Shown here: positions 1 to 64,000 of the stretch, piece after piece
Position numbering within the stretch: position 1 is the first letter of the stretch
Layout: each line of letters opens with the position of its first letter
From: Mycoplana rhizolycopersici
GTDB taxonomy: Bacteria; Pseudomonadota; Alphaproteobacteria; Rhizobiales; Rhizobiaceae
Direction: 5' to 3'
Assembly (NCBI RefSeq): GCF_013378445.1
Contig: NZ_JABXYK010000009.1
Coordinates: 1 to 64,000, forward strand
Length of the DNA: 64,000 bases
The notes under the pieces: generated by a model
Seen by the model: the letters and a program-made list of their open reading frames with translations, nothing else
Database searches by the model: none
Told to the model about the DNA's origin: nothing
Made by a program: the position numbers and the translations under genes

Positions 1-93
1 GACTACATCGAAATGTTCTACAACCCGAAACGCAAGCATGTCAGAAACGGGATGCTGTCGCCGGTAGAGTTCGAGATGCGGCAGAAAACCTAA
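1..93 (+). CDS. IS3-family transposase OrfB, C-terminal fragment
   Basis: The first 30 codons read DYIEMFYNPKRKHVRNGMLS followed by PVEFE and a TAA stop at 91-93. This is the typical end of the DDE integrase core (rve) domain of IS3-family OrfB transposases, which carry FYN..R.H..LG(M)LSP..FE at the C-terminus. The rest of the gene is left of the window, so intactness cannot be judged. It would catalyse excision and insertion of the element. Confidence 0.8.
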   Translation, partial: DYIEMFYNPKRKHVRNGMLSPVEFEMRQKT

Positions 94-126
94 CCCGAGG
101 GTGTCTACGAAACTCGGGGCTATTCA
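1..126 (+). mobile_element. Right end of an IS3-family insertion sequence
   Basis: The window opens inside an insertion sequence. Bases 1-93 encode the last 30 residues of an IS3-type transposase, and a 25-bp stretch at 102-126 has the form of the terminal inverted repeat: read inward on the minus strand it starts TGAATAGCCCCGAG and ends GTAGACA, and on the plus strand the element ends in CA-3'. The other end is outside the window, so the target duplication cannot be checked. The insertion lies inside the helicase gene to its right. Confidence 0.75.
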
Positions 127-1516
127 ACTGCCTTATCAAAGCGTCGCTGTTGCCTATCTTGGAATGCAACAGCAGCGGTTTCAGATCTGTGGCCAGGCGG
201 TCGTAGATCTCATGTACTTTTTTTGCTTTCGTGATGTTCTTGCAGCGGACCATCATCAGATGATTGAAGCCATTAGCTAGGTCTGCTCTCAACCGTGCAA
301 TTGCAGCCTCAGCAATAATTGCATCGGCCTTGGATGATACAGGCTCATATATCGGCTGAAATGTGATTGGCTTGAAATAGTTTTCTTCCTGCGCGCGCCG
401 CAAGGGATAGCTGTAAATGACTTGTCCATCGACAAGGAGGCCGTCACGCCGAAACGGTGTGGCGGTAAACTGCAAAACCTTTCGATCGCGAAAGGCGCCA
501 CGAAAAGAGCTCCAGCCTCTTGCAGCCACGTGATGTGCTTCATCCACGAAAAGCACCTTAACGCGCTTCGCGATTTCCTCAGCTAAATTGAATGCCGTTT
601 CTTCAGCCGTATCGCCTTCGGCTTCTTCAATAGACTCTTCTTCATCATCATCTTCGTCCTTCTCGGCAGCGCTCTTCTTTCCTTGAAACGCCGCCATAGT
701 GCTGACCACAACATGACACCGCTCAAATATCTCTAAGTCCTCAATAGTCTTTGGTCTTTTACTGATGATGCCAACGACGGGGTTTGAAACACTGTCATCC
801 AATGCGTGCAGCTTCCGCAGCCAACCGAAATTCAGGAACTTGCCCGCAGTCTGACTTCGCAATGCATCTGTGGGGACGATAACCAGCACGCTTTGACAAT
901 CATAAGCTGCGAGGGTCGCAAGCATTGTCTCCGTTTTGCCTGTTCCTGTCGGCATCACAACGGTCGCTGGCTGGCTTGTTAGGCTCCAATGAGCGCCAAT
1001 GGCGTGTAAAGCGCCAATTTGGGGAGGGCGAAGGCCTTCATTCCCAGCCGAAACAGTTCCATCTGCGTTTTGCTTTTCATGATGAAAATGAAATGAGGAA
1101 GGCCAATTACTTGAAATTGAATCGAGAACAGAAAGCCATCCTGTTTTCGCTGCTTTCTCATTCATCTCGTCGATAAGACGATGCGATTTCCATGTAAGAC
1201 TTCCATCGGATTTCCGAGACAAGAGCCCGTCTATATCAACTGGCCGCTTGAGGTTGGAACGTTCGGTGATCAGAACTGTCTCGCCGCCATGAAGCGTGTA
1301 GACTGTTTCTTTCGACCTGGAGGTTACCGCTACTTCACCGGTGGGTTGAGCCGAAACAAGCTGTTTAGGTCGGAGTACGCATTGTATCGCGCCAACAGAT
1401 GTCTTTACAGGCCCGTAGTTGAGCGGCGGCAAGCTGATCTCAATAGCCTCATCGAGAGCCAAGGTATTTATCGCATCCACGCTTGCTGACCCCGCATGTA
1501 GTGTATTCGTTAACAC
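41..1516 (-). CDS. DEAD/DEAH-box helicase, 3' end replaced by IS sequence (disrupted gene)
   Basis: A superfamily 2 helicase/translocase. Visible motifs are Walker A PTGTGKTE (about residues 189-196), DEAH box VDEAHH (324-329) and motif III FTATPFRRD (350-358). An unusual acidic linker (about 286-306, mostly D and E) sits between motif I and the DEAH box. The first 160 residues have no recognised domain. The second RecA-like domain begins near residue 380 and is cut at about residue 463, where the IS end at base 126 starts; the last 28 codons of the open frame are IS sequence. The start is GTG with no clear ribosome site, so an internal ATG (residue 118) is possible. The gene is last in the mobilisation operon, 24 bp after its neighbour. 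It could be a restriction- or defence-type helicase carried as cargo, but no nuclease partner is visible. It is probably non-functional. Confidence 0.75.
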   Translation of the reverse strand: MLTNTLHAGSASVDAINTLALDEAIEISLPPLNYGPVKTSVGAIQCVLRPKQLVSAQPTGEVAVTSRSKETVYTLHGGETVLITERSNLKRPVDIDGLLSRKSDGSLTWKSHRLIDEMNEKAAKTGWLSVLDSISSNWPSSFHFHHEKQNADGTVSAGNEGLRPPQIGALHAIGAHWSLTSQPATVVMPTGTGKTETMLATLAAYDCQSVLVIVPTDALRSQTAGKFLNFGWLRKLHALDDSVSNPVVGIISKRPKTIEDLEIFERCHVVVSTMAAFQGKKSAAEKDEDDDEEESIEEAEGDTAEETAFNLAEEIAKRVKVLFVDEAHHVAARGWSSFRGAFRDRKVLQFTATPFRRDGLLVDGQVIYSYPLRRAQEENYFKPITFQPIYEPVSSKADAIIAEAAIARLRADLANGFNHLMMVRCKNITKAKKVHEIYDRLATDLKPLLLHSKIGNSDALIRQLNSPEFRRHPRVRFSAASRTLPATASRF

Positions 1517-1538
1517 GATAAACTACATGTTGTGTATT
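1495..1538. repeat. Two 13-bp direct repeats at the helicase start
   Basis: CATGTAGTGTATT (1495-1507) and CATGTTGTGTATT (1526-1538) differ at one base and are spaced 31 bp apart, about three helical turns. A looser inverted copy (AATACACGACTCATG, 1560-1574) follows. They overlap the start of the helicase gene and could be a protein-binding site, though this is unproven. Confidence 0.4.
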
Positions 1539-1540
1539 TA

Positions 1541-1942
1541 CTAGTCTCTGGCGCTGCCCAATACACGACTCATGCATCGTAGAGAGTCAACTAGGGCAGC
1601 GAAGCGTCGATGAGGGTCTGGTATTCGTAACCCGAGACGAAATTCCCGAAACGGGGCTGATCGCAGAGCATACTTTTCTAAGAAGTTCAGCGCATCCTCC
1701 AAGGTATCATCTCTGACATCCTCGTTAAATGCCCGCCTCACTGCGTCGGTTAGGATCGCCCAAGCGTCATGTTGGCCGAGCAAGTCAGCGCCTTCCTCAG
1801 CCCAGAGGCCGAAATGCTTCACACCGCGATACTTCTTGGAAAAATCATGCATAGAACAAATCAAGAACAAAAGAGTGGTTCTGTCCAGAAGAATCGACGC
1901 GTTCTTTCCAGAACTCCATGCATATCTTATGGCGTCAGCCAC
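1541..1942 (-). CDS. Hypothetical protein of the mobilisation operon
   Basis: A 133-residue protein I do not recognise. It has no membrane segment, signal peptide or known catalytic motif. It is rich in Arg and Leu, with a likely helical middle (AWAILTDAVRRAFNED, ALNFLEKYAL). Its ATG overlaps the last codons of the coupling-protein gene by 16 bp, which suggests translational coupling, and it lies 24 bp before the helicase start. It could therefore be an accessory to either. The overlap and the lack of a better frame here support a real gene, but function is unknown. Confidence 0.5.
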   Translation of the reverse strand: MADAIRYAWSSGKNASILLDRTTLLFLICSMHDFSKKYRGVKHFGLWAEEGADLLGQHDAWAILTDAVRRAFNEDVRDDTLEDALNFLEKYALRSAPFREFRLGLRIPDPHRRFAALVDSLRCMSRVLGSARD

Positions 1943-3315
1943 TCATACTTATCTGGCCTGTGACGAACATCGCGCAAATATCCTGCCATTTCAGGCCGTT
2001 CCCAGAAGTTCGGGAGGGCGACCGTATAAAATCCGTGGTCGCGAGACTCCAGCAGGCCACTATCGCCACCGGTGGCTTGCCTAATATTCTCAACCTGGAG
2101 AAGGGGGCGATGCTGTTCAGACAAGTTATCACCAGAACCATTCACCTGGTTCTGATTGACGTTGAAACCGCGTACCATAACCGATGTCTTGCCGGATCGA
2201 TGTTCGATCTCTTTCAGCGTGTCTCCGTCGGGGAGGCCACGATAGATCGTATGTGCGACGGCTTTCTTCCAAATACGCGCGGTCTCTTTTCCATACCGGC
2301 TTTCGATTTGAGCTGCAGCATTCTGGAAGACGCCTAGGAAGTTAATGCCGCCCTGTCGGTAAAGTGTAAGCATTTCGAAGAAATTTGAAACGTAAAGTTG
2401 TCCCCATTCCTCACCGATAACAAGCGCGCGTAGCGGCCCATGTGCATCCGCAAAGCGATCAATGATGGAAGCAGCCATCGTCCCCACAAACATTCGGCTT
2501 GAATCGCTGCGAGCCGACCCGATGATGAAAAGCGCGGTGCGCCCATACTTCATATCAGCGGGGTCGAAGCTGTTGGTTTCGGTGACGTCGCGCGCCGCAG
2601 AGGATGGCTGAAAACCTTGAAGCCGTTCCACCACCGTTGAAGAATATGCGTTCCATTGATCGGTAGAGGCCGTGAGGTTTGCGATCATCCTGCACATACC
2701 CCAATCCTCCTCCATGTCGGGATTTTCGGCCCATTGGCTGAGGTCCCATGCAATCTCTTCCGGCGCGCGCCCGAAGAAATCCCAGAGCCCGCCAACCGTA
2801 CATGGACGGTACGAGGAGGGATGCAGAGCCGCTATCTTGTAATATAGGGCGAAGCTCGTCCGCACGCCTTGGCCGATCCATTTATGGGCCGGATTTGGAT
2901 CGACCGGAACGAGATAGCTAGCAGCGTCGTATGCAGCTTCCCACACGAGAGATCGCAACGCTGGATTACCAGCGATTTCCAAAAGGCGAGTATTCGGGTT
3001 GTAGGTTTCAGATGGGTAGCCGTAGAGCTTGCCAGGATTGATAAATCTGACGCGATAGCCTTCGCGTTCAAGTGTTTTCCACGAAACCCAAGCCAGCTCG
3101 CCGTCTTTTGGATCGGTGATAATCTTCGATAGGTGCGCCGTTCTCGGTGACACGAGATTGACGCCAAGAAACCGCGTGAGCTTGCCCTTGCCCGCCTGAG
3201 CGTCGATGGCAACTGGCTCGGTGCCATCGTAGATCAACGGATTGCCGTTGAAGAAACCAAGTTCGATCCCTCGTTTCAGGTTTCGATATACGGCGAGTTC
3301 GGTGCTGTGGGTCAT
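1927..3315 (-). CDS. VirD4/TraD-like type IV coupling protein, soluble ATPase part only
   Basis: A 462-residue coupling-protein ATPase that would link the relaxase-DNA complex to a type IV secretion channel. A Walker A-like segment DAQAGKGKLTR lies at about residues 38-48 and is degenerate against the usual GxGKS/T. The Walker B region ALVIGEEWGQL (297-307) is followed by the helix typical of VirD4/TraG proteins, with GINFLGVFQN.AQIESRYG (323-342). Full-length VirD4 proteins carry N-terminal transmembrane helices. This one has none, and the operon encodes a separate small membrane protein two genes upstream. The start ATG overlaps the previous stop (ATGA). The fold assignment is fairly secure; activity with the altered Walker A is uncertain. 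Confidence 0.75.
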   Translation of the reverse strand: MTHSTELAVYRNLKRGIELGFFNGNPLIYDGTEPVAIDAQAGKGKLTRFLGVNLVSPRTAHLSKIITDPKDGELAWVSWKTLEREGYRVRFINPGKLYGYPSETYNPNTRLLEIAGNPALRSLVWEAAYDAASYLVPVDPNPAHKWIGQGVRTSFALYYKIAALHPSSYRPCTVGGLWDFFGRAPEEIAWDLSQWAENPDMEEDWGMCRMIANLTASTDQWNAYSSTVVERLQGFQPSSAARDVTETNSFDPADMKYGRTALFIIGSARSDSSRMFVGTMAASIIDRFADAHGPLRALVIGEEWGQLYVSNFFEMLTLYRQGGINFLGVFQNAAAQIESRYGKETARIWKKAVAHTIYRGLPDGDTLKEIEHRSGKTSVMVRGFNVNQNQVNGSGDNLSEQHRPLLQVENIRQATGGDSGLLESRDHGFYTVALPNFWERPEMAGYLRDVRHRPDKYEWLTP

Positions 3316-3533
3316 AACAGGCCAGACCTTCTCAGCTCTTCTTCGTCATTGAGCTGCGCAGTGCCGAGCGCACCAGACGGATGAGCGGTGAGCATCGCGC
3401 GCATTCGCGCGCGCGCCTGTTTTTCTGCTCTATCTCGCGCAATCCGAGCTTGCGCGGCATCTTCCCATGCAAGGCGCTGTTGAGAATGAGATTCCAGCAT
3501 CCAGAGGAAATTGTACGCCGAGGTGAGATTCAT
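3312..3533 (-). CDS. Small hypothetical protein of the mobilisation operon
   Basis: A 73-residue protein, highly charged, with a predicted long helix (residues 20-45, many Arg, Ala and Glu). It has no recognisable domain. Both ends overlap neighbours by ATGA (the membrane protein upstream, the coupling ATPase downstream), which is strong evidence that it is translated. Its position between a membrane protein and a membrane-less coupling ATPase suggests an adaptor role; this is inference only. Confidence 0.6.
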   Translation of the reverse strand: MNLTSAYNFLWMLESHSQQRLAWEDAAQARIARDRAEKQARARMRAMLTAHPSGALGTAQLNDEEELRRSGLL

Positions 3534-4018
3534 CGCGCTTCCTCGTCATCCCAAGATGCGTATCGGAACGGTTCGGCTTGCACTGGCGGCGGGGCAAGAG
3601 CGCGGGATGCAGGCTGCACGACTTCAGGGTCTTCAATCGCGTTCTTGCGTTTTTCTTCCTCCTGATGCGCGACATAGCTTTGCAACAACGCACCGAAGAC
3701 ATAACCGACCCATGGGCTGTAAGTCAGGACTTCCGGCTTGAAGGCCGTCCCTAATCCAGCGGACATCAGGACGACTAGCAAAGGAGCGACAACCGCGCCT
3801 ATGAGCCCACAATATACGAAGCTACGTGCTTCCTCCGGCGTGATTGTTGTCCGCCAAATCGTTCTTGGCTCATTCCAAGCCCAGATCGCCACGACCGTGA
3901 GCACCGCAACGATGATTGCGAATACGAAGAATACGAACATAGCCAAGATGATGAAGCTCGCGGCTATCAATCCGGCGGCTGCGGCAAAATTAGCAGTTTC
4001 GTCATTCCGAGAAGACAT
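3530..4018 (-). CDS. Multi-pass membrane protein, candidate membrane module of a split coupling protein
   Basis: A 162-residue protein with a long hydrophobic N-terminal stretch (about residues 12-48, one or two helices), a second segment at 68-90 and a third at 102-117. A charged, Pro-rich tail of about 45 residues follows. I know no domain for it. It follows the relaxase by 16 bp with a good AAGGAG site and overlaps the next gene by ATGA. VirD4-type coupling proteins normally have membrane helices at the N-terminus, and the ATPase here lacks them. This protein may supply that membrane part in trans; it could equally be an unrelated entry-exclusion or pore protein. Confidence 0.65.
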   Translation of the reverse strand: MSSRNDETANFAAAAGLIAASFIILAMFVFFVFAIIVAVLTVVAIWAWNEPRTIWRTTITPEEARSFVYCGLIGAVVAPLLVVLMSAGLGTAFKPEVLTYSPWVGYVFGALLQSYVAHQEEEKRKNAIEDPEVVQPASRALAPPPVQAEPFRYASWDDEEAR

Positions 4019-4034
4019 TTTGACACTCCTTGGT

Positions 4035-5303
4035 TTAGCGTTCCAGACGAAGACCCCGCGAAATCACGCGGGTTTGCGATTGCCCTCGATTTTGCGAGAG
4101 ATTGAGATAGCGACCGACATCCTTGCGGAGATCGCGAAGCAGCGAAGCTTGGTTTTTTCGCAGTTCGACAATTGATTTTTGCAGGCTTGCTCGCTCCGAG
4201 CGTTGCCGATCAACTAGCTGCGCACGTTCCGCCGCCTGGGCATTGAGGGTCGATTGCGCTTCCTGCTCGTTCTGCTGTCGAACCTTTTGGTATTGGCCAG
4301 TGAGACGATGCCAAAGCCCCCGCAGTCCTTTAGGGATGCGGCCCGCGCGTGTTCGGGTTTCATCGATCCAACGCTGGCCCTGACGGTCAGCAAGAGCGGC
4401 GCGTTCGGCGCGGTGCTCACGCGTCATCGCCTGTTTTAACTCACCAAGCGATGCAGATCGCTCAGCGAACCGCTTACGGGATTCATCAACGTGACGACGG
4501 ATCGTAGGGCTCATCCGTACGCCAATTTCTCGTTGGAGCTTGCCCACATCCGGTAGATTGATGCCGTCACCTAAGCGACCCCGCATCTGCTTGGCTGTCA
4601 TGCCAAGAGTGCGCGAGAGCGATTGAATGCCGCCTTCGTGATCGACCAAAACGAAGCTCCGACGGTCGCCGCGACCGAGGCGAAAGCCATATTCTCGGAG
4701 AGCGCGATCGAAGGTGGTTCCACTGTCCGACCTGGACCAGCAGTCTTGCACGAGTTGTTTAGTCCATCGTGGGTCAACGCCTTGGCGTTTGGCCTGCTGC
4801 CATTCCGCCAGTGTGAAATTTGTAGGATCGCGTTTCGCAGTATCGAGCATGCCGCGCGGCATGTCCCAGCCATGTTCAAGATAGAGGCTTTTGGAAATCT
4901 CCATCATTCGGTTCTTGAAAAAGGGAAGAGGGCGCGCCGTCATCGTGTCCGCATCGATCCTCGACCAGACGCAGTGAATATGAGAACGCCCGTCCTTCTC
5001 GTGACCAACGATTGCGCGGGGTTGGCCCGTCAGTCCCAGACGTTCTTCGACACGATCTATCGCCTGGTTGAAAGCTTCCAGCGAAACGACTTTGCCAGAG
5101 GGCGGATTCAGCGAAAGCGAGAAGAGGTACTGGCGGCATTTCGTGCCACGGCTCACAGCCTCAGCTTCTTTAAAAGCACCGTGCAGATCGTCCGCCGAGA
5201 ACCCCCGCAATTCGTGGATATTGACGTGCTCATTGTCATCGATACGCATCAGGTGCGCCGCGAGATTTTGGCCGTTGCCTCGCTGTGAGCCTTTCAAAAT
5301 CAT
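4035..5303 (-). CDS. Relaxase / mobilisation nuclease
   Basis: A 422-residue DNA relaxase that would nick the transfer origin and lead the strand into a recipient. The metal-binding three-histidine motif is clear: HEKDGRSHIHCVWSRID at residues 101-117 (H101, H108, H110). The N-terminal region GSQRGNGQNLAAHLMR (5-20) and the segment CRQYLFSLSLNPP (56-68) match a relaxase family common in Rhizobiales mobilisable elements. The catalytic tyrosine is not obvious near the N-terminus; Tyr59 is one candidate. The C-terminal 150 residues are Arg/Gln/Glu-rich and probably coiled coil. Its start overlaps the mobC-like stop by ATGA, the usual relaxosome gene order. Confidence 0.88.
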   Translation of the reverse strand: MILKGSQRGNGQNLAAHLMRIDDNEHVNIHELRGFSADDLHGAFKEAEAVSRGTKCRQYLFSLSLNPPSGKVVSLEAFNQAIDRVEERLGLTGQPRAIVGHEKDGRSHIHCVWSRIDADTMTARPLPFFKNRMMEISKSLYLEHGWDMPRGMLDTAKRDPTNFTLAEWQQAKRQGVDPRWTKQLVQDCWSRSDSGTTFDRALREYGFRLGRGDRRSFVLVDHEGGIQSLSRTLGMTAKQMRGRLGDGINLPDVGKLQREIGVRMSPTIRRHVDESRKRFAERSASLGELKQAMTREHRAERAALADRQGQRWIDETRTRAGRIPKGLRGLWHRLTGQYQKVRQQNEQEAQSTLNAQAAERAQLVDRQRSERASLQKSIVELRKNQASLLRDLRKDVGRYLNLSQNRGQSQTRVISRGLRLER

Positions 5304-5731
5304 CGCGCGGCTCCCGTTTGAAGCCCGAGCGCGTCGATCAGGATTTTTCGTAGTTCGACTACAGAGCGGCAGGCCTCAGCAAGATCGGCCTCCGTTTCTG
5401 GCGTGACGGGCAAAACGCCCAGGTGCACAGCTTTCGCAAGCTGATTGAGGTTCGACGCAAGATGCGAGCGCCCCAGAAGAGCCAGAATCTGTGCTAGTGC
5501 CTTCTGGTCTTCGACCGAAACCCCGATTGCGCGCCGTCCTTTCAAGGGCGGGGAGCCGAGCGCCTTCGATTTGATATAAGCGCCGAGGGGGACACCCCGA
5601 GCTTCGGCGTAAAGACGTGATCTTTCATCCTCGCTGAGGCGCAGGCTAAATGGCGCTTTCCGTCTCTTTGCCAGAATGGGTTGGACCGCTGAGACATGTG
5701 CTTTAGGCGAAAAATCTGCGCTCAGGGACAT
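5300..5731 (-). CDS. MobC-like relaxosome accessory protein
   Basis: A 143-residue protein placed directly before the relaxase. The N-terminal half (FSLRLSEDERSRLYAEA) resembles the ribbon-helix-helix DNA-binding domain of relaxosome proteins. The C-terminal half holds the MobC signature, with SNLNQLAKAVHLG near residues 93-105 and a helical end. It probably binds and melts the transfer origin for the relaxase. The region upstream of this gene is therefore the best place to look for oriT. Confidence 0.8.
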   Translation of the reverse strand: MSLSADFSPKAHVSAVQPILAKRRKAPFSLRLSEDERSRLYAEARGVPLGAYIKSKALGSPPLKGRRAIGVSVEDQKALAQILALLGRSHLASNLNQLAKAVHLGVLPVTPETEADLAEACRSVVELRKILIDALGLQTGAAR

Positions 5732-5835
5732 GGCGGCACCTGCAAGCCATCGCGCTTACGGTGCTCAAGGAAGGCGTTCCATTCGATAAGGGTCTCGAAC
5801 AACTCGTTCGAAGTGGCGCTATCTATGCGCGCCAT
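5719..5835 (-). CDS. Possible 38-residue leader gene overlapping mobC start
   Basis: A short frame starts at ATG 5835 with GGTGGAAAGA directly upstream and ends at 5719, 13 bp inside the MobC-like gene. The product would be MARIDSATSNELFETLIEWN followed by AFLEHRKRDGLQVPPCP. It has no known homolog that I can name. The overlap and the ribosome-site-like sequence suggest translational coupling to mobC, but such a short frame can arise by chance. Confidence 0.35.
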
Positions 5836-6173
5836 TCTTTCCACCACGCCTAAATAAGTCTAGGCACCACGAAGGATGAGGTAGCTTTGCGCTCTCTCGG
5901 TGGTTTGTGAGCGCGGACGCCCGCTTCCAAGGCGCTTCTCAATTCTGGAAAAAGGCCGACATCCTTGGACGGCTGACGCTTGAACGTCGCCGCATGCCCC
6001 TCCAGGGTATAGTCCGTCATCGGAGTCGGTCAGGTGGCGACCAGTGCTGCTCTGAACTCGCATTGCGACGGCTAAGCCACAGCTCGCGCGCATGAATACA
6101 GTTCCGAGCCCGAGGCAGACGGCGGGAACGGCCCCGCCGATCAAAAATCCGGAGCGTCATGACCGGTACCCCG
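5836..6173. other. Intergenic region between mobilisation operon and accessory genes; candidate oriT
   Basis: I see no convincing gene here. The open frames on both strands have no ribosome site and no recognisable product. As the upstream flank of the mobC-relaxase operon it is the expected place for the operon promoter and the transfer origin. A small inverted repeat GCCTA-N8-TAGGC is near 5847-5864. It probably also contains the right boundary of the mobile element. I could not identify a nic site. Confidence 0.4.
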
Positions 6174-6575
6174 TCACTTTGGGAAGCGCTCGACATGGGT
6201 CTCGGCCGTGCGGCCGAAATAGACGACGCGCCGGCCCAGGAACGAGACGAGATATCCCGCGCAGCCGGCGGCTTTCGCCTTCTCACAGAAGGCGACGTAG
6301 CTGTAGTCGGCGGGGTTCGCCTGCGCCCACCGCACCAGGCGCTCGACCTCGGTAGTATCGAAGGCAGCGGCGACGTTGCCAGCCGAGGGCTGCATATCCA
6401 TCGGTACGCTGTCGCCGTCAGGCAGATAGTAGGTCTGGCTGTTGCGGCGATAGTCGACCATATAGCCCTCGAATCCGGCAGCGATCAGTTTGCCAACAAT
6501 CTCCGGAAAGCTCAGGCTCCCCTCGCGAGCTGCGCGCAGGCAAGTTTCGGCAATAGAAATCCGTTCCGCGTCCAT
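6174..6575 (-). CDS. DUF1398 family protein
   Basis: A 133-residue cytoplasmic protein of the DUF1398 (YbcV-like) family, recognised by its length and by segments such as GFEGYMVDYRRNSQTYYLPD and ADYSYVAFCEKAKAAGCAGY. Family members are small proteins of unknown function. The start ATG at 6575 has a good AAAGGAAG site 5-6 bases upstream. It lies 42 bp downstream of the MarR-type gene on the same strand, so it is probably co-transcribed with it and controlled through the palindromic operator upstream of marR. Confidence 0.75.
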   Translation of the reverse strand: MDAERISIAETCLRAAREGSLSFPEIVGKLIAAGFEGYMVDYRRNSQTYYLPDGDSVPMDMQPSAGNVAAAFDTTEVERLVRWAQANPADYSYVAFCEKAKAAGCAGYLVSFLGRRVVYFGRTAETHVERFPK

Positions 6576-6617
6576 GACAGCTTCCTTTCGTTTCGATGTT
6601 GAGGTTGGCCGGCGGGT

Positions 6618-7070
6618 TCAGTCCACCGGGGTTGCTTTCAGCTCGCCCCGTTCAGCGAGAACCCTCAGGATACGGTCGAGCGCTTCGTGCTCTTCCTTCG
6701 TCAACACCCCGAAGAATTCAGCGTCATTCTGGTCGGCAAGCGATGCCAGGACGGGGATTTTGGCCCGGCCCTCCGCCGTCAGGGACAGGCTGTGGGCCCG
6801 CTTGTCGTCCGGGCTTTCCGCCCGCTTAACCAACCCTTTGGCCACCAGCCTCTCGGCAAGTTTGCTGATCGCGCCCTTGGTCATGCCCATCCTCCCGGCC
6901 AGAACTGACGGAGGCGTCGGCTCGAAGTCGTAGAGCGCTCGCATGAACGACCACTCCGCAACGGTGACATCTTCGCCCGATACCTTGCGCGCGAACTCCT
7001 GCGACACGGCGTTTGACACCATTCGCATCCAGTACCCGGTGTGATCGGTCAGCTCCGAGGTCGAGGTCAT
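6618..7070 (-). CDS. MarR family transcriptional regulator
   Basis: A 150-residue MarR-type winged helix repressor. The recognition region PSVLAGRMGMTKGAISKLAE and the wing RAESPDDKRAHSLSLTAEG are typical. I chose the ATG at 7070 because AAGGAG lies about 6 bases upstream; the open frame runs 24 codons further, but those overlap the operator. It lies upstream of and probably in an operon with DUF1398. A near-perfect palindrome just upstream suggests autorepression. The ligand is unknown. Confidence 0.85.
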   Translation of the reverse strand: MTSTSELTDHTGYWMRMVSNAVSQEFARKVSGEDVTVAEWSFMRALYDFEPTPPSVLAGRMGMTKGAISKLAERLVAKGLVKRAESPDDKRAHSLSLTAEGRAKIPVLASLADQNDAEFFGVLTKEEHEALDRILRVLAERGELKATPVD

Positions 7071-7083
7071 GAGGCACTCCTTG

Positions 7084-7121
7084 TTGACTAGGAAACTAAC
7101 TCGATAAAGTTTCCTAGTCAA
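7084..7121 (-). promoter_or_regulatory. MarR operator and promoter palindrome
   Basis: TTGACTAGGAAACT (7084-7097) is perfectly repeated in inverted orientation (7108-7121) around a 10-bp centre. On the minus strand TTGACT can serve as a -35 box, with TAGTTT after a 17-bp spacer as a -10 box. The palindrome would therefore block the marR promoter when bound. It lies 13 bp upstream of the marR start. Confidence 0.7.
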
Positions 7122-7201
7122 TAACAAGACTGATTCCGACATGCCTATGAACGAGGCAACATTGGGAAGGAGGAACCACCACCCGGATCAGTTCACAAAC
7201 G

Positions 7202-7230
7202 AAAAGAGCGCGCCCGTCGCGGCGCGCTCT
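7202..7230 (-). terminator. Rho-independent terminator of the RTX gene
   Basis: On the minus strand a 9-bp GC-rich stem, AGAGCGCGC pairing with GCGCGCTCT around an 8-base loop, ends in TTTT. It lies 34 bp beyond the RTX gene stop. Confidence 0.75.
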
Positions 7231-7263
7231 CACGATCTTGAATGATCTCTCCGATCGGAGAAT

Positions 7264-9681
7264 TCAGAGAATGAAGTCGGACGCCTTGAAGGTGATCAAG
7301 TGATCCACGAAGATCGAAAAGTCGGCCTTCTTGTCGCCATTCACATCGCCGGTGACGAGCGTCCCTGAGCCGGACTTCTCATACCGCAATTCACCGGCTT
7401 TGCCGCTGAATACGTCCTTGTCAATGAAGCTGAAAGCCTGGCCGCCGGACTTCTTCGTGTTGGCGTCGATCCGCGATACGTCGATCAGATCACCCTGGCT
7501 GCGATAGAAGTCCTTGATCGTGTCCCGACCGCTGGCAGCAACGGTGGAGTCCTTTGTCGAGGTGAAGATAAACCGGTCCGCGCCAGAGCCGCCGGTCAGC
7601 ACGTCCGCACCCAGGCCGCCGGTGATGCGGTCGTTGCCGCTGCCGCCGGAAAGGATATCTTTGCCCTTGCCGCCGTCGATGAAGTCATTGCCGCTGCCGC
7701 CGTTGATCTTGTCCGCAGACGAACCACCCTCGATATGGTCGCTTCCTTTGCCGCCAGTGACGTTCAGCTTCGTGCCGGACGCCGCGGAAATGTATGCGCC
7801 GCCGTTGTCCAGCTTGACCGGACCCGAGCCGCTGATCCTGACGAGATCGACATCCTTGATGTCGGTCGTCGCGATCTTCGTTCCCGTGCTGTCAACCTTG
7901 ACGGTCAGGTATCCCTTGTCGCTCTGGAGCGCTGTCTTCTTGCTGATCGTTACCGTGCCCACCGACGGCGCCTTCGTCATGTCGATGACTTCGATCCCGT
8001 CGAGGCGACCGAAGGCAGTCAACTTGAGGCTGGATCCCTTGACGACCTGAATGGTGTCTGTGCCGGCACCACCCACGAGATGGAGCTTGTCGTCGAGATA
8101 GCCGGGCGACATCTTGAACACGTCATTCTTGTTCGTGCCGGTCGCGCCCCGCTCCGAGCCCATCAGTTCGACGGTGACGCCCTTACTCACGGCCTTGCTG
8201 AAGGTGAAGTTCTTGTTGGCGAGCTTGCTGGCGGTCACGTTGTTGAGAACGACCTCGTCGCCCCCGCCAAGCGATATGACCGTCGATTTACCGATCTGGC
8301 GGATCGCAAGGTCGGCCTTGCGGACGATGCCGGTGCTGGAAAGATCAAGCTTGTCTTCGGAAAGCGAGAAATCAGTCACCGTGTCCAAGTCGTAGCCGCG
8401 CTTGAAGATGAAGAGATCGGCGCTGCCACCGCCTGTCAGGATATCATTGTCGGCACCGCCGTCGATACGATCCTTGCCGTTGCCGCCGACAAGCTTGTCC
8501 ATGTCGGCACCGCCGGCGAGATCGCTGCCGGAGTTGGAACCGTAGATGTTGTCCTGCGCCGAGCTGCCGCGGAAATACTTGAACTTCACGTCGTTCGCAT
8601 CGATCGTGGAATTCGGGTGGATCTTCGGATTGCCCGGTGCAACGCCGCCGTGAGCATATTTGCCGTCGTAGCTCAACACCGCGCGATCGACGTAGATGGT
8701 GTTCTGGTCGTCAGGGCTGCCGTGGAAGTTGATGTCGCGGTTTGTCGAAAGGACGTGGAAGCTATTGTAATGCTCCGCGCTCCACGAACCGAACAGAACC
8801 GAATGGCGCATGTCCATGTCGGTGAGGTTGACGAAGGTGTTGTTGAAGGCGTGCTTGAAGAAGAACGCGTAGCCGTTGCCCTCTGCGCCCTTGTTGTGCG
8901 AGCCGATGGTCGTCAGCCTATCACCCGAAATGCCGTATACCGAACTGAAGGTGAAGCCATGCGAGGCGTTGTCCTTCACTTCGATGTCGTGCAGATTGAC
9001 ATCGGTCGCACGGGTGACCTCGACGGTCGAGGAATTGTTGAACTTGTCAACCTTGTTGGTGAAGTCGAATTTGCCGGCCGTGCCAAGATCAGTCTTGATC
9101 GAGAGCCCGCCGATCTCGATGTTCTTGACCACGTTGACGACGCTGACGGTCGTCTTGCCCTTCTCAAAATTGTAAGGCGTTGGCGACTTCTCCAGCACCA
9201 CCTCGCCGGTCTTGGTATTCACCGACTTGACCTTTGCGATCATTTCTCGGAGCGGGTCGGTTCCTGCGGCCTTAAGGTGCGTATTGCCCACGGACTTGAA
9301 CCAGGCGTCGTCGTTCGCCTGCTGAAGCTGAATGATGGACCCTGCTGAAATGCCATCGACGTTCGACAACTTGAGCGTCGTCGTCTTTCCCTTGACGGTC
9401 GATTCCGTGAGACTGGCTGTCAGTTCGACTGCCTTGCCGCCCTGAATATCAAAGGCAGTGGCGTTGTCTGTGTCTTTCGCCTTGACCGTGATATTCGTCT
9501 TTCCGACGCCCGCGCCGAGGATGGTGATGTCGCTGCGTGCGATCACGACCTTGTCGTCGAAGGTGTAGTTTCCTGCCTTGAACTGGATCGTCGAGCCCGC
9601 GGCCGCGTTTTTGATTGAGGCAGAAATGTCGGCAGCTTTAGCGCCGACTTCGATCGTATATGTTGCCAATTTCGTCACCAC
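7264..9681 (-). CDS. Secreted beta-helix / RTX calcium-binding protein
   Basis: An 805-residue secreted protein. The N-terminal half (about residues 10-370) has the pattern of a right-handed parallel beta-helix (pectate lyase/epimerase-like), with stacked segments such as ITILGAGVGKTNITV and VNLHDIEVKDNASHGFTF. Two blocks of calcium-binding GGxGxDxxx nonapeptides follow, near residues 375-427 and 640-707. The last 100 residues resemble the serralysin C-terminal domain and end FKASDFIL, a typical type I secretion signal; there is no N-terminal signal peptide. Rhizobial polysaccharide lyases and glycanases exported by PrsDE-type systems are built this way, so action on an exopolysaccharide is plausible but unproven. 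The start appears to be GTG with a weak ribosome site. No ABC exporter is encoded nearby. Confidence 0.8.
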   Translation of the reverse strand: MVTKLATYTIEVGAKAADISASIKNAAAGSTIQFKAGNYTFDDKVVIARSDITILGAGVGKTNITVKAKDTDNATAFDIQGGKAVELTASLTESTVKGKTTTLKLSNVDGISAGSIIQLQQANDDAWFKSVGNTHLKAAGTDPLREMIAKVKSVNTKTGEVVLEKSPTPYNFEKGKTTVSVVNVVKNIEIGGLSIKTDLGTAGKFDFTNKVDKFNNSSTVEVTRATDVNLHDIEVKDNASHGFTFSSVYGISGDRLTTIGSHNKGAEGNGYAFFFKHAFNNTFVNLTDMDMRHSVLFGSWSAEHYNSFHVLSTNRDINFHGSPDDQNTIYVDRAVLSYDGKYAHGGVAPGNPKIHPNSTIDANDVKFKYFRGSSAQDNIYGSNSGSDLAGGADMDKLVGGNGKDRIDGGADNDILTGGGSADLFIFKRGYDLDTVTDFSLSEDKLDLSSTGIVRKADLAIRQIGKSTVISLGGGDEVVLNNVTASKLANKNFTFSKAVSKGVTVELMGSERGATGTNKNDVFKMSPGYLDDKLHLVGGAGTDTIQVVKGSSLKLTAFGRLDGIEVIDMTKAPSVGTVTISKKTALQSDKGYLTVKVDSTGTKIATTDIKDVDLVRISGSGPVKLDNGGAYISAASGTKLNVTGGKGSDHIEGGSSADKINGGSGNDFIDGGKGKDILSGGSGNDRITGGLGADVLTGGSGADRFIFTSTKDSTVAASGRDTIKDFYRSQGDLIDVSRIDANTKKSGGQAFSFIDKDVFSGKAGELRYEKSGSGTLVTGDVNGDKKADFSIFVDHLITFKASDFIL

Positions 9682-10044
9682 CGTCTGTGATAGAGTTCAG
9701 GATTACTGACCGGAAAAATAGAACCCGCACATGTCAGTTGTTCCAGCCGAAAAAACTCAAGGCACCTATTCGAAGATCGCCCTAATTTTGCCGCTTGCTC
9801 AATCGACAGACATGCAGACGCCAGCCCCAGCTTCTGGCGGTCCGGGCCGCAGATCAGCACAGGTCGCCTTCAAGGTCGAGACAGTCTCCAAAATTCGTTA
9901 AAAAATGGCCCTCTCCGACCCCATGTATTTTGACTTCGACAGGGGCCTCCACTATGGATGTGCCGCTATTTCGGCGAACGGTGCCACAGCTGTAGCGGTC
10001 ACTGGCAAAATCACTGCAATCGACCGCAACATCAAGAGGGATGC
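9682..10044. other. Divergent intergenic region between RTX gene and glycosyltransferase
   Basis: This 363-bp stretch holds no convincing gene. It must contain the promoters of the two divergent genes. It is more AT-rich than its surroundings in places (for example AAAATTCGTTAAAAAATGG near 9889-9907). The open frame of the glycosyltransferase runs back into it but without a ribosome site. Confidence 0.5.
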
Positions 10045-13000
10045 ATGACAGGCCAGCATCAATCGCAAGACAACGGTATGCTTGACGCTTCTGGAGAAGC
10101 CCTTCCGATCGACGGCAACACCGGGACGCCGCATGTCTCCAATGGTGCGGACATACTTGCGCTGACAGAAGAGTTTCGCTCGCTGCTGGACCTGAACGCC
10201 GCCCTTCGGCTGCGCGTCGACGCTTCTGAGCGGGCCATGCGCAACGCTGCCGCCGCCGCCGACAGGCAGAAGGACCAGCTTGCCTACCGGCTTGGCAGCG
10301 AACTGATCGCGGCCAGCCGTTCCGTCTCCGGGCTCGTGGGGCTGCCGGTTTCGCTGCGCCGGGCCTACAGGGAATACAGGATAGACCTGTCGAAGCGCGG
10401 TCAGGACGCACCGTCTCCGGACGATCCGGTTGCCCATCCGGCAGAGGAGACGCACCCGGCGCTTTCCGAAACCGCTGACGATGCTCGATCACAGGCAGAT
10501 CTCGCGGACAATCTTGCGGCCCAGATCGAGGCGCTCCAGCAAAATAACGCGATACTCCTGGAGCGTGCGGTTCAGGCAGACCAGGCCAAGCGGCGCTCAA
10601 AGGATGCGATCAGCCAGATCCAGGCCCAGCTCGCCTACCGCCTCGGCGCAGACATCGTCGCGGCACGATCGCTGCCGGCAATGCTGAAGTTGCCCTTCGC
10701 CCTGCGCCATACCTATGCAGACTTCAAAAGGAAGAGCAGGCAGGGTTCTGCGGGCAAGCGCGGCAAAAAGGGCGACGGCCAGGTATCGAACCATCGCAAT
10801 ATCGCCGACCTCGAAGCGAAAATGTGGGGCGGGTTTGCCAGATACGCGCACGCCGAACTCGAGCAATGCCTGGAAGACCGTGGCCTGAGCTCCAGCCAGC
10901 GATCAGCCGCAGCTTATGCTCTGGCGCGCTGGAGCTTCGTCGAGGGTGACTTCAGCCATGCGGCCGATCTTATGGAGCGCAGCATCCGGCTCCACCGCGA
11001 CAACATTCGTGAGAAACGCCTGTGCCAGTTCATGTGCCTGGCGCAGGCGGGTCGCGCCGCGGAAGCCGACACGCTGATGCGCGGGATGCAGGCGAAGGTG
11101 GATTCCTTCATCGACTTCTCGCTCATGCAGGCGGACGTGCTACGCCGAAAGGCGCGTCTTGAGGGCCAGTCGCCGTCCGAGTGCGACCAGATCTATCTGA
11201 ATGGCCTCAACTTCGCGATGACACCATCCGGCATGGCGCCGATCAGGCTCGCCGACCCCTCAAAACCTCTCAGCATCTGGAACATTATCGCGCATCCGCC
11301 CGCAAGCCAGGCGGCACAGGACCTGAAGGTTTCCATCATCATTCCGGCCTTCAATGCCGAGAAGACCTTGACGATGGTGCTGGAGAGCCTCGCGGCACAG
11401 ACATGGCGCAACATCGAGATCATCGTCGTCGACGATTGCAGCACCGACGGTACCTGCGCGCTGGTCGAGCGGTTCGCGGCTGACGATCCGCGTGTCCGCC
11501 TCGTTCGGCGCAAGGTCAACGGCGGAGCCTATCCGTCGCGGAACGACGGTGTGGAAGTAGCGACCGGCGACTTCATCACCGTTTGCGACAGCGACGACTG
11601 GTCTCATCCGGAGAAGATCGAGCGGCAGATGCAGGAACTGCTGGCCAATCCGGACTGCGTGGCAGTCCTTTCCCACTGGCTTCGCGTCGACGACGACCTT
11701 GGCGTGGTCGGCTCCTGGATTCCGAAGAAGAGCCTGCTGGACATGAACTTCTCCTCCCTTCTGGTCCGGCGCGAGGTCTTCGACCGCCTGCGCGGCTGGG
11801 ATGAAGTGAGGGTGACGGGGGACGCGGAGTTCAGGTCGCGGATTGTCGCCGTCTACGGCGATGCTTCGATCTGCAAGGTCAGACATAACAATATCCTGTC
11901 GTTCTCCCTGGCGCGCGAAGATTCGCTGACCCGCTCAAAGGCGACGCACATGCGCTCGCTCTACTACGGCGTTCGCGGCCAATACCGCGATTCCTACCGC
12001 AACTGGCATCTGAGCCTCGAGCAAGGCGGCGATCCCTATCTTCCCCGGACAAACGGCCGTTTCCCGGTGCCGATGGGTAACCAGCGCCGACCGGCCGGAG
12101 AGCAGACGTTCGATCTCGTGGTCATCTGCGACTTCGTCCTCAAGGGCGGCGCGTTTGTTTCGACGATGAACTACATTGCGGCCGCTGCCCGCTCCGGGCT
12201 CAAGATCGCCGCGGTCCACTGGCGAAAGTATGAGTTGAACGTTGAGTCGTCGCTCAATCCCGTTTTCTACGACGCCTGCCTCAAGCACGGCATTGCAATC
12301 CTCACGCCCGGCGACATTGTGAAGGCCAGCACGGTGCTGATCGGCTATCCTGCCGTGCTGCAGAACCTGCCCGACCGCTTTGCGAAGATCGAGGCCGACA
12401 ACGTGATCGTGCTGATCAACCAGTTCGCGACACGGCTGGTGGACGGTTCCGACCGTCAGTATGAACCGGAGGTGATCCGCCAGCATCTGGTGGAGCTGTT
12501 CGGCACGCCCGGCACCTGGATACCGATCTCGCACTGGGTGAAGCGGCTCATGCAGGAGGATCCGACCTATCCGGAGCCTTATGCCGATCCGTGGCACCCG
12601 ATGGTCGATACCGATACGTGGTGCTCGGAACCGATCGTATGGCGCGGCGGCGGTGATCGCCGCCCGGTCCTCGGCCGCCATGGCCGGGACGCCTACACCA
12701 AATGGCCCAGCACGCTCGAGGCGCTCAAGGCCGCCTACTGCGTCGACACCGATGTCGAAGTGAAGTTTCAGGGCGGCGCGAAGCATGCGAGAGGCATGCT
12801 CGGCTACTCGCCGCAGAACTGGGAAGTCCAGCATTTCGATGCCACGCCCGTCAGCACCTTCTTGGCGGACCTCGATTTCTTCATCCACTTCCCGCACGAA
12901 CTCTATATCGAGGAATTCGGTCGTGCGCCCATGGAAGGGATGGCTGTCGGCAAGGTGACGATCCTGCCGCCGCAGTTCCGGGAGACCTTCGGGGACGCTG

Positions 13001-13182
13001 CCGTCTACTGCGAGCCCGAACAGGTTCTGGAGACTGTGCGCCGGTTCTGGAGCGATGAATCCGCCTACCGGGCGCAGGCCCAGAAAGGGCGCGACTTCGT
13101 TCTCCGCCACTGCAACCAGCAGCAGTTCCCGGCGCGACTGGAAGCTTTTGCGGGACGAGCAGAAATCTTGAAACGCGCCTGA
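10045..13182 (+). CDS. Large multidomain glycosyltransferase (GT2 plus second GT-like domain)
   Basis: A 1045-residue protein. Residues 1-250 are polar and partly coiled coil and contain an internal duplication (QLAYRLG..I.AA.S...L.LP..LR..Y at about 78-112 and 195-228). A TPR-like helical part (about 285-345) follows. The GT-A family 2 domain (about 428-640) starts VSIIIPAFNAEKTL and contains VVDDCSTDGT and the metal-binding CDSDDW near residue 514. The last 330 residues resemble a GT-B-type domain (PMEGMAVGKVTILPP near the end). I chose ATG 10045 because AAGAGGG lies just upstream. With its neighbours it probably builds a surface polysaccharide. There is no membrane segment. Confidence 0.8.
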   Translation: MTGQHQSQDNGMLDASGEALPIDGNTGTPHVSNGADILALTEEFRSLLDLNAALRLRVDASERAMRNAAAAADRQKDQLAYRLGSELIAASRSVSGLVGLPVSLRRAYREYRIDLSKRGQDAPSPDDPVAHPAEETHPALSETADDARSQADLADNLAAQIEALQQNNAILLERAVQADQAKRRSKDAISQIQAQLAYRLGADIVAARSLPAMLKLPFALRHTYADFKRKSRQGSAGKRGKKGDGQVSNHRNIADLEAKMWGGFARYAHAELEQCLEDRGLSSSQRSAAAYALARWSFVEGDFSHAADLMERSIRLHRDNIREKRLCQFMCLAQAGRAAEADTLMRGMQAKVDSFIDFSLMQADVLRRKARLEGQSPSECDQIYLNGLNFAMTPSGMAPIRLADPSKPLSIWNIIAHPPASQAAQDLKVSIIIPAFNAEKTLTMVLESLAAQTWRNIEIIVVDDCSTDGTCALVERFAADDPRVRLVRRKVNGGAYPSRNDGVEVATGDFITVCDSDDWSHPEKIERQMQELLANPDCVAVLSHWLRVDDDLGVVGSWIPKKSLLDMNFSSLLVRREVFDRLRGWDEVRVTGDAEFRSRIVAVYGDASICKVRHNNILSFSLAREDSLTRSKATHMRSLYYGVRGQYRDSYRNWHLSLEQGGDPYLPRTNGRFPVPMGNQRRPAGEQTFDLVVICDFVLKGGAFVSTMNYIAAAARSGLKIAAVHWRKYELNVESSLNPVFYDACLKHGIAILTPGDIVKASTVLIGYPAVLQNLPDRFAKIEADNVIVLINQFATRLVDGSDRQYEPEVIRQHLVELFGTPGTWIPISHWVKRLMQEDPTYPEPYADPWHPMVDTDTWCSEPIVWRGGGDRRPVLGRHGRDAYTKWPSTLEALKAAYCVDTDVEVKFQGGAKHARGMLGYSPQNWEVQHFDATPVSTFLADLDFFIHFPHELYIEEFGRAPMEGMAVGKVTILPPQFRETFGDAAVYCEPEQVLETVRRFWSDESAYRAQAQKGRDFVLRHCNQQQFPARLEAFAGRAEILKRA

Positions 13183-13295
13183 ACTCTGCGTCGAGAGAGG
13201 TCAGCCTGTTGCGGCCGCGGTCATTCCCGAGCGCATCCGGCGAAACGTCACGGATATATCATTGGCCGAGTCCGGCCAATCAATGGAGCCTGTTG

Positions 13296-14168
13296 GTGTC
13301 GCTACGCAAGATCGCCGGGGGAAGCCCTGCCAGCAATTCAGAGACGACCCTCGCCTTTGCGTTCGACAGTGGCTATCTCGCGCCCTTCGGCGCCATGCTA
13401 CGCTCGATGGTCAAGCAGCGCACGCTGCTCGACTGTCCAATTGCCATCTACACCGACGATCCGAATGTCTTCAAGGATCCGCTGGTGCTGGCCGTCACCG
13501 ACGTCAAGCGCACGGTCGACGGACCGCTTCTCGAAACCATGTACAAGGCGGCCAGGGACACCGTGAAGAGACCGGAGCGTGCGGCCTGGAACAAGGGCAC
13601 GTTCCTCAAATGGTCGGTGTTCGAGCGCCAGCAAACAAGGCAGCTTCTTTTCCTTGACGTCGACATGATCTGCCGTGCCCCGCTGGAGGAGTTGCTGGCG
13701 CTGCGTCCTCGAAAGCCCTTTCTCTGCGCGCCGCAGATCCAGCGGTCGCTGTTCCAGGATGGCGACGGCAAGCGCCGGGCAGATGCTGACATCGAAGCCC
13801 GCTTGCAACGCCTGCTGGATGGGGAACTCTGGGGCCCGCATACGCGGCGCGTCAACAGCGGAATGATGCTCATCCGCGAACCCCTGCTGAGCACGGAATT
13901 TCGCGACGAACTGCTGCGCTATGCGTTTGCCTCCGAACCGCAATTGAACGAGCAGAGTCACTTCAGCAAATACTTCGCCGAGAACCCTTCACTCATGACG
14001 ACAGTGAGCGTGAAATACAACTTTCAGGCGAATTACCTGCGCTACATCGAACAAGCCAAGCGCAGCGACTTCGCTTCCCAGGCAACGATCCTGCACTACG
14101 CCGGCAAGAGCAAGCCCTGGAATGCCACGAAGCACGAGCCGTTCCAGCTGGAATGGTTCTGCGCCTGA
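13296..14168 (+). CDS. GT8-like glycosyltransferase
   Basis: A soluble protein of about 290 residues. It begins its fold with TTLAFAFDSGYLAPFGAMLRS and has the nucleotide-sugar/metal DxD motif in LLFLDVDMIC, later NSGMMLI and a terminal ILHYAGKSKPWN. This is the order seen in glycogenin/GT8-type transferases (HYxGxxKPW). The open frame extends to a TTG at 13209, but GGAG at 13285-13288 favours the GTG at 13296 (or the TTG at 13293). It follows the large glycosyltransferase by 113 bp on the same strand and probably works in the same polysaccharide pathway. The sugar donor is unknown. Confidence 0.75.
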   Translation: MSLRKIAGGSPASNSETTLAFAFDSGYLAPFGAMLRSMVKQRTLLDCPIAIYTDDPNVFKDPLVLAVTDVKRTVDGPLLETMYKAARDTVKRPERAAWNKGTFLKWSVFERQQTRQLLFLDVDMICRAPLEELLALRPRKPFLCAPQIQRSLFQDGDGKRRADADIEARLQRLLDGELWGPHTRRVNSGMMLIREPLLSTEFRDELLRYAFASEPQLNEQSHFSKYFAENPSLMTTVSVKYNFQANYLRYIEQAKRSDFASQATILHYAGKSKPWNATKHEPFQLEWFCA

Positions 14169-14249
14169 TCTTTTCGTCATGCTGCTGCTGCTGGCGGCGT
14201 CACATCGGGCTTTGTCGTGCAAGCGGCAAGCTACCAAGCCATGCTTCGC

Positions 14250-15215
14250 TTACCTGATCACCGGCTCGCCGTGATAGCGCCGCCGTGATGGCTTGGATAC
14301 GCCGAACCCGACTTCCATCATCAGGCGCGGCTTTTGCGTCGCCACCGTTCCCATATGGAATCCAAAGGGATCCTCCACGAAACCGAAGCCTGCGCTGCCG
14401 GTCAGCGTCTGGGCATTCTCCCTGCCGTAGAAATCCAGCACTTCGTTTGCCGGATGCCCGACGAGCAGCGTCAACTGATGTTTCAGGCGCCGGCGCCGAT
14501 GGCTGCCGCGGACGTAGACATGCGGGCCTGCGGTCTCGTCGACATCGGTCAGATAAAAGAAGAACTTCAGCATGCGCCAATCGTCCAGATCGAAATGATA
14601 CTTGAAGGAGGCACGGCTGAGATCGGCGTCGGAAGCTGATTTCGTCGGGAAACTCCACCAGATACGCGCGCAGATGAGCTGCGCCTCTCCGCCGAGATAG
14701 TGCCGGGCCACATCCAGCAGCAGCGGATCGCGCTGGACGGTAAGCGCCGCCTCGCATTGCATCACCCGCTCGAAATGATGGCCGCTGAGGATGGTCCTGC
14801 CGAAACGGCGCTCGGCCTGCTCATGATCGGCCGCCAGAAACTCGAGCTTGCGTTCGAAGTTGCCGAAGCACGGCGTCTCATGACCGAAGCGCGCGATTTC
14901 CTCGCGGATCTCGGCCGGCAGCACAAGACAGGTAGAGATGCCGCTGCTTCTCAACTCATTGGCGATACGCGCAGCATCCAGCATGCCGAAGATGGATGGC
15001 GCCGCAGCCGACGCGGGCGACACGCGCCGCGCGGTGAGCCAGTGCGCCCTGCGAAACGGCATGGTGCGCGCCAGCAAGAACATCGGTAGCCAGGCCGGGT
15101 TCTCCCTGAGATCGGCAAGATAGGTCGGAACGCGCGCCGCCATGCGGCGAAAGCGTCCTCCCGTACGGGCAATGGTCTCGAGATCCCTTGCTTGAGGTCC
15201 ACGCGTGACAGGCAT
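14250..15215 (-). CDS. Phytanoyl-CoA dioxygenase (PhyH)-like protein
   Basis: A 321-residue protein with the features of a non-heme Fe(II)/2-oxoglutarate oxygenase. The HxD iron motif is in KYHFDLDDWRM, the segment FFFYLTDVDETAGPHVYVRG follows, and a distal histidine is in FGFHMGTVATQKPR. Such enzymes hydroxylate lipids, sugars or natural products. Here the neighbours are glycosyltransferases, so modification of a glycan or lipid is possible. AAGGAAG precedes the ATG at 15215. It is transcribed towards the GT8-like gene (convergent, 81 bp apart). Confidence 0.72.
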   Translation of the reverse strand: MPVTRGPQARDLETIARTGGRFRRMAARVPTYLADLRENPAWLPMFLLARTMPFRRAHWLTARRVSPASAAAPSIFGMLDAARIANELRSSGISTCLVLPAEIREEIARFGHETPCFGNFERKLEFLAADHEQAERRFGRTILSGHHFERVMQCEAALTVQRDPLLLDVARHYLGGEAQLICARIWWSFPTKSASDADLSRASFKYHFDLDDWRMLKFFFYLTDVDETAGPHVYVRGSHRRRRLKHQLTLLVGHPANEVLDFYGRENAQTLTGSAGFGFVEDPFGFHMGTVATQKPRLMMEVGFGVSKPSRRRYHGEPVIR

Positions 15216-15428
15216 TTCGGCTTCCTTTCGGGAAAATCACCTTCCCTCCCGGCCCTCCGCCTCCCGCCGGAGCATTCTAGCGCGTCCCCGCAGGGCGGGC
15301 AGCCGCTTGCGATCCTTGCACACGGCCAGGGGCAACACCCAATGGAGATGTCGCGTACAGCCGATAGCATCGCGACGACATTCATCGATGCGAAACTTCG
15401 CCAATTCGTTAAGATTTCAGGTGATATT

Positions 15429-15504
<76 letters not shown>

Positions 15505-15649
15505 ATCAAGGGTCCGGCGAGGCCGGTTCCGGGATACCGAACCGGGTTTTCCCCGGCAGGTGCGGCTTCATACTTCCGGTTTCAGAAGATGGCAAGCCGA
15601 AAAATCCAATCCGGCCGAATTTTTTAAATCCGGCCGGAAAATCATAAAC

Positions 15650-16039
15650 TTAGACTTCCTCGTCGTCGCCGGTAACGCCGATGATGCCGCTCATGTCGTC
15701 GTTTTCGTCATCTTCGTCCTGTTCGAGGAAGGTGTCGTCGTCGTCATCGCCGATATCGACGTCGTCGTCGCCCAGATCCGGCAGGTCGTCGCCGCCCGAT
15801 GCTTCGTCGTCAGCATCCTCCAGCGACACAATTTCGACTTCCGTGTTCTCGGTATCGACCTCGTTGACTTCCTCGTCCTCATCCTTCTCCAGGACGGCGG
15901 CCGCAGACGTCTCCTCGAAATAGGACAGCGGATAGGACTTGCCGGTGTAAGGCGATACGATTGGGTCGCGATTCAGGTCGTAGAACTTACGGCCCGTTTC
16001 CGGGTCAATGCGCTTGGTTCCAAGTTCCGGTTTTGCCAC
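15650..16039 (-). CDS. TIGR02300 / FYDLN acid domain protein
   Basis: A small acidic protein of 129 residues. The N-terminal part AKPELGTKRIDPETGRKFYD is the FYDLN signature, which includes KFYDLNRDPIVSPYTG. The C-terminal half is a run of Asp and Glu. The function is unknown. The family is nearly confined to alphaproteobacteria and is often beside aroA, as here (divergent). I chose GTG 16039 because it gives the family's usual N-terminus and has GAGG about 9 bases upstream; a TTG at 16045 is the alternative. Confidence 0.85.
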   Translation of the reverse strand: MAKPELGTKRIDPETGRKFYDLNRDPIVSPYTGKSYPLSYFEETSAAAVLEKDEDEEVNEVDTENTEVEIVSLEDADDEASGGDDLPDLGDDDVDIGDDDDDTFLEQDEDDENDDMSGIIGVTGDDEEV

Positions 16040-17705
<1,666 letters not shown>

Positions 17706-17870
17706 CAGCCGGCCTTGGCCGGCTCCGTCTCCCCGAACTGGAGGCGGCCGATCACCGAAACGTAAGCAGGACGTGAACAGACGCGCTGCAAAGGTGCACC
17801 TCTCCTCTTGGCAGCGCGCACCATTTTCCGCTAACACGCTCGTGAAACCGAAGTGCCGCAAGGGGGTGAA

Positions 17871-18500
17871 ATGACGACGATCGCCATCGACGGCCCAGCG
17901 GCTGCCGGCAAGGGCACGCTGTCGCGGCTGATCGCGGACGCCTACGGTTTCCACCACCTCGACACTGGCCTGACCTATCGCGCCACGGCAAAGGCGCTGC
18001 TCGACCGCGGGCTGCCGCTGGACGACGAGGCGGTCGCCGCCGGCGTTGCCCGCAATCTTGATCTGTCCGGCCTGGACCGCACCGTGCTGTCTGCCCACGA
18101 CATCGGCGAGGCTGCCTCGAAGATCGCAGTCATGCCGGCCGTCCGCCGGGCTCTGGTGGAGGCACAGCGCGAATTCGCCGAACGTGCGCCCGGCACCGTG
18201 CTCGATGGCCGTGACATCGGTACCGTCGTCTGCCCGGATGCCGTCGTGAAGCTCTACGTCACCGCGTCCACGGACGTGCGCGCCCGCCGTCGCTACGACG
18301 AAATCATCGCCAATGGCGGTGCTGCGGAATACGACGCCGTCTTTCAGGATGTGCGCCGCCGTGACGAGCGAGATATGGGGCGCCTCGACAGCCCGCTGCG
18401 GCCGGCGGAAAACGCGCACTTGCTTGACACCTCGGAAATGAGTATAGAGGCGGCGTTTTCGGCTGCGCGATCCATCATCGACGCTGCCATTAAACATTAG
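17871..18500 (+). CDS. cmk: (d)CMP kinase
   Basis: A 209-residue cytidylate kinase that phosphorylates CMP and dCMP with ATP. The P-loop is at the N-terminus ([15 protein letters not shown], residues 4-18), with LDTGLTYRA and [14 protein letters not shown] further on, typical of the short Cmk type. The start ATG has AAGGGGGTG directly upstream. It lies between aroA and rpsA in the order common in alphaproteobacteria. Confidence 0.95.
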
Positions 18501-18615
18501 AGCGACAAGCCGTCCCCGCGCCGGTTTTGCTTCCCCAAAGGGAGGCGGATGTGCCTCGCTCGTTGTCAACGCTAACCCCCGGCGCCCGTGCCCCAGAGGC
18601 ACATCAGGAGTTTCC

Positions 18616-20322
18616 ATGTCTCAAGCTAATCCCACGCGCGACGATTTCGCAGCCCTTCTGCAGGAATCCTTCGCCACCAACGACCTGGCCGAAGGCTATG
18701 TCGCCAAGGGCATCATCACCGCCATCGAAAAGGATGTCGCGATCGTTGACGTCGGCCTCAAGGTCGAAGGCCGCATCGCGCTCAAGGAATTCGGCGCCAA
18801 GTCCAAGGACGGCACGCTGAAGGTCGGCGACGAAGTCGAAGTCTACGTCGAGCGCATCGAGAACGCGCTGGGCGAAGCTGTTCTGTCGCGCGAAAAGGCT
18901 CGCCGCGAAGAGAGCTGGGCCAAGCTCGAAGTCAAGTTCGAAGCTGGCGAGCGCGTCGAAGGCGTCATCTTCAACCAGGTCAAGGGTGGCTTCACCGTCG
19001 ATCTCGACGGCGCCGTTGCCTTCCTTCCGCGTTCGCAGGTCGACATCCGTCCGATCCGCGACGTCACCCCGCTTATGCACAACCCGCAGCCCTTCGAAAT
19101 CCTCAAGATGGACAAGCGCCGCGGCAACATCGTCGTTTCGCGTCGTACGGTTCTCGAAGAGTCCCGCGCCGAGCAGCGTTCTGAAATCGTTCAGAACCTC
19201 GAAGAGGGCCAGGTTGTTGACGGCGTCGTCAAGAACATCACCGATTACGGTGCGTTCGTCGACCTCGGCGGCATCGACGGCCTGCTGCACGTCACCGACA
19301 TGGCATGGCGTCGCGTCAACCATCCCTCCGAGATCCTGTCCATCGGCCAGTCGGTCAAGGTTCAGATCATCCGCATCAACCAGGAAACCCACCGTATCTC
19401 GCTCGGCATGAAGCAGCTCGAGAGCGATCCGTGGGATGGCATCGGCACGAAGTACCCGACCGGCAAGAAGATCTCCGGTACGGTCACGAACATCACCGAC
19501 TACGGTGCGTTCGTCGAGCTGGAGCCGGGCATCGAAGGCCTGATCCACATCTCCGAGATGTCCTGGACCAAGAAGAACGTACACCCCGGCAAGATCCTGT
19601 CCACGAGCCAGGAAGTCAGCGTCGTCGTTCTCGAAGTCGACCCGACCAAGCGCCGCATCTCGCTCGGCCTCAAGCAGACGCTCGAGAATCCGTGGGAAGC
19701 ATTCGCGCATAGCCATCCGGCCGGCACCGAAGTCGAAGGCGAAGTCAAGAACAAGACCGAGTTCGGCCTGTTCATCGGTCTCGAAGGCGACGTCGACGGC
19801 ATGGTCCACCTCTCCGACCTCGACTGGAACCGTCCGGGCGAGCAGGTCATCGAGGAGTTCAACAAGGGCGACGTCGTCAAGGCTGTCGTTCTCGACGTGG
19901 ACGTCGACAAGGAGCGCATCTCGCTCGGCATCAAGCAGCTCGGCCGCGATGCGGTCGGCGAAGCTGCCGCTTCCGGCGACCTGCGCAAGAACGCTGTCGT
20001 CTCGTGCGAAGTCACCGCGATCAACGACGGCGGCATCGAAGTGAAGCTGGTCAACCACGAGGACATCTCGTCGTTCATCCGCCGCGCCGACCTGTCTCGC
20101 GACCGTGACGAGCAGCGCCCCGAGCGTTTCTCGGTCGGCCAGGTCGTCGATGCACGCGTGCTGAACTTCTCCAAGAAGGACCGCAAGATCCAGCTGTCGA
20201 TCAAGGCTCTGGAAATCGCCGAAGAGAAGGAAGCCGTCGCACAGTTCGGTTCTTCCGACTCGGGCGCTTCGCTTGGCGACATCCTGGGCGCGGCCCTGAA
20301 GAACCGCCAGAACAACGAGTAA
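18616..20322 (+). CDS. rpsA: 30S ribosomal protein S1
   Basis: A 568-residue RNA-binding ribosomal protein with six S1 (OB-fold) domains in tandem; repeats such as VKNITDYGAFVDLGGIDGLL, VTNITDYGAFVELEPGIEGL and VKNKTEFGLFIGLEGDVDGM are visible. It binds mRNA and helps 30S initiation. The length is normal for alphaproteobacteria. AGGAG lies 7 bases before the ATG. A strong terminator follows at 20348. Confidence 0.98.
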   Translation: MSQANPTRDDFAALLQESFATNDLAEGYVAKGIITAIEKDVAIVDVGLKVEGRIALKEFGAKSKDGTLKVGDEVEVYVERIENALGEAVLSREKARREESWAKLEVKFEAGERVEGVIFNQVKGGFTVDLDGAVAFLPRSQVDIRPIRDVTPLMHNPQPFEILKMDKRRGNIVVSRRTVLEESRAEQRSEIVQNLEEGQVVDGVVKNITDYGAFVDLGGIDGLLHVTDMAWRRVNHPSEILSIGQSVKVQIIRINQETHRISLGMKQLESDPWDGIGTKYPTGKKISGTVTNITDYGAFVELEPGIEGLIHISEMSWTKKNVHPGKILSTSQEVSVVVLEVDPTKRRISLGLKQTLENPWEAFAHSHPAGTEVEGEVKNKTEFGLFIGLEGDVDGMVHLSDLDWNRPGEQVIEEFNKGDVVKAVVLDVDVDKERISLGIKQLGRDAVGEAAASGDLRKNAVVSCEVTAINDGGIEVKLVNHEDISSFIRRADLSRDRDEQRPERFSVGQVVDARVLNFSKKDRKIQLSIKALEIAEEKEAVAQFGSSDSGASLGDILGAALKNRQNNE

Positions 20323-20347
20323 TCGTTCTTCACGGTCTGAAACAGTA

Positions 20348-20377
20348 AACCCGCGGGGAGCGATCCCCGCGGGTTTT
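20348..20377 (+). terminator. Rho-independent terminator after rpsA
   Basis: A perfect 12-bp stem, AACCCGCGGGGA pairing with TCCCCGCGGGTT around the loop GCGA, ends in TTTT. It lies 25 bp past the rpsA stop. The hairpin may also help end the convergent gene at 20417, but its T-run favours the plus strand. Confidence 0.92.
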
Positions 20378-20416
20378 CAGTTTGTCGGCCACGTCACTTC
20401 CGTCGCCACGCAGCCG

Positions 20417-22147
20417 TCACGTCCAGTATTCGCCACGCTTCTGGTAGTATGCGAAGCCGGGGTCGGGTGGGCCGACCAGATCCTCGATCTTGCGGCGGCG
20501 GCGTTCGATGTCCGGAGTATCCGCTTCCGCGGCCGGTTCCTGGCCATCGCCTTGCGCGTCGCCCTCGCCGGCACTCTCGTCTTGCGTCCGGTCTTCCGGC
20601 GTCTCTTCGTCCTCGGCGGTAGGCTTGTCCTCCTCCGCCTCGTCCTTGCGCCGTGCCTCGCGCGTCTCCAGATCATCTGCGGCAGGCAGGTAGGGGACGA
20701 ACGGGACGGCAATTCCATCGCGCATTATCGTCGGCAATGGCGGTCTTTCCGCCGGCTGATCTGGCAGCGCGACAGCCGGCGGGCGGGCGGGCGCCGGCTC
20801 GCCATGAACGGCGGTGCGCGGCTGACCGGCCTGCGTTTCACTGTCGGCAGGTGGCGTCAGGGACGCAGGCGCTGCGGCCGCCCTGCCCCTCGCAGCTTCG
20901 GCCGGAGCCTGCTCCGGGGCGCGTGCCGCAGTCGCCTCAGTGGCGAGTGCCTGCACCGTATTTGCCGCCCTTGGCAGCTTTTCGGGCTGTTCGTCGCCTT
21001 CCTGCTCGGGAACGAGTTGCGGCGCCGGCACATCCGGCTCTTCCGGCAGAGGCGCCTGCAGCAGCAGACGAAGCACCAGCGCCTCGTCCTCGCTCAGATT
21101 TGCGACGACGCCGGCGATCAGGCGCATCACGCCTTTCTGTTCGCGCCCGGTATTTACGGCCATAGGTGCGCTCACCGGAGGGCTTACGGGCTCGCCCATG
21201 TTTGTCGTCTGCGCGGCTCCTGCCGTGACCTCGCGCCCTCCCGTGGTCGGCATCGGGTTGGCGGTTCCGGCGAGCGGCCTGTTCACCTCACTGGCAGGAC
21301 GGCCAGGCGCCCGTGCGTCCTCGCGCACCGGCGCCTGCGGCTCCGTGGCGGGGCGAGGGGCTGGCTGCTGGGGTCGAGAAGCCTCTTCCGGTGCCGGCTT
21401 TCGCGATGGCGTGGGCGCATCTTCGCGCAGAGCGGGCAGCGCGGGTCGAGCGGGCGCACCCGTATTCGTCTCCTTCTCACCTTCGAACAGACGCCGGAGT
21501 GCTGCCTGCAGCGAGCGGCTGTCGACGATACCTTCGCGGCCCGGCTGCACCGCCTCCCCTTCCCTGCGGACTGCCGCGGCCAATAGGGCCTCGGCAGGGA
21601 AAAAGCGCTGGAGAGTACGGACCGCCGCCGGCGCATCGTCGTCGCTGCCGATTTGCGCTGCGGCCGAAAGCAGTGCCTGGGCAAGGCGCTGCGCATCCGG
21701 ACCGCCGGGATTGCGGATCACTTCCATGAGGATGCGCGTAGGCGTCGATGCAAGCACCGCGGTCAGAAGTTTTTCAGTCGAAGGCCTCAGTTCGGCAGGC
21801 AGGCGCGCAATGAGGTTTGCGAGGTTGCGGGTGGCATCCTCGCCTGCGCCGCCACGTTGCGGCAGCGTTTTGATGGCATCAAAGAGGGCATCGAGCAGTT
21901 GCCGGCTGACACCATTGTTACCGCTGTTACCGCTGTTGCCGCCGCCAACACCGTCGCCGCCACGCTCGATCTGACGCATCATCGCCTCGAGCAGGCGAAG
22001 CAGCACCGCGGCCCTGAGGTTGGCCAGGGCCTCGGCGGACAGTACGGGACGAGCGCCATCGGGCGCGGCTTCGCCTGCGGGCTCCGTCGTCGACGGGATC
22101 GGGACTGTGATCGACGTCGCTATGCGCGGCAGCATCACCATCTCCAT
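20417..22147 (-). CDS. Large Pro/Ala/Glu-rich hypothetical protein
   Basis: A 576-residue protein I do not recognise. Residues 35-230 are helical and ordered (AELRPSTEKLLTAVLASTPT). The rest is mostly low complexity, rich in Pro, Ala and Glu, with a strongly acidic stretch near 500-550 and a compact conserved-looking end (PPDPGFAYYQKRGEYWT). There is no signal peptide or membrane segment. Its layout recalls flagellar hook-length proteins (FliK), but the FliK core motif is not visible. The ATG has GAGGGTG upstream. It is convergent with rpsA. Confidence 0.6.
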   Translation of the reverse strand: MEMVMLPRIATSITVPIPSTTEPAGEAAPDGARPVLSAEALANLRAAVLLRLLEAMMRQIERGGDGVGGGNSGNSGNNGVSRQLLDALFDAIKTLPQRGGAGEDATRNLANLIARLPAELRPSTEKLLTAVLASTPTRILMEVIRNPGGPDAQRLAQALLSAAAQIGSDDDAPAAVRTLQRFFPAEALLAAAVRREGEAVQPGREGIVDSRSLQAALRRLFEGEKETNTGAPARPALPALREDAPTPSRKPAPEEASRPQQPAPRPATEPQAPVREDARAPGRPASEVNRPLAGTANPMPTTGGREVTAGAAQTTNMGEPVSPPVSAPMAVNTGREQKGVMRLIAGVVANLSEDEALVLRLLLQAPLPEEPDVPAPQLVPEQEGDEQPEKLPRAANTVQALATEATAARAPEQAPAEAARGRAAAAPASLTPPADSETQAGQPRTAVHGEPAPARPPAVALPDQPAERPPLPTIMRDGIAVPFVPYLPAADDLETREARRKDEAEEDKPTAEDEETPEDRTQDESAGEGDAQGDGQEPAAEADTPDIERRRRKIEDLVGPPDPGFAYYQKRGEYWT

Positions 22148-22390
22148 ACGGCACCCTCAGATCGCTGCCGTCCCGGCAGGCACGGATGCCTCTCTCAAAC
22201 GATCCATGTTCAGGCTGGCGGGGCATCATGCGCGCCCATGAGGTTTGACGTTCGGCCCCGCGCCGCGGGCTGCCATTTTACAAGCCTTCGATCTCGATCG
22301 GATCGGTACACACCGGTACCCTGCTGCAGAGAAACGAGGCGAACGTCGCCTGCGATCCTCGCATGCTTGATCTCCAAGGGATCTCACATC

Positions 22391-22819
22391 ATGGTTAATT
22401 TTGCGTTATCGCGATCACGGACCGCCGACTTGCCGTCCCGCGCCGGATCGCCGAAGATGGCGCCGTCCAGCGATATCGAGAGCACCATGTCCGTTCGCCC
22501 GCCGCAATTTCAGGACCGTCACGTCTCAACCGGCTTCAACGTGCTCGAATACGAACTGATGGCCGAGCGCGCCGATGCGCTGGGACGTCACGGAACGAAG
22601 GTGGAAACGGCGCTGGAGCGGCTCCGCGGCAGGACCGAACAAGGCTGCAGCCCGCTAGAGCGCGAGGAACTGCTGGATGTCGCGGCAGACGCGGTCTGGG
22701 CCTTCTTCATCCAGCGTGAAATCTGCGGCTTGCGCGACCAGCGCGACATCGTCCGCCGCTACGCCATCCCGAAGGAAGTTCTTGCGAGGGTGGGTATCGT
22801 CCGAAAGACCGGCAGCTGA
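22391..22819 (+). CDS. Small helical hypothetical protein (rhizobial)
   Basis: A protein of about 142 residues. The first 32 residues are polar and variable. The core (STGFNVLEYELMAERADALG, LEREELLDVAADAVWAFFIQ) is helical with many charged residues. I recall similar unnamed proteins in rhizobia (possibly DUF6665) but cannot confirm the family. AAGGG lies about 9 bases before ATG 22391; an internal ATG at 22487 would give the conserved part only. It is probably cytoplasmic. Confidence 0.6.
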   Translation: MVNFALSRSRTADLPSRAGSPKMAPSSDIESTMSVRPPQFQDRHVSTGFNVLEYELMAERADALGRHGTKVETALERLRGRTEQGCSPLEREELLDVAADAVWAFFIQREICGLRDQRDIVRRYAIPKEVLARVGIVRKTGS

Positions 22820-22868
22820 ATGCTACATACATCGTCACCGGCCTTCGCCGGCGTCAGGCCGCCCAGTA

Positions 22869-24113
22869 TCAAGCAGCCCTTCGGCGCAGCAACTCGTAGA
22901 TGCCGATATCGTCTACCGGCAGGAACAGGTCCGGCTCCGCATCGGCAAAACGGTCGACCGCGAGTGCGTCCTCGACCTCCTCCTTTGCCTTCAAACCCGC
23001 GCCGACCACGCCGGCGGGCAGGGTTTCTGCTACCGGGCGATCGCCTGGGCCGGCATTGTCCAGTTCGGCGTTGTCGTTATCTGCGCTCGGTGCGTCGGGA
23101 AGCGCGGCCAGCACCTCAATCAGCTCCAGCCCGGCGTCCGTCGGCGAAGCCGGGCCGCTTGTGCCATCTTCATCGCGCTGGGCGATATGGTCTCCGACCG
23201 CCTCCTGCATGTCGCGAACGTCTTCAAGCTTCTCGGCGTTCTGCAGATCCTGAATGGTCTCTTCGCGCTCGGCCCTCGTTTCCTCATCCTCGACGCGGCC
23301 AGGATCATAACCTTTGTCGCCGCGCTTCAACTCTTCGAGCGTGCTCGGATCGGCAAGTTCCTCGAGACGCTGGATGACCTTGCGCATCTCGCGGCTCATC
23401 CCGCTTTCGCTCTCCGCCTGCTCGGCGAGCGCGTCCTTGACCCGCTGGCCGGCGTCGCTCCAGGGGTTTGCGATGGCAGCGATCATGTCCGATGCGGTCA
23501 GGCCGAGCTTCTTCAGCCCGGTCGTCTCCTCCAACGCGGCGACGCTCTTCGGTAGCACGGCCCGCTGGGCCGTCAGCGTTTCGGCAATGCGGGCGCCGAA
23601 GTCTTCCTCTTCGCCCGTCAGCCCCGCCTGGCTCGCTATGCGGGCTGCAAGGACAGCGTTCGGAGCGGTCTTCGACGTCGAATTGCCCTGCATGACGTCG
23701 ATCACTTCGGCCTCGCTCACGCCGAGAGACTTCAGCGTCAGAACGGCCGGTTCGCCGCGGCTGTCCGTCTTGGCGAAGCCGAGCATGGAGACGGCGTCAC
23801 CGAGGCGCTGCGCAAAGGAGAAGCTCGATTCGTCCTTGCCCTGCGTGATGCCCAGGGCCGAGGAGAAACGGGAGATCAGCGTGGCGAGAGGATCCGGATC
23901 GCCCTTCAAGGCACCGAAGAAGTAGGCGGTGATCTTCTCGTTGGCGACGGCCTTCGGCGAATCGCTGGTCACGCCGAAGGTCTCGTCCTTGCGATCCTTG
24001 CCCTTCGCCTTGTCGTCGGCCTCCTTGTGACGGGCCTCCATCTCCTCGATCATCTTGCCAAGCTGATCGGAGACCTGCAGGCCGGTCGACTGTGAAAGGG
24101 GCGGAATCATCAA
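22869..24113 (-). CDS. Acidic hypothetical protein
   Basis: A 414-residue soluble protein of unknown function. It is strongly acidic, with Lys/Asp-rich residues 25-45, a helical, Ala-rich middle (ITAYFFGALKGDPDPLATLI, TLISRFSSALGITQGK) and a Glu-rich section near 265-320. It has no catalytic motif, signal peptide or membrane segment. It faces the preceding small gene tail-to-tail (50 bp). Nothing in the neighbourhood indicates its role. Confidence 0.55.
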   Translation of the reverse strand: MMIPPLSQSTGLQVSDQLGKMIEEMEARHKEADDKAKGKDRKDETFGVTSDSPKAVANEKITAYFFGALKGDPDPLATLISRFSSALGITQGKDESSFSFAQRLGDAVSMLGFAKTDSRGEPAVLTLKSLGVSEAEVIDVMQGNSTSKTAPNAVLAARIASQAGLTGEEEDFGARIAETLTAQRAVLPKSVAALEETTGLKKLGLTASDMIAAIANPWSDAGQRVKDALAEQAESESGMSREMRKVIQRLEELADPSTLEELKRGDKGYDPGRVEDEETRAEREETIQDLQNAEKLEDVRDMQEAVGDHIAQRDEDGTSGPASPTDAGLELIEVLAALPDAPSADNDNAELDNAGPGDRPVAETLPAGVVGAGLKAKEEVEDALAVDRFADAEPDLFLPVDDIGIYELLRRRAA

Positions 24114-24210
24114 ACTGTCCCGATTGCAAAACCTGAATTCATGCAGCCGAAAATAGCGGCGATTTGGTTAAGCAATTCTGACCGATCCGTGCCGGCTTTT
24201 GCCGGCACCC

Positions 24211-24837
24211 TCAGCTATGGGCGAAGATATCCGTTTCGTCCCAGCCGAGCAGGTCGAGCTTGGCACGCGTCGGCAGGAACGCGAAGCAGGCTTCGGCGTG
24301 CTGCAGCCGCCCGTCCCGGACAAGCCGCGCCATCAGCTTGTCGCGCAGCGCGTGCAGGTGAAGCACGTCGGATGCCGCATATTCGAGCTGGGCCGGCGAA
24401 AGCGTCTCGGCAGCCCAGTCGGAAGACTGCTGCTGCTTGGAAATGTCCACCTCCAGGAGTTCCTTCAGATTGTCCTTCAGGCCGTGACGGTCGGTGTAGG
24501 TACGCGTCAACCGGGAGGCGATCTTGGTGCAGAAGACGGGCGAACAGGTGACGCCGAAGGTGTGGAACAAGACGGCGATGTCAAATCGACCATAGTGGAA
24601 GATCTTCTGGCGGGAAGGATCACTGAGCATGGCGACGAGATTGGGGGCCCGCGTCTGTCCTGCGGCGATCTTGATGACATCCGCCGTGCCGTTGCCGGGG
24701 GAGAGCTGGACGACGCACAGCCGGTCGCGACGCGGGATCAGCCCGAGGGTCTCCGTATCGATCGCGATCGCGCCGTCATAGCGCGCAGCATCGGCCGCCG
24801 AAATGTCGCCCTCGTGATATCGTATTGCACTTGCCAT
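24211..24837 (-). CDS. Ribonuclease D-like 3'-5' exonuclease
   Basis: A 208-residue DnaQ-fold exonuclease domain, shorter than full RNase D because the HRDC domains are absent. The Exo motifs are visible: IAIDTETLGL (Exo I, D and E), the HYGRFDIAVL segment (Exo II) and YAASDVLHLHAL (Exo III, Y...D). Family members trim RNA 3' ends. I took ATG 24837 (MASAIRYH) rather than the upstream GTG at 24849, because it gives the usual N-terminus; GGGG lies about 8 bases upstream. The promoter lies in the divergent gap to 24944. Confidence 0.85.
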   Translation of the reverse strand: MASAIRYHEGDISAADAARYDGAIAIDTETLGLIPRRDRLCVVQLSPGNGTADVIKIAAGQTRAPNLVAMLSDPSRQKIFHYGRFDIAVLFHTFGVTCSPVFCTKIASRLTRTYTDRHGLKDNLKELLEVDISKQQQSSDWAAETLSPAQLEYAASDVLHLHALRDKLMARLVRDGRLQHAEACFAFLPTRAKLDLLGWDETDIFAHS

Positions 24838-24943
24838 CTCAAACCCCACATAATCTGCAGAAACTGCCTGGGCTATATCGCATGATTGCCCGGCGCGGTA
24901 CTATGCGAGGCCAATATTGCACCCGCTGACGCAATGGATAGAT

Positions 24944-25294
24944 ATGAAACCGCCGAAACCTCACCGCTGCCGCGACATCGTCCTTGCCCTTCCCTTTGCT
25001 GTGGCGCTGCTCTCGCTCTCCTCGCCCGCTTTCGCGCAGCAGGCGGGAGCCTTTGCGGGCGGAGAGAAAGCCTATCCTTTCACAGACCTGCCCGGCGTAA
25101 AGTCCCAGGAAGACAAAGCTGCAGCCGCAGCTGCAAACGAGGTTGTCTGTACGCGGAGCTATGACGACACTGACGTCCGTCGCTGGGGCGAGTTCAAACA
25201 CCCGGTCTACACATGCACGCAGAACGGCCGCAGCTTCTCAAGCCGCAATCCACCGCCCTCCCGCGAACGCGAACTGCGCGGGTTAAACTGGTAG
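24944..25294 (+). CDS. Hypothetical secreted protein
   Basis: A 116-residue protein with a clear signal peptide (hydrophobic LALPFAVALLSLSSPAFA followed by a cleavage-like AQQA). The mature part is about 80 residues, polar, with two cysteines (VVCTRSY and YTCTQNG), which could form a disulfide in the periplasm. It has no recognised domain. The ATG at 24944 fits a signal-peptide start; the frame extends 9 codons further to a TTG. It is divergent from the RNase D-like gene. Confidence 0.6.
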   Translation: MKPPKPHRCRDIVLALPFAVALLSLSSPAFAQQAGAFAGGEKAYPFTDLPGVKSQEDKAAAAAANEVVCTRSYDDTDVRRWGEFKHPVYTCTQNGRSFSSRNPPPSRERELRGLNW

Positions 25295-25368
25295 GCTGAC
25301 GGCGACCGATCCAGACCGTCCCTTCCGGCAGGGAAACGCGGCATGCCGGGGCGCTCAATGCCAAAAAA

Positions 25369-26115
25369 TCAGGCTGCACTGCCGACTGGCACACCACCCT
25401 GCGCCTCCATGCCGGCGGCGATCGTCGAGACCCAGGCACGGGCAATCGCCAGGCCCGCAGCATCGGCGGCGGGGCCGCGCGCGGCGGCGATCGCATCGAA
25501 GCCGTCGATCCATCCCGGCTCCATCCGCTCGATCTGCTCCGGGAAAAGGTCTCGCCACCAGGTTGCGACCGACCGGTCCACCTCGAAGTGGAATTGCGTG
25601 CCGTAGGTGGCGCGGCCGATGCGGAAGGCCTGGTTCGTCGCGGTCTGATTGTGTGCCAGCCGAATGGCACCTTCCGGCAGCGTGAAGGTGTCGCTGTGCC
25701 ACTGGAAGATCGGAAAGGCACCGCCGACCGAGGCGAGCAACGGGTCCGCGAGCCCCTGTTGCGTCGGCTGGATGTCGCACCAGCCGAACTCGAAGGCTTC
25801 TCCGATGAGATTGGTCGCACCATAGCTGCGCGCCAGAAGCTGGCTTCCGAGGCAGACGCCGAGAACGGATCTGCCGGCGTCGCCATAGCGCCGCATCATG
25901 GCGCACAAAGCCGGCAGATAAGGATGCCTCTCATCGTCGATGGCCGATTGGGGGCCGCCCATGACGACCAGCGCGTCGTAGGCCAGTCCGTCGGACGGCA
26001 GCGCCTCTCCGGCATGGGGGCGACACAGCTCGATCTTTGCGCCGGCCTCGAGCAGAGCGGTTTCGATCTGGCCAAGGGCCGTTATCCTGTCATTCTCGAC
26101 GACCAATACGCGCAT
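25369..26115 (-). CDS. Class I glutamine amidotransferase
   Basis: A 248-residue stand-alone GATase1 domain, similar to GMP synthase-like amidotransferases. The nucleophile elbow is GVCLGSQLLA (Cys88), and the His-Glu pair is in TYGTQFHFEVD. ALVVMGGPQSAIDDERHPYL is also typical. It would release ammonia from glutamine or cleave gamma-glutamyl amides; the partner or substrate is unknown. I chose ATG 26115 (MRVLVVEND), 7 bases after AAAGGGAG, rather than the ATG at 26121. Confidence 0.85.
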   Translation of the reverse strand: MRVLVVENDRITALGQIETALLEAGAKIELCRPHAGEALPSDGLAYDALVVMGGPQSAIDDERHPYLPALCAMMRRYGDAGRSVLGVCLGSQLLARSYGATNLIGEAFEFGWCDIQPTQQGLADPLLASVGGAFPIFQWHSDTFTLPEGAIRLAHNQTATNQAFRIGRATYGTQFHFEVDRSVATWWRDLFPEQIERMEPGWIDGFDAIAAARGPAADAAGLAIARAWVSTIAAGMEAQGGVPVGSAA

Positions 26116-26335
26116 CTGCATCTCCCTTTGGTTGCGGCAGACAAGCACGGCGCGTTCCGGCGTTCAAGAACCAAGGTTGATACAACGCCTTGCGACTTTT
26201 CAGAGGGAATGTGGAGGCTGCTGCGGCCCGACCCGTCTGCGCCTTGCCGATACCCTCCATCTCGCACAATATGCCGCCTCCTGCGGTCGCCGCCATGGTC
26301 GGCATCAAGGGATCGCAACGGGAGGCGCAGGCAAC

Positions 26336-26962
26336 ATGAACAGCATCATTGCGGTGATGGCGTCAGAGATCATCCGGCGCGCCGGCGATACCCGGCGCTT
26401 TCTGATTGCGATCGCCGGTCCGCCGGGTTCGGGAAAGTCCACCCTGGCCGACGAACTCCGCGCCAGCCTGAAGGCCCGTGGCGAGCGCGCCGAGGTGTTG
26501 CCGATGGACGGCTTTCATATGGACAATGCCATTCTGATCGATCGGGGGCTGCTGGCCCGCAAGGGCGCGCCCGAAACGTTCGACGTGCGCGCATTCCTCG
26601 ACATCATCCGCGCCGTGCGCCCGGCGGATCAGGAGGTGCTGATCCCCGTCTTCGACCGATCGCGCGAACTCTCCATAGCCTCTGCCAGGGTGGTCTCACT
26701 CGAGCACCGATTCATCATCGTCGAAGGAAACTACCTGCTGCTCGATGAGGGCAGGTGGGCGGAGCTGGAAGGCTTGTTCGACTATTCCGTCATGCTCGCC
26801 CCGCCCGTGCCGGTCCTCGAGCAGCGCCTCCTGGATCGCTGGATCGGCTACGGGCTGACCGAGGAAGTGGCGCGTGCGAAGGCGCACGGCAACGACCTGC
26901 CGAACGGTCGGCTGGTGCTTGAAAGTCGCCGGCGCGCCGACGTCACGCTCGACAACGCCTGA
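26336..26962 (+). CDS. P-loop kinase of the uridine/pantothenate kinase-like (FrcK/YggC) type
   Basis: A 208-residue kinase domain. The Walker A is IAGPPGSGKSTLADEL (residues 25-40), followed by the substrate-binding EVLPMDGFHMDNAIL and the Walker B-like HRFIIVEGNYLLLDEG. This matches uridine/pantothenate kinase-like proteins often annotated as nucleoside triphosphate hydrolases (FrcK of rhizobial fructose loci, YggC). The substrate is not known. GGGAGGCGCAGG precedes ATG 26336. No sugar transporter is adjacent, so a fructose role cannot be inferred. Confidence 0.8.
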   Translation: MNSIIAVMASEIIRRAGDTRRFLIAIAGPPGSGKSTLADELRASLKARGERAEVLPMDGFHMDNAILIDRGLLARKGAPETFDVRAFLDIIRAVRPADQEVLIPVFDRSRELSIASARVVSLEHRFIIVEGNYLLLDEGRWAELEGLFDYSVMLAPPVPVLEQRLLDRWIGYGLTEEVARAKAHGNDLPNGRLVLESRRRADVTLDNA

Positions 26963-27070
26963 CGCCCCGTTGGCCTTGCTGGCCGCATTGATGTGCGGCG
27001 CAAGATGGTGCAGTTTCACACGCACAACCTGAGTGTGCGACCGCGCCTTCGGGCGCCCGAGGGGGATAGC

Positions 27071-27421
27071 ATGACATTTTCGCAAGCAATCTCTACCGTC
27101 TTTTCCAAGTATGCCGTCTTTACCGGCCGTGCGAGCCGCCCGGAATTCTGGTGGTTCGCGCTTTTCAATGTCATTGCCTCCGTCGTTCTCGGCAGCATCG
27201 ACCAGGCCGTATTCGGCCGAGAGATCCTCAGCGTCGTCTACGGACTTGGCGTGCTCCTGCCAGGTCTCGGCGTCGCCATTCGCCGCCTTCACGATACCGA
27301 CCGCTCCGGCTGGTGGCTGCTGGTGGGGCTCATTCCGCTGATCGGCTGGATCGTGCTCGTCTACTGGTATGCGAGCGAGGGAACGCGCGGCGAAAACCGG
27401 TTTGGCACCAGCCCGGCCTGA
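27071..27421 (+). CDS. DUF805 membrane protein
   Basis: A 116-residue inner-membrane protein of the DUF805 (YhaH) family. The hallmarks are FTGRASRPEFWWFALFN, LGVAIRRLHDTDRSGWWLL and the ending YWYASEGTRGENRFG. There are three or four hydrophobic segments. The function is unknown. GAGGGGGA precedes the ATG. It lies in line with pyrC, 86 bp upstream. Confidence 0.9.
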   Translation: MTFSQAISTVFSKYAVFTGRASRPEFWWFALFNVIASVVLGSIDQAVFGREILSVVYGLGVLLPGLGVAIRRLHDTDRSGWWLLVGLIPLIGWIVLVYWYASEGTRGENRFGTSPA

Positions 27422-27507
27422 CAACCGGCAAAATGTTTGCCTTCGGCGGTCCTGGGGTGATAATGCCCGCGGTATAGATTTTCATCGAGCCGCGGAGTAC
27501 TCAGCGC

Positions 27508-28545
27508 ATGCAATCGATCACCATTCGCCGCCCCGACGACTGGCATCTGCATCTGCGCGACGGCGAGATGCTGAAGGGCGTGATCGGCGATACCAGCCGC
27601 CATTTCGCCCGCGCGATCATCATGCCGAACCTCGTTCCGCCGGTCGTGACCACCGCCGACGCGGCAGCCTATCGCGAGCGCATCATGGCCGCGCTTCCCG
27701 CCGGCGACCGCTTTCAGCCGCTGATGACGCTCTACCTGACCGAGCACACGAACCCCGACGACGTGGAGGAAGGCAAGGCGAGTGGGCTGATCACCGCCGT
27801 CAAGCTCTACCCCGCGGGTGCGACGACGAACTCGCATGGCGGCGTGCGCGACATCGAGAAGGCGATGCCCGTGCTCGAGCGCATGGCCAGGATCGGCCTG
27901 CCTCTCTGCGTGCATGGCGAGGTCACCACGCCGGAGGTCGACATCTTCGACCGCGAGGCCGTCTTCATCGACACTGTGCTCGATCCGCTGCGCAACCGCC
28001 TGCCGGAGCTGAAGGTGACGATGGAGCATGTGACGACGAAGGACGGCATCGACTACATCAGGAATTCGAAGACCAATCTCGCCGGCTCGATCACAACCCA
28101 CCACCTGATCATCAATCGCAATGCGATCCTGGTCGGCGGCATCAAGCCGCACTACTACTGCCTTCCGGTCGCCAAGCGCGAGCATCACCGGCTCGCCCTT
28201 CGCGCGGCCGCCACCTCGGGCGATGCACGCTTCTTCCTCGGCACCGATTCGGCCCCGCATGTCGACCCGCTCAAGGAATGCGCCTGCGGCTGCGCCGGCA
28301 TCTACACGTCGATCAACACCATGAGTTGCCTGGCGCATGTCTTCGAAGAGGAGAACGCGCTCGACAGGCTGGAAGCCTTCTCTTCACTTAACGGTCCAGC
28401 CTGGTACGGCCTGCCGGCAAACCAGGACACGATGCGGCTCGTGCGTCGCGAGACGCCCCTATCCTATCCGCCAAGGATCGAGACGGGAGCAGGTCCCGTG
28501 ACGGTGTTCGACCCGATGTTTCCCCTTCACTGGGACGTCGCCTGA
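27508..28545 (+). CDS. pyrC: Dihydroorotase (class II)
   Basis: A 345-residue zinc enzyme of pyrimidine synthesis that cyclises carbamoyl-aspartate to dihydroorotate. Metal and catalytic residues are in place: DWHLHLRDG (H13, H15), the carboxylated lysine in VKLYPAG (K99), HGEVT (H136), EHVTT (H174) and FLGTDSAPH (D247). The length and form match the E. coli-type PyrC, which stands alone rather than in a complex with PyrB. Confidence 0.97.
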
Positions 28546-28554
28546 CAGCGCACG

Positions 28555-29316
28555 TCAGATAAAGGGGCGGGCCGTCTCCTTGAGACCCTCCCAGCCGGAT
28601 ACCTTGAGAAGGCCATCGGGATCGTTCACCTCGCAGCCGCCATCCTGCCAGCGGATCAATTGACGGTCCGACAGTTTGCGCAACGTCTTGTTGGTGTGGA
28701 CAAGGGATAGACCGAGCGTATCGGCCAGGTGCTGCTGCGTCAGCGGGATGCTCCGACGTGCACCGTGCAGCATTCCGACCGCCATGGCGCGCTGATGGAT
28801 GTAGGACAAAAGATAGGCCGTACGCTCCAGCGCGGAACGCCGTCCAATGCTGAGCAGGTGTTCGTCGAGAATCCGCTCCTCCCGTGCCGCGATCCAGGTG
28901 AGGTCGTAGGCGAGAGAGGCGTGGCGCGAAAACAGGCTGTCGAGCTTCGAGCGCTCGAATACGCAAAGGGTGACCGGCGTCAGCGCCTCGACGGAGTGGT
29001 CGAGCTCTCCCATCAGCACGCCCTGCAGACCGAGCAGATCCCCCGGAAAGGCATAGTTCATGATCTGCCGGCGGCCGTCCTCCAGAAGCTTGTAGCGAAA
29101 TCCCATGCCCGTCAGCACCGTATAAATGTGCGGACTGTGGGTCCCCTCCACCAGAACCGTCGCCCCGCGCTCGACCGACAATTCTCCGACCTTGAACTGC
29201 GACACGAATTCCAGTTCGCGCGGCGAAAATTTACGGAAGCTCTTCAGTTCCTGAAGCGGACATTTGGAGCAGGGTGTGTGCCACTTGCCCGGCGCGGGGG
29301 CTGAGGCCCCGGTCAT
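28555..29316 (-). CDS. Crp/Fnr family transcriptional regulator
   Basis: A regulator of about 253 residues with a cyclic-nucleotide-binding-type beta-barrel (VEGTHSPHIYTVLTGMGFRY, NYAFPGDLLGLQGVLMG) and a C-terminal helix-turn-helix (LTQQHLADTLGLSLVHTNKT LRKL). An N-terminal CSKCP pair and a central cysteine (TLCVFE) recall FNR, but the third N-terminal cysteine of FNR is absent, so an oxygen-sensing cluster is doubtful. The start is uncertain: ATG 29316 (weak site) or GTG 29349. It ends 9 bp from the convergent pyrC stop. Confidence 0.85.
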   Translation of the reverse strand: MTGASAPAPGKWHTPCSKCPLQELKSFRKFSPRELEFVSQFKVGELSVERGATVLVEGTHSPHIYTVLTGMGFRYKLLEDGRRQIMNYAFPGDLLGLQGVLMGELDHSVEALTPVTLCVFERSKLDSLFSRHASLAYDLTWIAAREERILDEHLLSIGRRSALERTAYLLSYIHQRAMAVGMLHGARRSIPLTQQHLADTLGLSLVHTNKTLRKLSDRQLIRWQDGGCEVNDPDGLLKVSGWEGLKETARPFI

Positions 29317-29573
29317 GTTGGTATCCGCAATCTGCGACAGCGCTGCCACACGTTTGGATCAAGCCCCATCAAACCATTCCTTCCCCGGTTGCAGACATGT
29401 GGTCTATCAACGCGAAAGCGATTTCTTCGGTTCCAGCCAAGGGGCTTTCGCTACGTCTTTTTTAAATGACGTCAGCGCGTTCGAGAGAGACATTGCCCCG
29501 CCCCGGGCGCGCTTGCACCCATTTTAAGGAGCCAGCTCGCAAGCCCTCCTCTGCCCTGGAAAGTACGCCTGCA

Positions 29574-29957
29574 ATGAACAAGGCCTATCCGCATATCGCA
29601 ATCGTGGAGGAAGAGTTCCTGATCGCCGTCGATGCCGAATTCTTGATCAACTCTACCTTTGAATGCCGCGTGTCGAACATTCGGCCGAATCAGTTCGAGC
29701 GGTGGACCGACTCAGATCTTGCAGCACTGAGCCTCTGTCTGGTCGACCTTTCCGTGCGGTCCATGTCGGGCGCCGACGGTACGTTGCGGCTGAAAAGGCT
29801 TGGCGTACCGCTCATTTTCACCTCGGTATCGGAAGCGCACCGATCCGGCGTTGCGCCCTTCGATGGCGCTCCCGTCATAATGAAGCCCTACGCCGACGAG
29901 GTACTGCTCGCCGCCGTAGGGAGGATGCTGCCTCAATTGAAGCCGCGTCAGAACTGA
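29574..29957 (+). CDS. Single-domain response regulator-like protein
   Basis: A 127-residue receiver (CheY-like) domain without an output domain. It has the acidic pocket near the N-terminus (IVEEEFLIA), the likely phospho-acceptor aspartate in CLVDLSVRS, and the conserved lysine in VIMKPYADEV. Pairs of this kind in rhizobia often work with HWE kinases, but none is adjacent (one is at 60 kb). Its 3' end overlaps the convergent DoxX gene by 10 bp. Confidence 0.75.
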   Translation: MNKAYPHIAIVEEEFLIAVDAEFLINSTFECRVSNIRPNQFERWTDSDLAALSLCLVDLSVRSMSGADGTLRLKRLGVPLIFTSVSEAHRSGVAPFDGAPVIMKPYADEVLLAAVGRMLPQLKPRQN

Positions 29958-30397
29958 CGGCCCAACCGCGCGTCGACCGACTGGCCGTTGGCGCCGCGAA
30001 CCGCGAAATAGAGCATGATTGCAGTCCAGAGGATGGACTTTTCCGCGCCGCCAATGCCCTCCGCCTTGACGATCCAATGGAAGTAGACGGTCACGGCCAG
30101 AACGATCGCAGACGCGATGGCGGCCGGGCGCGTGAACAGCCCGATCGCCACGAGGATGCCACCGAAAAACTCCGTCGCCGCCAGAAGCGGGGACCAGAAG
30201 ACGCCCGGATAGAAGCCGAGCCCTTCCACCATCCCGACTGCGCCAAACGGGTTGAGAATCTTTCCGTAGCCGTGTGTCACGAGAAGCAGACCGGCGACGA
30301 GGCGGAGCAGCGTTTCTGCACTTTCACTCAGGGAAGAATAGACAGGCCCAAGGAACGGAAGGAAAAGTCGGTCACGAGGTGAAGTAAAGTCGCTCAT
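29948..30397 (-). CDS. DoxX family membrane protein
   Basis: A 149-residue inner-membrane protein of the DoxX family with four hydrophobic segments. Family features are LLRLVAGLLLVTHGYGKILN, ATEFFGGILVAIGLFTRPAA and VYFHWIVKAEGIGGAEKSIL. Members are linked to redox and respiratory functions, but no activity can be assigned. I chose ATG 30397; the frame reaches 30424. Confidence 0.85.
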   Translation of the reverse strand: MSDFTSPRDRLFLPFLGPVYSSLSESAETLLRLVAGLLLVTHGYGKILNPFGAVGMVEGLGFYPGVFWSPLLAATEFFGGILVAIGLFTRPAAIASAIVLAVTVYFHWIVKAEGIGGAEKSILWTAIMLYFAVRGANGQSVDARLGRQF

Positions 30398-30597
30398 GGG
30401 AGTTACCGTTGAAAATTGTTGCACTGCACCCTTGTCCGCGGACCGCTGCTGACGCGCAAGCAGCGCCTCGACAAAACATGATGAACTGAGTTGACATTTT
30501 CGTGAGTCGTCTCAGCAGGGCGGGATTGCCAACCCGGCGCCATCGGCATAAGCCGGTCGCTATCGGCCCCGACAGAAGCCAGGTGAGCAGACTGAAT

Positions 30598-30882
30598 ATG
30601 AGCGAACAAAAGCCCCGGATCTCCATCCTGTACTGTACCCAATGCAACTGGCTGCTTCGGGCGGGCTGGATGGCCCAGGAACTGTTGCAGACGTTTGGCG
30701 ACAGCCTTGGCGAGGTTACCCTCATTCCCGGCACCGGCGGCAATTTCGAGATACGGATAGATGGGGAACTGATCTGGGAGCGTAAACGCGATGGCGGTTT
30801 CCCCGGACCGAAGGAACTGAAACAAAAGGTGCGCGACGTCATCGAGCCCGAGCGGGATCTCGGTCACGTCGACAGGAACTGA
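30598..30882 (+). CDS. SelT/SelW/SelH-like thioredoxin-fold protein
   Basis: A 94-residue protein with the redox motif CTQC just after the first beta-strand (ISILYCTQCNWLLRAGW) and the family segment GTGGNFEIRIDGELIWERKR..GGFPG. This is the Rdx family, whose eukaryotic members are selenoproteins. Here a cysteine (TGC) stands in place of selenocysteine and no in-frame TGA is involved. It is probably a cytoplasmic redox protein. Confidence 0.88.
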   Translation: MSEQKPRISILYCTQCNWLLRAGWMAQELLQTFGDSLGEVTLIPGTGGNFEIRIDGELIWERKRDGGFPGPKELKQKVRDVIEPERDLGHVDRN

Positions 30883-30896
30883 TCGGGCAAGCTTGT

Positions 30897-30920
30897 GGGT
30901 GCCGCACTATTGCGGCACCC
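30897..30920. terminator. Hairpin between convergent genes, possible two-way terminator
   Basis: GGGTGCCGCA and TGCGGCACCC form a perfect 10-bp stem with loop CTAT between the convergent SelW-like and BA14K genes. No T-run is seen on either strand, so termination would be weak or factor-assisted. Confidence 0.5.
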
Positions 30921-30936
30921 GACGGCGCCCTGCCTT

Positions 30937-31395
30937 TCACGGATAGGGCGAAACGCAGGCCCTGTAGACGCCGTTGCCCGCGTGATAGCGGTTGGTCGCC
31001 GGCTCATAGGTACGATATCGATTCATGCACCAGGCAACGTGAGCCCCCGCACCGCTATAGGCGCGAGGCGCATAATACGGGCTCTCATAAGGGCGGTAGA
31101 TCGTCACGCTCGACGAATAGGGCCGGTAATACGGCCGGTAGTAGGGTGCATAGGGCCGGTACGGACGATATATCGGCCAAGCGTAGGCTCGATAATATGG
31201 CCGGTTGATCGGATTGTAGAACGGTCCGGAATTCCAGCAGCTATAGGCATTGCAAGCAACGGCGGCCGGCAGAACTTTGGTTCCGACGATCCGATCGGCC
31301 TGCACGAGAGATCCGGCACTGGCACCGGGGGCGGAAACCAGTGCGCTGGCAAGGGCCAGTGCGCCGGTTAAAACGAAACTGCGCAGCCTGAACAT
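30937..31395 (-). CDS. BA14K family secreted protein with Tyr/Pro-rich repeats
   Basis: A 152-residue exported protein. It has a signal peptide (FVLTGALALASALVSAPGAS AGS), a middle section dominated by short Pro-Tyr-Arg repeats (IYRPYRPYAPYYRPYYRPYS), and a C-terminal BA14K domain (AHVAWCMNRYRTYEPATNRY, with conserved cysteines). BA14K is known from Brucella as an immunoreactive lectin-like protein and is common in rhizobia. AGGGGGTCGAA precedes the ATG. Confidence 0.85.
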   Translation of the reverse strand: MFRLRSFVLTGALALASALVSAPGASAGSLVQADRIVGTKVLPAAVACNAYSCWNSGPFYNPINRPYYRAYAWPIYRPYRPYAPYYRPYYRPYSSSVTIYRPYESPYYAPRAYSGAGAHVAWCMNRYRTYEPATNRYHAGNGVYRACVSPYP

Positions 31396-31595
31396 TTCGA
31401 CCCCCTGTGCGTTAGGAGAGGTGGAATTTCGACAAGTTCCGTAGTTTTCCGGCGCATTCGCGCGCCACACATCCTGGCCGTCATTCGCGCCCGCTCCAGA
31501 GCCCCTGGCCTTCGGAATCGAAGGGTGGGACAAGCCGGAAAAAATCGGGCATGAAATGCGGGCGGAGACCAGCATACTACAACTTGGAGCATGAG

Positions 31596-33032
31596 ATGAG
31601 TCTGAAATTCGGCACCAGCGGGCTGCGCGGCCTTTCGACGGAACTGGAGGGCCCACCGGCAGCACTCTACGCCACCGCCTTTGCACGCTACCTTTTGGAA
31701 GCCGGTCTCGCCAAGGCGGGCGATACGGTGCTGATCGGCCGCGACTTCCGGCCGTCCAGCCCGGCAATCGCTGCGATCGCAGCCGGCGCCCTGCGCCGGG
31801 CCGGTCTGGCGCCTCTCGATTGCGGCACCGTCCCGACACCGGCGCTGGCGCTCTTCGGCCTGAAAAAAGGGGCCGCCAGCCTGATGGTCACCGGCTCCCA
31901 CATTCCCGCCGACCGCAACGGCATCAAGTTCTACCGGCCGGACGGCGAAATCGGCAAGGATGACGAAGCGGCGATCACGCAGATGGCCGCTGCCATGTCC
32001 AGCGCCGGCGAGGTGCCGGATGCTGAACCGGCGGTCGCACCCGATGGCTCCGCCGATGCCGAAACCCTGTTCCTGAAGCGCTATGACGGCCTGCTGGCCT
32101 CCGGCGCACTTGATGGCAAGCGTATCGGCATCTACCAGCACAGCACGGTCGCGCGGGACCTGTTCGTCACCGTGCTTTCGGCCTTCGGCGCCGACTGCGT
32201 GCCGCTCGGACGCTCGCAGGAATTCATCCCGGTCGATACGGAGGCCGTCTCGCCGGATACGATCGAGATGCTGCAGCGCTGGTCCAGCGAGCACGCTCTC
32301 GACGCGATCGTCTCTGCGGACGGCGACGGCGACCGTCCGCTCGTAGCCGACGAAACCGGCACGCCGCTGCGAGGCGACCTGCTTGGCCTGATCACCGCGA
32401 ACTTCCTCGGCGCCGACGTTGTGGCAACGCCCGTCACCTCCAATTCCGGCATCGAAGCCTCAGGGACCTTCGAGGTCCGGCGCACGCGCGTCGGTTCGCC
32501 CTTCGTGATCGCGGCCATGGATGAGGCCGTCGCGGCCGGTGCGAAGGCCGTGGTTGGTTTCGAGGCCAATGGAGGTACGCTGACGGGCACGACCTGCACT
32601 GCCAATGGCCGCACGCTCTCCGCACTTCCAACCCGCGACAGCTTCCTGCCGGCGCTTGCCGTTCTGGCCCTGGCAGTCGAACGCGATCAGCCGCTGTCGG
32701 CCATCGCCCCTGATTTCGGCCTGCCGGCCGCCGCCGCCGACCGGCTCGAGAACTTTCCCGTGGAAACGAGTGCGGCGCTGATGGCGGAGCTTCGCTCAGG
32801 CCCGCAGGCGCTGGCCGCGTTCCTGGCACCGCTCGGAACGCCGGCGATGACGAGCGACATCGACGGGCTGCGCGTGACGCTCGAAGACGGCCGCATCATC
32901 CATTTCCGCCCCTCCGGCAATGCGCCCGAAATGCGCTGCTATGTGGAAGCCGGAGATGAGCGTGCCGCCCAGAGCCTGCTCGAGGACGGCCTCGATCTGA
33001 TCCGCCAGTGGGCCGCCGGTCGTCGGGCGTAA
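31596..33032 (+). CDS. Phosphomannomutase / phosphoglucomutase family enzyme
   Basis: A 478-residue alpha-D-phosphohexomutase. The start LKFGTSGLRGL is typical. The phosphoserine loop is VTGSHIPADRNGIKFY, where the usual TASHNP reads TGSHIP. The metal loop is DGDGDRPL, the sugar-binding loop is GFEANGGTL and the C-terminal phosphate loop is FRPSGNAPEMR. It interconverts hexose-1- and hexose-6-phosphates and supplies nucleotide sugars for polysaccharides. Which sugar it prefers is not clear. The ATG at 31596 has TTGGAG upstream. Confidence 0.88.
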   Translation: MSLKFGTSGLRGLSTELEGPPAALYATAFARYLLEAGLAKAGDTVLIGRDFRPSSPAIAAIAAGALRRAGLAPLDCGTVPTPALALFGLKKGAASLMVTGSHIPADRNGIKFYRPDGEIGKDDEAAITQMAAAMSSAGEVPDAEPAVAPDGSADAETLFLKRYDGLLASGALDGKRIGIYQHSTVARDLFVTVLSAFGADCVPLGRSQEFIPVDTEAVSPDTIEMLQRWSSEHALDAIVSADGDGDRPLVADETGTPLRGDLLGLITANFLGADVVATPVTSNSGIEASGTFEVRRTRVGSPFVIAAMDEAVAAGAKAVVGFEANGGTLTGTTCTANGRTLSALPTRDSFLPALAVLALAVERDQPLSAIAPDFGLPAAAADRLENFPVETSAALMAELRSGPQALAAFLAPLGTPAMTSDIDGLRVTLEDGRIIHFRPSGNAPEMRCYVEAGDERAAQSLLEDGLDLIRQWAAGRRA

Positions 33033-33094
33033 CGACCGGCCGTGGAGAAGCCGAGGGAAAATCGCATGTCGTTGCAAAAACTTCAAAAAGCCAG

Positions 33095-33123
33095 TTGACA
33101 CCGGCGGCGGCTCCCCGTACATC
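33095..33123 (+). promoter_or_regulatory. Promoter of tRNA-Leu
   Basis: TTGACA (33095-33100) and TACATC (33118-33123) are separated by 17 bp, about 10 bp before the mature tRNA 5' end. The -35 is perfect and the -10 is weak, a pattern seen at rhizobial stable-RNA promoters. Confidence 0.65.
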
Positions 33124-33133
33124 CGCGTCCGTC

Positions 33134-33220
33134 GCCCAGATGGCGGAATTGGTAGACGCGCCAGCTTCAGGTGCTGGTACTCGAAAGGGTGTGGAGGTTC
33201 GAGTCCTCTTCTGGGCACCA
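33134..33220 (+). tRNA. tRNA-Leu (CAG anticodon)
   Basis: An 87-base class II tRNA with acceptor GCCCAGA/TCTGGGC, anticodon arm CCAGC-TTCAGGT-GCTGG (anticodon CAG), a long variable arm, the GTTCGAGTC T-arm and an encoded CCA (…GCACCA). Confidence 0.97.
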
Positions 33221-33254
33221 TTCCATTGTGAAGACGTTTCACAACGTCTTAAAG

Positions 33255-33286
33255 AAACCCCGGACATCCGGGGTTTTTCTTTTTTG
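33255..33286 (+). terminator. Rho-independent terminator of tRNA-Leu
   Basis: AAACCCCGG and CCGGGGTTT form a 9-bp stem with loop ACAT, followed by TTTCTTTTTT. A second small hairpin (AAGACGTT/AACGTCTT) precedes it near 33230-33250. Confidence 0.9.
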
Positions 33287-33374
33287 GTCATGATTTACGC
33301 TTCCGCATAACTACAATCGGCGCCGGCCCGAAACGCCACTCGGCACAAGACGCCGATCGAAACATGTTGCCCGG

Positions 33375-34214
33375 CTACTTCATCAACCGCTTAAACGGCT
33401 GACCGAAGATCTTGAGCGTCTGCTCATAGCTTGGCGGCATGTGCTTCAGCGTGGTGTCCCTGAAAGAAATGTGATGAATCTTCCGAGTTCGGTTGTGCGG
33501 CTTGGCGGAAAACTCCGTCATGAACGGCAGGAAATGATCACGGTAGTGGGACACATCCGCGTTGTTCTGCGCATAGAATATCGTCGACCCGCGATGGGCA
33601 CGGCTCCTGCCTGCCTCGATCACGGAGAATCGGTGCAAATCTTCCGGCGGGATCTGGCCGGAATTGTCACCATTGTATTTGCGGAGCGAGGCAAAGTAAC
33701 GGGGCTGGTTTTGAAAGCGCCACAACTCGATCTGGGGATTGATACAGTAGCATTCCTTGGCGTGGCCCATCATCGTAGATTGCAGGGCGGCGAAGCCGCC
33801 TCCAGACGAGCCCATGACAATGAACTTTGCCTCGGGGGCGATCACTGACCTGATGTAATGGAGCTGGGTCCAGACCCTCTCCAAGGTCCATTCATCCCGG
33901 CGACCGAGATACCAGTCGATATGCAGGCCGGTCGAAGGCGCGACCGCGGGATCGCTGACACAGACGACGGGATACTTGCACCGCCGGCCCCATGACCAAC
34001 GGTTGAATAGCGGCGTTTCCGAGTGAAACTGGCGGTTCATTGCGCCGTTGAAGAAAACCAGGATGTATTTCTTCCGTTCGTTATCATGCAAGAAATAGTG
34101 GCCGCATGAGCCAAAGCCTGCCCGCAGGAGTTCATCGATGCTATCGTGCGTCGGGATCACGACCGGCTGGCTTTTGCCCTCTTTCTCGACCTTTTTGGGC
34201 AAGCCCCATCGCAT
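33375..34214 (-). CDS. Alpha/beta-hydrolase-like protein (accessory)
   Basis: A 279-residue protein. The nucleophile elbow VMGSSGGGFAALQ (G-x-S-x-G) and the order of strands suggest an alpha/beta-hydrolase fold. Other visible segments are KYILVFFNGAMNRQF and IFYAQNNADVSHY. It has no signal peptide or membrane segment. Related proteins occur in surface-polysaccharide loci, but I cannot name a substrate. It lies just beyond the 3' end of tRNA-Leu and looks less GC-rich than its neighbours, which suggests acquired DNA. Confidence 0.6.
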   Translation of the reverse strand: MRWGLPKKVEKEGKSQPVVIPTHDSIDELLRAGFGSCGHYFLHDNERKKYILVFFNGAMNRQFHSETPLFNRWSWGRRCKYPVVCVSDPAVAPSTGLHIDWYLGRRDEWTLERVWTQLHYIRSVIAPEAKFIVMGSSGGGFAALQSTMMGHAKECYCINPQIELWRFQNQPRYFASLRKYNGDNSGQIPPEDLHRFSVIEAGRSRAHRGSTIFYAQNNADVSHYRDHFLPFMTEFSAKPHNRTRKIHHISFRDTTLKHMPPSYEQTLKIFGQPFKRLMK

Positions 34215-34327
34215 GATTTTGTTTCTCCAGCGCGTCTTCGCAGCGGTGCGATACTCGTCACAGCGGCAATATCACAACGGTCATTTGCGTCAATCATGCG
34301 TCGCCCAAGCCGACTGCTTTGACGCGC

Positions 34328-35743
34328 TCATCCCTCCAACCCGTAAGGCACGATCCGGCGCACGTTGTGATCCACGTGCAGCCTGCGCTTGAAGGGCGGG
34401 ACGGCGCGGCTGGCACAGTCGGCACGCTCGCAGATGCGGCAGGAGATGCCGATCGGGGCAAAGGCTCCGGCATTCTCCATATCGAGGTCGTCGGCATAGA
34501 CGAAGGCGGGCGCGTAGGAGATCTCGCAGCCGAGCGCCAGCGCAAATTCGGGCCGGGCGGCACGAAAGCCACCGCTGCCCTTCGAGGCATGGGTGGCCAG
34601 ACAGAGATAGCGCACGCCGTCCGGCGTCTCCGCCAGTTGGCGCAGGATCCGGCCGGGCCGCTCGAACGCCTCGTGGGCGTTCCAGAGCGGACAGGCAGCG
34701 CCGAAGCGGGCGAACTGGAACTTGGCTGCGCTGTGGCGCTTGGTGATGTTGCCTGCCCGGTCGATGCGGGCGAAGAAGATCGGCACACCCTTCAATCCGG
34801 GACGTTGCAGCGTGCTGAGGCGGTGGCAGACCTGTTCGATCGAGGCGCCGAAACGGGCGGCGAGCAGTTCCAGGTCGTGGCGCAGATCCTGTGCAGCCTG
34901 CAGGAACGCGCCATAGGGCAAAAGCAGGGCGCCCGCGACGTAGTTCTCCAGCCCCATGCGGCAGATCTCCAGCGCCTCCTCCGAGCGGAACCCCGCCCCT
35001 TGCGCCACGGCGTCGATCTCGCTTGCGGCCTGCAGCTGGGCGATCTGCAGCGCCAGCTGGAAATCGCGCGTCGAGGCGGCGGCATAGGGATTAAGCGTCA
35101 GGACGCGGGCCTGCGGATCATAGCGCCGAATGGCGTCGTCGTCGGCAGCCCCGCGGGCAACGCGCACTGCGAACCTGCGCTCCAGATGCTCGGTCAAGAC
35201 AGCCTGGTTGTCGCCGCGACCGATGCCGAGATCCACAGCCAACCGTTCGGCAAGGACGTCGAGCTCATGGATGTAGTTGTCGACGAAATGAAAGAAGTCG
35301 CGCACTTCTTCGTAGGGCGTCATTTCGGCGGGCCCGCCGGCGCGGCCAAGCGTGGCGTCGAAGCTCGCGAGCCTTTCGCTGTTGCGCCGGTAGGCCTGAT
35401 GACAGGCGATCAGCGCATGCGCCAGCCCTGGTGCGTTCTGGGTGACGAGCTTCAGCTCCTGCAGGCTCGGCGAATAGGTCGCAAACAGCGGATCGGTCAG
35501 CGCCTCCGACAACGCCGACATCAGGCGGTCGTTCTCGCCGACAGACAGTTCGGCGATGTCCAGCCGAAACTTGTCGGCCAGCGCCAGCAGCACAGCAGCG
35601 GAGACAGGACGCTGGTTGTTCTCGATCTGGTTCAGGTAGCTGGTAGAGATGCCGATCCGCTCGGCAAACTGGCCCTGCGTGATGCCGCTCGCCTGCCTGA
35701 GATCGCGGACCTTGCGGCCGATGAAGAGTTTGCCTATCGCCAT
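34328..35743 (-). CDS. pccR: Short-chain acyl-CoA regulator PccR (XRE/ImmA-IrrE type)
   Basis: A 471-residue regulator with an N-terminal XRE helix-turn-helix (LRQASGITQGQFAERIGIST SYLNQIENNQRPVS) and a central ImmA/IrrE-like region without a metal-binding HExxH. Its C-terminal domain is typical of short-chain fatty acyl-CoA regulators and has a Cys cluster (ISCRICERADC). Family members (PccR of Rhodobacter sphaeroides, RamB, MccR) sense acyl-CoAs and control their catabolic operons. It is divergent from pccB with a 134-bp gap containing a matching TTTGCAAA site, so it very likely controls the propionyl-CoA genes. The start at ATG 35743 gives the normal N-terminus. Confidence 0.88.
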   Translation of the reverse strand: MAIGKLFIGRKVRDLRQASGITQGQFAERIGISTSYLNQIENNQRPVSAAVLLALADKFRLDIAELSVGENDRLMSALSEALTDPLFATYSPSLQELKLVTQNAPGLAHALIACHQAYRRNSERLASFDATLGRAGGPAEMTPYEEVRDFFHFVDNYIHELDVLAERLAVDLGIGRGDNQAVLTEHLERRFAVRVARGAADDDAIRRYDPQARVLTLNPYAAASTRDFQLALQIAQLQAASEIDAVAQGAGFRSEEALEICRMGLENYVAGALLLPYGAFLQAAQDLRHDLELLAARFGASIEQVCHRLSTLQRPGLKGVPIFFARIDRAGNITKRHSAAKFQFARFGAACPLWNAHEAFERPGRILRQLAETPDGVRYLCLATHASKGSGGFRAARPEFALALGCEISYAPAFVYADDLDMENAGAFAPIGISCRICERADCASRAVPPFKRRLHVDHNVRRIVPYGLEG

Positions 35744-35756
35744 GACGCCTACCGAA

Positions 35757-35770
35757 TTTGCAAATTCGCA
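35757..35770. promoter_or_regulatory. Candidate PccR operator
   Basis: TTTGCAAATTCGCA lies between pccR and pccB, 14 bp upstream of the pccR start. It contains the perfect TTTGCAAA palindrome, close to the TTTGCAA-type half-sites reported for PccR, and is followed by a partial second half-site (TTCGCA). Binding is inferred from the motif and position. Confidence 0.6.
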
Positions 35771-35877
35771 TTTTCAATATTGCTATTTTATATTTCCGCT
35801 TTCGCACCCGTTCAATTGTTTTCCGCAAGGCAATATCGGCATAATGGGCGCACAAACCGATTTCACAGGGAGTGAGA

Positions 35878-37410
35878 ATGCGCCCGATACTGGAGCAGTT
35901 ACAGGCTCGACGCGACGAGGCCTATCTCGGCGGCGGGCAGAAGCGGATCGACGCCCAGCACGGCAAGGGCAAGCTGACCGCGCGCGAGCGGCTGGAGGTC
36001 CTGCTCGATGCAGGCTCGTTCGAAGAATACGACATGTACGTAACCCACCGAGCGGTCGACTTCGGCATGGCGGGCCAGAAGATCGCCGGCGACGGCGTCG
36101 TCACCGGCTGGGGTACGATCAACGGCCGGCAGGTCTACGTCTTCTCTCAGGATTTCACCGTGCTCGGCGGCTCGCTGTCAGAGACGCATGCGCAGAAGAT
36201 TTGCAAGATCATGGACATGGCTGTACGCAACGGCGCGCCGGTGATCGGGCTGAACGACTCGGGCGGCGCCCGCATCCAGGAAGGCGTCGCCTCGCTTGCC
36301 GGCTATGCCGAGGTGTTCCGCCGCAATGCCGAGGCCTCCGGTGTCATCCCGCAGATCTCCGTCATCATGGGGCCCTGCGCGGGTGGGGCGGTCTATTCGC
36401 CTGCCATGACCGACTTCATCTTCATGGTGCGGGACAGCTCCTACATGTTCGTCACCGGGCCGGACGTGGTCAAGACGGTGACAAACGAGATCGTCACCGC
36501 CGAGGAACTGGGTGGCGCCGGCACCCACACGAAGAAGTCCTCCGTCGCCGACGGCGCCTACGAGAACGACATCGAGACGCTGGAGCATGTGCGGCTGCTG
36601 TTCGATTTCCTGCCGCTGAACAACCGCGACAAGCCGCCGTTGCGTCCCTTCCACGACGACCCGGCGCGGCTGGAGGCACGGCTCGATACGCTGATCCCCG
36701 ACAGCTCCAGCAAGCCCTACGACATGAAGGAGCTGATCCTGGCGATTGCCGACGAAGGCGACTTCTTCGAGCTGCAGGAGAATTTTGCGAAGAACATCAT
36801 CACCGGCTACATCCGGCTCGAGGGCCAGACGGTCGGCGTCGTCGCCAACCAGCCCATGGTGCTGGCCGGCTGCCTCGACATCGACAGTTCGCGCAAGGCT
36901 GCGAAGTTCGTGCGCTTCTGCGATGCCTTCAACATTCCGATCCTGACGCTGGTCGACGTGCCAGGCTTCCTGCCAGGCGTTGCGCAGGAATATGGCGGGG
37001 TGATCAAGCACGGCGCCAAGCTTTTGTTCGCCTACAGCCAGGCGACCGTACCGATGGTGACGCTGATCACCCGCAAGGCCTATGGCGGGGCCTATGACGT
37101 GATGGCGTCCAAGCACATCGGCGCCGATGTCAACTATGCTTGGCCGACAGCCGAAATCGCGGTGATGGGCGCGAAGGGCGCGACGGAGATCCTCTACCGC
37201 TCGGAACTGGGCGACACGGAGAAGATCGCAGCGCGCACGCGGGAATACGAGGAGCGGTTCGCCAATCCCTTCGTCGCCGCCGAGCGCGGCTTCATCGACG
37301 AGGTGATCATGCCGCATTCCTCCCGCAAGCGGATCGCCCGCGCCTTCGCCTCGCTCAGGGGCAAGCAGGTGGACGCGCGCTGGCGCAAGCACGACACCAT
37401 TCCGTTGTGA
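35878..37410 (+). CDS. pccB: Propionyl-CoA carboxylase beta subunit
   Basis: A 510-residue carboxyltransferase subunit that moves CO2 from biotin to propionyl-CoA to give methylmalonyl-CoA. The start [20 protein letters not shown] is the family N-terminus. [37 protein letters not shown] and [19 protein letters not shown] are characteristic. The length is normal. ATG 35878 has AGGGAGTGAG just upstream; GTG 35872 is in frame but overlaps that site. It is first gene of the operon, controlled by the divergent pccR. Confidence 0.96.
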
Positions 37411-37425
37411 GGGAAGACAAGAATC

Positions 37426-37803
37426 ATGGCCAATCTTCCCGACATGACAAAACACCGTGGCTTCCCCTCCGGAATGCCGGGCACGGGCGTCCAGTTCACC
37501 ATCCGACGTGCCAATCCGAAAGGCGTGACGCCGATCAAGGCGCTGCCCCGTCGCGCCCGGCCGGGCTCGGCCGAGCACAAGATCGATGCGGCCTTCCTGC
37601 ATGCGCTCTGGCACCATTTCGGACCGGAACCTTTCGAGCGTGGCAATCTCGATGCGGCCCGGCTCAACCTGCTCTTCGGACGCGAGGTCGTGGCCGCGGA
37701 AAAGGATTTCGACCCCACCTCCTATGAGGCAATGCTGGTCATCGACGAGAAGGCGGCCCGTGCCTCCTTCCCGGAATCATTTGAAGATGTAATGGAGATC
37801 TAG
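37426..37803 (+). CDS. Conserved hypothetical protein between pccB and pccA
   Basis: A 125-residue soluble protein with no known domain. Its first 45 residues are basic (IRRANPKGVTPIKALPRRAR) and the rest is acidic and helical. It starts 15 bp after pccB and stops 2 bp before the pccA start, so it must be translated within the carboxylase operon. A protein at this place is also seen in other rhizobial pcc operons as far as I recall. A role in carboxylase assembly or regulation is a guess. Confidence 0.65.
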   Translation: MANLPDMTKHRGFPSGMPGTGVQFTIRRANPKGVTPIKALPRRARPGSAEHKIDAAFLHALWHHFGPEPFERGNLDAARLNLLFGREVVAAEKDFDPTSYEAMLVIDEKAARASFPESFEDVMEI

Positions 37804-37805
37804 CC

Positions 37806-39812
37806 TTGGCGATCAAGAAAATCCTCATTGCCAATCGTGGCGAGATCGCCTGCCGGGTCATCAAGACCGCCCGCAAGATGGGCATTGCCACCGTCGCCGT
37901 CTATTCGGACGCCGACCGCGAGGCGCTGCATGTGCAGATGGCCGACGAGGCGGTGCATATCGGTCCGGCACCGTCGAACCAGTCCTATATCGTCATCGAC
38001 AGGATCCTCGACGCGATCCGGCAAACCGGCGCCGACGCGGTTCACCCCGGCTACGGCTTCCTGTCCGAGAACGCCGCTTTTGCCGCAGCGCTGGAGAAAG
38101 AGGGCGTCGCCTTCATCGGCCCGCCGGTGGGCGCAATCGAGGCGATGGGCGACAAGATCACCTCGAAGAAGATCGCAGCCGAGGCCGGCGTTTCCACCGT
38201 GCCCGGCCATATGGGGCTGATCGAGGATGCCGACGAGGCGGTGAGGATTGCGGCCAAGATCGGTTATCCCGTGATGATCAAGGCGTCCGCCGGCGGTGGC
38301 GGCAAGGGCATGCGGATCGCCTGGAACGACACCGAAGCACGCGAAGGGTTCCAGTCCTCGAAAAACGAGGCGAAGAACTCGTTCGGCGACGACCGCATCT
38401 TCATCGAGAAGTTCGTCACCCAGCCCCGACACATCGAGATCCAGGTGCTGGGCGACAAGCACGGCAACACGCTCTATCTTGGCGAGCGCGAATGCTCGAT
38501 CCAGCGGCGGAACCAGAAGGTGATCGAAGAGGCGCCGTCCCCCTTCCTCGACCAAGCCACCCGCAAGGCGATGGGTGACCAGGCCGTGGCTCTCGCAAAG
38601 GCCGTCGGCTATCATTCTGCCGGCACGGTTGAATTCATCGTCGACGGGAACCGCAATTTCTACTTCCTCGAGATGAACACGCGGCTGCAGGTGGAGCATC
38701 CCGTCACCGAGCTGATCACCGATATCGACCTGGTCGAGCAGATGATCCGCATCGCAGCAGACGAGAAGCTCGCCTTCGGCCAAGCGGACGTCAAGCTGAA
38801 CGGCTGGGCGATCGAAAGCCGGCTCTATGCCGAAGATCCCTATCGCAACTTCCTGCCGTCGATCGGCCGGCTGACGCGCTACCGTCCGCCGGCGGAAGGC
38901 GCGCATGAGGACGGCACGATCGTGCGCAACGACACCGGCGTCTACGAGGGCGGCGAAATCTCGATGTATTACGACCCCATGGTCGCCAAGCTCTGCAGCT
39001 GGGGGCCCGACCGGACGGCGGCGATCGAGGCGATGGGCCGGGCTCTCGATGACTTCGAGGTCGAGGGCATCGGCCACAACCTGCCCTTCCTGTCGGCGGT
39101 GATGCAGAACGGCCGGTTTCGCGAGGGCCGCCTGACGACCGCCTTCATCACGGAGGAATTTCCGGACGGTTTCCACGGGCTGGCGCCGGATACAGCCGCA
39201 GCGCGAGGGATGGCAGCGGTCGCGACCCTCATCAACGACCGCCTGCAGAGGCGGGCGACAAAGATCTCCGGCACGATCGGCAACCATCGCCGTGTCGTCG
39301 GCAGGGAATGGGTGGTGGCGCTCGGCAGCGAGGCTATCGCTGTCACCTTCGCCCAGGAGGGTGACGCGTCCCGGATCACCTTTGCGGACGGCGGGACGGC
39401 TTCTATCCACAGCGACTGGCTGCCGGGCCAGACGCATGCGACCTTCTTCGTCGACGAGATGCCGATGGGCGTGAAAGTCGACAAGATCGGTTATTCGCTG
39501 CGGCTGCGCTGGCGCGGCATCGACGTCATCGCCCGGGTCCGCGAACCGCGCGTCGCCGAGCTGGCGAAGCTGATGCCGGTCAAGCTGCCGCCCGACACTT
39601 CGAAGATGCTGCTCTGCCCGATGCCGGGGCTGATCACCGCGATTGCGGTTGCCGAAGGTGACACGGTGGAAGCGGGACAGGCACTCGCCACGATCGAGGC
39701 GATGAAAATGGAGAACATCCTGCGCGCCGAGAGAAAAGCGGTGGTCAAACGCGTGGCGGTGCCCGTCGGCGCCGGTCTGGCCGTCGACGAGGTCATCATG
39801 GAGTTCGAATAA
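37806..39812 (+). CDS. pccA: Propionyl-CoA carboxylase alpha subunit (biotin carboxylase + BCCP)
   Basis: A 668-residue subunit that carboxylates biotin with ATP and bicarbonate. The order is biotin carboxylase (about residues 1-450; KILIANRGEIACRVIKTARK, the Gly-rich ATP loop KASAGGGGKGMR, EMNTRLQVEHPVTE), a BT linker domain, and the biotinyl domain with the acceptor lysine in AIEAMKMEN (K634). The start is TTG, 2 bp after the preceding stop, with GGAG about 9 bases upstream. It partners PccB. Confidence 0.95.
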   Translation: MAIKKILIANRGEIACRVIKTARKMGIATVAVYSDADREALHVQMADEAVHIGPAPSNQSYIVIDRILDAIRQTGADAVHPGYGFLSENAAFAAALEKEGVAFIGPPVGAIEAMGDKITSKKIAAEAGVSTVPGHMGLIEDADEAVRIAAKIGYPVMIKASAGGGGKGMRIAWNDTEAREGFQSSKNEAKNSFGDDRIFIEKFVTQPRHIEIQVLGDKHGNTLYLGERECSIQRRNQKVIEEAPSPFLDQATRKAMGDQAVALAKAVGYHSAGTVEFIVDGNRNFYFLEMNTRLQVEHPVTELITDIDLVEQMIRIAADEKLAFGQADVKLNGWAIESRLYAEDPYRNFLPSIGRLTRYRPPAEGAHEDGTIVRNDTGVYEGGEISMYYDPMVAKLCSWGPDRTAAIEAMGRALDDFEVEGIGHNLPFLSAVMQNGRFREGRLTTAFITEEFPDGFHGLAPDTAAARGMAAVATLINDRLQRRATKISGTIGNHRRVVGREWVVALGSEAIAVTFAQEGDASRITFADGGTASIHSDWLPGQTHATFFVDEMPMGVKVDKIGYSLRLRWRGIDVIARVREPRVAELAKLMPVKLPPDTSKMLLCPMPGLITAIAVAEGDTVEAGQALATIEAMKMENILRAERKAVVKRVAVPVGAGLAVDEVIMEFE

Positions 39813-39875
39813 GGGCGTACAATGCCTGGGGCCCCGGTGCGGGATCGCCCCTCAACCACGCGCAAGGCGGACTTG

Positions 39876-40017
39876 CCCCCTCACCCTAGCCCTCTCCCCG
39901 CAAGCAGGGAGAGGGGACTCGGATACCTCCGGCGGCAGAGGGAGAGGCGCTGCCGATACAGCAGGCCTCCTTCGCCCCGCTTGCGGGGAGAAGGTCCCGG
40001 CAGGGGGATGAGGGTCA
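39876..40017. repeat. RIME-like intergenic palindromic repeat
   Basis: About 140 bp of mirrored sequence. It starts CCCCCTCACCCTAGCCCTCT and ends with GGCAGGGGGATGAGGGTC, with internal hairpins CTCTCCCCGC.AGC.GGGAGAG and CCCCGCTTGCGGGG. This is the form of rhizobial intergenic mosaic elements (RIME), which lie between genes and fold as RNA. It separates pccA from the mutase gene and could affect readthrough or mRNA stability. Confidence 0.7.
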
Positions 40018-40066
40018 GACACCGGAAGACGCCAGCCGGCAGAGAGAATGGAATCGGAGTGGAACG

Positions 40067-42205
40067 ATGGCCGAGAAGACGATCAAGGACTGGCAGGCGC
40101 TCGCCGAGCGCGAACTGAAGGCCTCGCCGGAAACCCTGACCTGGCACACGCCGGAGGGGATCGACGTCAAGCCGCTCTACACGGCGGAGGATCTTCAGGG
40201 TGTCGACCACCTCTCTTCGCTGCCCGGCATCGCGCCATTCGTGCGCGGCCCGCGGGCGACGATGTATGCCGGGCGGCCGTGGACGATCCGGCAGTATGCC
40301 GGCTTCTCGACGGCGGAGGAGTCCAACGCCTTCTACCGCAAGAACCTTGCCGCCGGGCAGAAGGGACTTTCGGTTGCCTTCGACCTTGCCACCCACCGTG
40401 GCTATGACAGCGACCATCCCCGTGTGCTCGGCGACGTCGGCAAGGCGGGCGTCGCGATCGATTCCGTCGAGGACATGAAGATCCTGTTCGATGGCATCCC
40501 GCTCGACCAGATGTCCGTTTCGATGACGATGAACGGCGCCGTGATCCCGATCCTTGCGAACTTCATCGTCGCCGGCGAGGAACAGGGCGTTCCGCGTGCA
40601 GCGCTTTCGGGGACCATCCAGAACGACATCCTCAAGGAGTTCATGGTTCGCAACACCTATATCTACCCGCCCGAGCCCTCGATGCGGATCGTCGCCGACA
40701 TCATCGAATATACGGCGAAGGAGATGCCGAAGTTCAACTCCATCTCGATCTCCGGCTACCACATGCAGGAAGCGGGCGCGACGCTCGTCCAGGAACTGGC
40801 GTTCACGCTGGCCGACGGGCGCGAATATGTGCGCGCGGCACTCGCCAAGGGGCTGAACGTCGACGACTTTGCCGGCCGCCTCTCCTTCTTCTTCGCCATC
40901 GGCATGAACTTCTTCATGGAGGCGGCGAAGCTGCGCGCAGCGCGCCTCTTGTGGACGCGGATCATGGGGGAGTTCGAGCCGAAGAAGGCATCCTCGCTGA
41001 TGCTGCGCACGCACTGCCAGACGTCGGGCGTGTCCCTGCAGGAGCAGGACCCCTACAACAACATCGTCCGCACCGCCTTCGAGGCGATGTCGGCCGCCCT
41101 TGGCGGCACGCAGTCGCTGCACACCAATTCCTTCGATGAGGCGATCGCGCTGCCGACGGAGTTCTCCGCCCGCATCGCCCGCAACACCCAGCTGATCCTC
41201 CAGCACGAGACGGGTGTCACCAAGGTCGTCGATCCGCTTGCCGGCTCCTATTATGTCGAGAGCCTCACGAACGAGCTGGCAGAGAAGGCCTGGGCGCTGA
41301 TCGGGGAAGTCGAGGCGCTCGGGGGCATGACGAAGGCAGTGAACGACGGCCTGCCGAAGCGGCTGATCGAGGAAGCGGCGGCGCGCCGGCAGGCGGCGGT
41401 CGACAAGGGCGAAGAGGTCATCGTCGGCGTCAACAAGTATCGGCTCGAGAACGAGCAGCCGATCGACATCCTCGAGATCGACAACAGTGCCGTGCGCGCT
41501 GCCCAGATCCGACGCATCGAGGAGACGAAACGCCGGCGGGACGGCGAGAAGGTCAAGGCGGCGCTGGACGGGCTCGCCGAGGTGGCACGCTCCGGCCAGG
41601 GCAACCTGCTGGCGGCCGCCGTCGAGGCGGCACGCGAACGCGCCACCGTCGGCGAGATTTCGGACGCCATGCGCCAGGCTTTCGGCGACCATGCGGCGAC
41701 GCCGGAGGTTATCAAGGACGTCTACGGCGAGGCCTATCGCGGCGAACCGGAACTGCAGATTCTCAAATCGCGCATGTCGGGCGTCGAGGACAAGCTCGGC
41801 CGCAAGCCGAAGATCATGGTCGCCAAGCTCGGCCAGGACGGTCACGATCGCGGCGCAAAGGTGATCGCATCGGCCTTCGGCGACATCGGCTTCGACGTGC
41901 TTGCCGGTCCGCTGTTCCAGACGCCGGAAGAGGCCGCCGACATGGCGCTATCGGAGCGGGTCAACGTCGTCGGCGTCTCCTCATTGGCCGCCGGCCACAA
42001 AACGTTGCTGCCGCAACTGGTGGAAGACCTGAAGAAGAAGGGCGGCGGCGAGGTGATCGTCGTCTGCGGCGGCGTCATCCCGCGGCAGGACTACCAGTAT
42101 CTGCATGACCACGGCGTGGCCGCGGTGTTCGGCCCCGGCACGAATGTCATCGAAGCGGCCAACTCGGTGCTGGACCTTCTGGAAGGGCGGCGCCGCAACG
42201 TCTGA
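40067..42205 (+). CDS. bhbA: Methylmalonyl-CoA mutase
   Basis: A 712-residue, single-chain B12-dependent mutase that converts (R)-methylmalonyl-CoA to succinyl-CoA. The substrate-binding TIM-barrel half has [20 protein letters not shown] and [20 protein letters not shown]. The C-terminal cobalamin domain has the DxHxxG motif in [11 protein letters not shown] (H593). The length and the unbroken chain match the homodimeric bacterial type; in rhizobia the gene is called bhbA, more generally mcm or scpA. It is in line with pccB-pccA and completes the propionate route. No epimerase gene is present here. Confidence 0.95.
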
Positions 42206-42510
42206 GGCACCGGACGCGACGCTTCGGCAAGCGATGGCCGCGACGGCGCGTCAGAGAACGATCCAAAGCTCCAGCGCATTTCTTAGCCGGATAACTGCCT
42301 CACACAGGCGAGTTGGCAGCAGCGCTTCCTGTCCGGTCGCGGCAGGGTGCTGTTAAGCGGCTCTGCGCATCGGGCGTCAACATCGGTAATCAACGCCAAC
42401 GAATCCCAGGAATGGTCAAGGCCACGCTTCTCCTCGCGGCGGGCGGGCTGTAGGCTTGGGCGCCCGGTCCGCGGATCGGCTGTCATACCCCGTTTCTGAA
42501 AGGACCGCGC
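42206..42510. other. Intergenic region after methylmalonyl-CoA mutase
   Basis: About 305 bases with no convincing gene on either strand and no clear terminator. It should contain the promoter of the thioesterase gene unless that is read from the mutase transcript. Confidence 0.45.
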
Positions 42511-43002
42511 ATGGACCGCGCCCATGACCCAAGCCAGCTCGAGATGGTGGTGTTGATGACGCCGGATATGGCGAATTTTTCCGGCAAGGTGCATGGCGGG
42601 GCGCTATTGAACCTGCTCGACCGGGTGGCCTATTCCTGCGCCTCGCGCTTCTCCCAGCAATATGCAGTGACGCTTTCGGTCGACCAGGTGGTGTTTCGCC
42701 AGGCGATCCATGTCGGCGAACTCGTCACCCTCAGCGCCTCGGTCAACTTTGCCGGCCGCACTTCGATGGAGATCGGCATAAGGGTCGAGGCGGAGAACAT
42801 CCGCACCGGCGAGCGCCGCCATACCAATTCCTGCTATTTCACCATGGTCGCCGTCGACGCCGACGGCAAGCCGACCGCGGTGCCGGCGCTTGTCCTCGAC
42901 ACGGAGAGCAAGCAGCGCCGCGCGAAGGCCGCCGAGGGACGCCGGGCACTGCGGCATGAGTTCGAGGCGCGGTACAAGGAGATGAAGGAGGGTACGGAGT
43001 AA
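42511..43002 (+). CDS. Acyl-CoA thioesterase (hotdog fold, YciA-like)
   Basis: A 163-residue hotdog-fold thioesterase. The family segments are ANFSGKVHGGALLNLLDRVAY (G-x-x-HGG with the catalytic-region Asp), VTLSVDQVVFRQAIHVGELV and GRTSMEIGIRVEAENIRTGE. It would hydrolyse acyl-CoA to free acid and CoA. Its position after the mutase suggests it may relieve CoA trapping in propionate metabolism, but this is inference. GAAAGGA precedes the ATG. Confidence 0.85.
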   Translation: MDRAHDPSQLEMVVLMTPDMANFSGKVHGGALLNLLDRVAYSCASRFSQQYAVTLSVDQVVFRQAIHVGELVTLSASVNFAGRTSMEIGIRVEAENIRTGERRHTNSCYFTMVAVDADGKPTAVPALVLDTESKQRRAKAAEGRRALRHEFEARYKEMKEGTE

Positions 43003-43091
43003 GGTGGAAGCGGCGCTTATCTGAAAGGTCGCTTTGCGCCAACTGCTTGCATCGGCAGCTCGGCGAAGATGGCCGTCAGCCGGAAGTCGGG

Positions 43092-44297
43092 CTATCGAAC
43101 GGCGCTTATCGGTGACGCATCGCTGCGGATCGCCACTTCTGCAATGACAAGCGAACAAAAGCCCGCGATGAAAAAGCCCACCGAGAGGCTCACGGCCGTT
43201 CCGTCATAGAGCGTGCCCAGACCGACGGCGAACAGGGTTGCCACAAGGCTTGATCCTGACGCGATCAGAGATGCGCCAAAGCCGGCAACATCCCCGAGCG
43301 ATTGCATAGCCATGGCATTCAGATTGCCGAACAGCACGCCGATGGCAAAGAACGCCGCGTACAGGAACGTCATCAACACTGCGAATGGCAGGCGGTCACC
43401 ATAGCCAATGGATGTCAGCATCATCAGAAGAGCGGTTGATGCCAACCCCATGAAGGCGGCACGCGCCATTGCCTCCATGCCGAAGCGTTGAACGAGCTTG
43501 GCATTGAAGAACGACGCAAGCCCCATCCCCGTAGCCAACAGCGCGAAATAGAAGGGAAATGTTTCCTTGATGCCGTATGCGTCAAAGAAGAGATCGGCCG
43601 CGGTACTGAGATAAAGGAGCTGTGCACCGAACACCAATCCGGTCGCCACGATCAGGAGGGCTACACGGCGATTGGCGAGGATGCGGCAGACGTTAGAGAA
43701 CAGGAGTGTGGGTCGAAACGGAACGCGTCTTGCGACAGGTAGAGTCTCCGGCTGCCGAACCATCAGCCATAGGCCCAGAAGTCCCGCGATTGCGAGGTAG
43801 GCCACAAAAACACTGCGCCAGCCACCAAGGAAAATGAGACCTTGAGCCAGGCTCGGAGCAAGCATGGGCACCAGAATGAAGAGGGTGAACATGAAGGACA
43901 TGATGCGAGCCATGGCATCGCCTTCGAACTGATCGCGTATCATGGCTCGTGTCGCAATCTTCGGGCCGGCCACGCCTACGCCCTGAAGGATCCGGCCGAG
44001 CAGGACCATCTCCATCGACCCCGCCAGACCGGCAACGATAGTCCCCGCGACGTAGATCCCAAGGCCCAGCAGCAGCGCCGTTTTTCGTCCAATCGCATCG
44101 GACAAGGGGCCCAGTAGCAGTTCGCCGAATGCCATGCCGAAGATGAAGAGGGATATGATGTGCTGCGTGGAGAGCGGCGGAGCAGGCGTGACTTGCGCAC
44201 CGATATCCCGAAGCCCCGGCAGTAGCGCATCAATGCTGAGCGAGGTCAGAGACGTCAGAAGAGCATATAGGACGAGGCGTTCTCGAATACCGATCAA
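43092..44297 (-). CDS. MFS transporter of the Bcr/CflA type
   Basis: A membrane transporter of about 400 residues with some 12 hydrophobic helices. The family loop FGELLLGPLSDAIGRKTALL (between helices 2 and 3) and ILQGVGVAGPKIATRAMIRD are typical of Bcr/CflA drug-efflux proteins. The start is unclear. The frame is open back into lepA, but no ATG lies near the first helix. I place the start at TTG 44297, just before RLVLYALLTSLTSLSIDALL, with weak support. Its substrate is unknown. Confidence 0.75.
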   Translation of the reverse strand: MIGIRERLVLYALLTSLTSLSIDALLPGLRDIGAQVTPAPPLSTQHIISLFIFGMAFGELLLGPLSDAIGRKTALLLGLGIYVAGTIVAGLAGSMEMVLLGRILQGVGVAGPKIATRAMIRDQFEGDAMARIMSFMFTLFILVPMLAPSLAQGLIFLGGWRSVFVAYLAIAGLLGLWLMVRQPETLPVARRVPFRPTLLFSNVCRILANRRVALLIVATGLVFGAQLLYLSTAADLFFDAYGIKETFPFYFALLATGMGLASFFNAKLVQRFGMEAMARAAFMGLASTALLMMLTSIGYGDRLPFAVLMTFLYAAFFAIGVLFGNLNAMAMQSLGDVAGFGASLIASGSSLVATLFAVGLGTLYDGTAVSLSVGFFIAGFCSLVIAEVAIRSDASPISAVR

Positions 44298-44496
44298 GAC
44301 TGAAGTGGCCCGTTTGAAGAAACAGGATGCTGAAACTATACGACATGCCCACAACGGCAATGGGTCGAAAGCGGGCAGAAACCCGCAACCGATGTATGGC
44401 GGCTGCCCGGCCCCGCCCTGACCAGAAGCATCAAGGGCAGCAGGCGAGCAGCTATGGCTCCCCGCGTTTACGACCTGCGAAGGATCTCGCAGCCCC

Positions 44497-46320
44497 TCAC
44501 TCGTCGCCCATCTTGAGCGCGGCGATGAAAGCCTCCTGCGGGATTTCGACCTTGCCGAACTGCCGCATGCGCTTCTTGCCGGCCTTCTGCTTTTCAAGCA
44601 GCTTTCGCTTGCGGGTGGCGTCGCCGCCGTAGCACTTGGCGGTCACGTCCTTGCGCAGCGCCGAAATGGTTTCGCGGGCGATCACGTTGCCGCCGATCGC
44701 GGCCTGGATCGGGATCTTGAACATGTGCTTCGGGATCAACTCCTTCAGCTTCTCGCACATCTCGCGGCCGCGCTTTTCCGCCGCCATGCGGTGCACCATC
44801 ATGGAGAGCGCATCGACCGGCTCGCCGTTCACCAGGATCGACATCTTCACCAGATTGCCTTCCTTGTGGTCGGTGATCTGGTAGTCGAAGGAGGCATAGC
44901 CCTTGGAGATCGACTTCAGCCGGTCGTAGAAGTCGAAGACGACCTCGTTGAGCGGCAGATCGTATGTGATCATCGCGCGCGTGCCGACATAGGTCAGCTC
45001 GATCTGGATACCGCGCCGATCCTGGCACAGCTTCAGGATGCCGCCGAGATAATCGTCGGGCGTCAGGATCGTCGCACGGATCCACGGCTCGTGGATCTCC
45101 GAGATCTTGACGACGTCCGGCATGTCGGCCGGATTGTGCAGTTCGCGCTCCGAACCATCGGTCATGAACAGCTTGTAGACGACCGAGGGCGCCGTCGCGA
45201 TCAGGTCGAGGTCGAATTCGCGCTCCAGCCGTTCCTGGATGATCTCCAGATGCAGAAGGCCGAGGAAGCCGCAGCGGAAGCCGAAGCCGAGCGCTGCCGA
45301 GCTTTCCATTTCGAAGGAGAACGAAGCATCGTTGAGGCGCAGCTTGCCCATCGCCGAGCGCAGGTCCTCGAAATCGGCCGCATCGACCGGGAACAGGCCG
45401 CAGAAGACCACCGGCTGGGCCGGCTTGAAGCCCGGCAAGGCCTTTGCCGTCGGGCGCTTGTCCTCGGTGATGGTGTCGCCGACGCGGGTATCGGCCACTT
45501 CCTTGATGGACGCGGTGATGAAGCCGATCTCGCCCGGGCCGAGGCTATCCATAGCCACCATCTTCGGCGTCAACACGCCAACGCGCTCGACGGTGTATTT
45601 CGCGTCCGTGCCCATCATGCGGACCGTCTGCCCCTTGGAGAGACGGCCTTCGATGATACGCACCAGCACCATGACACCGAGATAGGTATCGTACCAGCTG
45701 TCGACGAGCAGCGCCTTCAGCGGTGCCTTTTCGCCACCCTCGCTCTTCGGCGGCGGCAGCTTGTGGACGATCGCCTCGAGGACGTCGGGGATGCCGAGGC
45801 CGGTCTTGGCCGAAATCAGCACGGCCTCCGAAGCATCGATGCCGATGACCTCCTCGATCTGGTCCTTGATGCGCTCGGGTTCGGCGGCCGGCAGGTCGAT
45901 CTTGTTGAGGACGGTGACGAGTTCGTGGTTGTTATCGATCGCCTGGTAGACGTTGGCGAGCGTCTGGGCTTCCACGCCCTGGGAGGCGTCGACGACCAGC
46001 AGCGAGCCCTCGCAGGCCGACAGCGAACGGGAGACCTCATAGGCGAAGTCGACGTGGCCGGGCGTATCGATCAGGTTCAGCACATAGGTCTCGCCGTCAT
46101 TGGCCTTGTAGTGCAGGCGCACCGTCTGGGCCTTGATGGTGATGCCGCGCTCGCGCTCGATCTCCATGTTGTCGAGCACCTGCTCGGACATTTCCCGATC
46201 CGCGAGGCCGCCCGTCGACTGGATCAGCCGGTCGGCCAGCGTCGATTTTCCGTGGTCGATGTGGGCCACGATCGAGAAGTTGCGGATATGGTCAAGGGGC
46301 GTCGACGAATTGGTGCTCAT
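44497..46320 (-). CDS. lepA: Elongation factor 4 (LepA)
   Basis: A 607-residue ribosome-associated GTPase. The G motifs are [39 protein letters not shown] and [11 protein letters not shown]. The C-terminal LepA-specific domain is present ([21 protein letters not shown]). It acts on translocated or stalled ribosomes. I use ATG 46320 ([14 protein letters not shown]), which fits relatives; ATG 46329 adds three residues and neither has a strong ribosome site. Confidence 0.96.
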
Positions 46321-46416
46321 GGCCGCCATATAGCAGCGCGCCTTGCGCCCGCATAGCGGTAAATTAACCGGTCGTTCGCCGTATTTTCAGGCTATTCGCT
46401 CTCGCAGGCTCAGGCA

Positions 46417-47016
46417 TCAGCCATTGTCGCCAAGGTCGCGGATCCAGAAGGACAGCGGCTTGGGACTTTCCTGCCTCTCGTCGAGGTCGCGCCAGGTGAA
46501 TGTCGTGCGCAGTTCCGGGTGATGGCGGTAGCCGCGGTTCCGCCAGAAGCCGTTGAGCGGAACGTAGTCAGCGGGCCGGCGCGGATGGTCGGCGGGCCGC
46601 TCGACCGCACAGAAGGTGCAGAGCATCAGCCCCAACTTTTTCGCCTGCGCCTCGCGGCCCTCGAAGAATTTCACACCGACGCCGCGGCCGCGATATCCCG
46701 ACAGGAGGACGCTTTCGCCGAAGTAGAAATAGTCGCCGGGATCACGGCCGGAGGCGACGAATGGCGCCTGCACCTCCCCGGTTTCCGCCGCCATCGGCGT
46801 TCCGGTCGCAGCCCCCACCACGCTATCGCCGTCGAAGGCGAGAACGAAGACCGATCCCTCGGATTTCGCATATGTGGCCAGATATGTTCGCTCATAGGCG
46901 AGATCGCCGTCGTAAAGATAGGGAAAATCCCTGAAGACGGAGATCCTCAGCCGCGCGAGATCGTCAAAATAAGGCGCCGCTCCGGCACCCGAAAACGATT
47001 TGATTTCAAGGGTCAT
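46417..47016 (-). CDS. GNAT family N-acetyltransferase
   Basis: A 199-residue acetyltransferase. The acetyl-CoA loop is VLLSGYRGRGVGVKFFEGRE (R/Q-x-x-G-x-G/A pattern). The C-terminal part, YVPLNGFWRNRGYRHHPELR, is typical of a group of GNAT proteins in proteobacteria. The substrate is unknown. It lies 96 bp upstream of lepA on the same strand, so it may share its transcript. Confidence 0.82.
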   Translation of the reverse strand: MTLEIKSFSGAGAAPYFDDLARLRISVFRDFPYLYDGDLAYERTYLATYAKSEGSVFVLAFDGDSVVGAATGTPMAAETGEVQAPFVASGRDPGDYFYFGESVLLSGYRGRGVGVKFFEGREAQAKKLGLMLCTFCAVERPADHPRRPADYVPLNGFWRNRGYRHHPELRTTFTWRDLDERQESPKPLSFWIRDLGDNG

Positions 47017-47096
47017 TCAGCATTTCCACGTGACGCCGGCTTGGTTATACATCGACCGTCCAGTTCAGCAAGCATGCCCGCTCAAGGAGAGAATTC

Positions 47097-47498
47097 ATGA
47101 AAGCCGCCGAGATCATCCGCGCCTACTACGATGCCTTCAACCGCCAGGACATGGAGGCCTTTCTGGCGCTGCTCGACGAAAACGTGGTGCACGACATCAA
47201 CCAAGGCGAACGCCAGGTCGGCAAGGCGGCTTTCGCGACGTTCATGGCCCACATGAACCGCTGCTACAAGGAAGAGCTCACCGACATGGTGATCATGACC
47301 AGCGAGGACGGCAGCCGGGGCGCGGCGGAATTCGTCGTCAATGGCGCCTATCTCGCGACCGACGAGGGCCTGCCGGAGGCCAAGGGCCAGACCTACAAGC
47401 TGCCGGCCGGCGCCTTCTTCGAAATGAAGGGCGACAAGGTGAGCCGTGTCACCAACTACTACAGCCTCAACGACTGGATCGCCCAGGTTGCCGGCTGA
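47097..47498 (+). CDS. NTF2-like / SnoaL-type protein (ketosteroid isomerase-related)
   Basis: A 133-residue single-domain protein of the NTF2-like fold. It begins AAEIIRAYYDAFNRQDMEAF, with DENVVHDINQGERQVGKAAF next and FFEMKGDKVSRVTNYYSLND at the end. The fold covers small isomerases and binding proteins. The substrate is unknown. CAAGGAGAG precedes the ATG. It is divergent from the GNAT gene. Confidence 0.82.
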   Translation: MKAAEIIRAYYDAFNRQDMEAFLALLDENVVHDINQGERQVGKAAFATFMAHMNRCYKEELTDMVIMTSEDGSRGAAEFVVNGAYLATDEGLPEAKGQTYKLPAGAFFEMKGDKVSRVTNYYSLNDWIAQVAG

Positions 47499-47561
47499 GC
47501 CTGCTCAAGCCCAACGGCGCCGCACACGCGGCGCCGGATGCCTCTGACGACTGAATTCGCG

Positions 47562-48842
47562 CTATCGTTTGTCGGCCGCCGCGTGCAGCTTCGCCGCCGG
47601 CTCCGGTGTCCCTTCCACGAGAGCACCCGCATTCGGAACCTGCGCGCTCTTCAGCTCGAACCCCTCCCGTTCCTCGACAGGCACGGTCTCGCGCTTGCGC
47701 AGGCGGGTCAGCACGAAGACGCCGTAGGCGATCGCAACGGCCATGGCGGCATAGATGAACGTCTGCTCGCCCAGAACGGGCGTCAGCATCGTCACCAGCA
47801 GCGGCACGAGCGTAGCCGAGACGGACCACGCAACCAGGAGCGTAGAGGCCAGCGGCACGAAGTCCGCCGGATCGGCGCGATCGTTGGCGTGCGCATTGGC
47901 GATCGAATAGACGCTCTCCACCGCACCTGCCCAAATCGCAAACACCACGACCAGCAGGATCAGGTTGGAGAAGGAAACCCCGAGCGCGGCCACGGCGGCC
48001 GACGTGATCAGCAGGCAGGTGACGATCAGGACGATCCGCCTGTCGAGGCGGTCCGAGAGCATGCCGAGCGGATACTGGACAAAGAACAGCCCGAACTGCA
48101 TGCCGAACATCAGCGCGGCGATATCCTGCTGGCTGACGTCGTTGGCGGCGGCATAGATAGGCGTGAAGCCCTGCACGACCATCGACAACCCGCCGGCGGC
48201 GAGAACGCCGACGAAGGCGACCGGCGAATTGCGCCATGCCTTCCTTATGTCGGGGCTGGCCTTGGCGGGCGGCGGCGGATTGGCAAGGCGGGTCAGCCCG
48301 ATCGGCAGGAGCGCCACCGCGGTGAAGAAGATCGTTGCGATGGGGGCGATGTTTCCGCCGGCCGGTATCTGTCCGAACAGCCACGCGCCGAGCCCCAGGA
48401 ATATGACGTAGGCCATGTAGAAAAACGACATGGCCTTGCCGCGCCAGCTGTTTTCGCTGGCGTGGTTGAGCCAGCTTTGCGCAATGATGAAGTTGATGTT
48501 GCCGGCCGTCCCGTACAGCCCGCGCGCGACGATCCAGACGATCGGATGGACGCCAAGGCTGATCAGCACTGCGGACAGGATGACGAGCGCCAGAGAGCAG
48601 GAAAAGGCGCGTGCATGACCCACCCGACGGATGAGCGGGCCAGCGAGCACGCAGCCAAGAAGGCCGCCGAAGGCGATCGCTGTCACGGCTGCGCCGGGCG
48701 CCCAACCGGCGTCTCCGGTCTTCGACAGGACGAAGGGGACGTAGGCGAACATGATGCCGTTGCCGATCGCGACACCGCACATCGAAAAGACGATCGCCAT
48801 GATCGACAGGAGCGACGCGCTCTTTGCCTTGCTCGCCTGCAT
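47562..48842 (-). CDS. MFS transporter (sugar/phosphate-type efflux, YcaD-like)
   Basis: A membrane protein of about 426 residues with 12 predicted helices. Visible family traits are FGGLLGCVLAGPLIRRVGHA (helices 2-3), ARGLYGTAGNINFIIAQSWL and FVQYPLGMLSDRLDRRIVLI. It resembles the YcaD/UmfA-type MFS proteins. A polar tail of about 50 residues closes it. I chose ATG 48842 (MQASKAK), with AAGGGG upstream. The divergent XRE-cupin gene suggests local control of this pump. Confidence 0.78.
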   Translation of the reverse strand: MQASKAKSASLLSIMAIVFSMCGVAIGNGIMFAYVPFVLSKTGDAGWAPGAAVTAIAFGGLLGCVLAGPLIRRVGHARAFSCSLALVILSAVLISLGVHPIVWIVARGLYGTAGNINFIIAQSWLNHASENSWRGKAMSFFYMAYVIFLGLGAWLFGQIPAGGNIAPIATIFFTAVALLPIGLTRLANPPPPAKASPDIRKAWRNSPVAFVGVLAAGGLSMVVQGFTPIYAAANDVSQQDIAALMFGMQFGLFFVQYPLGMLSDRLDRRIVLIVTCLLITSAAVAALGVSFSNLILLVVVFAIWAGAVESVYSIANAHANDRADPADFVPLASTLLVAWSVSATLVPLLVTMLTPVLGEQTFIYAAMAVAIAYGVFVLTRLRKRETVPVEEREGFELKSAQVPNAGALVEGTPEPAAKLHAAADKR

Positions 48843-48949
48843 GTTCAGAAGCCCCTTCCCCGCGACCACCGCCACCATAGCTGCCGCCAGCCGGACGCGT
48901 TGTCGTCTTAGCGGCACAAAGGAAAATATTTCCTGAAATCGCGAGACGC

Positions 48950-48979
48950 TTGACTCCATTATATTGTCGAGCATATCTA
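48950..48979 (+). promoter_or_regulatory. Promoter of the XRE-cupin gene
   Basis: TTGACT (48950-48955) and TATCTA (48974-48979) are separated by 18 bp. Transcription would start near 48985-48987, at the start codons themselves, which suggests a leaderless mRNA. A palindrome GGAAA-ATA-TTTCC (48921-48933) lies upstream and could be an operator shared with the divergent MFS gene. Confidence 0.5.
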
Positions 48980-48981
48980 CT

Positions 48982-49563
48982 ATGATGGAAAATGAGACAG
49001 ACCACATAGACATCGTCATTGCCGAGCGTTTGAAGGCGTTGCGCGGCGGGCGCGGCCTGACGCTGGACGAACTTTCAAATCGATCCGGCGTCAGCCGGGC
49101 GATGATTTCGCGCATCGAACGTGGGGAAGCGAGCCCGACGGCGCAGCTGCTGTCGCGGCTCTGCGCCGCGCTCGACGTCACCCTTTCCACCTTCTTCGCC
49201 TCCGAACGCGACGAGAAAGGCCCGCTCGCCCGACGCGCCGAGCAACCGATCTGGCGAGACCCGGAGACGGGTTACGAGCGTCGCGCCATATCGCCGCCGC
49301 AGACCGCCTCGAGGATCGACGTTGTCGAGGTGGAGCTCCCGGCCGGCGCGAGGGTTGCCTACCCCCCGGAGACCGGCAAGGCCGGCATGAGCCAGCACGT
49401 CTGGCTGTTCTCTGGCGTACTGGAGATGACCGTGGCGAACGTCACCTACCGCCTGGAGCCTGGCGACTGCCTCTATATGAGCATCTCCGAGGGTCACATC
49501 TTTCACAATACCGGCGATGCGGCGGCACATTATGCCGTCGTCCTCGACCGCGGACGCAACTGA
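48982..49563 (+). CDS. XRE family regulator with C-terminal cupin domain
   Basis: A 193-residue regulator. The helix-turn-helix is LTLDELSNRSGVSRAMISRI in the N-terminal 70 residues. A cupin beta-barrel follows (WLFSGVLEMTVANVTYRLEP, then CLYMSISEGHIFHNTGD), which probably binds a small ligand. This layout is common among repressors of transporter genes. It is divergent from the MFS pump and 14 bp upstream of a GNAT gene on the same strand, so it may control both. The start is ATG 48982 or 48985, without a ribosome site. Confidence 0.88.
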   Translation: MMENETDHIDIVIAERLKALRGGRGLTLDELSNRSGVSRAMISRIERGEASPTAQLLSRLCAALDVTLSTFFASERDEKGPLARRAEQPIWRDPETGYERRAISPPQTASRIDVVEVELPAGARVAYPPETGKAGMSQHVWLFSGVLEMTVANVTYRLEPGDCLYMSISEGHIFHNTGDAAAHYAVVLDRGRN

Positions 49564-49577
49564 AGAAAAGAGAAAAC

Positions 49578-50114
49578 ATGCACATCATCAGGTTGCTCGA
49601 TCACGACGAGACGAAGGCCCGGATTGCGGAACTCGCCGATGTCCTCGTCGACTGCGTCATGGGCGGCGCGTCGGTTGGCTTCATGGCGCCCTACGGCAGG
49701 GCAGATGCGCTACCCTTCTGGGAGGGCGTCGCCAAAGGTGTCGCCGACGGCTCGGTTCTGCTTTTCGTCGCCGAGCTCGACGGCGTCATCGTCGGCACCG
49801 TGCAGGTCGGCATGCAGCAGATGCCGAACCAGGGCCACCGCGCCGACGTCAAGAAGCTGCTGGTCAAGGAAGCGGCACGCGGCCGCGGCATCGCACGGCA
49901 ACTGATGGAGCGCGCCGAGCAAAAGGCGGCGCAATGCGGCAAGAGCGTGCTCGTCCTCGACACGGCGACAGGCAGTCCCGCCGAAACCGTCTACCGCAAG
50001 CTCGGATGGGAATGGGTCGGCGTCATTCCGGATTATGCGCTCTACCCGGACGGCAGCTTCTGCGGCACGACGCTGTTCTACAAGCGGGTGGGGCCAGTAG
50101 CGACCGCCACCTGA
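49578..50114 (+). CDS. GNAT family N-acetyltransferase
   Basis: A 178-residue acetyltransferase. The acetyl-CoA-binding motif is KKLLVKEAARGRGIARQLME (R-x-x-G-x-G/A), with LVLDTATGSPAETVYRKLGW and a C-terminal WVGVIPDYALYPDG. It resembles toxin- or drug-modifying GNATs. It starts 14 bp after the XRE-cupin gene, in an apparent operon, beside a divergent efflux pump. A joint role in resisting a small molecule is possible but unproven. Confidence 0.82.
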   Translation: MHIIRLLDHDETKARIAELADVLVDCVMGGASVGFMAPYGRADALPFWEGVAKGVADGSVLLFVAELDGVIVGTVQVGMQQMPNQGHRADVKKLLVKEAARGRGIARQLMERAEQKAAQCGKSVLVLDTATGSPAETVYRKLGWEWVGVIPDYALYPDGSFCGTTLFYKRVGPVATAT

Positions 50115-50221
50115 AGCCGCAGTCGCTCGGGTGTGGCGTATGGCCGCCTTTACAGATCCTGATTGCAATCCGGCCCGATCAGGTACACCATCCTGCCGAT
50201 CCCCTTTGAGGAGAGCGCGCG

Positions 50222-50443
50222 ATGGTGTTCGGGCCTTCAAGACCGCCAATCACAGAAGACGTGGCGGAGGTGATTGCAAAGGACGTCAAGCAGGGCGAAG
50301 GCCACTCCGAAACGTCGGAGAGCCCGATCGCCTTCGTTCATCACCCGGGAACTCCGGTGCAGATGAACGGTCGCGTGCGCTGGCTGTTCCTGGGAACAGT
50401 GATCGCGATTGCGGTTCTGCTGGCGATACTCGTGCTGAGATGA
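50222..50443 (+). CDS. Small single-span membrane protein
   Basis: A 73-residue protein. The first 50 residues are polar and acidic; the last 20 (VRWLFLGTVIAIAVLLAILV) form one hydrophobic helix ending in LR, so it is a tail-anchored protein. It has no known domain. GAGGAGAG lies upstream of the ATG. It faces fabI tail-to-tail. Confidence 0.55.
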   Translation: MVFGPSRPPITEDVAEVIAKDVKQGEGHSETSESPIAFVHHPGTPVQMNGRVRWLFLGTVIAIAVLLAILVLR

Positions 50444-50489
50444 GAAGGCCGCAGCAGGCCGGCAATCCCCTTCGGCTCGCGCCGAAACC

Positions 50490-51296
50490 CTACTCGCTGT
50501 CCGCCTTGGACAGGGTCTCGAGCGCCGGCATCGACGTGATGTTATAGCCCGCGTCGACATAGTGGATTTCGCCGGTCACACCGCTGGAGAGGTCGGACAG
50601 CAGGTAAAGCGCCGAATTGCCGACGTCGTCGATCGTGACGGTGCGGCGCAGCGGCGAATTCTTCTGCTGCCAGGACAGCATGGCGCGAGCATCCGAAATG
50701 CCGGCGCCTGCGAGCGTGCGGATCGGGCCGGCGGAGATCGCGTTGACGCGTATGCCGCGCGGGCCGTAATCGGACGCCAGGTAGCGGACGGAGGCTTCCA
50801 GCGCCGCCTTGGCAACACCCATGACATTGTAGTTCGGCATCACGCGAACCGAGCCGCCATAGGTCAGCGTCAGCATCGTGCCGCCTTCGTTCATCAGATC
50901 GGCCGCACGGCGGGCGATCTCGGTGAAGGAGAAGCAGGAGATGACCATCGTGCGGGTAAAGTTGTCGCGCGAAGTGTCGGCGTAGAGGCCCTTCAGTTCG
51001 TTCTTGTCGGAGAAGCCGATCGCGTGAACGATGAAGTCGAGCTTGCCCCAGCGCTCCTTGATGGCGCCGATGACGGCATCGACCGAGGCGATGTCCTCGA
51101 CGTCGCAGGGCAGCAGGAAATCCGAGCCAAGCTCGCCGGCCAGCGGCTTCACCCGCTTGCCCAGCGCTTCGCCCTGATAGGTGAAGCAGAGTTCCGCCCC
51201 CTGCCCGGCCAGCGCCTTCGAAATCCCCCAGGCGATGGAGTGATTGTTCGCGACCCCCATGATCAAGCCGCGTTTGCCCTTCATGATCCCCGTCAT
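50490..51296 (-). CDS. fabI: Enoyl-[acyl-carrier-protein] reductase (NADH)
   Basis: A 268-residue short-chain dehydrogenase-like enzyme for the last step of each fatty acid elongation cycle. The nucleotide-binding GLIMGVANNHSIAWGISKAL and the catalytic Tyr-x6-Lys in NYNVMGVAKA (Y156, K163) are FabI-type. I chose ATG 51296 (MTGIMKGKRGLIMG), which fits relatives. It is last in the fabA-fabB-fabI operon, 7 bp after fabB. In rhizobia this copy is often called fabI1. Confidence 0.96.
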   Translation of the reverse strand: MTGIMKGKRGLIMGVANNHSIAWGISKALAGQGAELCFTYQGEALGKRVKPLAGELGSDFLLPCDVEDIASVDAVIGAIKERWGKLDFIVHAIGFSDKNELKGLYADTSRDNFTRTMVISCFSFTEIARRAADLMNEGGTMLTLTYGGSVRVMPNYNVMGVAKAALEASVRYLASDYGPRGIRVNAISAGPIRTLAGAGISDARAMLSWQQKNSPLRRTVTIDDVGNSALYLLSDLSSGVTGEIHYVDAGYNITSMPALETLSKADSE

Positions 51297-51303
51297 CGAT
51301 CTC

Positions 51304-52527
51304 TTATCCGTTGTAGCGCTGGAACACGAGCGTTGCGTTGGTGCCGCCGAAGCCGAACGAGTTGGAAAGCGCGATATCGATCTTCGCATCGTCGATGCGC
51401 TTGCGAACGATCGGCACGCCGTCGAATTCGGGATCCAGCTCGGCGATATGCGCGCTTTCGCCGATGAAGCCGGCCTGCATCATGAGAAGGCTGTAGATCG
51501 ATTCCTGTACGCCAGCCGCGCCGAGCGAATGGCCCGTCAGCGACTTGGTCGACTGGATGTGCGGGATCTTGTCGCCGAAGACCTCGCGGATAGCGCCGAT
51601 CTCCTTGCTGTCGCCGACCGGCGTCGAGGTGCCGTGGGTATTGATGTAGTCGACGTCGCCCTTCACCGTGGCGAGCGCCTGGCGCATGCAGCGGACCGCG
51701 CCTTCGCCGGAAGGGGCGACCATGTCGTAGCCGTCCGAGGTGGCGCCGTAGCCGACGATTTCGGCGTAGATCTTGGCGCCACGCGCCTTGGCGTGTTCCA
51801 GCTCTTCAAGGACGAGTACGCCTGCACCGCCGGCGATCACGAAACCGTCACGGTTGACGTCATAGGCGCGCGAGGCGGTTGCCGGGGTCTCGTTGTACTT
51901 CGAGGACATCGCCCCCATGGCGTCGAACAGGTTCGACATCGACCAGTCGAGATCCTCGTGGCCGCCGGCGAACATGACGTCCTGCTTGCCCCACTGGATC
52001 ATTTCGGCCGCATTGCCGATGCAGTGCGCCGACGTCGAGCAAGCCGATGAAATCGAATAGTTCACGCCATGGATCTTGAACCAGGTCGCAAGCGTCGCAG
52101 AGGCGGTGGACGACATGGCCTTCGGAACGGCAAAGGGACCGATGCGCTTCGGGCTGCCGTTCTTCAGCGTGATGTCGGAGGCCTCGACGATGGTGCGCGT
52201 CGACGGGCCGCCGGAGCCCATTATGATGCCGGCGCGATCGTTTTCGGAATAGTCTTTTTCGGCAAGGCCGGAATCGGCGATCGCCTGCTTCATGGCGACA
52301 TGGTTCCAGGCGCCGCCCTGCGACAGGAAGCGCATGGCACGGCGATCGACCATATCGGACGTATCGATGTTCGGTGCACCCCAGACCTGGCACCTGAAGC
52401 CATGCTCGGCAAAATCATTGGAGAAGCTGATGCCGGATCTGGCTTCGCGAAGCGACGCCGTGACCTCGTCGGCATTGTTCCCAATGGAAGACACGATCCC
52501 AAGACCCGTGACAACAACCCGTCTCAT
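51304..52527 (-). CDS. fabB: 3-oxoacyl-ACP synthase I (beta-ketoacyl-ACP synthase)
   Basis: A 407-residue condensing enzyme with a Cys-His-His active site: C163 in [10 protein letters not shown]298 in [11 protein letters not shown], and K328/H333 in [12 protein letters not shown]. The C-terminal Gly-rich [14 protein letters not shown] is present. FabB elongates the cis-unsaturated intermediate made by FabA. The gene lies between fabA (46 bp upstream) and fabI. Confidence 0.97.
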
Positions 52528-52573
52528 AGATTCTGACCTTTTCTTGCTTTGTCGCTCGATGTGCGCTTCGACC

Positions 52574-53089
52574 CTACTCGGCCTTGTCCTTCGACAGGCC
52601 GACGCGCAGGTCGGTGGCCTGATAGATCAATTCGCCATCGGCCTTGAGCCAGCCGTCGGCGGTGCCCAGAACGAGCCGTCCGCGCATGACGCGCTTGAAA
52701 TCAATACCATATTCCAGCAGCTTCGTATGCGGGCGGACCATGCCCTTGAACTTCACCTCGCCGGTCGACAGCGCCATGCCGCGGCCCGGCTCGCCGAGCC
52801 AGCCGAGGAAGAAGCCGGTCAATTGCCACATGCCGTCGAGGCCGAGGCAGCCGGGCATGATCGGATTGCCCTGGAAGTGGCAGGGAAAGTACCAGTCGTC
52901 CGGGCGGACGTCGTATTCCGCGCGGATGTAGCCCTTGTCGAAATCGCCGCCGGTTTCGGAAATGTCGGTGATGCGATGCACCATCAGCATCGGCGGAAGC
53001 GGCAGCTGGGCGTTGCCCTGGCCGAAAAGCTCGCCGCGTCCGCAGGACAGGATTTCCTCGTAATTATAGCTGGATTGCCTGGTCGTCAT
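52574..53089 (-). CDS. fabA: 3-hydroxydecanoyl-ACP dehydratase/isomerase
   Basis: A 171-residue hotdog enzyme that makes trans-2-decenoyl-ACP and isomerises it to cis-3, the branch point to unsaturated fatty acids. The catalytic histidine is in [12 protein letters not shown] (H71) and the aspartate in LGLDGMWQ (D85). First gene of the fabA-fabB-fabI operon, divergent from irr. Confidence 0.97.
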
Positions 53090-53409
53090 GGACTGTTTCT
53101 TCCCGGTCCTTAGAGTTCTTGTCGTCTAGCTTTAGAGCAGTATGGGGCCAAAATGAAGCGATGGCCCGGTCCTACGCCGTCTGCGGCTGGCCCGCCAAGG
53201 GAGGGCGCGCCAGTTCGAATTTTGCGTTCCGCATACATGATGACCGGAGCAACAGCTAGTCCTAAGTGCCGACTGCGACGCCAAAGCATTGGTTTTCGGC
53301 ATGCAGCAGTCTTTCTCCCCCGTTCAAAACTATTGAATCCGGCGCTCGCAAAAGTTATATCGGAACGTCAAGATTGTTCTGCAAGAGCGGACGAACGGAT
53401 TCGTCGACC
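53090..53409. other. Divergent regulatory region fabA / irr
   Basis: This 320-bp gap holds no gene. It must contain the promoters of irr and the fab operon. A small palindrome TTCAA-AACTA-TTGAA (53323-53337) lies 73 bp before irr. I cannot identify a definite RirA/IRO or ICE box. Confidence 0.5.
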
Positions 53410-53832
53410 ATGGCGCATGTGAGAGAAGTCAGCATCGAAACGCGGTTGCGCGACTGTGGCCTGCGGCCGACCCGCCAGCGCATCGCGCTCGCAGATCTGC
53501 TCTTCGCCAAGGGCGACCGACACCTGACGGTCGAGGAATTGCACGAGGAGGCGGTCGAGGCTGGCGTGCCGGTCTCGCTCGCGACCGTCTACAACACCCT
53601 GCACCAGTTCACCGAGGCCGGTCTCGTCCGCGTCCTGGCGGTTGAGGGGTCGCGCACCTACTTTGACACCAACATTTCCGACCACCATCACTTTTTCGTG
53701 GAGGGCGAGAACGAGGTGCTGGATATTCCTGTCAGCAGCATCCAGATCGGCAACCTGCCACAGCCGCCCGAAGGCATGGAAATCGCTCATGTCGACGTGA
53801 TCATCCGTCTGCGACACAAGAAAAGCCGCTGA
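53410..53832 (+). CDS. irr: Iron response regulator Irr (Fur family)
   Basis: A 140-residue Fur-superfamily regulator. The N-terminal winged helix reads LRPTRQRIALADLLFAKGDR, with LATVYNTLHQFTEAGLVRVL as recognition region. The Irr-specific histidine cluster is DHHHFFVEGENE. In rhizobia Irr senses heme and iron sufficiency and represses heme synthesis and iron-storage genes when iron is low. The N-terminal heme regulatory motif of Bradyrhizobium Irr is absent, as in other Rhizobiaceae. Irr is beside fabA in other rhizobia too. The frame extends upstream to 53266, but the ATG at 53410 gives the normal length. Confidence 0.93.
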   Translation: MAHVREVSIETRLRDCGLRPTRQRIALADLLFAKGDRHLTVEELHEEAVEAGVPVSLATVYNTLHQFTEAGLVRVLAVEGSRTYFDTNISDHHHFFVEGENEVLDIPVSSIQIGNLPQPPEGMEIAHVDVIIRLRHKKSR

Positions 53833-53883
53833 CGGACCGAGACTTCCCGCTTCCCTTCTCCAGATTGATAGCGGCCGCGACGG

Positions 53884-54519
53884 CTACATGACGTCATCGG
53901 GATGTCTGCCGGGCCGTGGCTTGTAGACCGGAATCCGCCATCCGAAACGCAACGCGCCGCCGCGCACCGCGAACGCAGCGAGCACGCCGGCAGCCGACGC
54001 AACGACCAGCGGAGCACCCGCTACCGATGCAGCGGTGAACACCGAAGCGCCGCTGAGCGCCGCGGTGACATAGATTTCCGGCCGCAGTAGCACCGAGGGT
54101 TCCCCCGCCAGAAGATCGCGCAGGATGCCGCCGACGCTCGCCGTCATAACGCCGGTGGTGACGGCAACGGTCGGCGACCCCGTGGCAGCAAACCCCTTTG
54201 CCGCTCCCATCACGCTATAGGCGGACATGCCGACCGCATCGAGCCAGAGCAGCATGCGGTATCGGGACTCGAAGAGGTGAGCGGTGAAATAGAGCACCAG
54301 GCCGACGCCGATGCAGACGAGCAGATAGGCCGGCTTGAGCACCCAGAAAACCGGCACAGCGCCGAGGACGACATCGCGGAAGGTTCCACCGCCGACGCCG
54401 GTCGCAGCAGCCAGGAACAGGAAGCCGATGACGTCCAGTTGCTTGCGCGAGGCCGCAAGGGCACCGGTTGCGGCGAACACAGCAACGCCGGCATAGTCGA
54501 GCAGTTCCAGAACGGTCAC
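53884..54519 (-). CDS. Trimeric intracellular cation channel (TRIC)/UPF0126 family protein
   Basis: A 211-residue membrane protein with about seven helices and the internal twofold repeat of the family (AATGALAASRKQLDVIGFLF ... GVGGGTFRDVV, and GAAKGFAATGSPTVAV ... SVGGILRDLLAG). Bacterial TRIC proteins are K+ channels; in older databases this is UPF0126 (YicG). I chose GTG 54519, with GGAGGATGGC upstream. Confidence 0.88.
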   Translation of the reverse strand: MTVLELLDYAGVAVFAATGALAASRKQLDVIGFLFLAAATGVGGGTFRDVVLGAVPVFWVLKPAYLLVCIGVGLVLYFTAHLFESRYRMLLWLDAVGMSAYSVMGAAKGFAATGSPTVAVTTGVMTASVGGILRDLLAGEPSVLLRPEIYVTAALSGASVFTAASVAGAPLVVASAAGVLAAFAVRGGALRFGWRIPVYKPRPGRHPDDVM

Positions 54520-54648
54520 GCCATCCTCCGAGAAGCCGCAGCCAAGCCTCGCAAAAGCTTGATCGGGCAATGATCCCCTCAAAACGCCCATACGGGCGCT
54601 TCCTTACCTATCTTGACCGATCCCCACATCAAGGAAAGGCCCTGAACG

Positions 54649-55122
54649 ATGTTTTCCCGCGCAGTGCTCTCCAGCCTCGTCCTTTCGTTCGCCCTGCTCT
54701 CCCCCGCGCCGCTGAAGGCCGCCGAAATCGTGGATGACGCGATCGCACAGGAGAAGGCCGAAGTGGCGCAGACCTGTAAGGTCGCCACCTATGGTGAGCA
54801 TTTCTCCGATATCGTCGACTTCAACAATGACGGGCTGGACGACGTCATCGTCAACCTCGGCGCGGTGAATTGCGACGGCGTCGACGGCAAGCTCTGTGGC
54901 GATGTCGGTTGCCCGCACAATTTCTATGTCGGCGTCGCCGAGGGCGGATATGTCTTCGTCGCCAACGCCGATCTCTACGGCTACGAACTGAAGAAGCGCT
55001 ACGGCAACCTGACGTTCGAAATGAAGGCGAACGCCGCCTCCTGCGGCCGCGATGACGACGAATACTGCATCATTACCAGCCGCGTGCGCGGACTGCGTTT
55101 CGACACCATCTCCAAGCGCTGA
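54649..55122 (+). CDS. Secreted protein with FG-GAP-like calcium loop
   Basis: A 157-residue exported protein with a signal peptide (VLSSLVLSFALLSPAPLKAAE). The mature part has an FG-GAP/integrin-like Asp-rich loop (DFNNDGLDDVIVNLG) and six cysteines that could form disulfides (…LCGDVGCPHNFY). It has no enzyme motif. It is divergent from the TRIC-family gene. Function unknown. Confidence 0.6.
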   Translation: MFSRAVLSSLVLSFALLSPAPLKAAEIVDDAIAQEKAEVAQTCKVATYGEHFSDIVDFNNDGLDDVIVNLGAVNCDGVDGKLCGDVGCPHNFYVGVAEGGYVFVANADLYGYELKKRYGNLTFEMKANAASCGRDDDEYCIITSRVRGLRFDTISKR

Positions 55123-55126
55123 GGCG

Positions 55127-55918
55127 CTATTGCGGTAGCAGCGTCTCGGTACGTCCGGCTACGTAATAGGCCAAAAGCCCGATCCATTCACGCAGCGCCG
55201 TCGTCGTCAACTGCGCGTTGGACGACGGCTGGGTGAAATCGAGACGCAGGCTGGCGATGCCGCTCGTGCGAAAGTCGGTCGGCCAGGGCAAAACGTCCAG
55301 CCCCGATTTGCGGAACAGGCCGATCGCGCGCGGCATATGGAAGGCCGAGGTCAGGAGAAGGCAGTTTTCCAGGCCGTTCTCGGCGAGCAGCCCCTTGGTG
55401 TTCTCGACATTTTCGAAGGTGGTGCGCGACGTTCTCTCCTGAACCAGCCGCTCCGGCCCTATTCCGAAGGCCGAGAAATACGCTGCCGATATGGCCGCGT
55501 CGCCCGCGTAGCGCCCGCTGAAGGAACCGTCGCCACCCGAAACGAGGACGCGTGCCTGCGGATATGTCCGCAGCAGCTTGGCCGCCTCGACAAAGCGATC
55601 TCCCGCCTGGTTCATCTCGAAGCCGCCGCGAGCGGCGATGACCTCCGCCTCGAAGCTGCCGCCGAGCACGATGAGGCAGCGCGGCCCCTCCTCAGGAAGG
55701 CTGGCGCGCGCGAACCGGTTTTCCAGTTGTTGCAGCAGGACCGTGCCGGTGCTGGTATAGAGGGTGACGAAGAGGATGCATGCACAGAGAAGCAGGAAGG
55801 CGGCCTGCAGGCGGCTGCGTCCGAACCAGCCGAGCAGCAGGGCGGCGACGACGGCGAGAAAGGCCAGCGAAAGCGGCTGCGCCGCGAGCCAGAAGACCTT
55901 GGATGCGAAATAGCTCAA
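55127..55918 (-). CDS. YdcF/ElyC-like DUF218 membrane protein
   Basis: A 263-residue inner-membrane protein. Two N-terminal hydrophobic helices (residues 10-60) precede a DUF218 domain with CLIVLGGSFEA, RVLVSGGDGSFSG and LLTSAFHMPRAIGLFRKSG, the ElyC/SanA pattern. These proteins act in envelope/peptidoglycan precursor metabolism. The start codon is TTG (55918), 6 bases after GGGAG; the ATG just before it is out of frame. Confidence 0.85.
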   Translation of the reverse strand: MSYFASKVFWLAAQPLSLAFLAVVAALLLGWFGRSRLQAAFLLLCACILFVTLYTSTGTVLLQQLENRFARASLPEEGPRCLIVLGGSFEAEVIAARGGFEMNQAGDRFVEAAKLLRTYPQARVLVSGGDGSFSGRYAGDAAISAAYFSAFGIGPERLVQERTSRTTFENVENTKGLLAENGLENCLLLTSAFHMPRAIGLFRKSGLDVLPWPTDFRTSGIASLRLDFTQPSSNAQLTTTALREWIGLLAYYVAGRTETLLPQ

Positions 55919-56099
55919 ACCATCTCCCTCGATGCGCGGGTTTGCGAATCACGAGGCAGACGGAATCACGTCGCACAGCGAAGGGAAAGGTCTTCGGCGG
56001 CTCCAACCGTTCCGGCGGCGTGATCTCACGGCCTGTTGATGACGTTGCCGCCGGACACGACGATGTGACAGTCTACAGCCAACCGGAACCGGAAAACGC

Positions 56100-57116
56100 C
56101 TACTTCCGGCCCCACAGCACCTTGAAGCGGGCATTGCGGCACACCTCGCCGCTGTCCTTGAACGCTTCCTTCAGCACCGGCTCGTAGGGAAGACCGCGGT
56201 TGGCCACGAGCATGAGACGGCCGCCGGCCTTCAGCGATTTTGCCGCCATGCGGATCATGGATGCGCCCAGACCGTGATCGGCAGCATGCCCCTCGTGGAA
56301 GGGCGGGTTCATCACGATCAGGTCGTAATGGTCGCGCGGCGGCTCGGCGGTCAGGTCCTGCCAGTAGAACCGGGTGGGGACATCCGGGCAGTTTTCCGCC
56401 AGGTTCTCCTTCGCCGCCTCCAGCGCGTTATAGTCCGCCTCGAACAGGTCCACGCCCTTCAGGCCGGGTGCGCGCTCTGCGAGCAGCACCGAGAGATAGC
56501 CCCAGCCAGCGCCGAAATCGGCCGCGTGGCCGCGAAAATCCTCGGGGATGCGCGTGGCGAGGAGCTCGGAGCCCTCGTCGATCCTGTCGTGCGAGAACAT
56601 GCCGGGCGCAGCGGTGAAGCGGCCCTCGACGCGGACAGGGCGGGTGGCCAACGCGCCGGCCGGTTCGGAAACATCCGCCGGACGGCGGAACCAGAAAGCG
56701 ACACCATGGTATTTCGGCGCATGATCGCCGCCAAAGCCGAATCGGTCGATCCGCTTGCGCAGCGACTGGATGCCGTCTTCCTTGCCGCCGGCAATGACGA
56801 TCAAGCCACCCTCATTCACCCGCCGCAACGCTTCGGCGATGCGGTTTTCGTTTTCGCCCTTGTGCTTGCCGCAAAGGATCAAAGCACCGTCATACCCCTC
56901 GCCTTCTATCGTCGGCGTCACTTTTGCGCGCTGGCCTTCGAGCGCGCGGTAAAGCGGTCGCAGCGGCTGCACCGCGTCGATCCCGGCTGCGAAGCCCTCC
57001 GGCAGCCGCTGGCCGGCCTCGGCGCCGAGAAACAGATACCGCTGGCCTTCGGCAGGCAGATCGAGAATCCCGGCGGAAAAGGGATGGAATAGGGTCTTGA
57101 GGGCGTCGCGGCTCAT
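56100..57116 (-). CDS. Class I SAM methyltransferase, RsmC-like
   Basis: A protein of about 338 residues with the two-domain form of the RsmC/RlmG rRNA guanine-N2 methyltransferases. The C-terminal half has the SAM-binding AADFGAGWGYLSVLLAERAP and the catalytic NPPF motif in LIVMNPPFHEG. The N-terminal half resembles a degenerate copy. It probably modifies 16S rRNA (G1207-type), but this cannot be settled from sequence. I take ATG 57116. A terminator separates it from pnp upstream. Confidence 0.85.
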   Translation of the reverse strand: MSRDALKTLFHPFSAGILDLPAEGQRYLFLGAEAGQRLPEGFAAGIDAVQPLRPLYRALEGQRAKVTPTIEGEGYDGALILCGKHKGENENRIAEALRRVNEGGLIVIAGGKEDGIQSLRKRIDRFGFGGDHAPKYHGVAFWFRRPADVSEPAGALATRPVRVEGRFTAAPGMFSHDRIDEGSELLATRIPEDFRGHAADFGAGWGYLSVLLAERAPGLKGVDLFEADYNALEAAKENLAENCPDVPTRFYWQDLTAEPPRDHYDLIVMNPPFHEGHAADHGLGASMIRMAAKSLKAGGRLMLVANRGLPYEPVLKEAFKDSGEVCRNARFKVLWGRK

Positions 57117-57158
57117 CAGAAGGGCTTTCGGAGTGTGCACAGCCTGTGCGCTATCATA

Positions 57159-57193
57159 GAAAGGGGGCGCGGAACATTCCGCTCCGCGCCCCC
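57159..57193 (-). terminator. Rho-independent terminator after pnp
   Basis: On the minus strand GGGGGCGCGGA and TCCGCGCCCCC form an 11-bp stem followed by TTTC. It lies 20 bp past the pnp stop and separates pnp from the RsmC-like gene. Confidence 0.85.
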
Positions 57194-57212
57194 GAAATCG
57201 ATCGAAAAGATC

Positions 57213-59357
<2,145 letters not shown>

Positions 59358-59647
59358 GTCTTGTCCTTACGTGGTTGCGGAGATACGCACCGCCGCCTTG
59401 CCGGCGCAGGTGGCTCTATCCGCATTCATGACACATCATGGGCAAGACAACGGGAGGCTTCGCTTTGGCACCGTGTACGCCGCCCCGCTCTGGCGCTTCG
59501 CGCGCTACCGGAGACAGGCGAGCGCCTGAAGCATCCTGCAATCCTGCCCCATGACAGGTCATCGGTTGGTTCCGCAGGACCGGCCCATCCGGCCTGCTGG
59601 AATATCTCGGTTCCGGGTCTCGGAACGTTTCGCGGAAAGTCTTCCGC

Positions 59648-59688
59648 AAAAAAGCGCTGGCGGGCGTTCCATACGGAACGCCCGCCAG
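59648..59688 (-). terminator. Rho-independent terminator after rpsO
   Basis: CTGGCGGGCGTTCC and GGAACGCCCGCCAG form a perfect 14-bp stem with a 4-base loop, followed on the minus strand by CGCTTTTTT. It lies just after the rpsO stop, between rpsO and pnp. Confidence 0.92.
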
Positions 59689-59694
59689 AATTGG

Positions 59695-59964
59695 TTAGCG
59701 GCGGATGCCCAGGGCAGCAATCAGCTTGCTGTAGCGGGCTTCGTCCTTCTTCTTGAGGTAGTCAAGAAGCGAGCGGCGGCTTGAAACCAGCGTCAGAAGG
59801 CCACGACGGGAGTGGTTGTCCTTCTTGTGGTCCTTGAAGTGACCGGTCAGGTTGTTGATGCGCTCGGTGAGGATCGCAACCTGAACTTCCGGAGAACCGG
59901 TGTCGCCTTCGACGGTTGCATATTCCTTGATCAGCGCAGCCTTGCGCTCGGCAGTGATCGACAT
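59695..59964 (-). CDS. rpsO: 30S ribosomal protein S15
   Basis: An 89-residue ribosomal protein ([46 protein letters not shown], ending LIAALGIRR), which binds 16S rRNA early in 30S assembly. ATG 59964 has AGAAAGGATAAT upstream. In most related genomes rpsO directly follows truB; here a sensor kinase gene lies between. Confidence 0.97.
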
Positions 59965-60144
59965 CGTATTATCCTTTCTGAAATCGGAGGACTTGGGACG
60001 CCAGTCGCCGGGATGTCGTCCAGCGACGGCCATGAAGGCATGGCGGGATACAGTCCCGCATGCTGGCGCTGCCTATAAACCATTCAATGCAGAAATGGAA
60101 GAGCCGTCGAAAGACCGTGTCGGCACCCTCGCCGGCAACGGCGG

Positions 60145-61875
60145 TCAGGCGCCCGAACTCGCGTTGCCGCCCCCCTGATCCCCCTCGCCCTTCAGCTGCG
60201 CAAGCGGGATCCAGACCAGCCATTCTATGCCGTCCGGCCTCATGTTGCGCTCGAGCTCCGCCTGCAGCGCCATGCCCAGCATCCGCTCCAGAACGACGCT
60301 GCCGAAGCCCTTTCGCTCCGTGGCGACCTGCTCCCGATCGATATCTGCGCCCCGTTCGCGCCAGACCAGGGCCAGCCGCCCGTCCTCGATCGTCCAGGAA
60401 CAGTCAACGATGCCACGCTCGTTCGCCAGCGCGCCATATTTGGAGGCGTTCGTGGCCAGCTCGTGCAGCGCCATGCCAAGGGTCTGGGCGGCCTGGCTGT
60501 CGATACGCACCGACGGCCCGGCTATCCGCACCCGTGCGCCGTTGTCCGGGATGAAGGGCTTCAGCTGGTTTCTTGCGAGCTCGGCAAGTTCCACCCCCTG
60601 TGCCGCATGCGCGATCATCAGATCGGTCGAACGCGCCAGACCCGCCACGCGCTTGCGGAAGGTGTCGGCAAACACCGTCGCGGAATCGGCCGCATTGGCG
60701 GACTGGTTCAGCATGGCCTGGATGACCGTCAATTGGTTTTTCGAGCGATGCGCAACCTCCCGCATCAGGAAGCGGATTTCGTTTTCCGCTCTCGCCCGGG
60801 CGTCGGCAGCTTCCGACAGCGACTTGGAGACGGTGTCGAGCTCGGAGATCACGTGCCGGCGCGGCGGGACGCCCTTTCCGAGCCCCAGTCGTGTCGCGTC
60901 GCGCGCCAGCTGCCGGACGTCGCGGGAAACCGCCCTGGCGATAAGGATCGCAGCGGCAGCGGCCAGTCCTGCGAAAGCGGCACCGCCGAGAACCAGCCAG
61001 AGAAACGATGCCTTGGCCGGGGCCTGGACGTCGGAGGCCTTCGCCCAGGCGACGATCTTCCAGCCGGTGAGCGCGGAGAAGTCGGTCACGACCTGATAGT
61101 CCGTATCGTCATGACGCGCATCGCCAATGCCGATCCTAAGGGCCGGAACGACCTGCAAGAAGAAAGGCTTGCCTACGGTGGTCGCCGGATCCGTAGAAAC
61201 GATGACGGTGCCTGCATCGTCGAGAACTGCGGCGTTCCACCCGGGCGAAAGAATATCGCGATGCACCGTCCCGAGGAAGTCCTCCGCGTTCTGGGTCAGC
61301 GTCAGAAGGATCTGTTCCCCGGATGCCAGCGTCACCGGCATGTGCACGTTGAAGACCCATTTCTTCGCGGTCTGCCCGTAGAAAAGCCGCGACACGGTGG
61401 GCTTGCCGTTTTCGAATGCCCGTTGTGCCGTCTCCCTGTCAGAGGTCGGACCGAGGGCCGTGCCGTAGGGCACGCGGGTATTCAGCCGTTGATCGAAATT
61501 CCTGTCGATCACAAGCAGGTAGTCGTTGGTCCCCGCCAGCGCCTTTTCGGCCTGATCCTGCAGGCCGCGGAAATCGCCGCGCAACAACTGCTCGGACGTC
61601 GCCAGCACCGCAAGCGTCGACAGCATCGACGTTATTTCACGCTCGATGACGCGCCCCACGGCGCCTGTCGATGTTCGCAGCAGCGATTCCTGCACGCGCT
61701 CCTGCGCCTCGTTGGCACGGTCGAGAAGCACGGCGGAGAATATGAACGGTGGGACGATCGCCAGCAGGATCAGCGACACGAGGTAGAAGGCGATAGGATG
61801 CCGGAAGCGACTACGCCAGCGGAAGGCGCTCTTTTCCGACGATTGCTGCGACTTCTTCTGGTCAGAGATCGTCAA
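60145..61875 (-). CDS. HWE-family sensor histidine kinase
   Basis: A 576-residue membrane sensor. One helix near residues 28-50 and a second near 290-310 enclose a periplasmic sensing region of about 240 residues, of the dCACHE type by length. The HWE kinase core has the phospho-accepting histidine in LMREVAHRSKNQL (H376), the HELATNASKYGA box, the W-x-E motif in LVWRERG and a terminal GFGSVVLERML. HWE kinases are common in Rhizobiales, often in stress or light responses. No response regulator is adjacent. It is inserted between truB and rpsO. Confidence 0.9.
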   Translation of the reverse strand: MTISDQKKSQQSSEKSAFRWRSRFRHPIAFYLVSLILLAIVPPFIFSAVLLDRANEAQERVQESLLRTSTGAVGRVIEREITSMLSTLAVLATSEQLLRGDFRGLQDQAEKALAGTNDYLLVIDRNFDQRLNTRVPYGTALGPTSDRETAQRAFENGKPTVSRLFYGQTAKKWVFNVHMPVTLASGEQILLTLTQNAEDFLGTVHRDILSPGWNAAVLDDAGTVIVSTDPATTVGKPFFLQVVPALRIGIGDARHDDTDYQVVTDFSALTGWKIVAWAKASDVQAPAKASFLWLVLGGAAFAGLAAAAAILIARAVSRDVRQLARDATRLGLGKGVPPRRHVISELDTVSKSLSEAADARARAENEIRFLMREVAHRSKNQLTVIQAMLNQSANAADSATVFADTFRKRVAGLARSTDLMIAHAAQGVELAELARNQLKPFIPDNGARVRIAGPSVRIDSQAAQTLGMALHELATNASKYGALANERGIVDCSWTIEDGRLALVWRERGADIDREQVATERKGFGSVVLERMLGMALQAELERNMRPDGIEWLVWIPLAQLKGEGDQGGGNASSGA

Positions 61876-62061
61876 CCGATGGCCCCTCTGCTGCCATGAG
61901 CGCCGAACGGCCGCCTTGCGCTACGGCCGATGCCGCCAAGCTGGCGGCGACATCCGTCTATTGAGCCTTTCACAGCCCGCGAAATCAAGACGCCAATGGC
62001 GCTTTGGCCCGACGGCAAGGCAACGACTGCCGACGAAAGCCGCCGGCGACCCCGGATTTCG

Positions 62062-62997
62062 TTAGCCGGCGAACACGCGCTTGGGACGGAACTCCCCGCC
62101 GGCGATCTCTCCGATCGCCACCAGCTTGCCGCGCGCCGTGGCATAGGCCTCGTCGGCGGAAACCGGCGCATCGCGCCCGCGCAGGATGATGGGGTTGCCC
62201 ATCCGCAGCCGATGCGCCTGATCGTCATTGATGACGATCTGCGGCAGGTTGGAAAGCGCCTCGCCGGTATCGATCAGGAACGCGTCCAGCGCGGCGAGCC
62301 GCTCGGCTTCGTCCTCGATCTCTTCCAGCGCGGTCAACGCCGACAGCGGTACCATCGTGTCCTCGCCGAAGGGAGCGACATAGGTGCGACGCAGCTCGGA
62401 TATGTGGCCGAAGCAGCCGAGGTCACGGCCGAAGTCACGGGCGAGCGCCCGGACATAGGTGCCCTTGCCGCACTCGACCTCGAACCTTGCGGTATTCGCA
62501 TCAGGGCAACCCAAGAGGGTCAGGCGATGGATCTCGACCTCGCGCGAGGGAATTTCGACCGTCTCGCCGTCGCGGGCGATGTCGTAGGCGCGCTCGCCGT
62601 CAATCTTGATCGCCGAAAATTGCGGCGGCACCTGCTGGATGACGCCGGTGTAGCCCGGCAGCAGCGCCTTGATGGCCTCGGGCGCGGGGCGGCCGTCCGA
62701 AGACCGCGTCACATCACCCTCGAGATCGTCGGTCGCCCGCTCTTCGCCCCAGGTAACGGTGAATTCGTAGATCTTGCGCCCATCCATCACATAGGGGACG
62801 GTCTTCGTCGCATCGCCAAGCGCGATTGGCAGCATGCCGGAGGCAAGCGGGTCGAGCGTGCCGGCATGTCCGGCCTTCTGCGCCTTGAACAGCCACTTGA
62901 TCTTGGAGACGGCCTCGGTGGAGCCGAAATCGAACGGCTTGTCGAGAATCAGCCAGCCCGAAATCGGGCGGCCCTTCGGTTTGCGGGGTCTGGACAT
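62062..62997 (-). CDS. truB: tRNA pseudouridine(55) synthase
   Basis: A 311-residue enzyme that makes pseudouridine 55 in the T-loop of tRNAs. The catalytic aspartate is in [16 protein letters not shown] (D49). The start [35 protein letters not shown] and [20 protein letters not shown] are family traits. It follows rbfA by 10 bp. Confidence 0.97.
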
Positions 62998-63007
62998 ATT
63001 TTTCTAT

Positions 63008-63409
63008 TTATTCTTCGTCGGTTTCGTCGAGGTCGCGTGCGACCTCGGGAGAGCGCAAAAGCTCGTCGATCTTCTTGTAGTTGTCGAAGCTCGTGTCATC
63101 GCGGAAGCGCACGTCCGGCATGTACTTCATCTGCCGCAGTTGCGGACCGAGACGGCCGCGGATGTACTTGGCATTGCGGTTGAGTGCATCGATGACGGCT
63201 GCGTGGTCAGGAACGCCGAGGGGCGTCACAAAGGCCGTCGCATGCTTGAGATCGGGTGACATACGCACTTCCGAAATGGAAATGACGGTTTTCTCGATCA
63301 ACGGATCGCGCACTTCGCCACGCTGCAGCACCTGGGTGATCGCGGCGCGAACCTGTTCACCGACGCGCAGCATGCGCTGCGAGGGCGCGGAGGACGTTGC
63401 TCTGGTCAT
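63008..63409 (-). CDS. rbfA: 30S ribosome-binding factor A
   Basis: A 133-residue KH-like factor for 16S rRNA maturation and cold adaptation ([60 protein letters not shown]). ATG 63409 has AAGGTAACGACA upstream. It lies just downstream of a terminator-like hairpin that separates it from infB. Confidence 0.96.
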
Positions 63410-63422
63410 TGTCGTTACCTTC

Positions 63423-63460
63423 AAAAAAATGCGAGCGCCGAAACCCTCCGGCGCCCGCAT
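63423..63460 (-). terminator. Terminator-like hairpin between infB and rbfA
   Basis: On the minus strand ATGCGGGCGCCG and CGGCGCTCGCAT pair over 12 bp (one G-U) around an 8-base loop, followed by TTTTTTT. It lies 22 bp past the infB stop and only 13 bp before the rbfA start, so it would attenuate readthrough within the operon. Confidence 0.8.
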
Positions 63461-63481
63461 GACAACTGCCTGAACGAGCCG

Positions 63482-64000
63482 TTACAGCGTGCGCGTAACG
63501 TGCTCCACGCGGAAGCACTCGATCGTGTCGCCGGCGCGGATGTCCTCGTAGTTCTCGAAGGCCATGCCGCATTCCTGGCCGGACTGCACTTCGGAGACTT
63601 CGTCCTTGAAGCGCTTGAGCGTCTTGAGCTTGCCTTCGTGGATGACGACGTTGTCGCGAACGAGGCGTACACCCGATCCACGCTCGACCTTGCCTTCCGT
63701 GACGCGGCAACCCGCGACCTTGCCGACCTTGGTGATGTTGAACACCTCCAGGATCTCGGCATTGCCGAGGAAGGTCTCGCGCCGTTCGGGCGACAGCAGG
63801 CCCGACATCGCCGCCTTCACGTCATCCACCAGATCGTAGATGATGTTGTAGTAGCGAATCTCGATGCCCTGGCGCTCGGCGAGGCTGCGGGCCTGCGAAT
63901 TGGCGCGAACATTGAAGCCGATGATCGCCGCATTCGAGGCTTCCGCCAGCGAAATGTCGGACTCGGTGATGCCGCCAGCGCCCGAATGGACGATGCGGGC
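63482..64000 (-). CDS. infB: Translation initiation factor IF-2, C-terminal part (5' end outside window)
   Basis: The last 172 codons of infB are present; the GTPase domain is beyond the window edge. The visible part is the end of domain [23 protein letters not shown] and [20 protein letters not shown], then domain IV with [40 protein letters not shown] and the fMet-tRNA-binding C2 fold. Followed by rbfA and truB on the same strand. Confidence 0.95.

Follow-up and report, generated by a model that had tools for sequence, protein, structure and literature searches.

A mobilization module at one end of a tRNA-Arg-integrated element encodes a candidate three-piece VirD4-type coupling protein

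Can the coupling protein of a mobilization system be divided over separate genes, and what kind of element would carry such a system? Both questions are raised by a locus in the 64,000-nucleotide stretch of Mycoplana rhizolycopersici DNA analysed here (positions 1-64,000 of contig NZ_JABXYK010000009.1, assembly GCF_013378445.1; hereafter the window), for which an earlier note had proposed a split coupling protein. Five genes follow one another on the minus strand from 5731 to 1927 in the order mobC, relaxase, membrane protein, 73-aa linker and coupling ATPase (Table 1). The open reading frames described in that note were all recovered at the same coordinates on the minus strand, with 4-nt overlaps between linker and ATPase genes (3312-3315), membrane protein and linker genes (3530-3533) and mobC and relaxase genes (5300-5303). 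A decayed module can be ruled out in the window, where all five frames are intact; in some relatives the ATPase is broken or cut.

Table 1. Features of the mobilization block and its surroundings in the window
Feature	Position	Strand	Evidence
Cargo: DEAD/ResIII helicase, apparently cut by IS3-like end	41..1516	-	PF04851, 1e-21
133-aa ORF, overlaps ATPase stop, outside conserved block	1541..1942	-	No Pfam/NCBIfam family
TMD-less VirD4/TraG-type coupling ATPase, 462 aa	1927..3315	-	Pfam above cut-off, no TM helix
link73, linker protein, 73 aa; proposed juxtamembrane helix and pre-Walker A motif	3312..3533	-	32/32 loci, hhalign
mem162, small membrane protein, 162 aa; proposed transmembrane domain of split coupling protein	3530..4018	-	AlphaFold2 helices, 32/32 loci
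MOBP-type relaxase, 422 aa, His17 replacing usual catalytic Tyr	4035..5303	-	PF03432, 4e-13
MobC/NikA-like relaxosome accessory protein, 143 aa	5300..5731	-	Weak Pfam, conserved ahead of relaxase
Conserved 37-codon ORF, att core to mobC start; proposed recombinase C-terminal tail in circle	5722..5835	-	Pairwise scores, dN/dS
att core ATGGCGC, left end of integrated element	5829..5835	-	Same 7 bases at recombinase end

The block is widely kept among its relatives. Of 32 named relatives, 31 have all five genes and the remaining locus is cut by a contig edge; mem162, link73 and the relaxase each lie near the ATPase in 32/32; since five genes are kept in 31/32 loci, the arrangement is not a chance one. 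Their 4-nt start overlaps recur as well, between linker and ATPase in 26/32 loci and between membrane protein and linker in 21/32. Beyond the block, no ORF family of at least 90 aa is common to more than nine of 33 loci within the flanks compared. The 133-aa ORF downstream of the ATPase, for instance, matches no family of Pfam or NCBIfam at E 1, and a homologue adjoins the ATPase in only one of 32 loci (L055). Profile scans of 397 genomes, run separately for the ATPase, the membrane protein and the linker, gave strong matches side by side in the same six genomes, bearing out the suggestion that the three genes form a conserved unit; because these scans scored no more than a few first-look candidates in each genome, 6/397 is not proof of absence elsewhere. 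Block loci come from several alphaproteobacterial orders, and among 385 genomes drawn from the class Alphaproteobacteria the only strong match is in the window's own genome.

The largest piece was described earlier as a VirD4 core without membrane helices, and this description holds. The ATPase matches TraG-D_C (PF12696, 5e-11) and T4SS-DNA_transf (PF02534, 1e-10), both above the gathering cut-off, and its top 19-residue hydropathy (KD19) is only 0.79, so it has no transmembrane helix. None of the homologues at the 32 loci, some of them truncated, contains a 19-residue stretch of 1.6 or more, and the small membrane gene stands alongside in all 32, so that neither of the homology findings named in the earlier note as speaking against a split came true. 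A sequence search against the PDB returned a single match, judged to be chance, and plasmid searches returned no close relative, the best places showing 23-25% identity.

The earlier note also called the Walker A motif degenerate, which appears to be only partly the case and, as judged from alignments, offers a weak argument: its GK-G is present in related coupling proteins too (TRSGKG in L074, ARQGKG in L026), while the preceding IDAQA and a Walker B reading GEEW are unusual and conserved in the family.

For the membrane protein, about three hydrophobic segments had been counted; this agrees with two strong hydrophobic stretches (residues 22-40 and 67-85) and a third helix in the AlphaFold2 model (helices 6-46, 61-89 and 95-129; mean pLDDT 89). 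Its C-terminus is a conserved ASWDDEE-like tail, and plasmid searches did not find the protein. As for link73, its C-terminal motif aligns weakly in hhalign just upstream of the Walker A motif of related coupling proteins, with P = 1.4e-4 at the right place against five related type IV coupling proteins (T4CPs) and 0.065 against a broader set. With HMMER, the linker profile had no significant match in related T4CPs or other small membrane proteins. In one genome (L048), linker and ATPase form a single ORF, though a frameshift or an error in the sequence may account for this. The predicted structure of this fused protein is poor (pLDDT 58), and docking is therefore not claimed; in a Foldseek search with the same poor model, the top three places go to chains of the Cag-beta coupling ATPase. 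Mixed linker and ATPase alignments by MAFFT were misaligned and left out of folding.

That the gene order follows the VirD4 chain is suggested by the linker motif aligning ahead of Walker A, by the L048 fusion and by the existence of other splits: in the distant elements L074, L076, L077 and L027 a small membrane gene adjoins a TMD-less ATPase in other split patterns. Single-chain coupling proteins with a hydrophobic N-terminus are found in L026, L075 and L030, and around the distant TMD-less ATPase of L028 the same-strand ORFs listed nearby include no small membrane ORF. On this sequence-based evidence, we consider it likely that the block serves an integrative mobilizable element (IME) as its mobilization module, with a VirD4-type motor in three chains. 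Here, mem162 would be the membrane anchor, link73 would supply a juxtamembrane helix and the motif ahead of Walker A, and the 462-aa protein would be the ATPase part, the three joining as one VirD4-like membrane complex.

Alternatively, mem162 and link73 may have an accessory role, such as recruitment or entry exclusion, with the ATPase soluble or docked on the coupling protein of a helper. In line with this, mem162 evolves much faster than the ATPase (24-36% identity in 31 relatives versus 68-81% for the ATPase in 27 aligned relatives), its structure has no PDB match at E 0.001, and PMC7431656 also reports TMD-less coupling proteins that have no membrane partner. However, the strict co-occurrence and colinear membrane-linker-ATPase order, the linker/ATPase fusion in L048 and the pairing of a small membrane gene with a TMD-less ATPase in other lineages make this reading unlikely. 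Even less probable is an inactive ATPase that interferes with the helper's coupling protein by blocking or diverting it: IDAQAGKGK and GEEW do stand in place of the usual Walker motifs across the family, but the Walker A lysine and Walker B acidic pair are invariant in 28/28 aligned rows, flanking residues being altered, conservation is high over the whole ATPase, and in 32/32 loci there is a relaxase alongside.

The three-chain motor would act together with a relaxosome encoded by the first two genes. MobC has weak, below-cut-off Pfam matches (NikA-like, 5e-4; MobC, 9e-3) and is conserved ahead of the relaxase in 31/32 loci. MOBP relaxases have an N-terminal catalytic tyrosine. The relaxase had been noted for a 3-His motif without a clear tyrosine of this kind, and indeed the PF03432 match and the motif were found and residue 17 is a histidine in 31/31 rows (the window relaxase and 30 relatives). 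In these rows, His17, His108 and His110 are invariant and His101 nearly so. A histidine at the tyrosine position also occurs in seven of seven further relaxases, including those of pTF4.1 and pSREG01, both typed as MOBP by MOB-suite. Judged by its conservation, His17 is probably the nucleophile.

What, then, carries the module? The att core recurs at the recombinase end (L090, contig C3, 490), where it abuts tRNA-Arg(acg), and a sister genome (G004) has an empty site (L102) in which some 90 bases separate the two host flanks. The recombinase C-terminus in the window's own genome is on another contig than the block; among nine other block carriers searched, seven have recombinase and block on one contig, and G344 has the recombinase on the same contig as the relaxase, paired there with another ATPase. 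The block thus marks one end of an element integrated at tRNA-Arg, whose other end carries a large serine recombinase. The compact operon seen earlier at 1541-5835 is a real module, with position 5835 being the end of a mobile element and not that of an operon alone; the element is probably an IME, which the earlier note had missed. Among its cargo, the helicase has a weak PADLOC match to PbeA (2e-7). An IS3-like end at 1-91 was assigned by eye.

VirB4 was found in two of ten block-carrying genomes (4/14 genomes searched) and nowhere in the other eight, so a helper is often absent; annotation of cargo covered part of the elements. The window's own genome has a VirB4 gene adjoining SLT genes. 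Contact between the three chains, their function, the use of a helper and the role of His17 as nucleophile are inferences within the following model: the serine recombinase would excise the element from tRNA-Arg, MobC and relaxase, probably via His17, would nick a putative oriT, and the split coupling protein would deliver the relaxosome to a helper T4SS, at its mating channel.

A further feature may tie excision to transfer. Of 12 right-end loci examined, 11 have the recombinase frame entering the att core in matching phase; in the twelfth, the ORF is cut short before the core. On the block side, a tail similar to the 37-codon ORF is present at 33/33 left ends, with alignment scores of 56-204 against a shuffled maximum of 34 for queries taken from the same 33 loci; this pairwise scoring was used because tblastn with the tail gave no matches at the settings used. 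The core is in phase with the tail in 28/33 left ends, and the tail stops no more than 13 nt from the mobC start in 28/33 loci. Its dN/dS has a median of 0.34 (54 pairs of 11 tails). That the tail is a mere upstream part of mobC was ruled out, as it lies in another frame in the window. The recombinase frame thus appears to cross the att core, and in the circle it would be extended via the 37-codon tail to the mobC start, which appears to be new, judging by searches of open-licence papers.

From this it can be proposed, at about even probability, that the element is self-gating. In the integrated state, the tRNA gene would provide the coding sequence for the recombinase's tail, with the mobilization genes severed from the recombinase; upon excision, the frame would continue into a 37-residue element-encoded tail stopping at the mobC start. 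Excision would thereby place recombinase, MobC, His-type relaxase and three-piece coupling protein in one coupled operon, at once altering the recombinase, possibly as a direction switch, and turning on transfer. A somewhat doubtful alternative is that the 37-codon ORF encodes a leader peptide or represents a DNA site such as oriT or a recombinase site. Because the core reads TGG, the in-phase first codon is always NTG, and the ORF could therefore start its own translation; a palindrome (TCGAAC-N5-GTTCGA) lies within it in a number of loci, and L032, L034, L037 and L055 have a core that is absent, altered or in another phase. Against a leader or site speak the matching recombinase phase at the core, the coding constraint on the tail and the position of its stop near mobC. 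Joining the ends of the L031 contig in silico gave no in-frame read-through; this contig begins inside the tail, so its two ends do not meet and bases between them are missing. As regards known systems, certain Tn916 transcripts arise only once the att ends are joined, according to the relevant part of PMC6540685, and in the integration-dependent immunity of mycobacteriophage BPs, as outlined in PMC4557955, attP lies within a gene whose product has its C-terminus altered by integration. In contrast to both accounts, the att site is here proposed to lie inside the frame of an IME recombinase and to link recombinase and mobilization genes.

How new is the split coupling protein itself? Llosa and Alkorta divide coupling proteins into five subfamilies, of which TMD-less T4CPs are the third, with TraJ/TraI of pIP501 as an example (as presented in PMC7434980 and PMC7431656). 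Like the block, these T4CPs have a VirD4-type nucleotide-binding protein without membrane helices, for which, in these accounts, a small membrane partner is proposed to complete a VirD4-like complex; with this pairing already a named subfamily, the architecture is not categorically new. In comparison with TraJ/TraI as described there, the block has three pieces, including a separate linker gene with a pre-Walker A motif, and is found in a Gram-negative host on a probable IME instead of a plasmid. The five-gene system with its three-piece coupling protein is a new variant within this recognised subfamily. The idea of an under-described Rhizobiales system therefore needs revision, the subfamily being named and the block reaching other Alphaproteobacteria, though rare there.

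Other likenesses are partial. TraG-J pairs also combine a coupling protein with an adjacent small membrane protein, but as characterized in PMC7434980 this coupling protein is itself membrane-borne, whereas the block's ATPase lacks TM helices. CloDF13 MobB, like the Streptococcus IMEs that encode a VirD4 of their own, resembles the block in that a mobilizable element supplies its coupling protein and borrows the channel (PMC7434980, PMC7431656, PMC5704250); in these descriptions, their relaxases are MOBC and MobB has a three-helix TMD on one chain, in contrast to the MOBP-type relaxase and split protein of the block. MobM of pMV158, in which a histidine replaces the tyrosine as the nucleophile, offers a parallel to the candidate role of His17 suggested by conservation, but it belongs to another relaxase family, MOBV (as treated in PMC5863519).

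A natural three-piece VirD4 would reveal where a coupling protein tolerates cuts and would make the roles of the membrane part and the pre-Walker A linker testable gene by gene. It would also define an alphaproteobacterial IME family in which a MOBP-type relaxase goes with a coupling protein of the element's own, a pairing not encountered in the relevant sections of the IME review PMC5704250. If true, the att-spanning frame would be a simple built-in coupling of excision to transfer and a candidate answer to how a serine recombinase of this kind could change direction.

The block of five genes at the mobilisation end of the element is compact (see table): start and stop codons overlap by 4 nt at three joints out of four, and at the remaining one the relaxase and membrane genes stand 16 nt apart. 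By hydropathy, the membrane protein shows two strong hydrophobic stretches, and a high-confidence predicted model gives it three long helices; the ATPase lacks any hydrophobic stretch (maximum 19-residue hydropathy 0.79). The coordinates, overlaps and hydropathy bear out the earlier note, which had described a compact block with a helix-free ATPase.

Coordinates of the gene block and the adjoining reading frame in the window
Feature	Position	Strand	Remark
mobC	5300-5731	minus	matches own families only below Pfam cut-off
Relaxase	4035-5303	minus	PF03432 above cut-off
Membrane protein, 162 aa	3530-4018	minus	no family match above cut-off
Linker, 73 aa	3312-3533	minus	no family match above cut-off
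Coupling ATPase, 462 aa	1927-3315	minus	Pfam TraG-D_C and T4SS-DNA_transf above cut-off
Conserved 37-codon ORF, att core into mobC start	5722-5835	minus	proposed recombinase tail in circle

This five-gene block is conserved. A scan in which each species was represented by a single genome, run with the ATPase alignment and the patterns GTEPVAID and AQAGKGKL, yielded 32 named loci, six of them (L047, L050, L056, L057, L060 and L061) with an incomplete ATPase match. Relaxase, membrane protein, linker and ATPase follow in order at all 32, and mobC is present at 31, the 32nd being cut by a contig edge. With start codons set by a scripted rule, 4-nt overlaps join linker and ATPase at 26/32 loci, membrane protein and linker at 21/32, and mobC and relaxase at 28/31. 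Outside the block, the ORF families of at least 90 aa in the flanks examined are common to at most nine of 33 loci, the commonest being a small helper and a serine recombinase, both downstream.

The block is also rare. Three separate profile scans were run on one set of 397 genomes from the order: six had strong ATPase matches (E <1e-200), and the same six carried the membrane protein (E <1e-49) and the linker (E <1e-35), adjacent each time; these scans show co-occurrence better than absence, because few first-look candidates were scored per genome. They also returned two marginal membrane-protein matches with internal stops and three weaker ATPase-profile matches, which are distant coupling proteins. 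Among 385 genomes drawn from the class, a profile scan found the block only in the window's own.

Comparison between loci gives good support to the proposal that the coupling protein is split into separate chains, the main idea of the earlier note. The homology check put forward there came out in its favour: a membrane domain was found on the ATPase of close homologues at none of the 32 loci, and the small membrane gene lies beside it at all 32. The linker, in turn, has a conserved C-terminus (PSGxLGxAxLxD...GLL), and in VirD4 proteins a motif of this kind usually stands ahead of Walker A. In five related coupling proteins, two of which themselves lack a transmembrane domain (TMD), this C-terminus aligns just before Walker A (hhalign P 1.4e-4); against a broader set of 13 the value is P 0.065, and HMMER alone gave no significant match between linker and related coupling proteins. 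In Roseococcus (L048), linker and ATPase form one ORF of 568 codons. Distant ATPases are cut differently: at L074, a 166-aa membrane protein is followed after 5 nt by a 506-aa TMD-less protein including a linker-like start, at L076 a 137-aa membrane protein overlaps a 559-aa ATPase, and small membrane proteins of 103 aa (L077) and 106 aa (L027) lie by distant ATPases. At L026, L075 and L030 the coupling protein is one chain whose N-terminus is hydrophobic, and at L028 the ORFs listed beside the distant ATPase include no small membrane ORF. Foldseek of a poor L048 model (pLDDT 58) placed Cag-beta chains in the top three (probability 1.00, E 3e-3 to 5e-3), with no match at E 0.001 or better.

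The L074 element (genome G344) carries a remnant matching the C-terminus of the ATPase profile just after the relaxase (2648-2797) and, ~10 kb away, a different membrane/ATPase pair (12493-14519); it looks as if the coupling module had been replaced within one element.

The Walker A motif, which the earlier note had called degenerate, retains GKG and the Lys, and Walker B in the family is GEEW. The uniformity of Walker A among the 32 loci partly reflects how they were selected, since the two patterns given above went into the scan. This Walker A, ending in KL or KF, occurs also at eight of nine loci from a protein/profile search, several of which come from the same genomes as the pattern-based set; the ninth, L065, does not match the pattern used. 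As to the relaxase, for which the earlier note saw no obvious N-terminal catalytic Tyr, His occupies position 17 in each of the 31 alignment rows (the window protein and 30 relatives) and also in seven other relaxases, among them those of plasmids pTF4.1 and pSREG01, which MOB-suite types as MOBP. No Tyr is fully invariant in the 31 rows, Tyr141 and Tyr338 being nearly so. A His nucleophile is known from MobM of pMV158 (PMC5863519).

The limits of the element follow from a sister genome (G004), in which the host DNA right of window position 5914 and that of contig C3 from 484 lie ~90 bases apart and a search found no close ATPase. Both junctions carry ATGGCGC at the 3′ end of tRNA-Arg(acg), and a serine recombinase, represented by its C-terminal part, stands at the start of C3. 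At the contig edge, positions 1-91 of the window look, by eye, like the terminal part of an ORF for an IS3-type transposase; this may be the reason for the element's split over C9 and C3. An 805-aa protein with RTX calcium-binding repeats (7264-9681) is encoded in the adjoining host DNA. Among nine other block genomes, the recombinase is on the block's contig in seven (G026, G278, G033, G088, G442, G376, where the ORF is cut short, and G030) and on another contig in G015; in G418 the evidence is a tRNA-overlap scrap only. The recombinase also lies downstream in G344, where the element combines the relaxase with a different ATPase. Directly before the recombinase, L062 (13809-14144) and its relatives carry a ~110-aa gene, a candidate recombination helper; its family occurs at 9/33 loci, and the L062 copy has no Pfam match.

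Upstream of mobC, the att core marks the start of the element, which passes directly into an ORF of ~35-38 codons. This tail family is present at all 33 left ends examined (scores 56-204; shuffled maximum 34), the scoring queries being drawn from the same 33 loci. Its stop lies at most 13 nt from the mobC start at 28/33, and the core is in the same phase at 28/33; the exceptions are L032 and L034 (core out of phase), L037 (altered), L055 (none) and L031, whose contig starts inside the tail. The L048 tail has no stop in the stretch read. Of the 12 right-end loci examined, 11 have a recombinase frame that reaches the core in the matching phase, one of the 11 (L116) being a fragment elsewhere on the G376 contig that also holds the twelfth, the cut ORF L110, which ends before the core; the broken recombinase ORF of L047 was left out of this count. 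The C-terminal end of the integrated recombinase is encoded by the tRNA gene, e.g. MAHPKRFELLTPRF.

In the circular element, the recombinase should thus acquire an element-encoded tail and its frame should run into mobC, as expected from matching phases at both ends and from a conserved tail whose dN/dS is below 1 in all 54 usable pairs from 11 tails (median 0.34). Possibly the stretch instead encodes a leader peptide or serves as a DNA site: owing to the core itself, any first codon in phase is NTG, and the tail stretch is partly palindromic. Both principles involved have precedents: in Tn916, certain transcripts are made only with the att ends joined (PMC6540685), and in phage BPs, integration alters a C-terminus (PMC4557955). 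The L031 contig (NZ_JFZJ01000118.1, 1-9849) opens within the tail and stops at the att core on the recombinase side. This looks like assembly breaks at the two element ends, for which a circular form in the read set could be the reason.

Cargo varies between elements. Of ten larger, hand-picked cargo proteins, seven had PADLOC matches at 1e-6 or better (among them GajA 1e-236, methylase 4e-133, PDC-M33A 1.5e-31, QatC-like 4e-30) and three had none. Sister-element cargo at L045 (11205-13741), L047 (11424-13391) and L062 (10464-12311) resembles anti-phage systems (RmrA, QatC-like, Gabija GajA, methylase), which suggests that the element family ferries defence genes. The window's DEAD/ResIII helicase (41-1516), with a C-terminus that looks shortened, matches weakly (2e-7) and is possibly defence cargo. 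VirB4 was found in 4/14 genomes searched and in two of ten block genomes, including the window's own, where it adjoins SLT-domain genes on contig C16; the element may use that channel.

Coupling proteins that lack a TMD and pair with a small membrane protein already form a named subfamily (PMC7434980, PMC7431656), so the split architecture is a variant within a known class, to which this family adds a MOBP-like relaxase of the His type and a recombinase whose frame crosses the att site.
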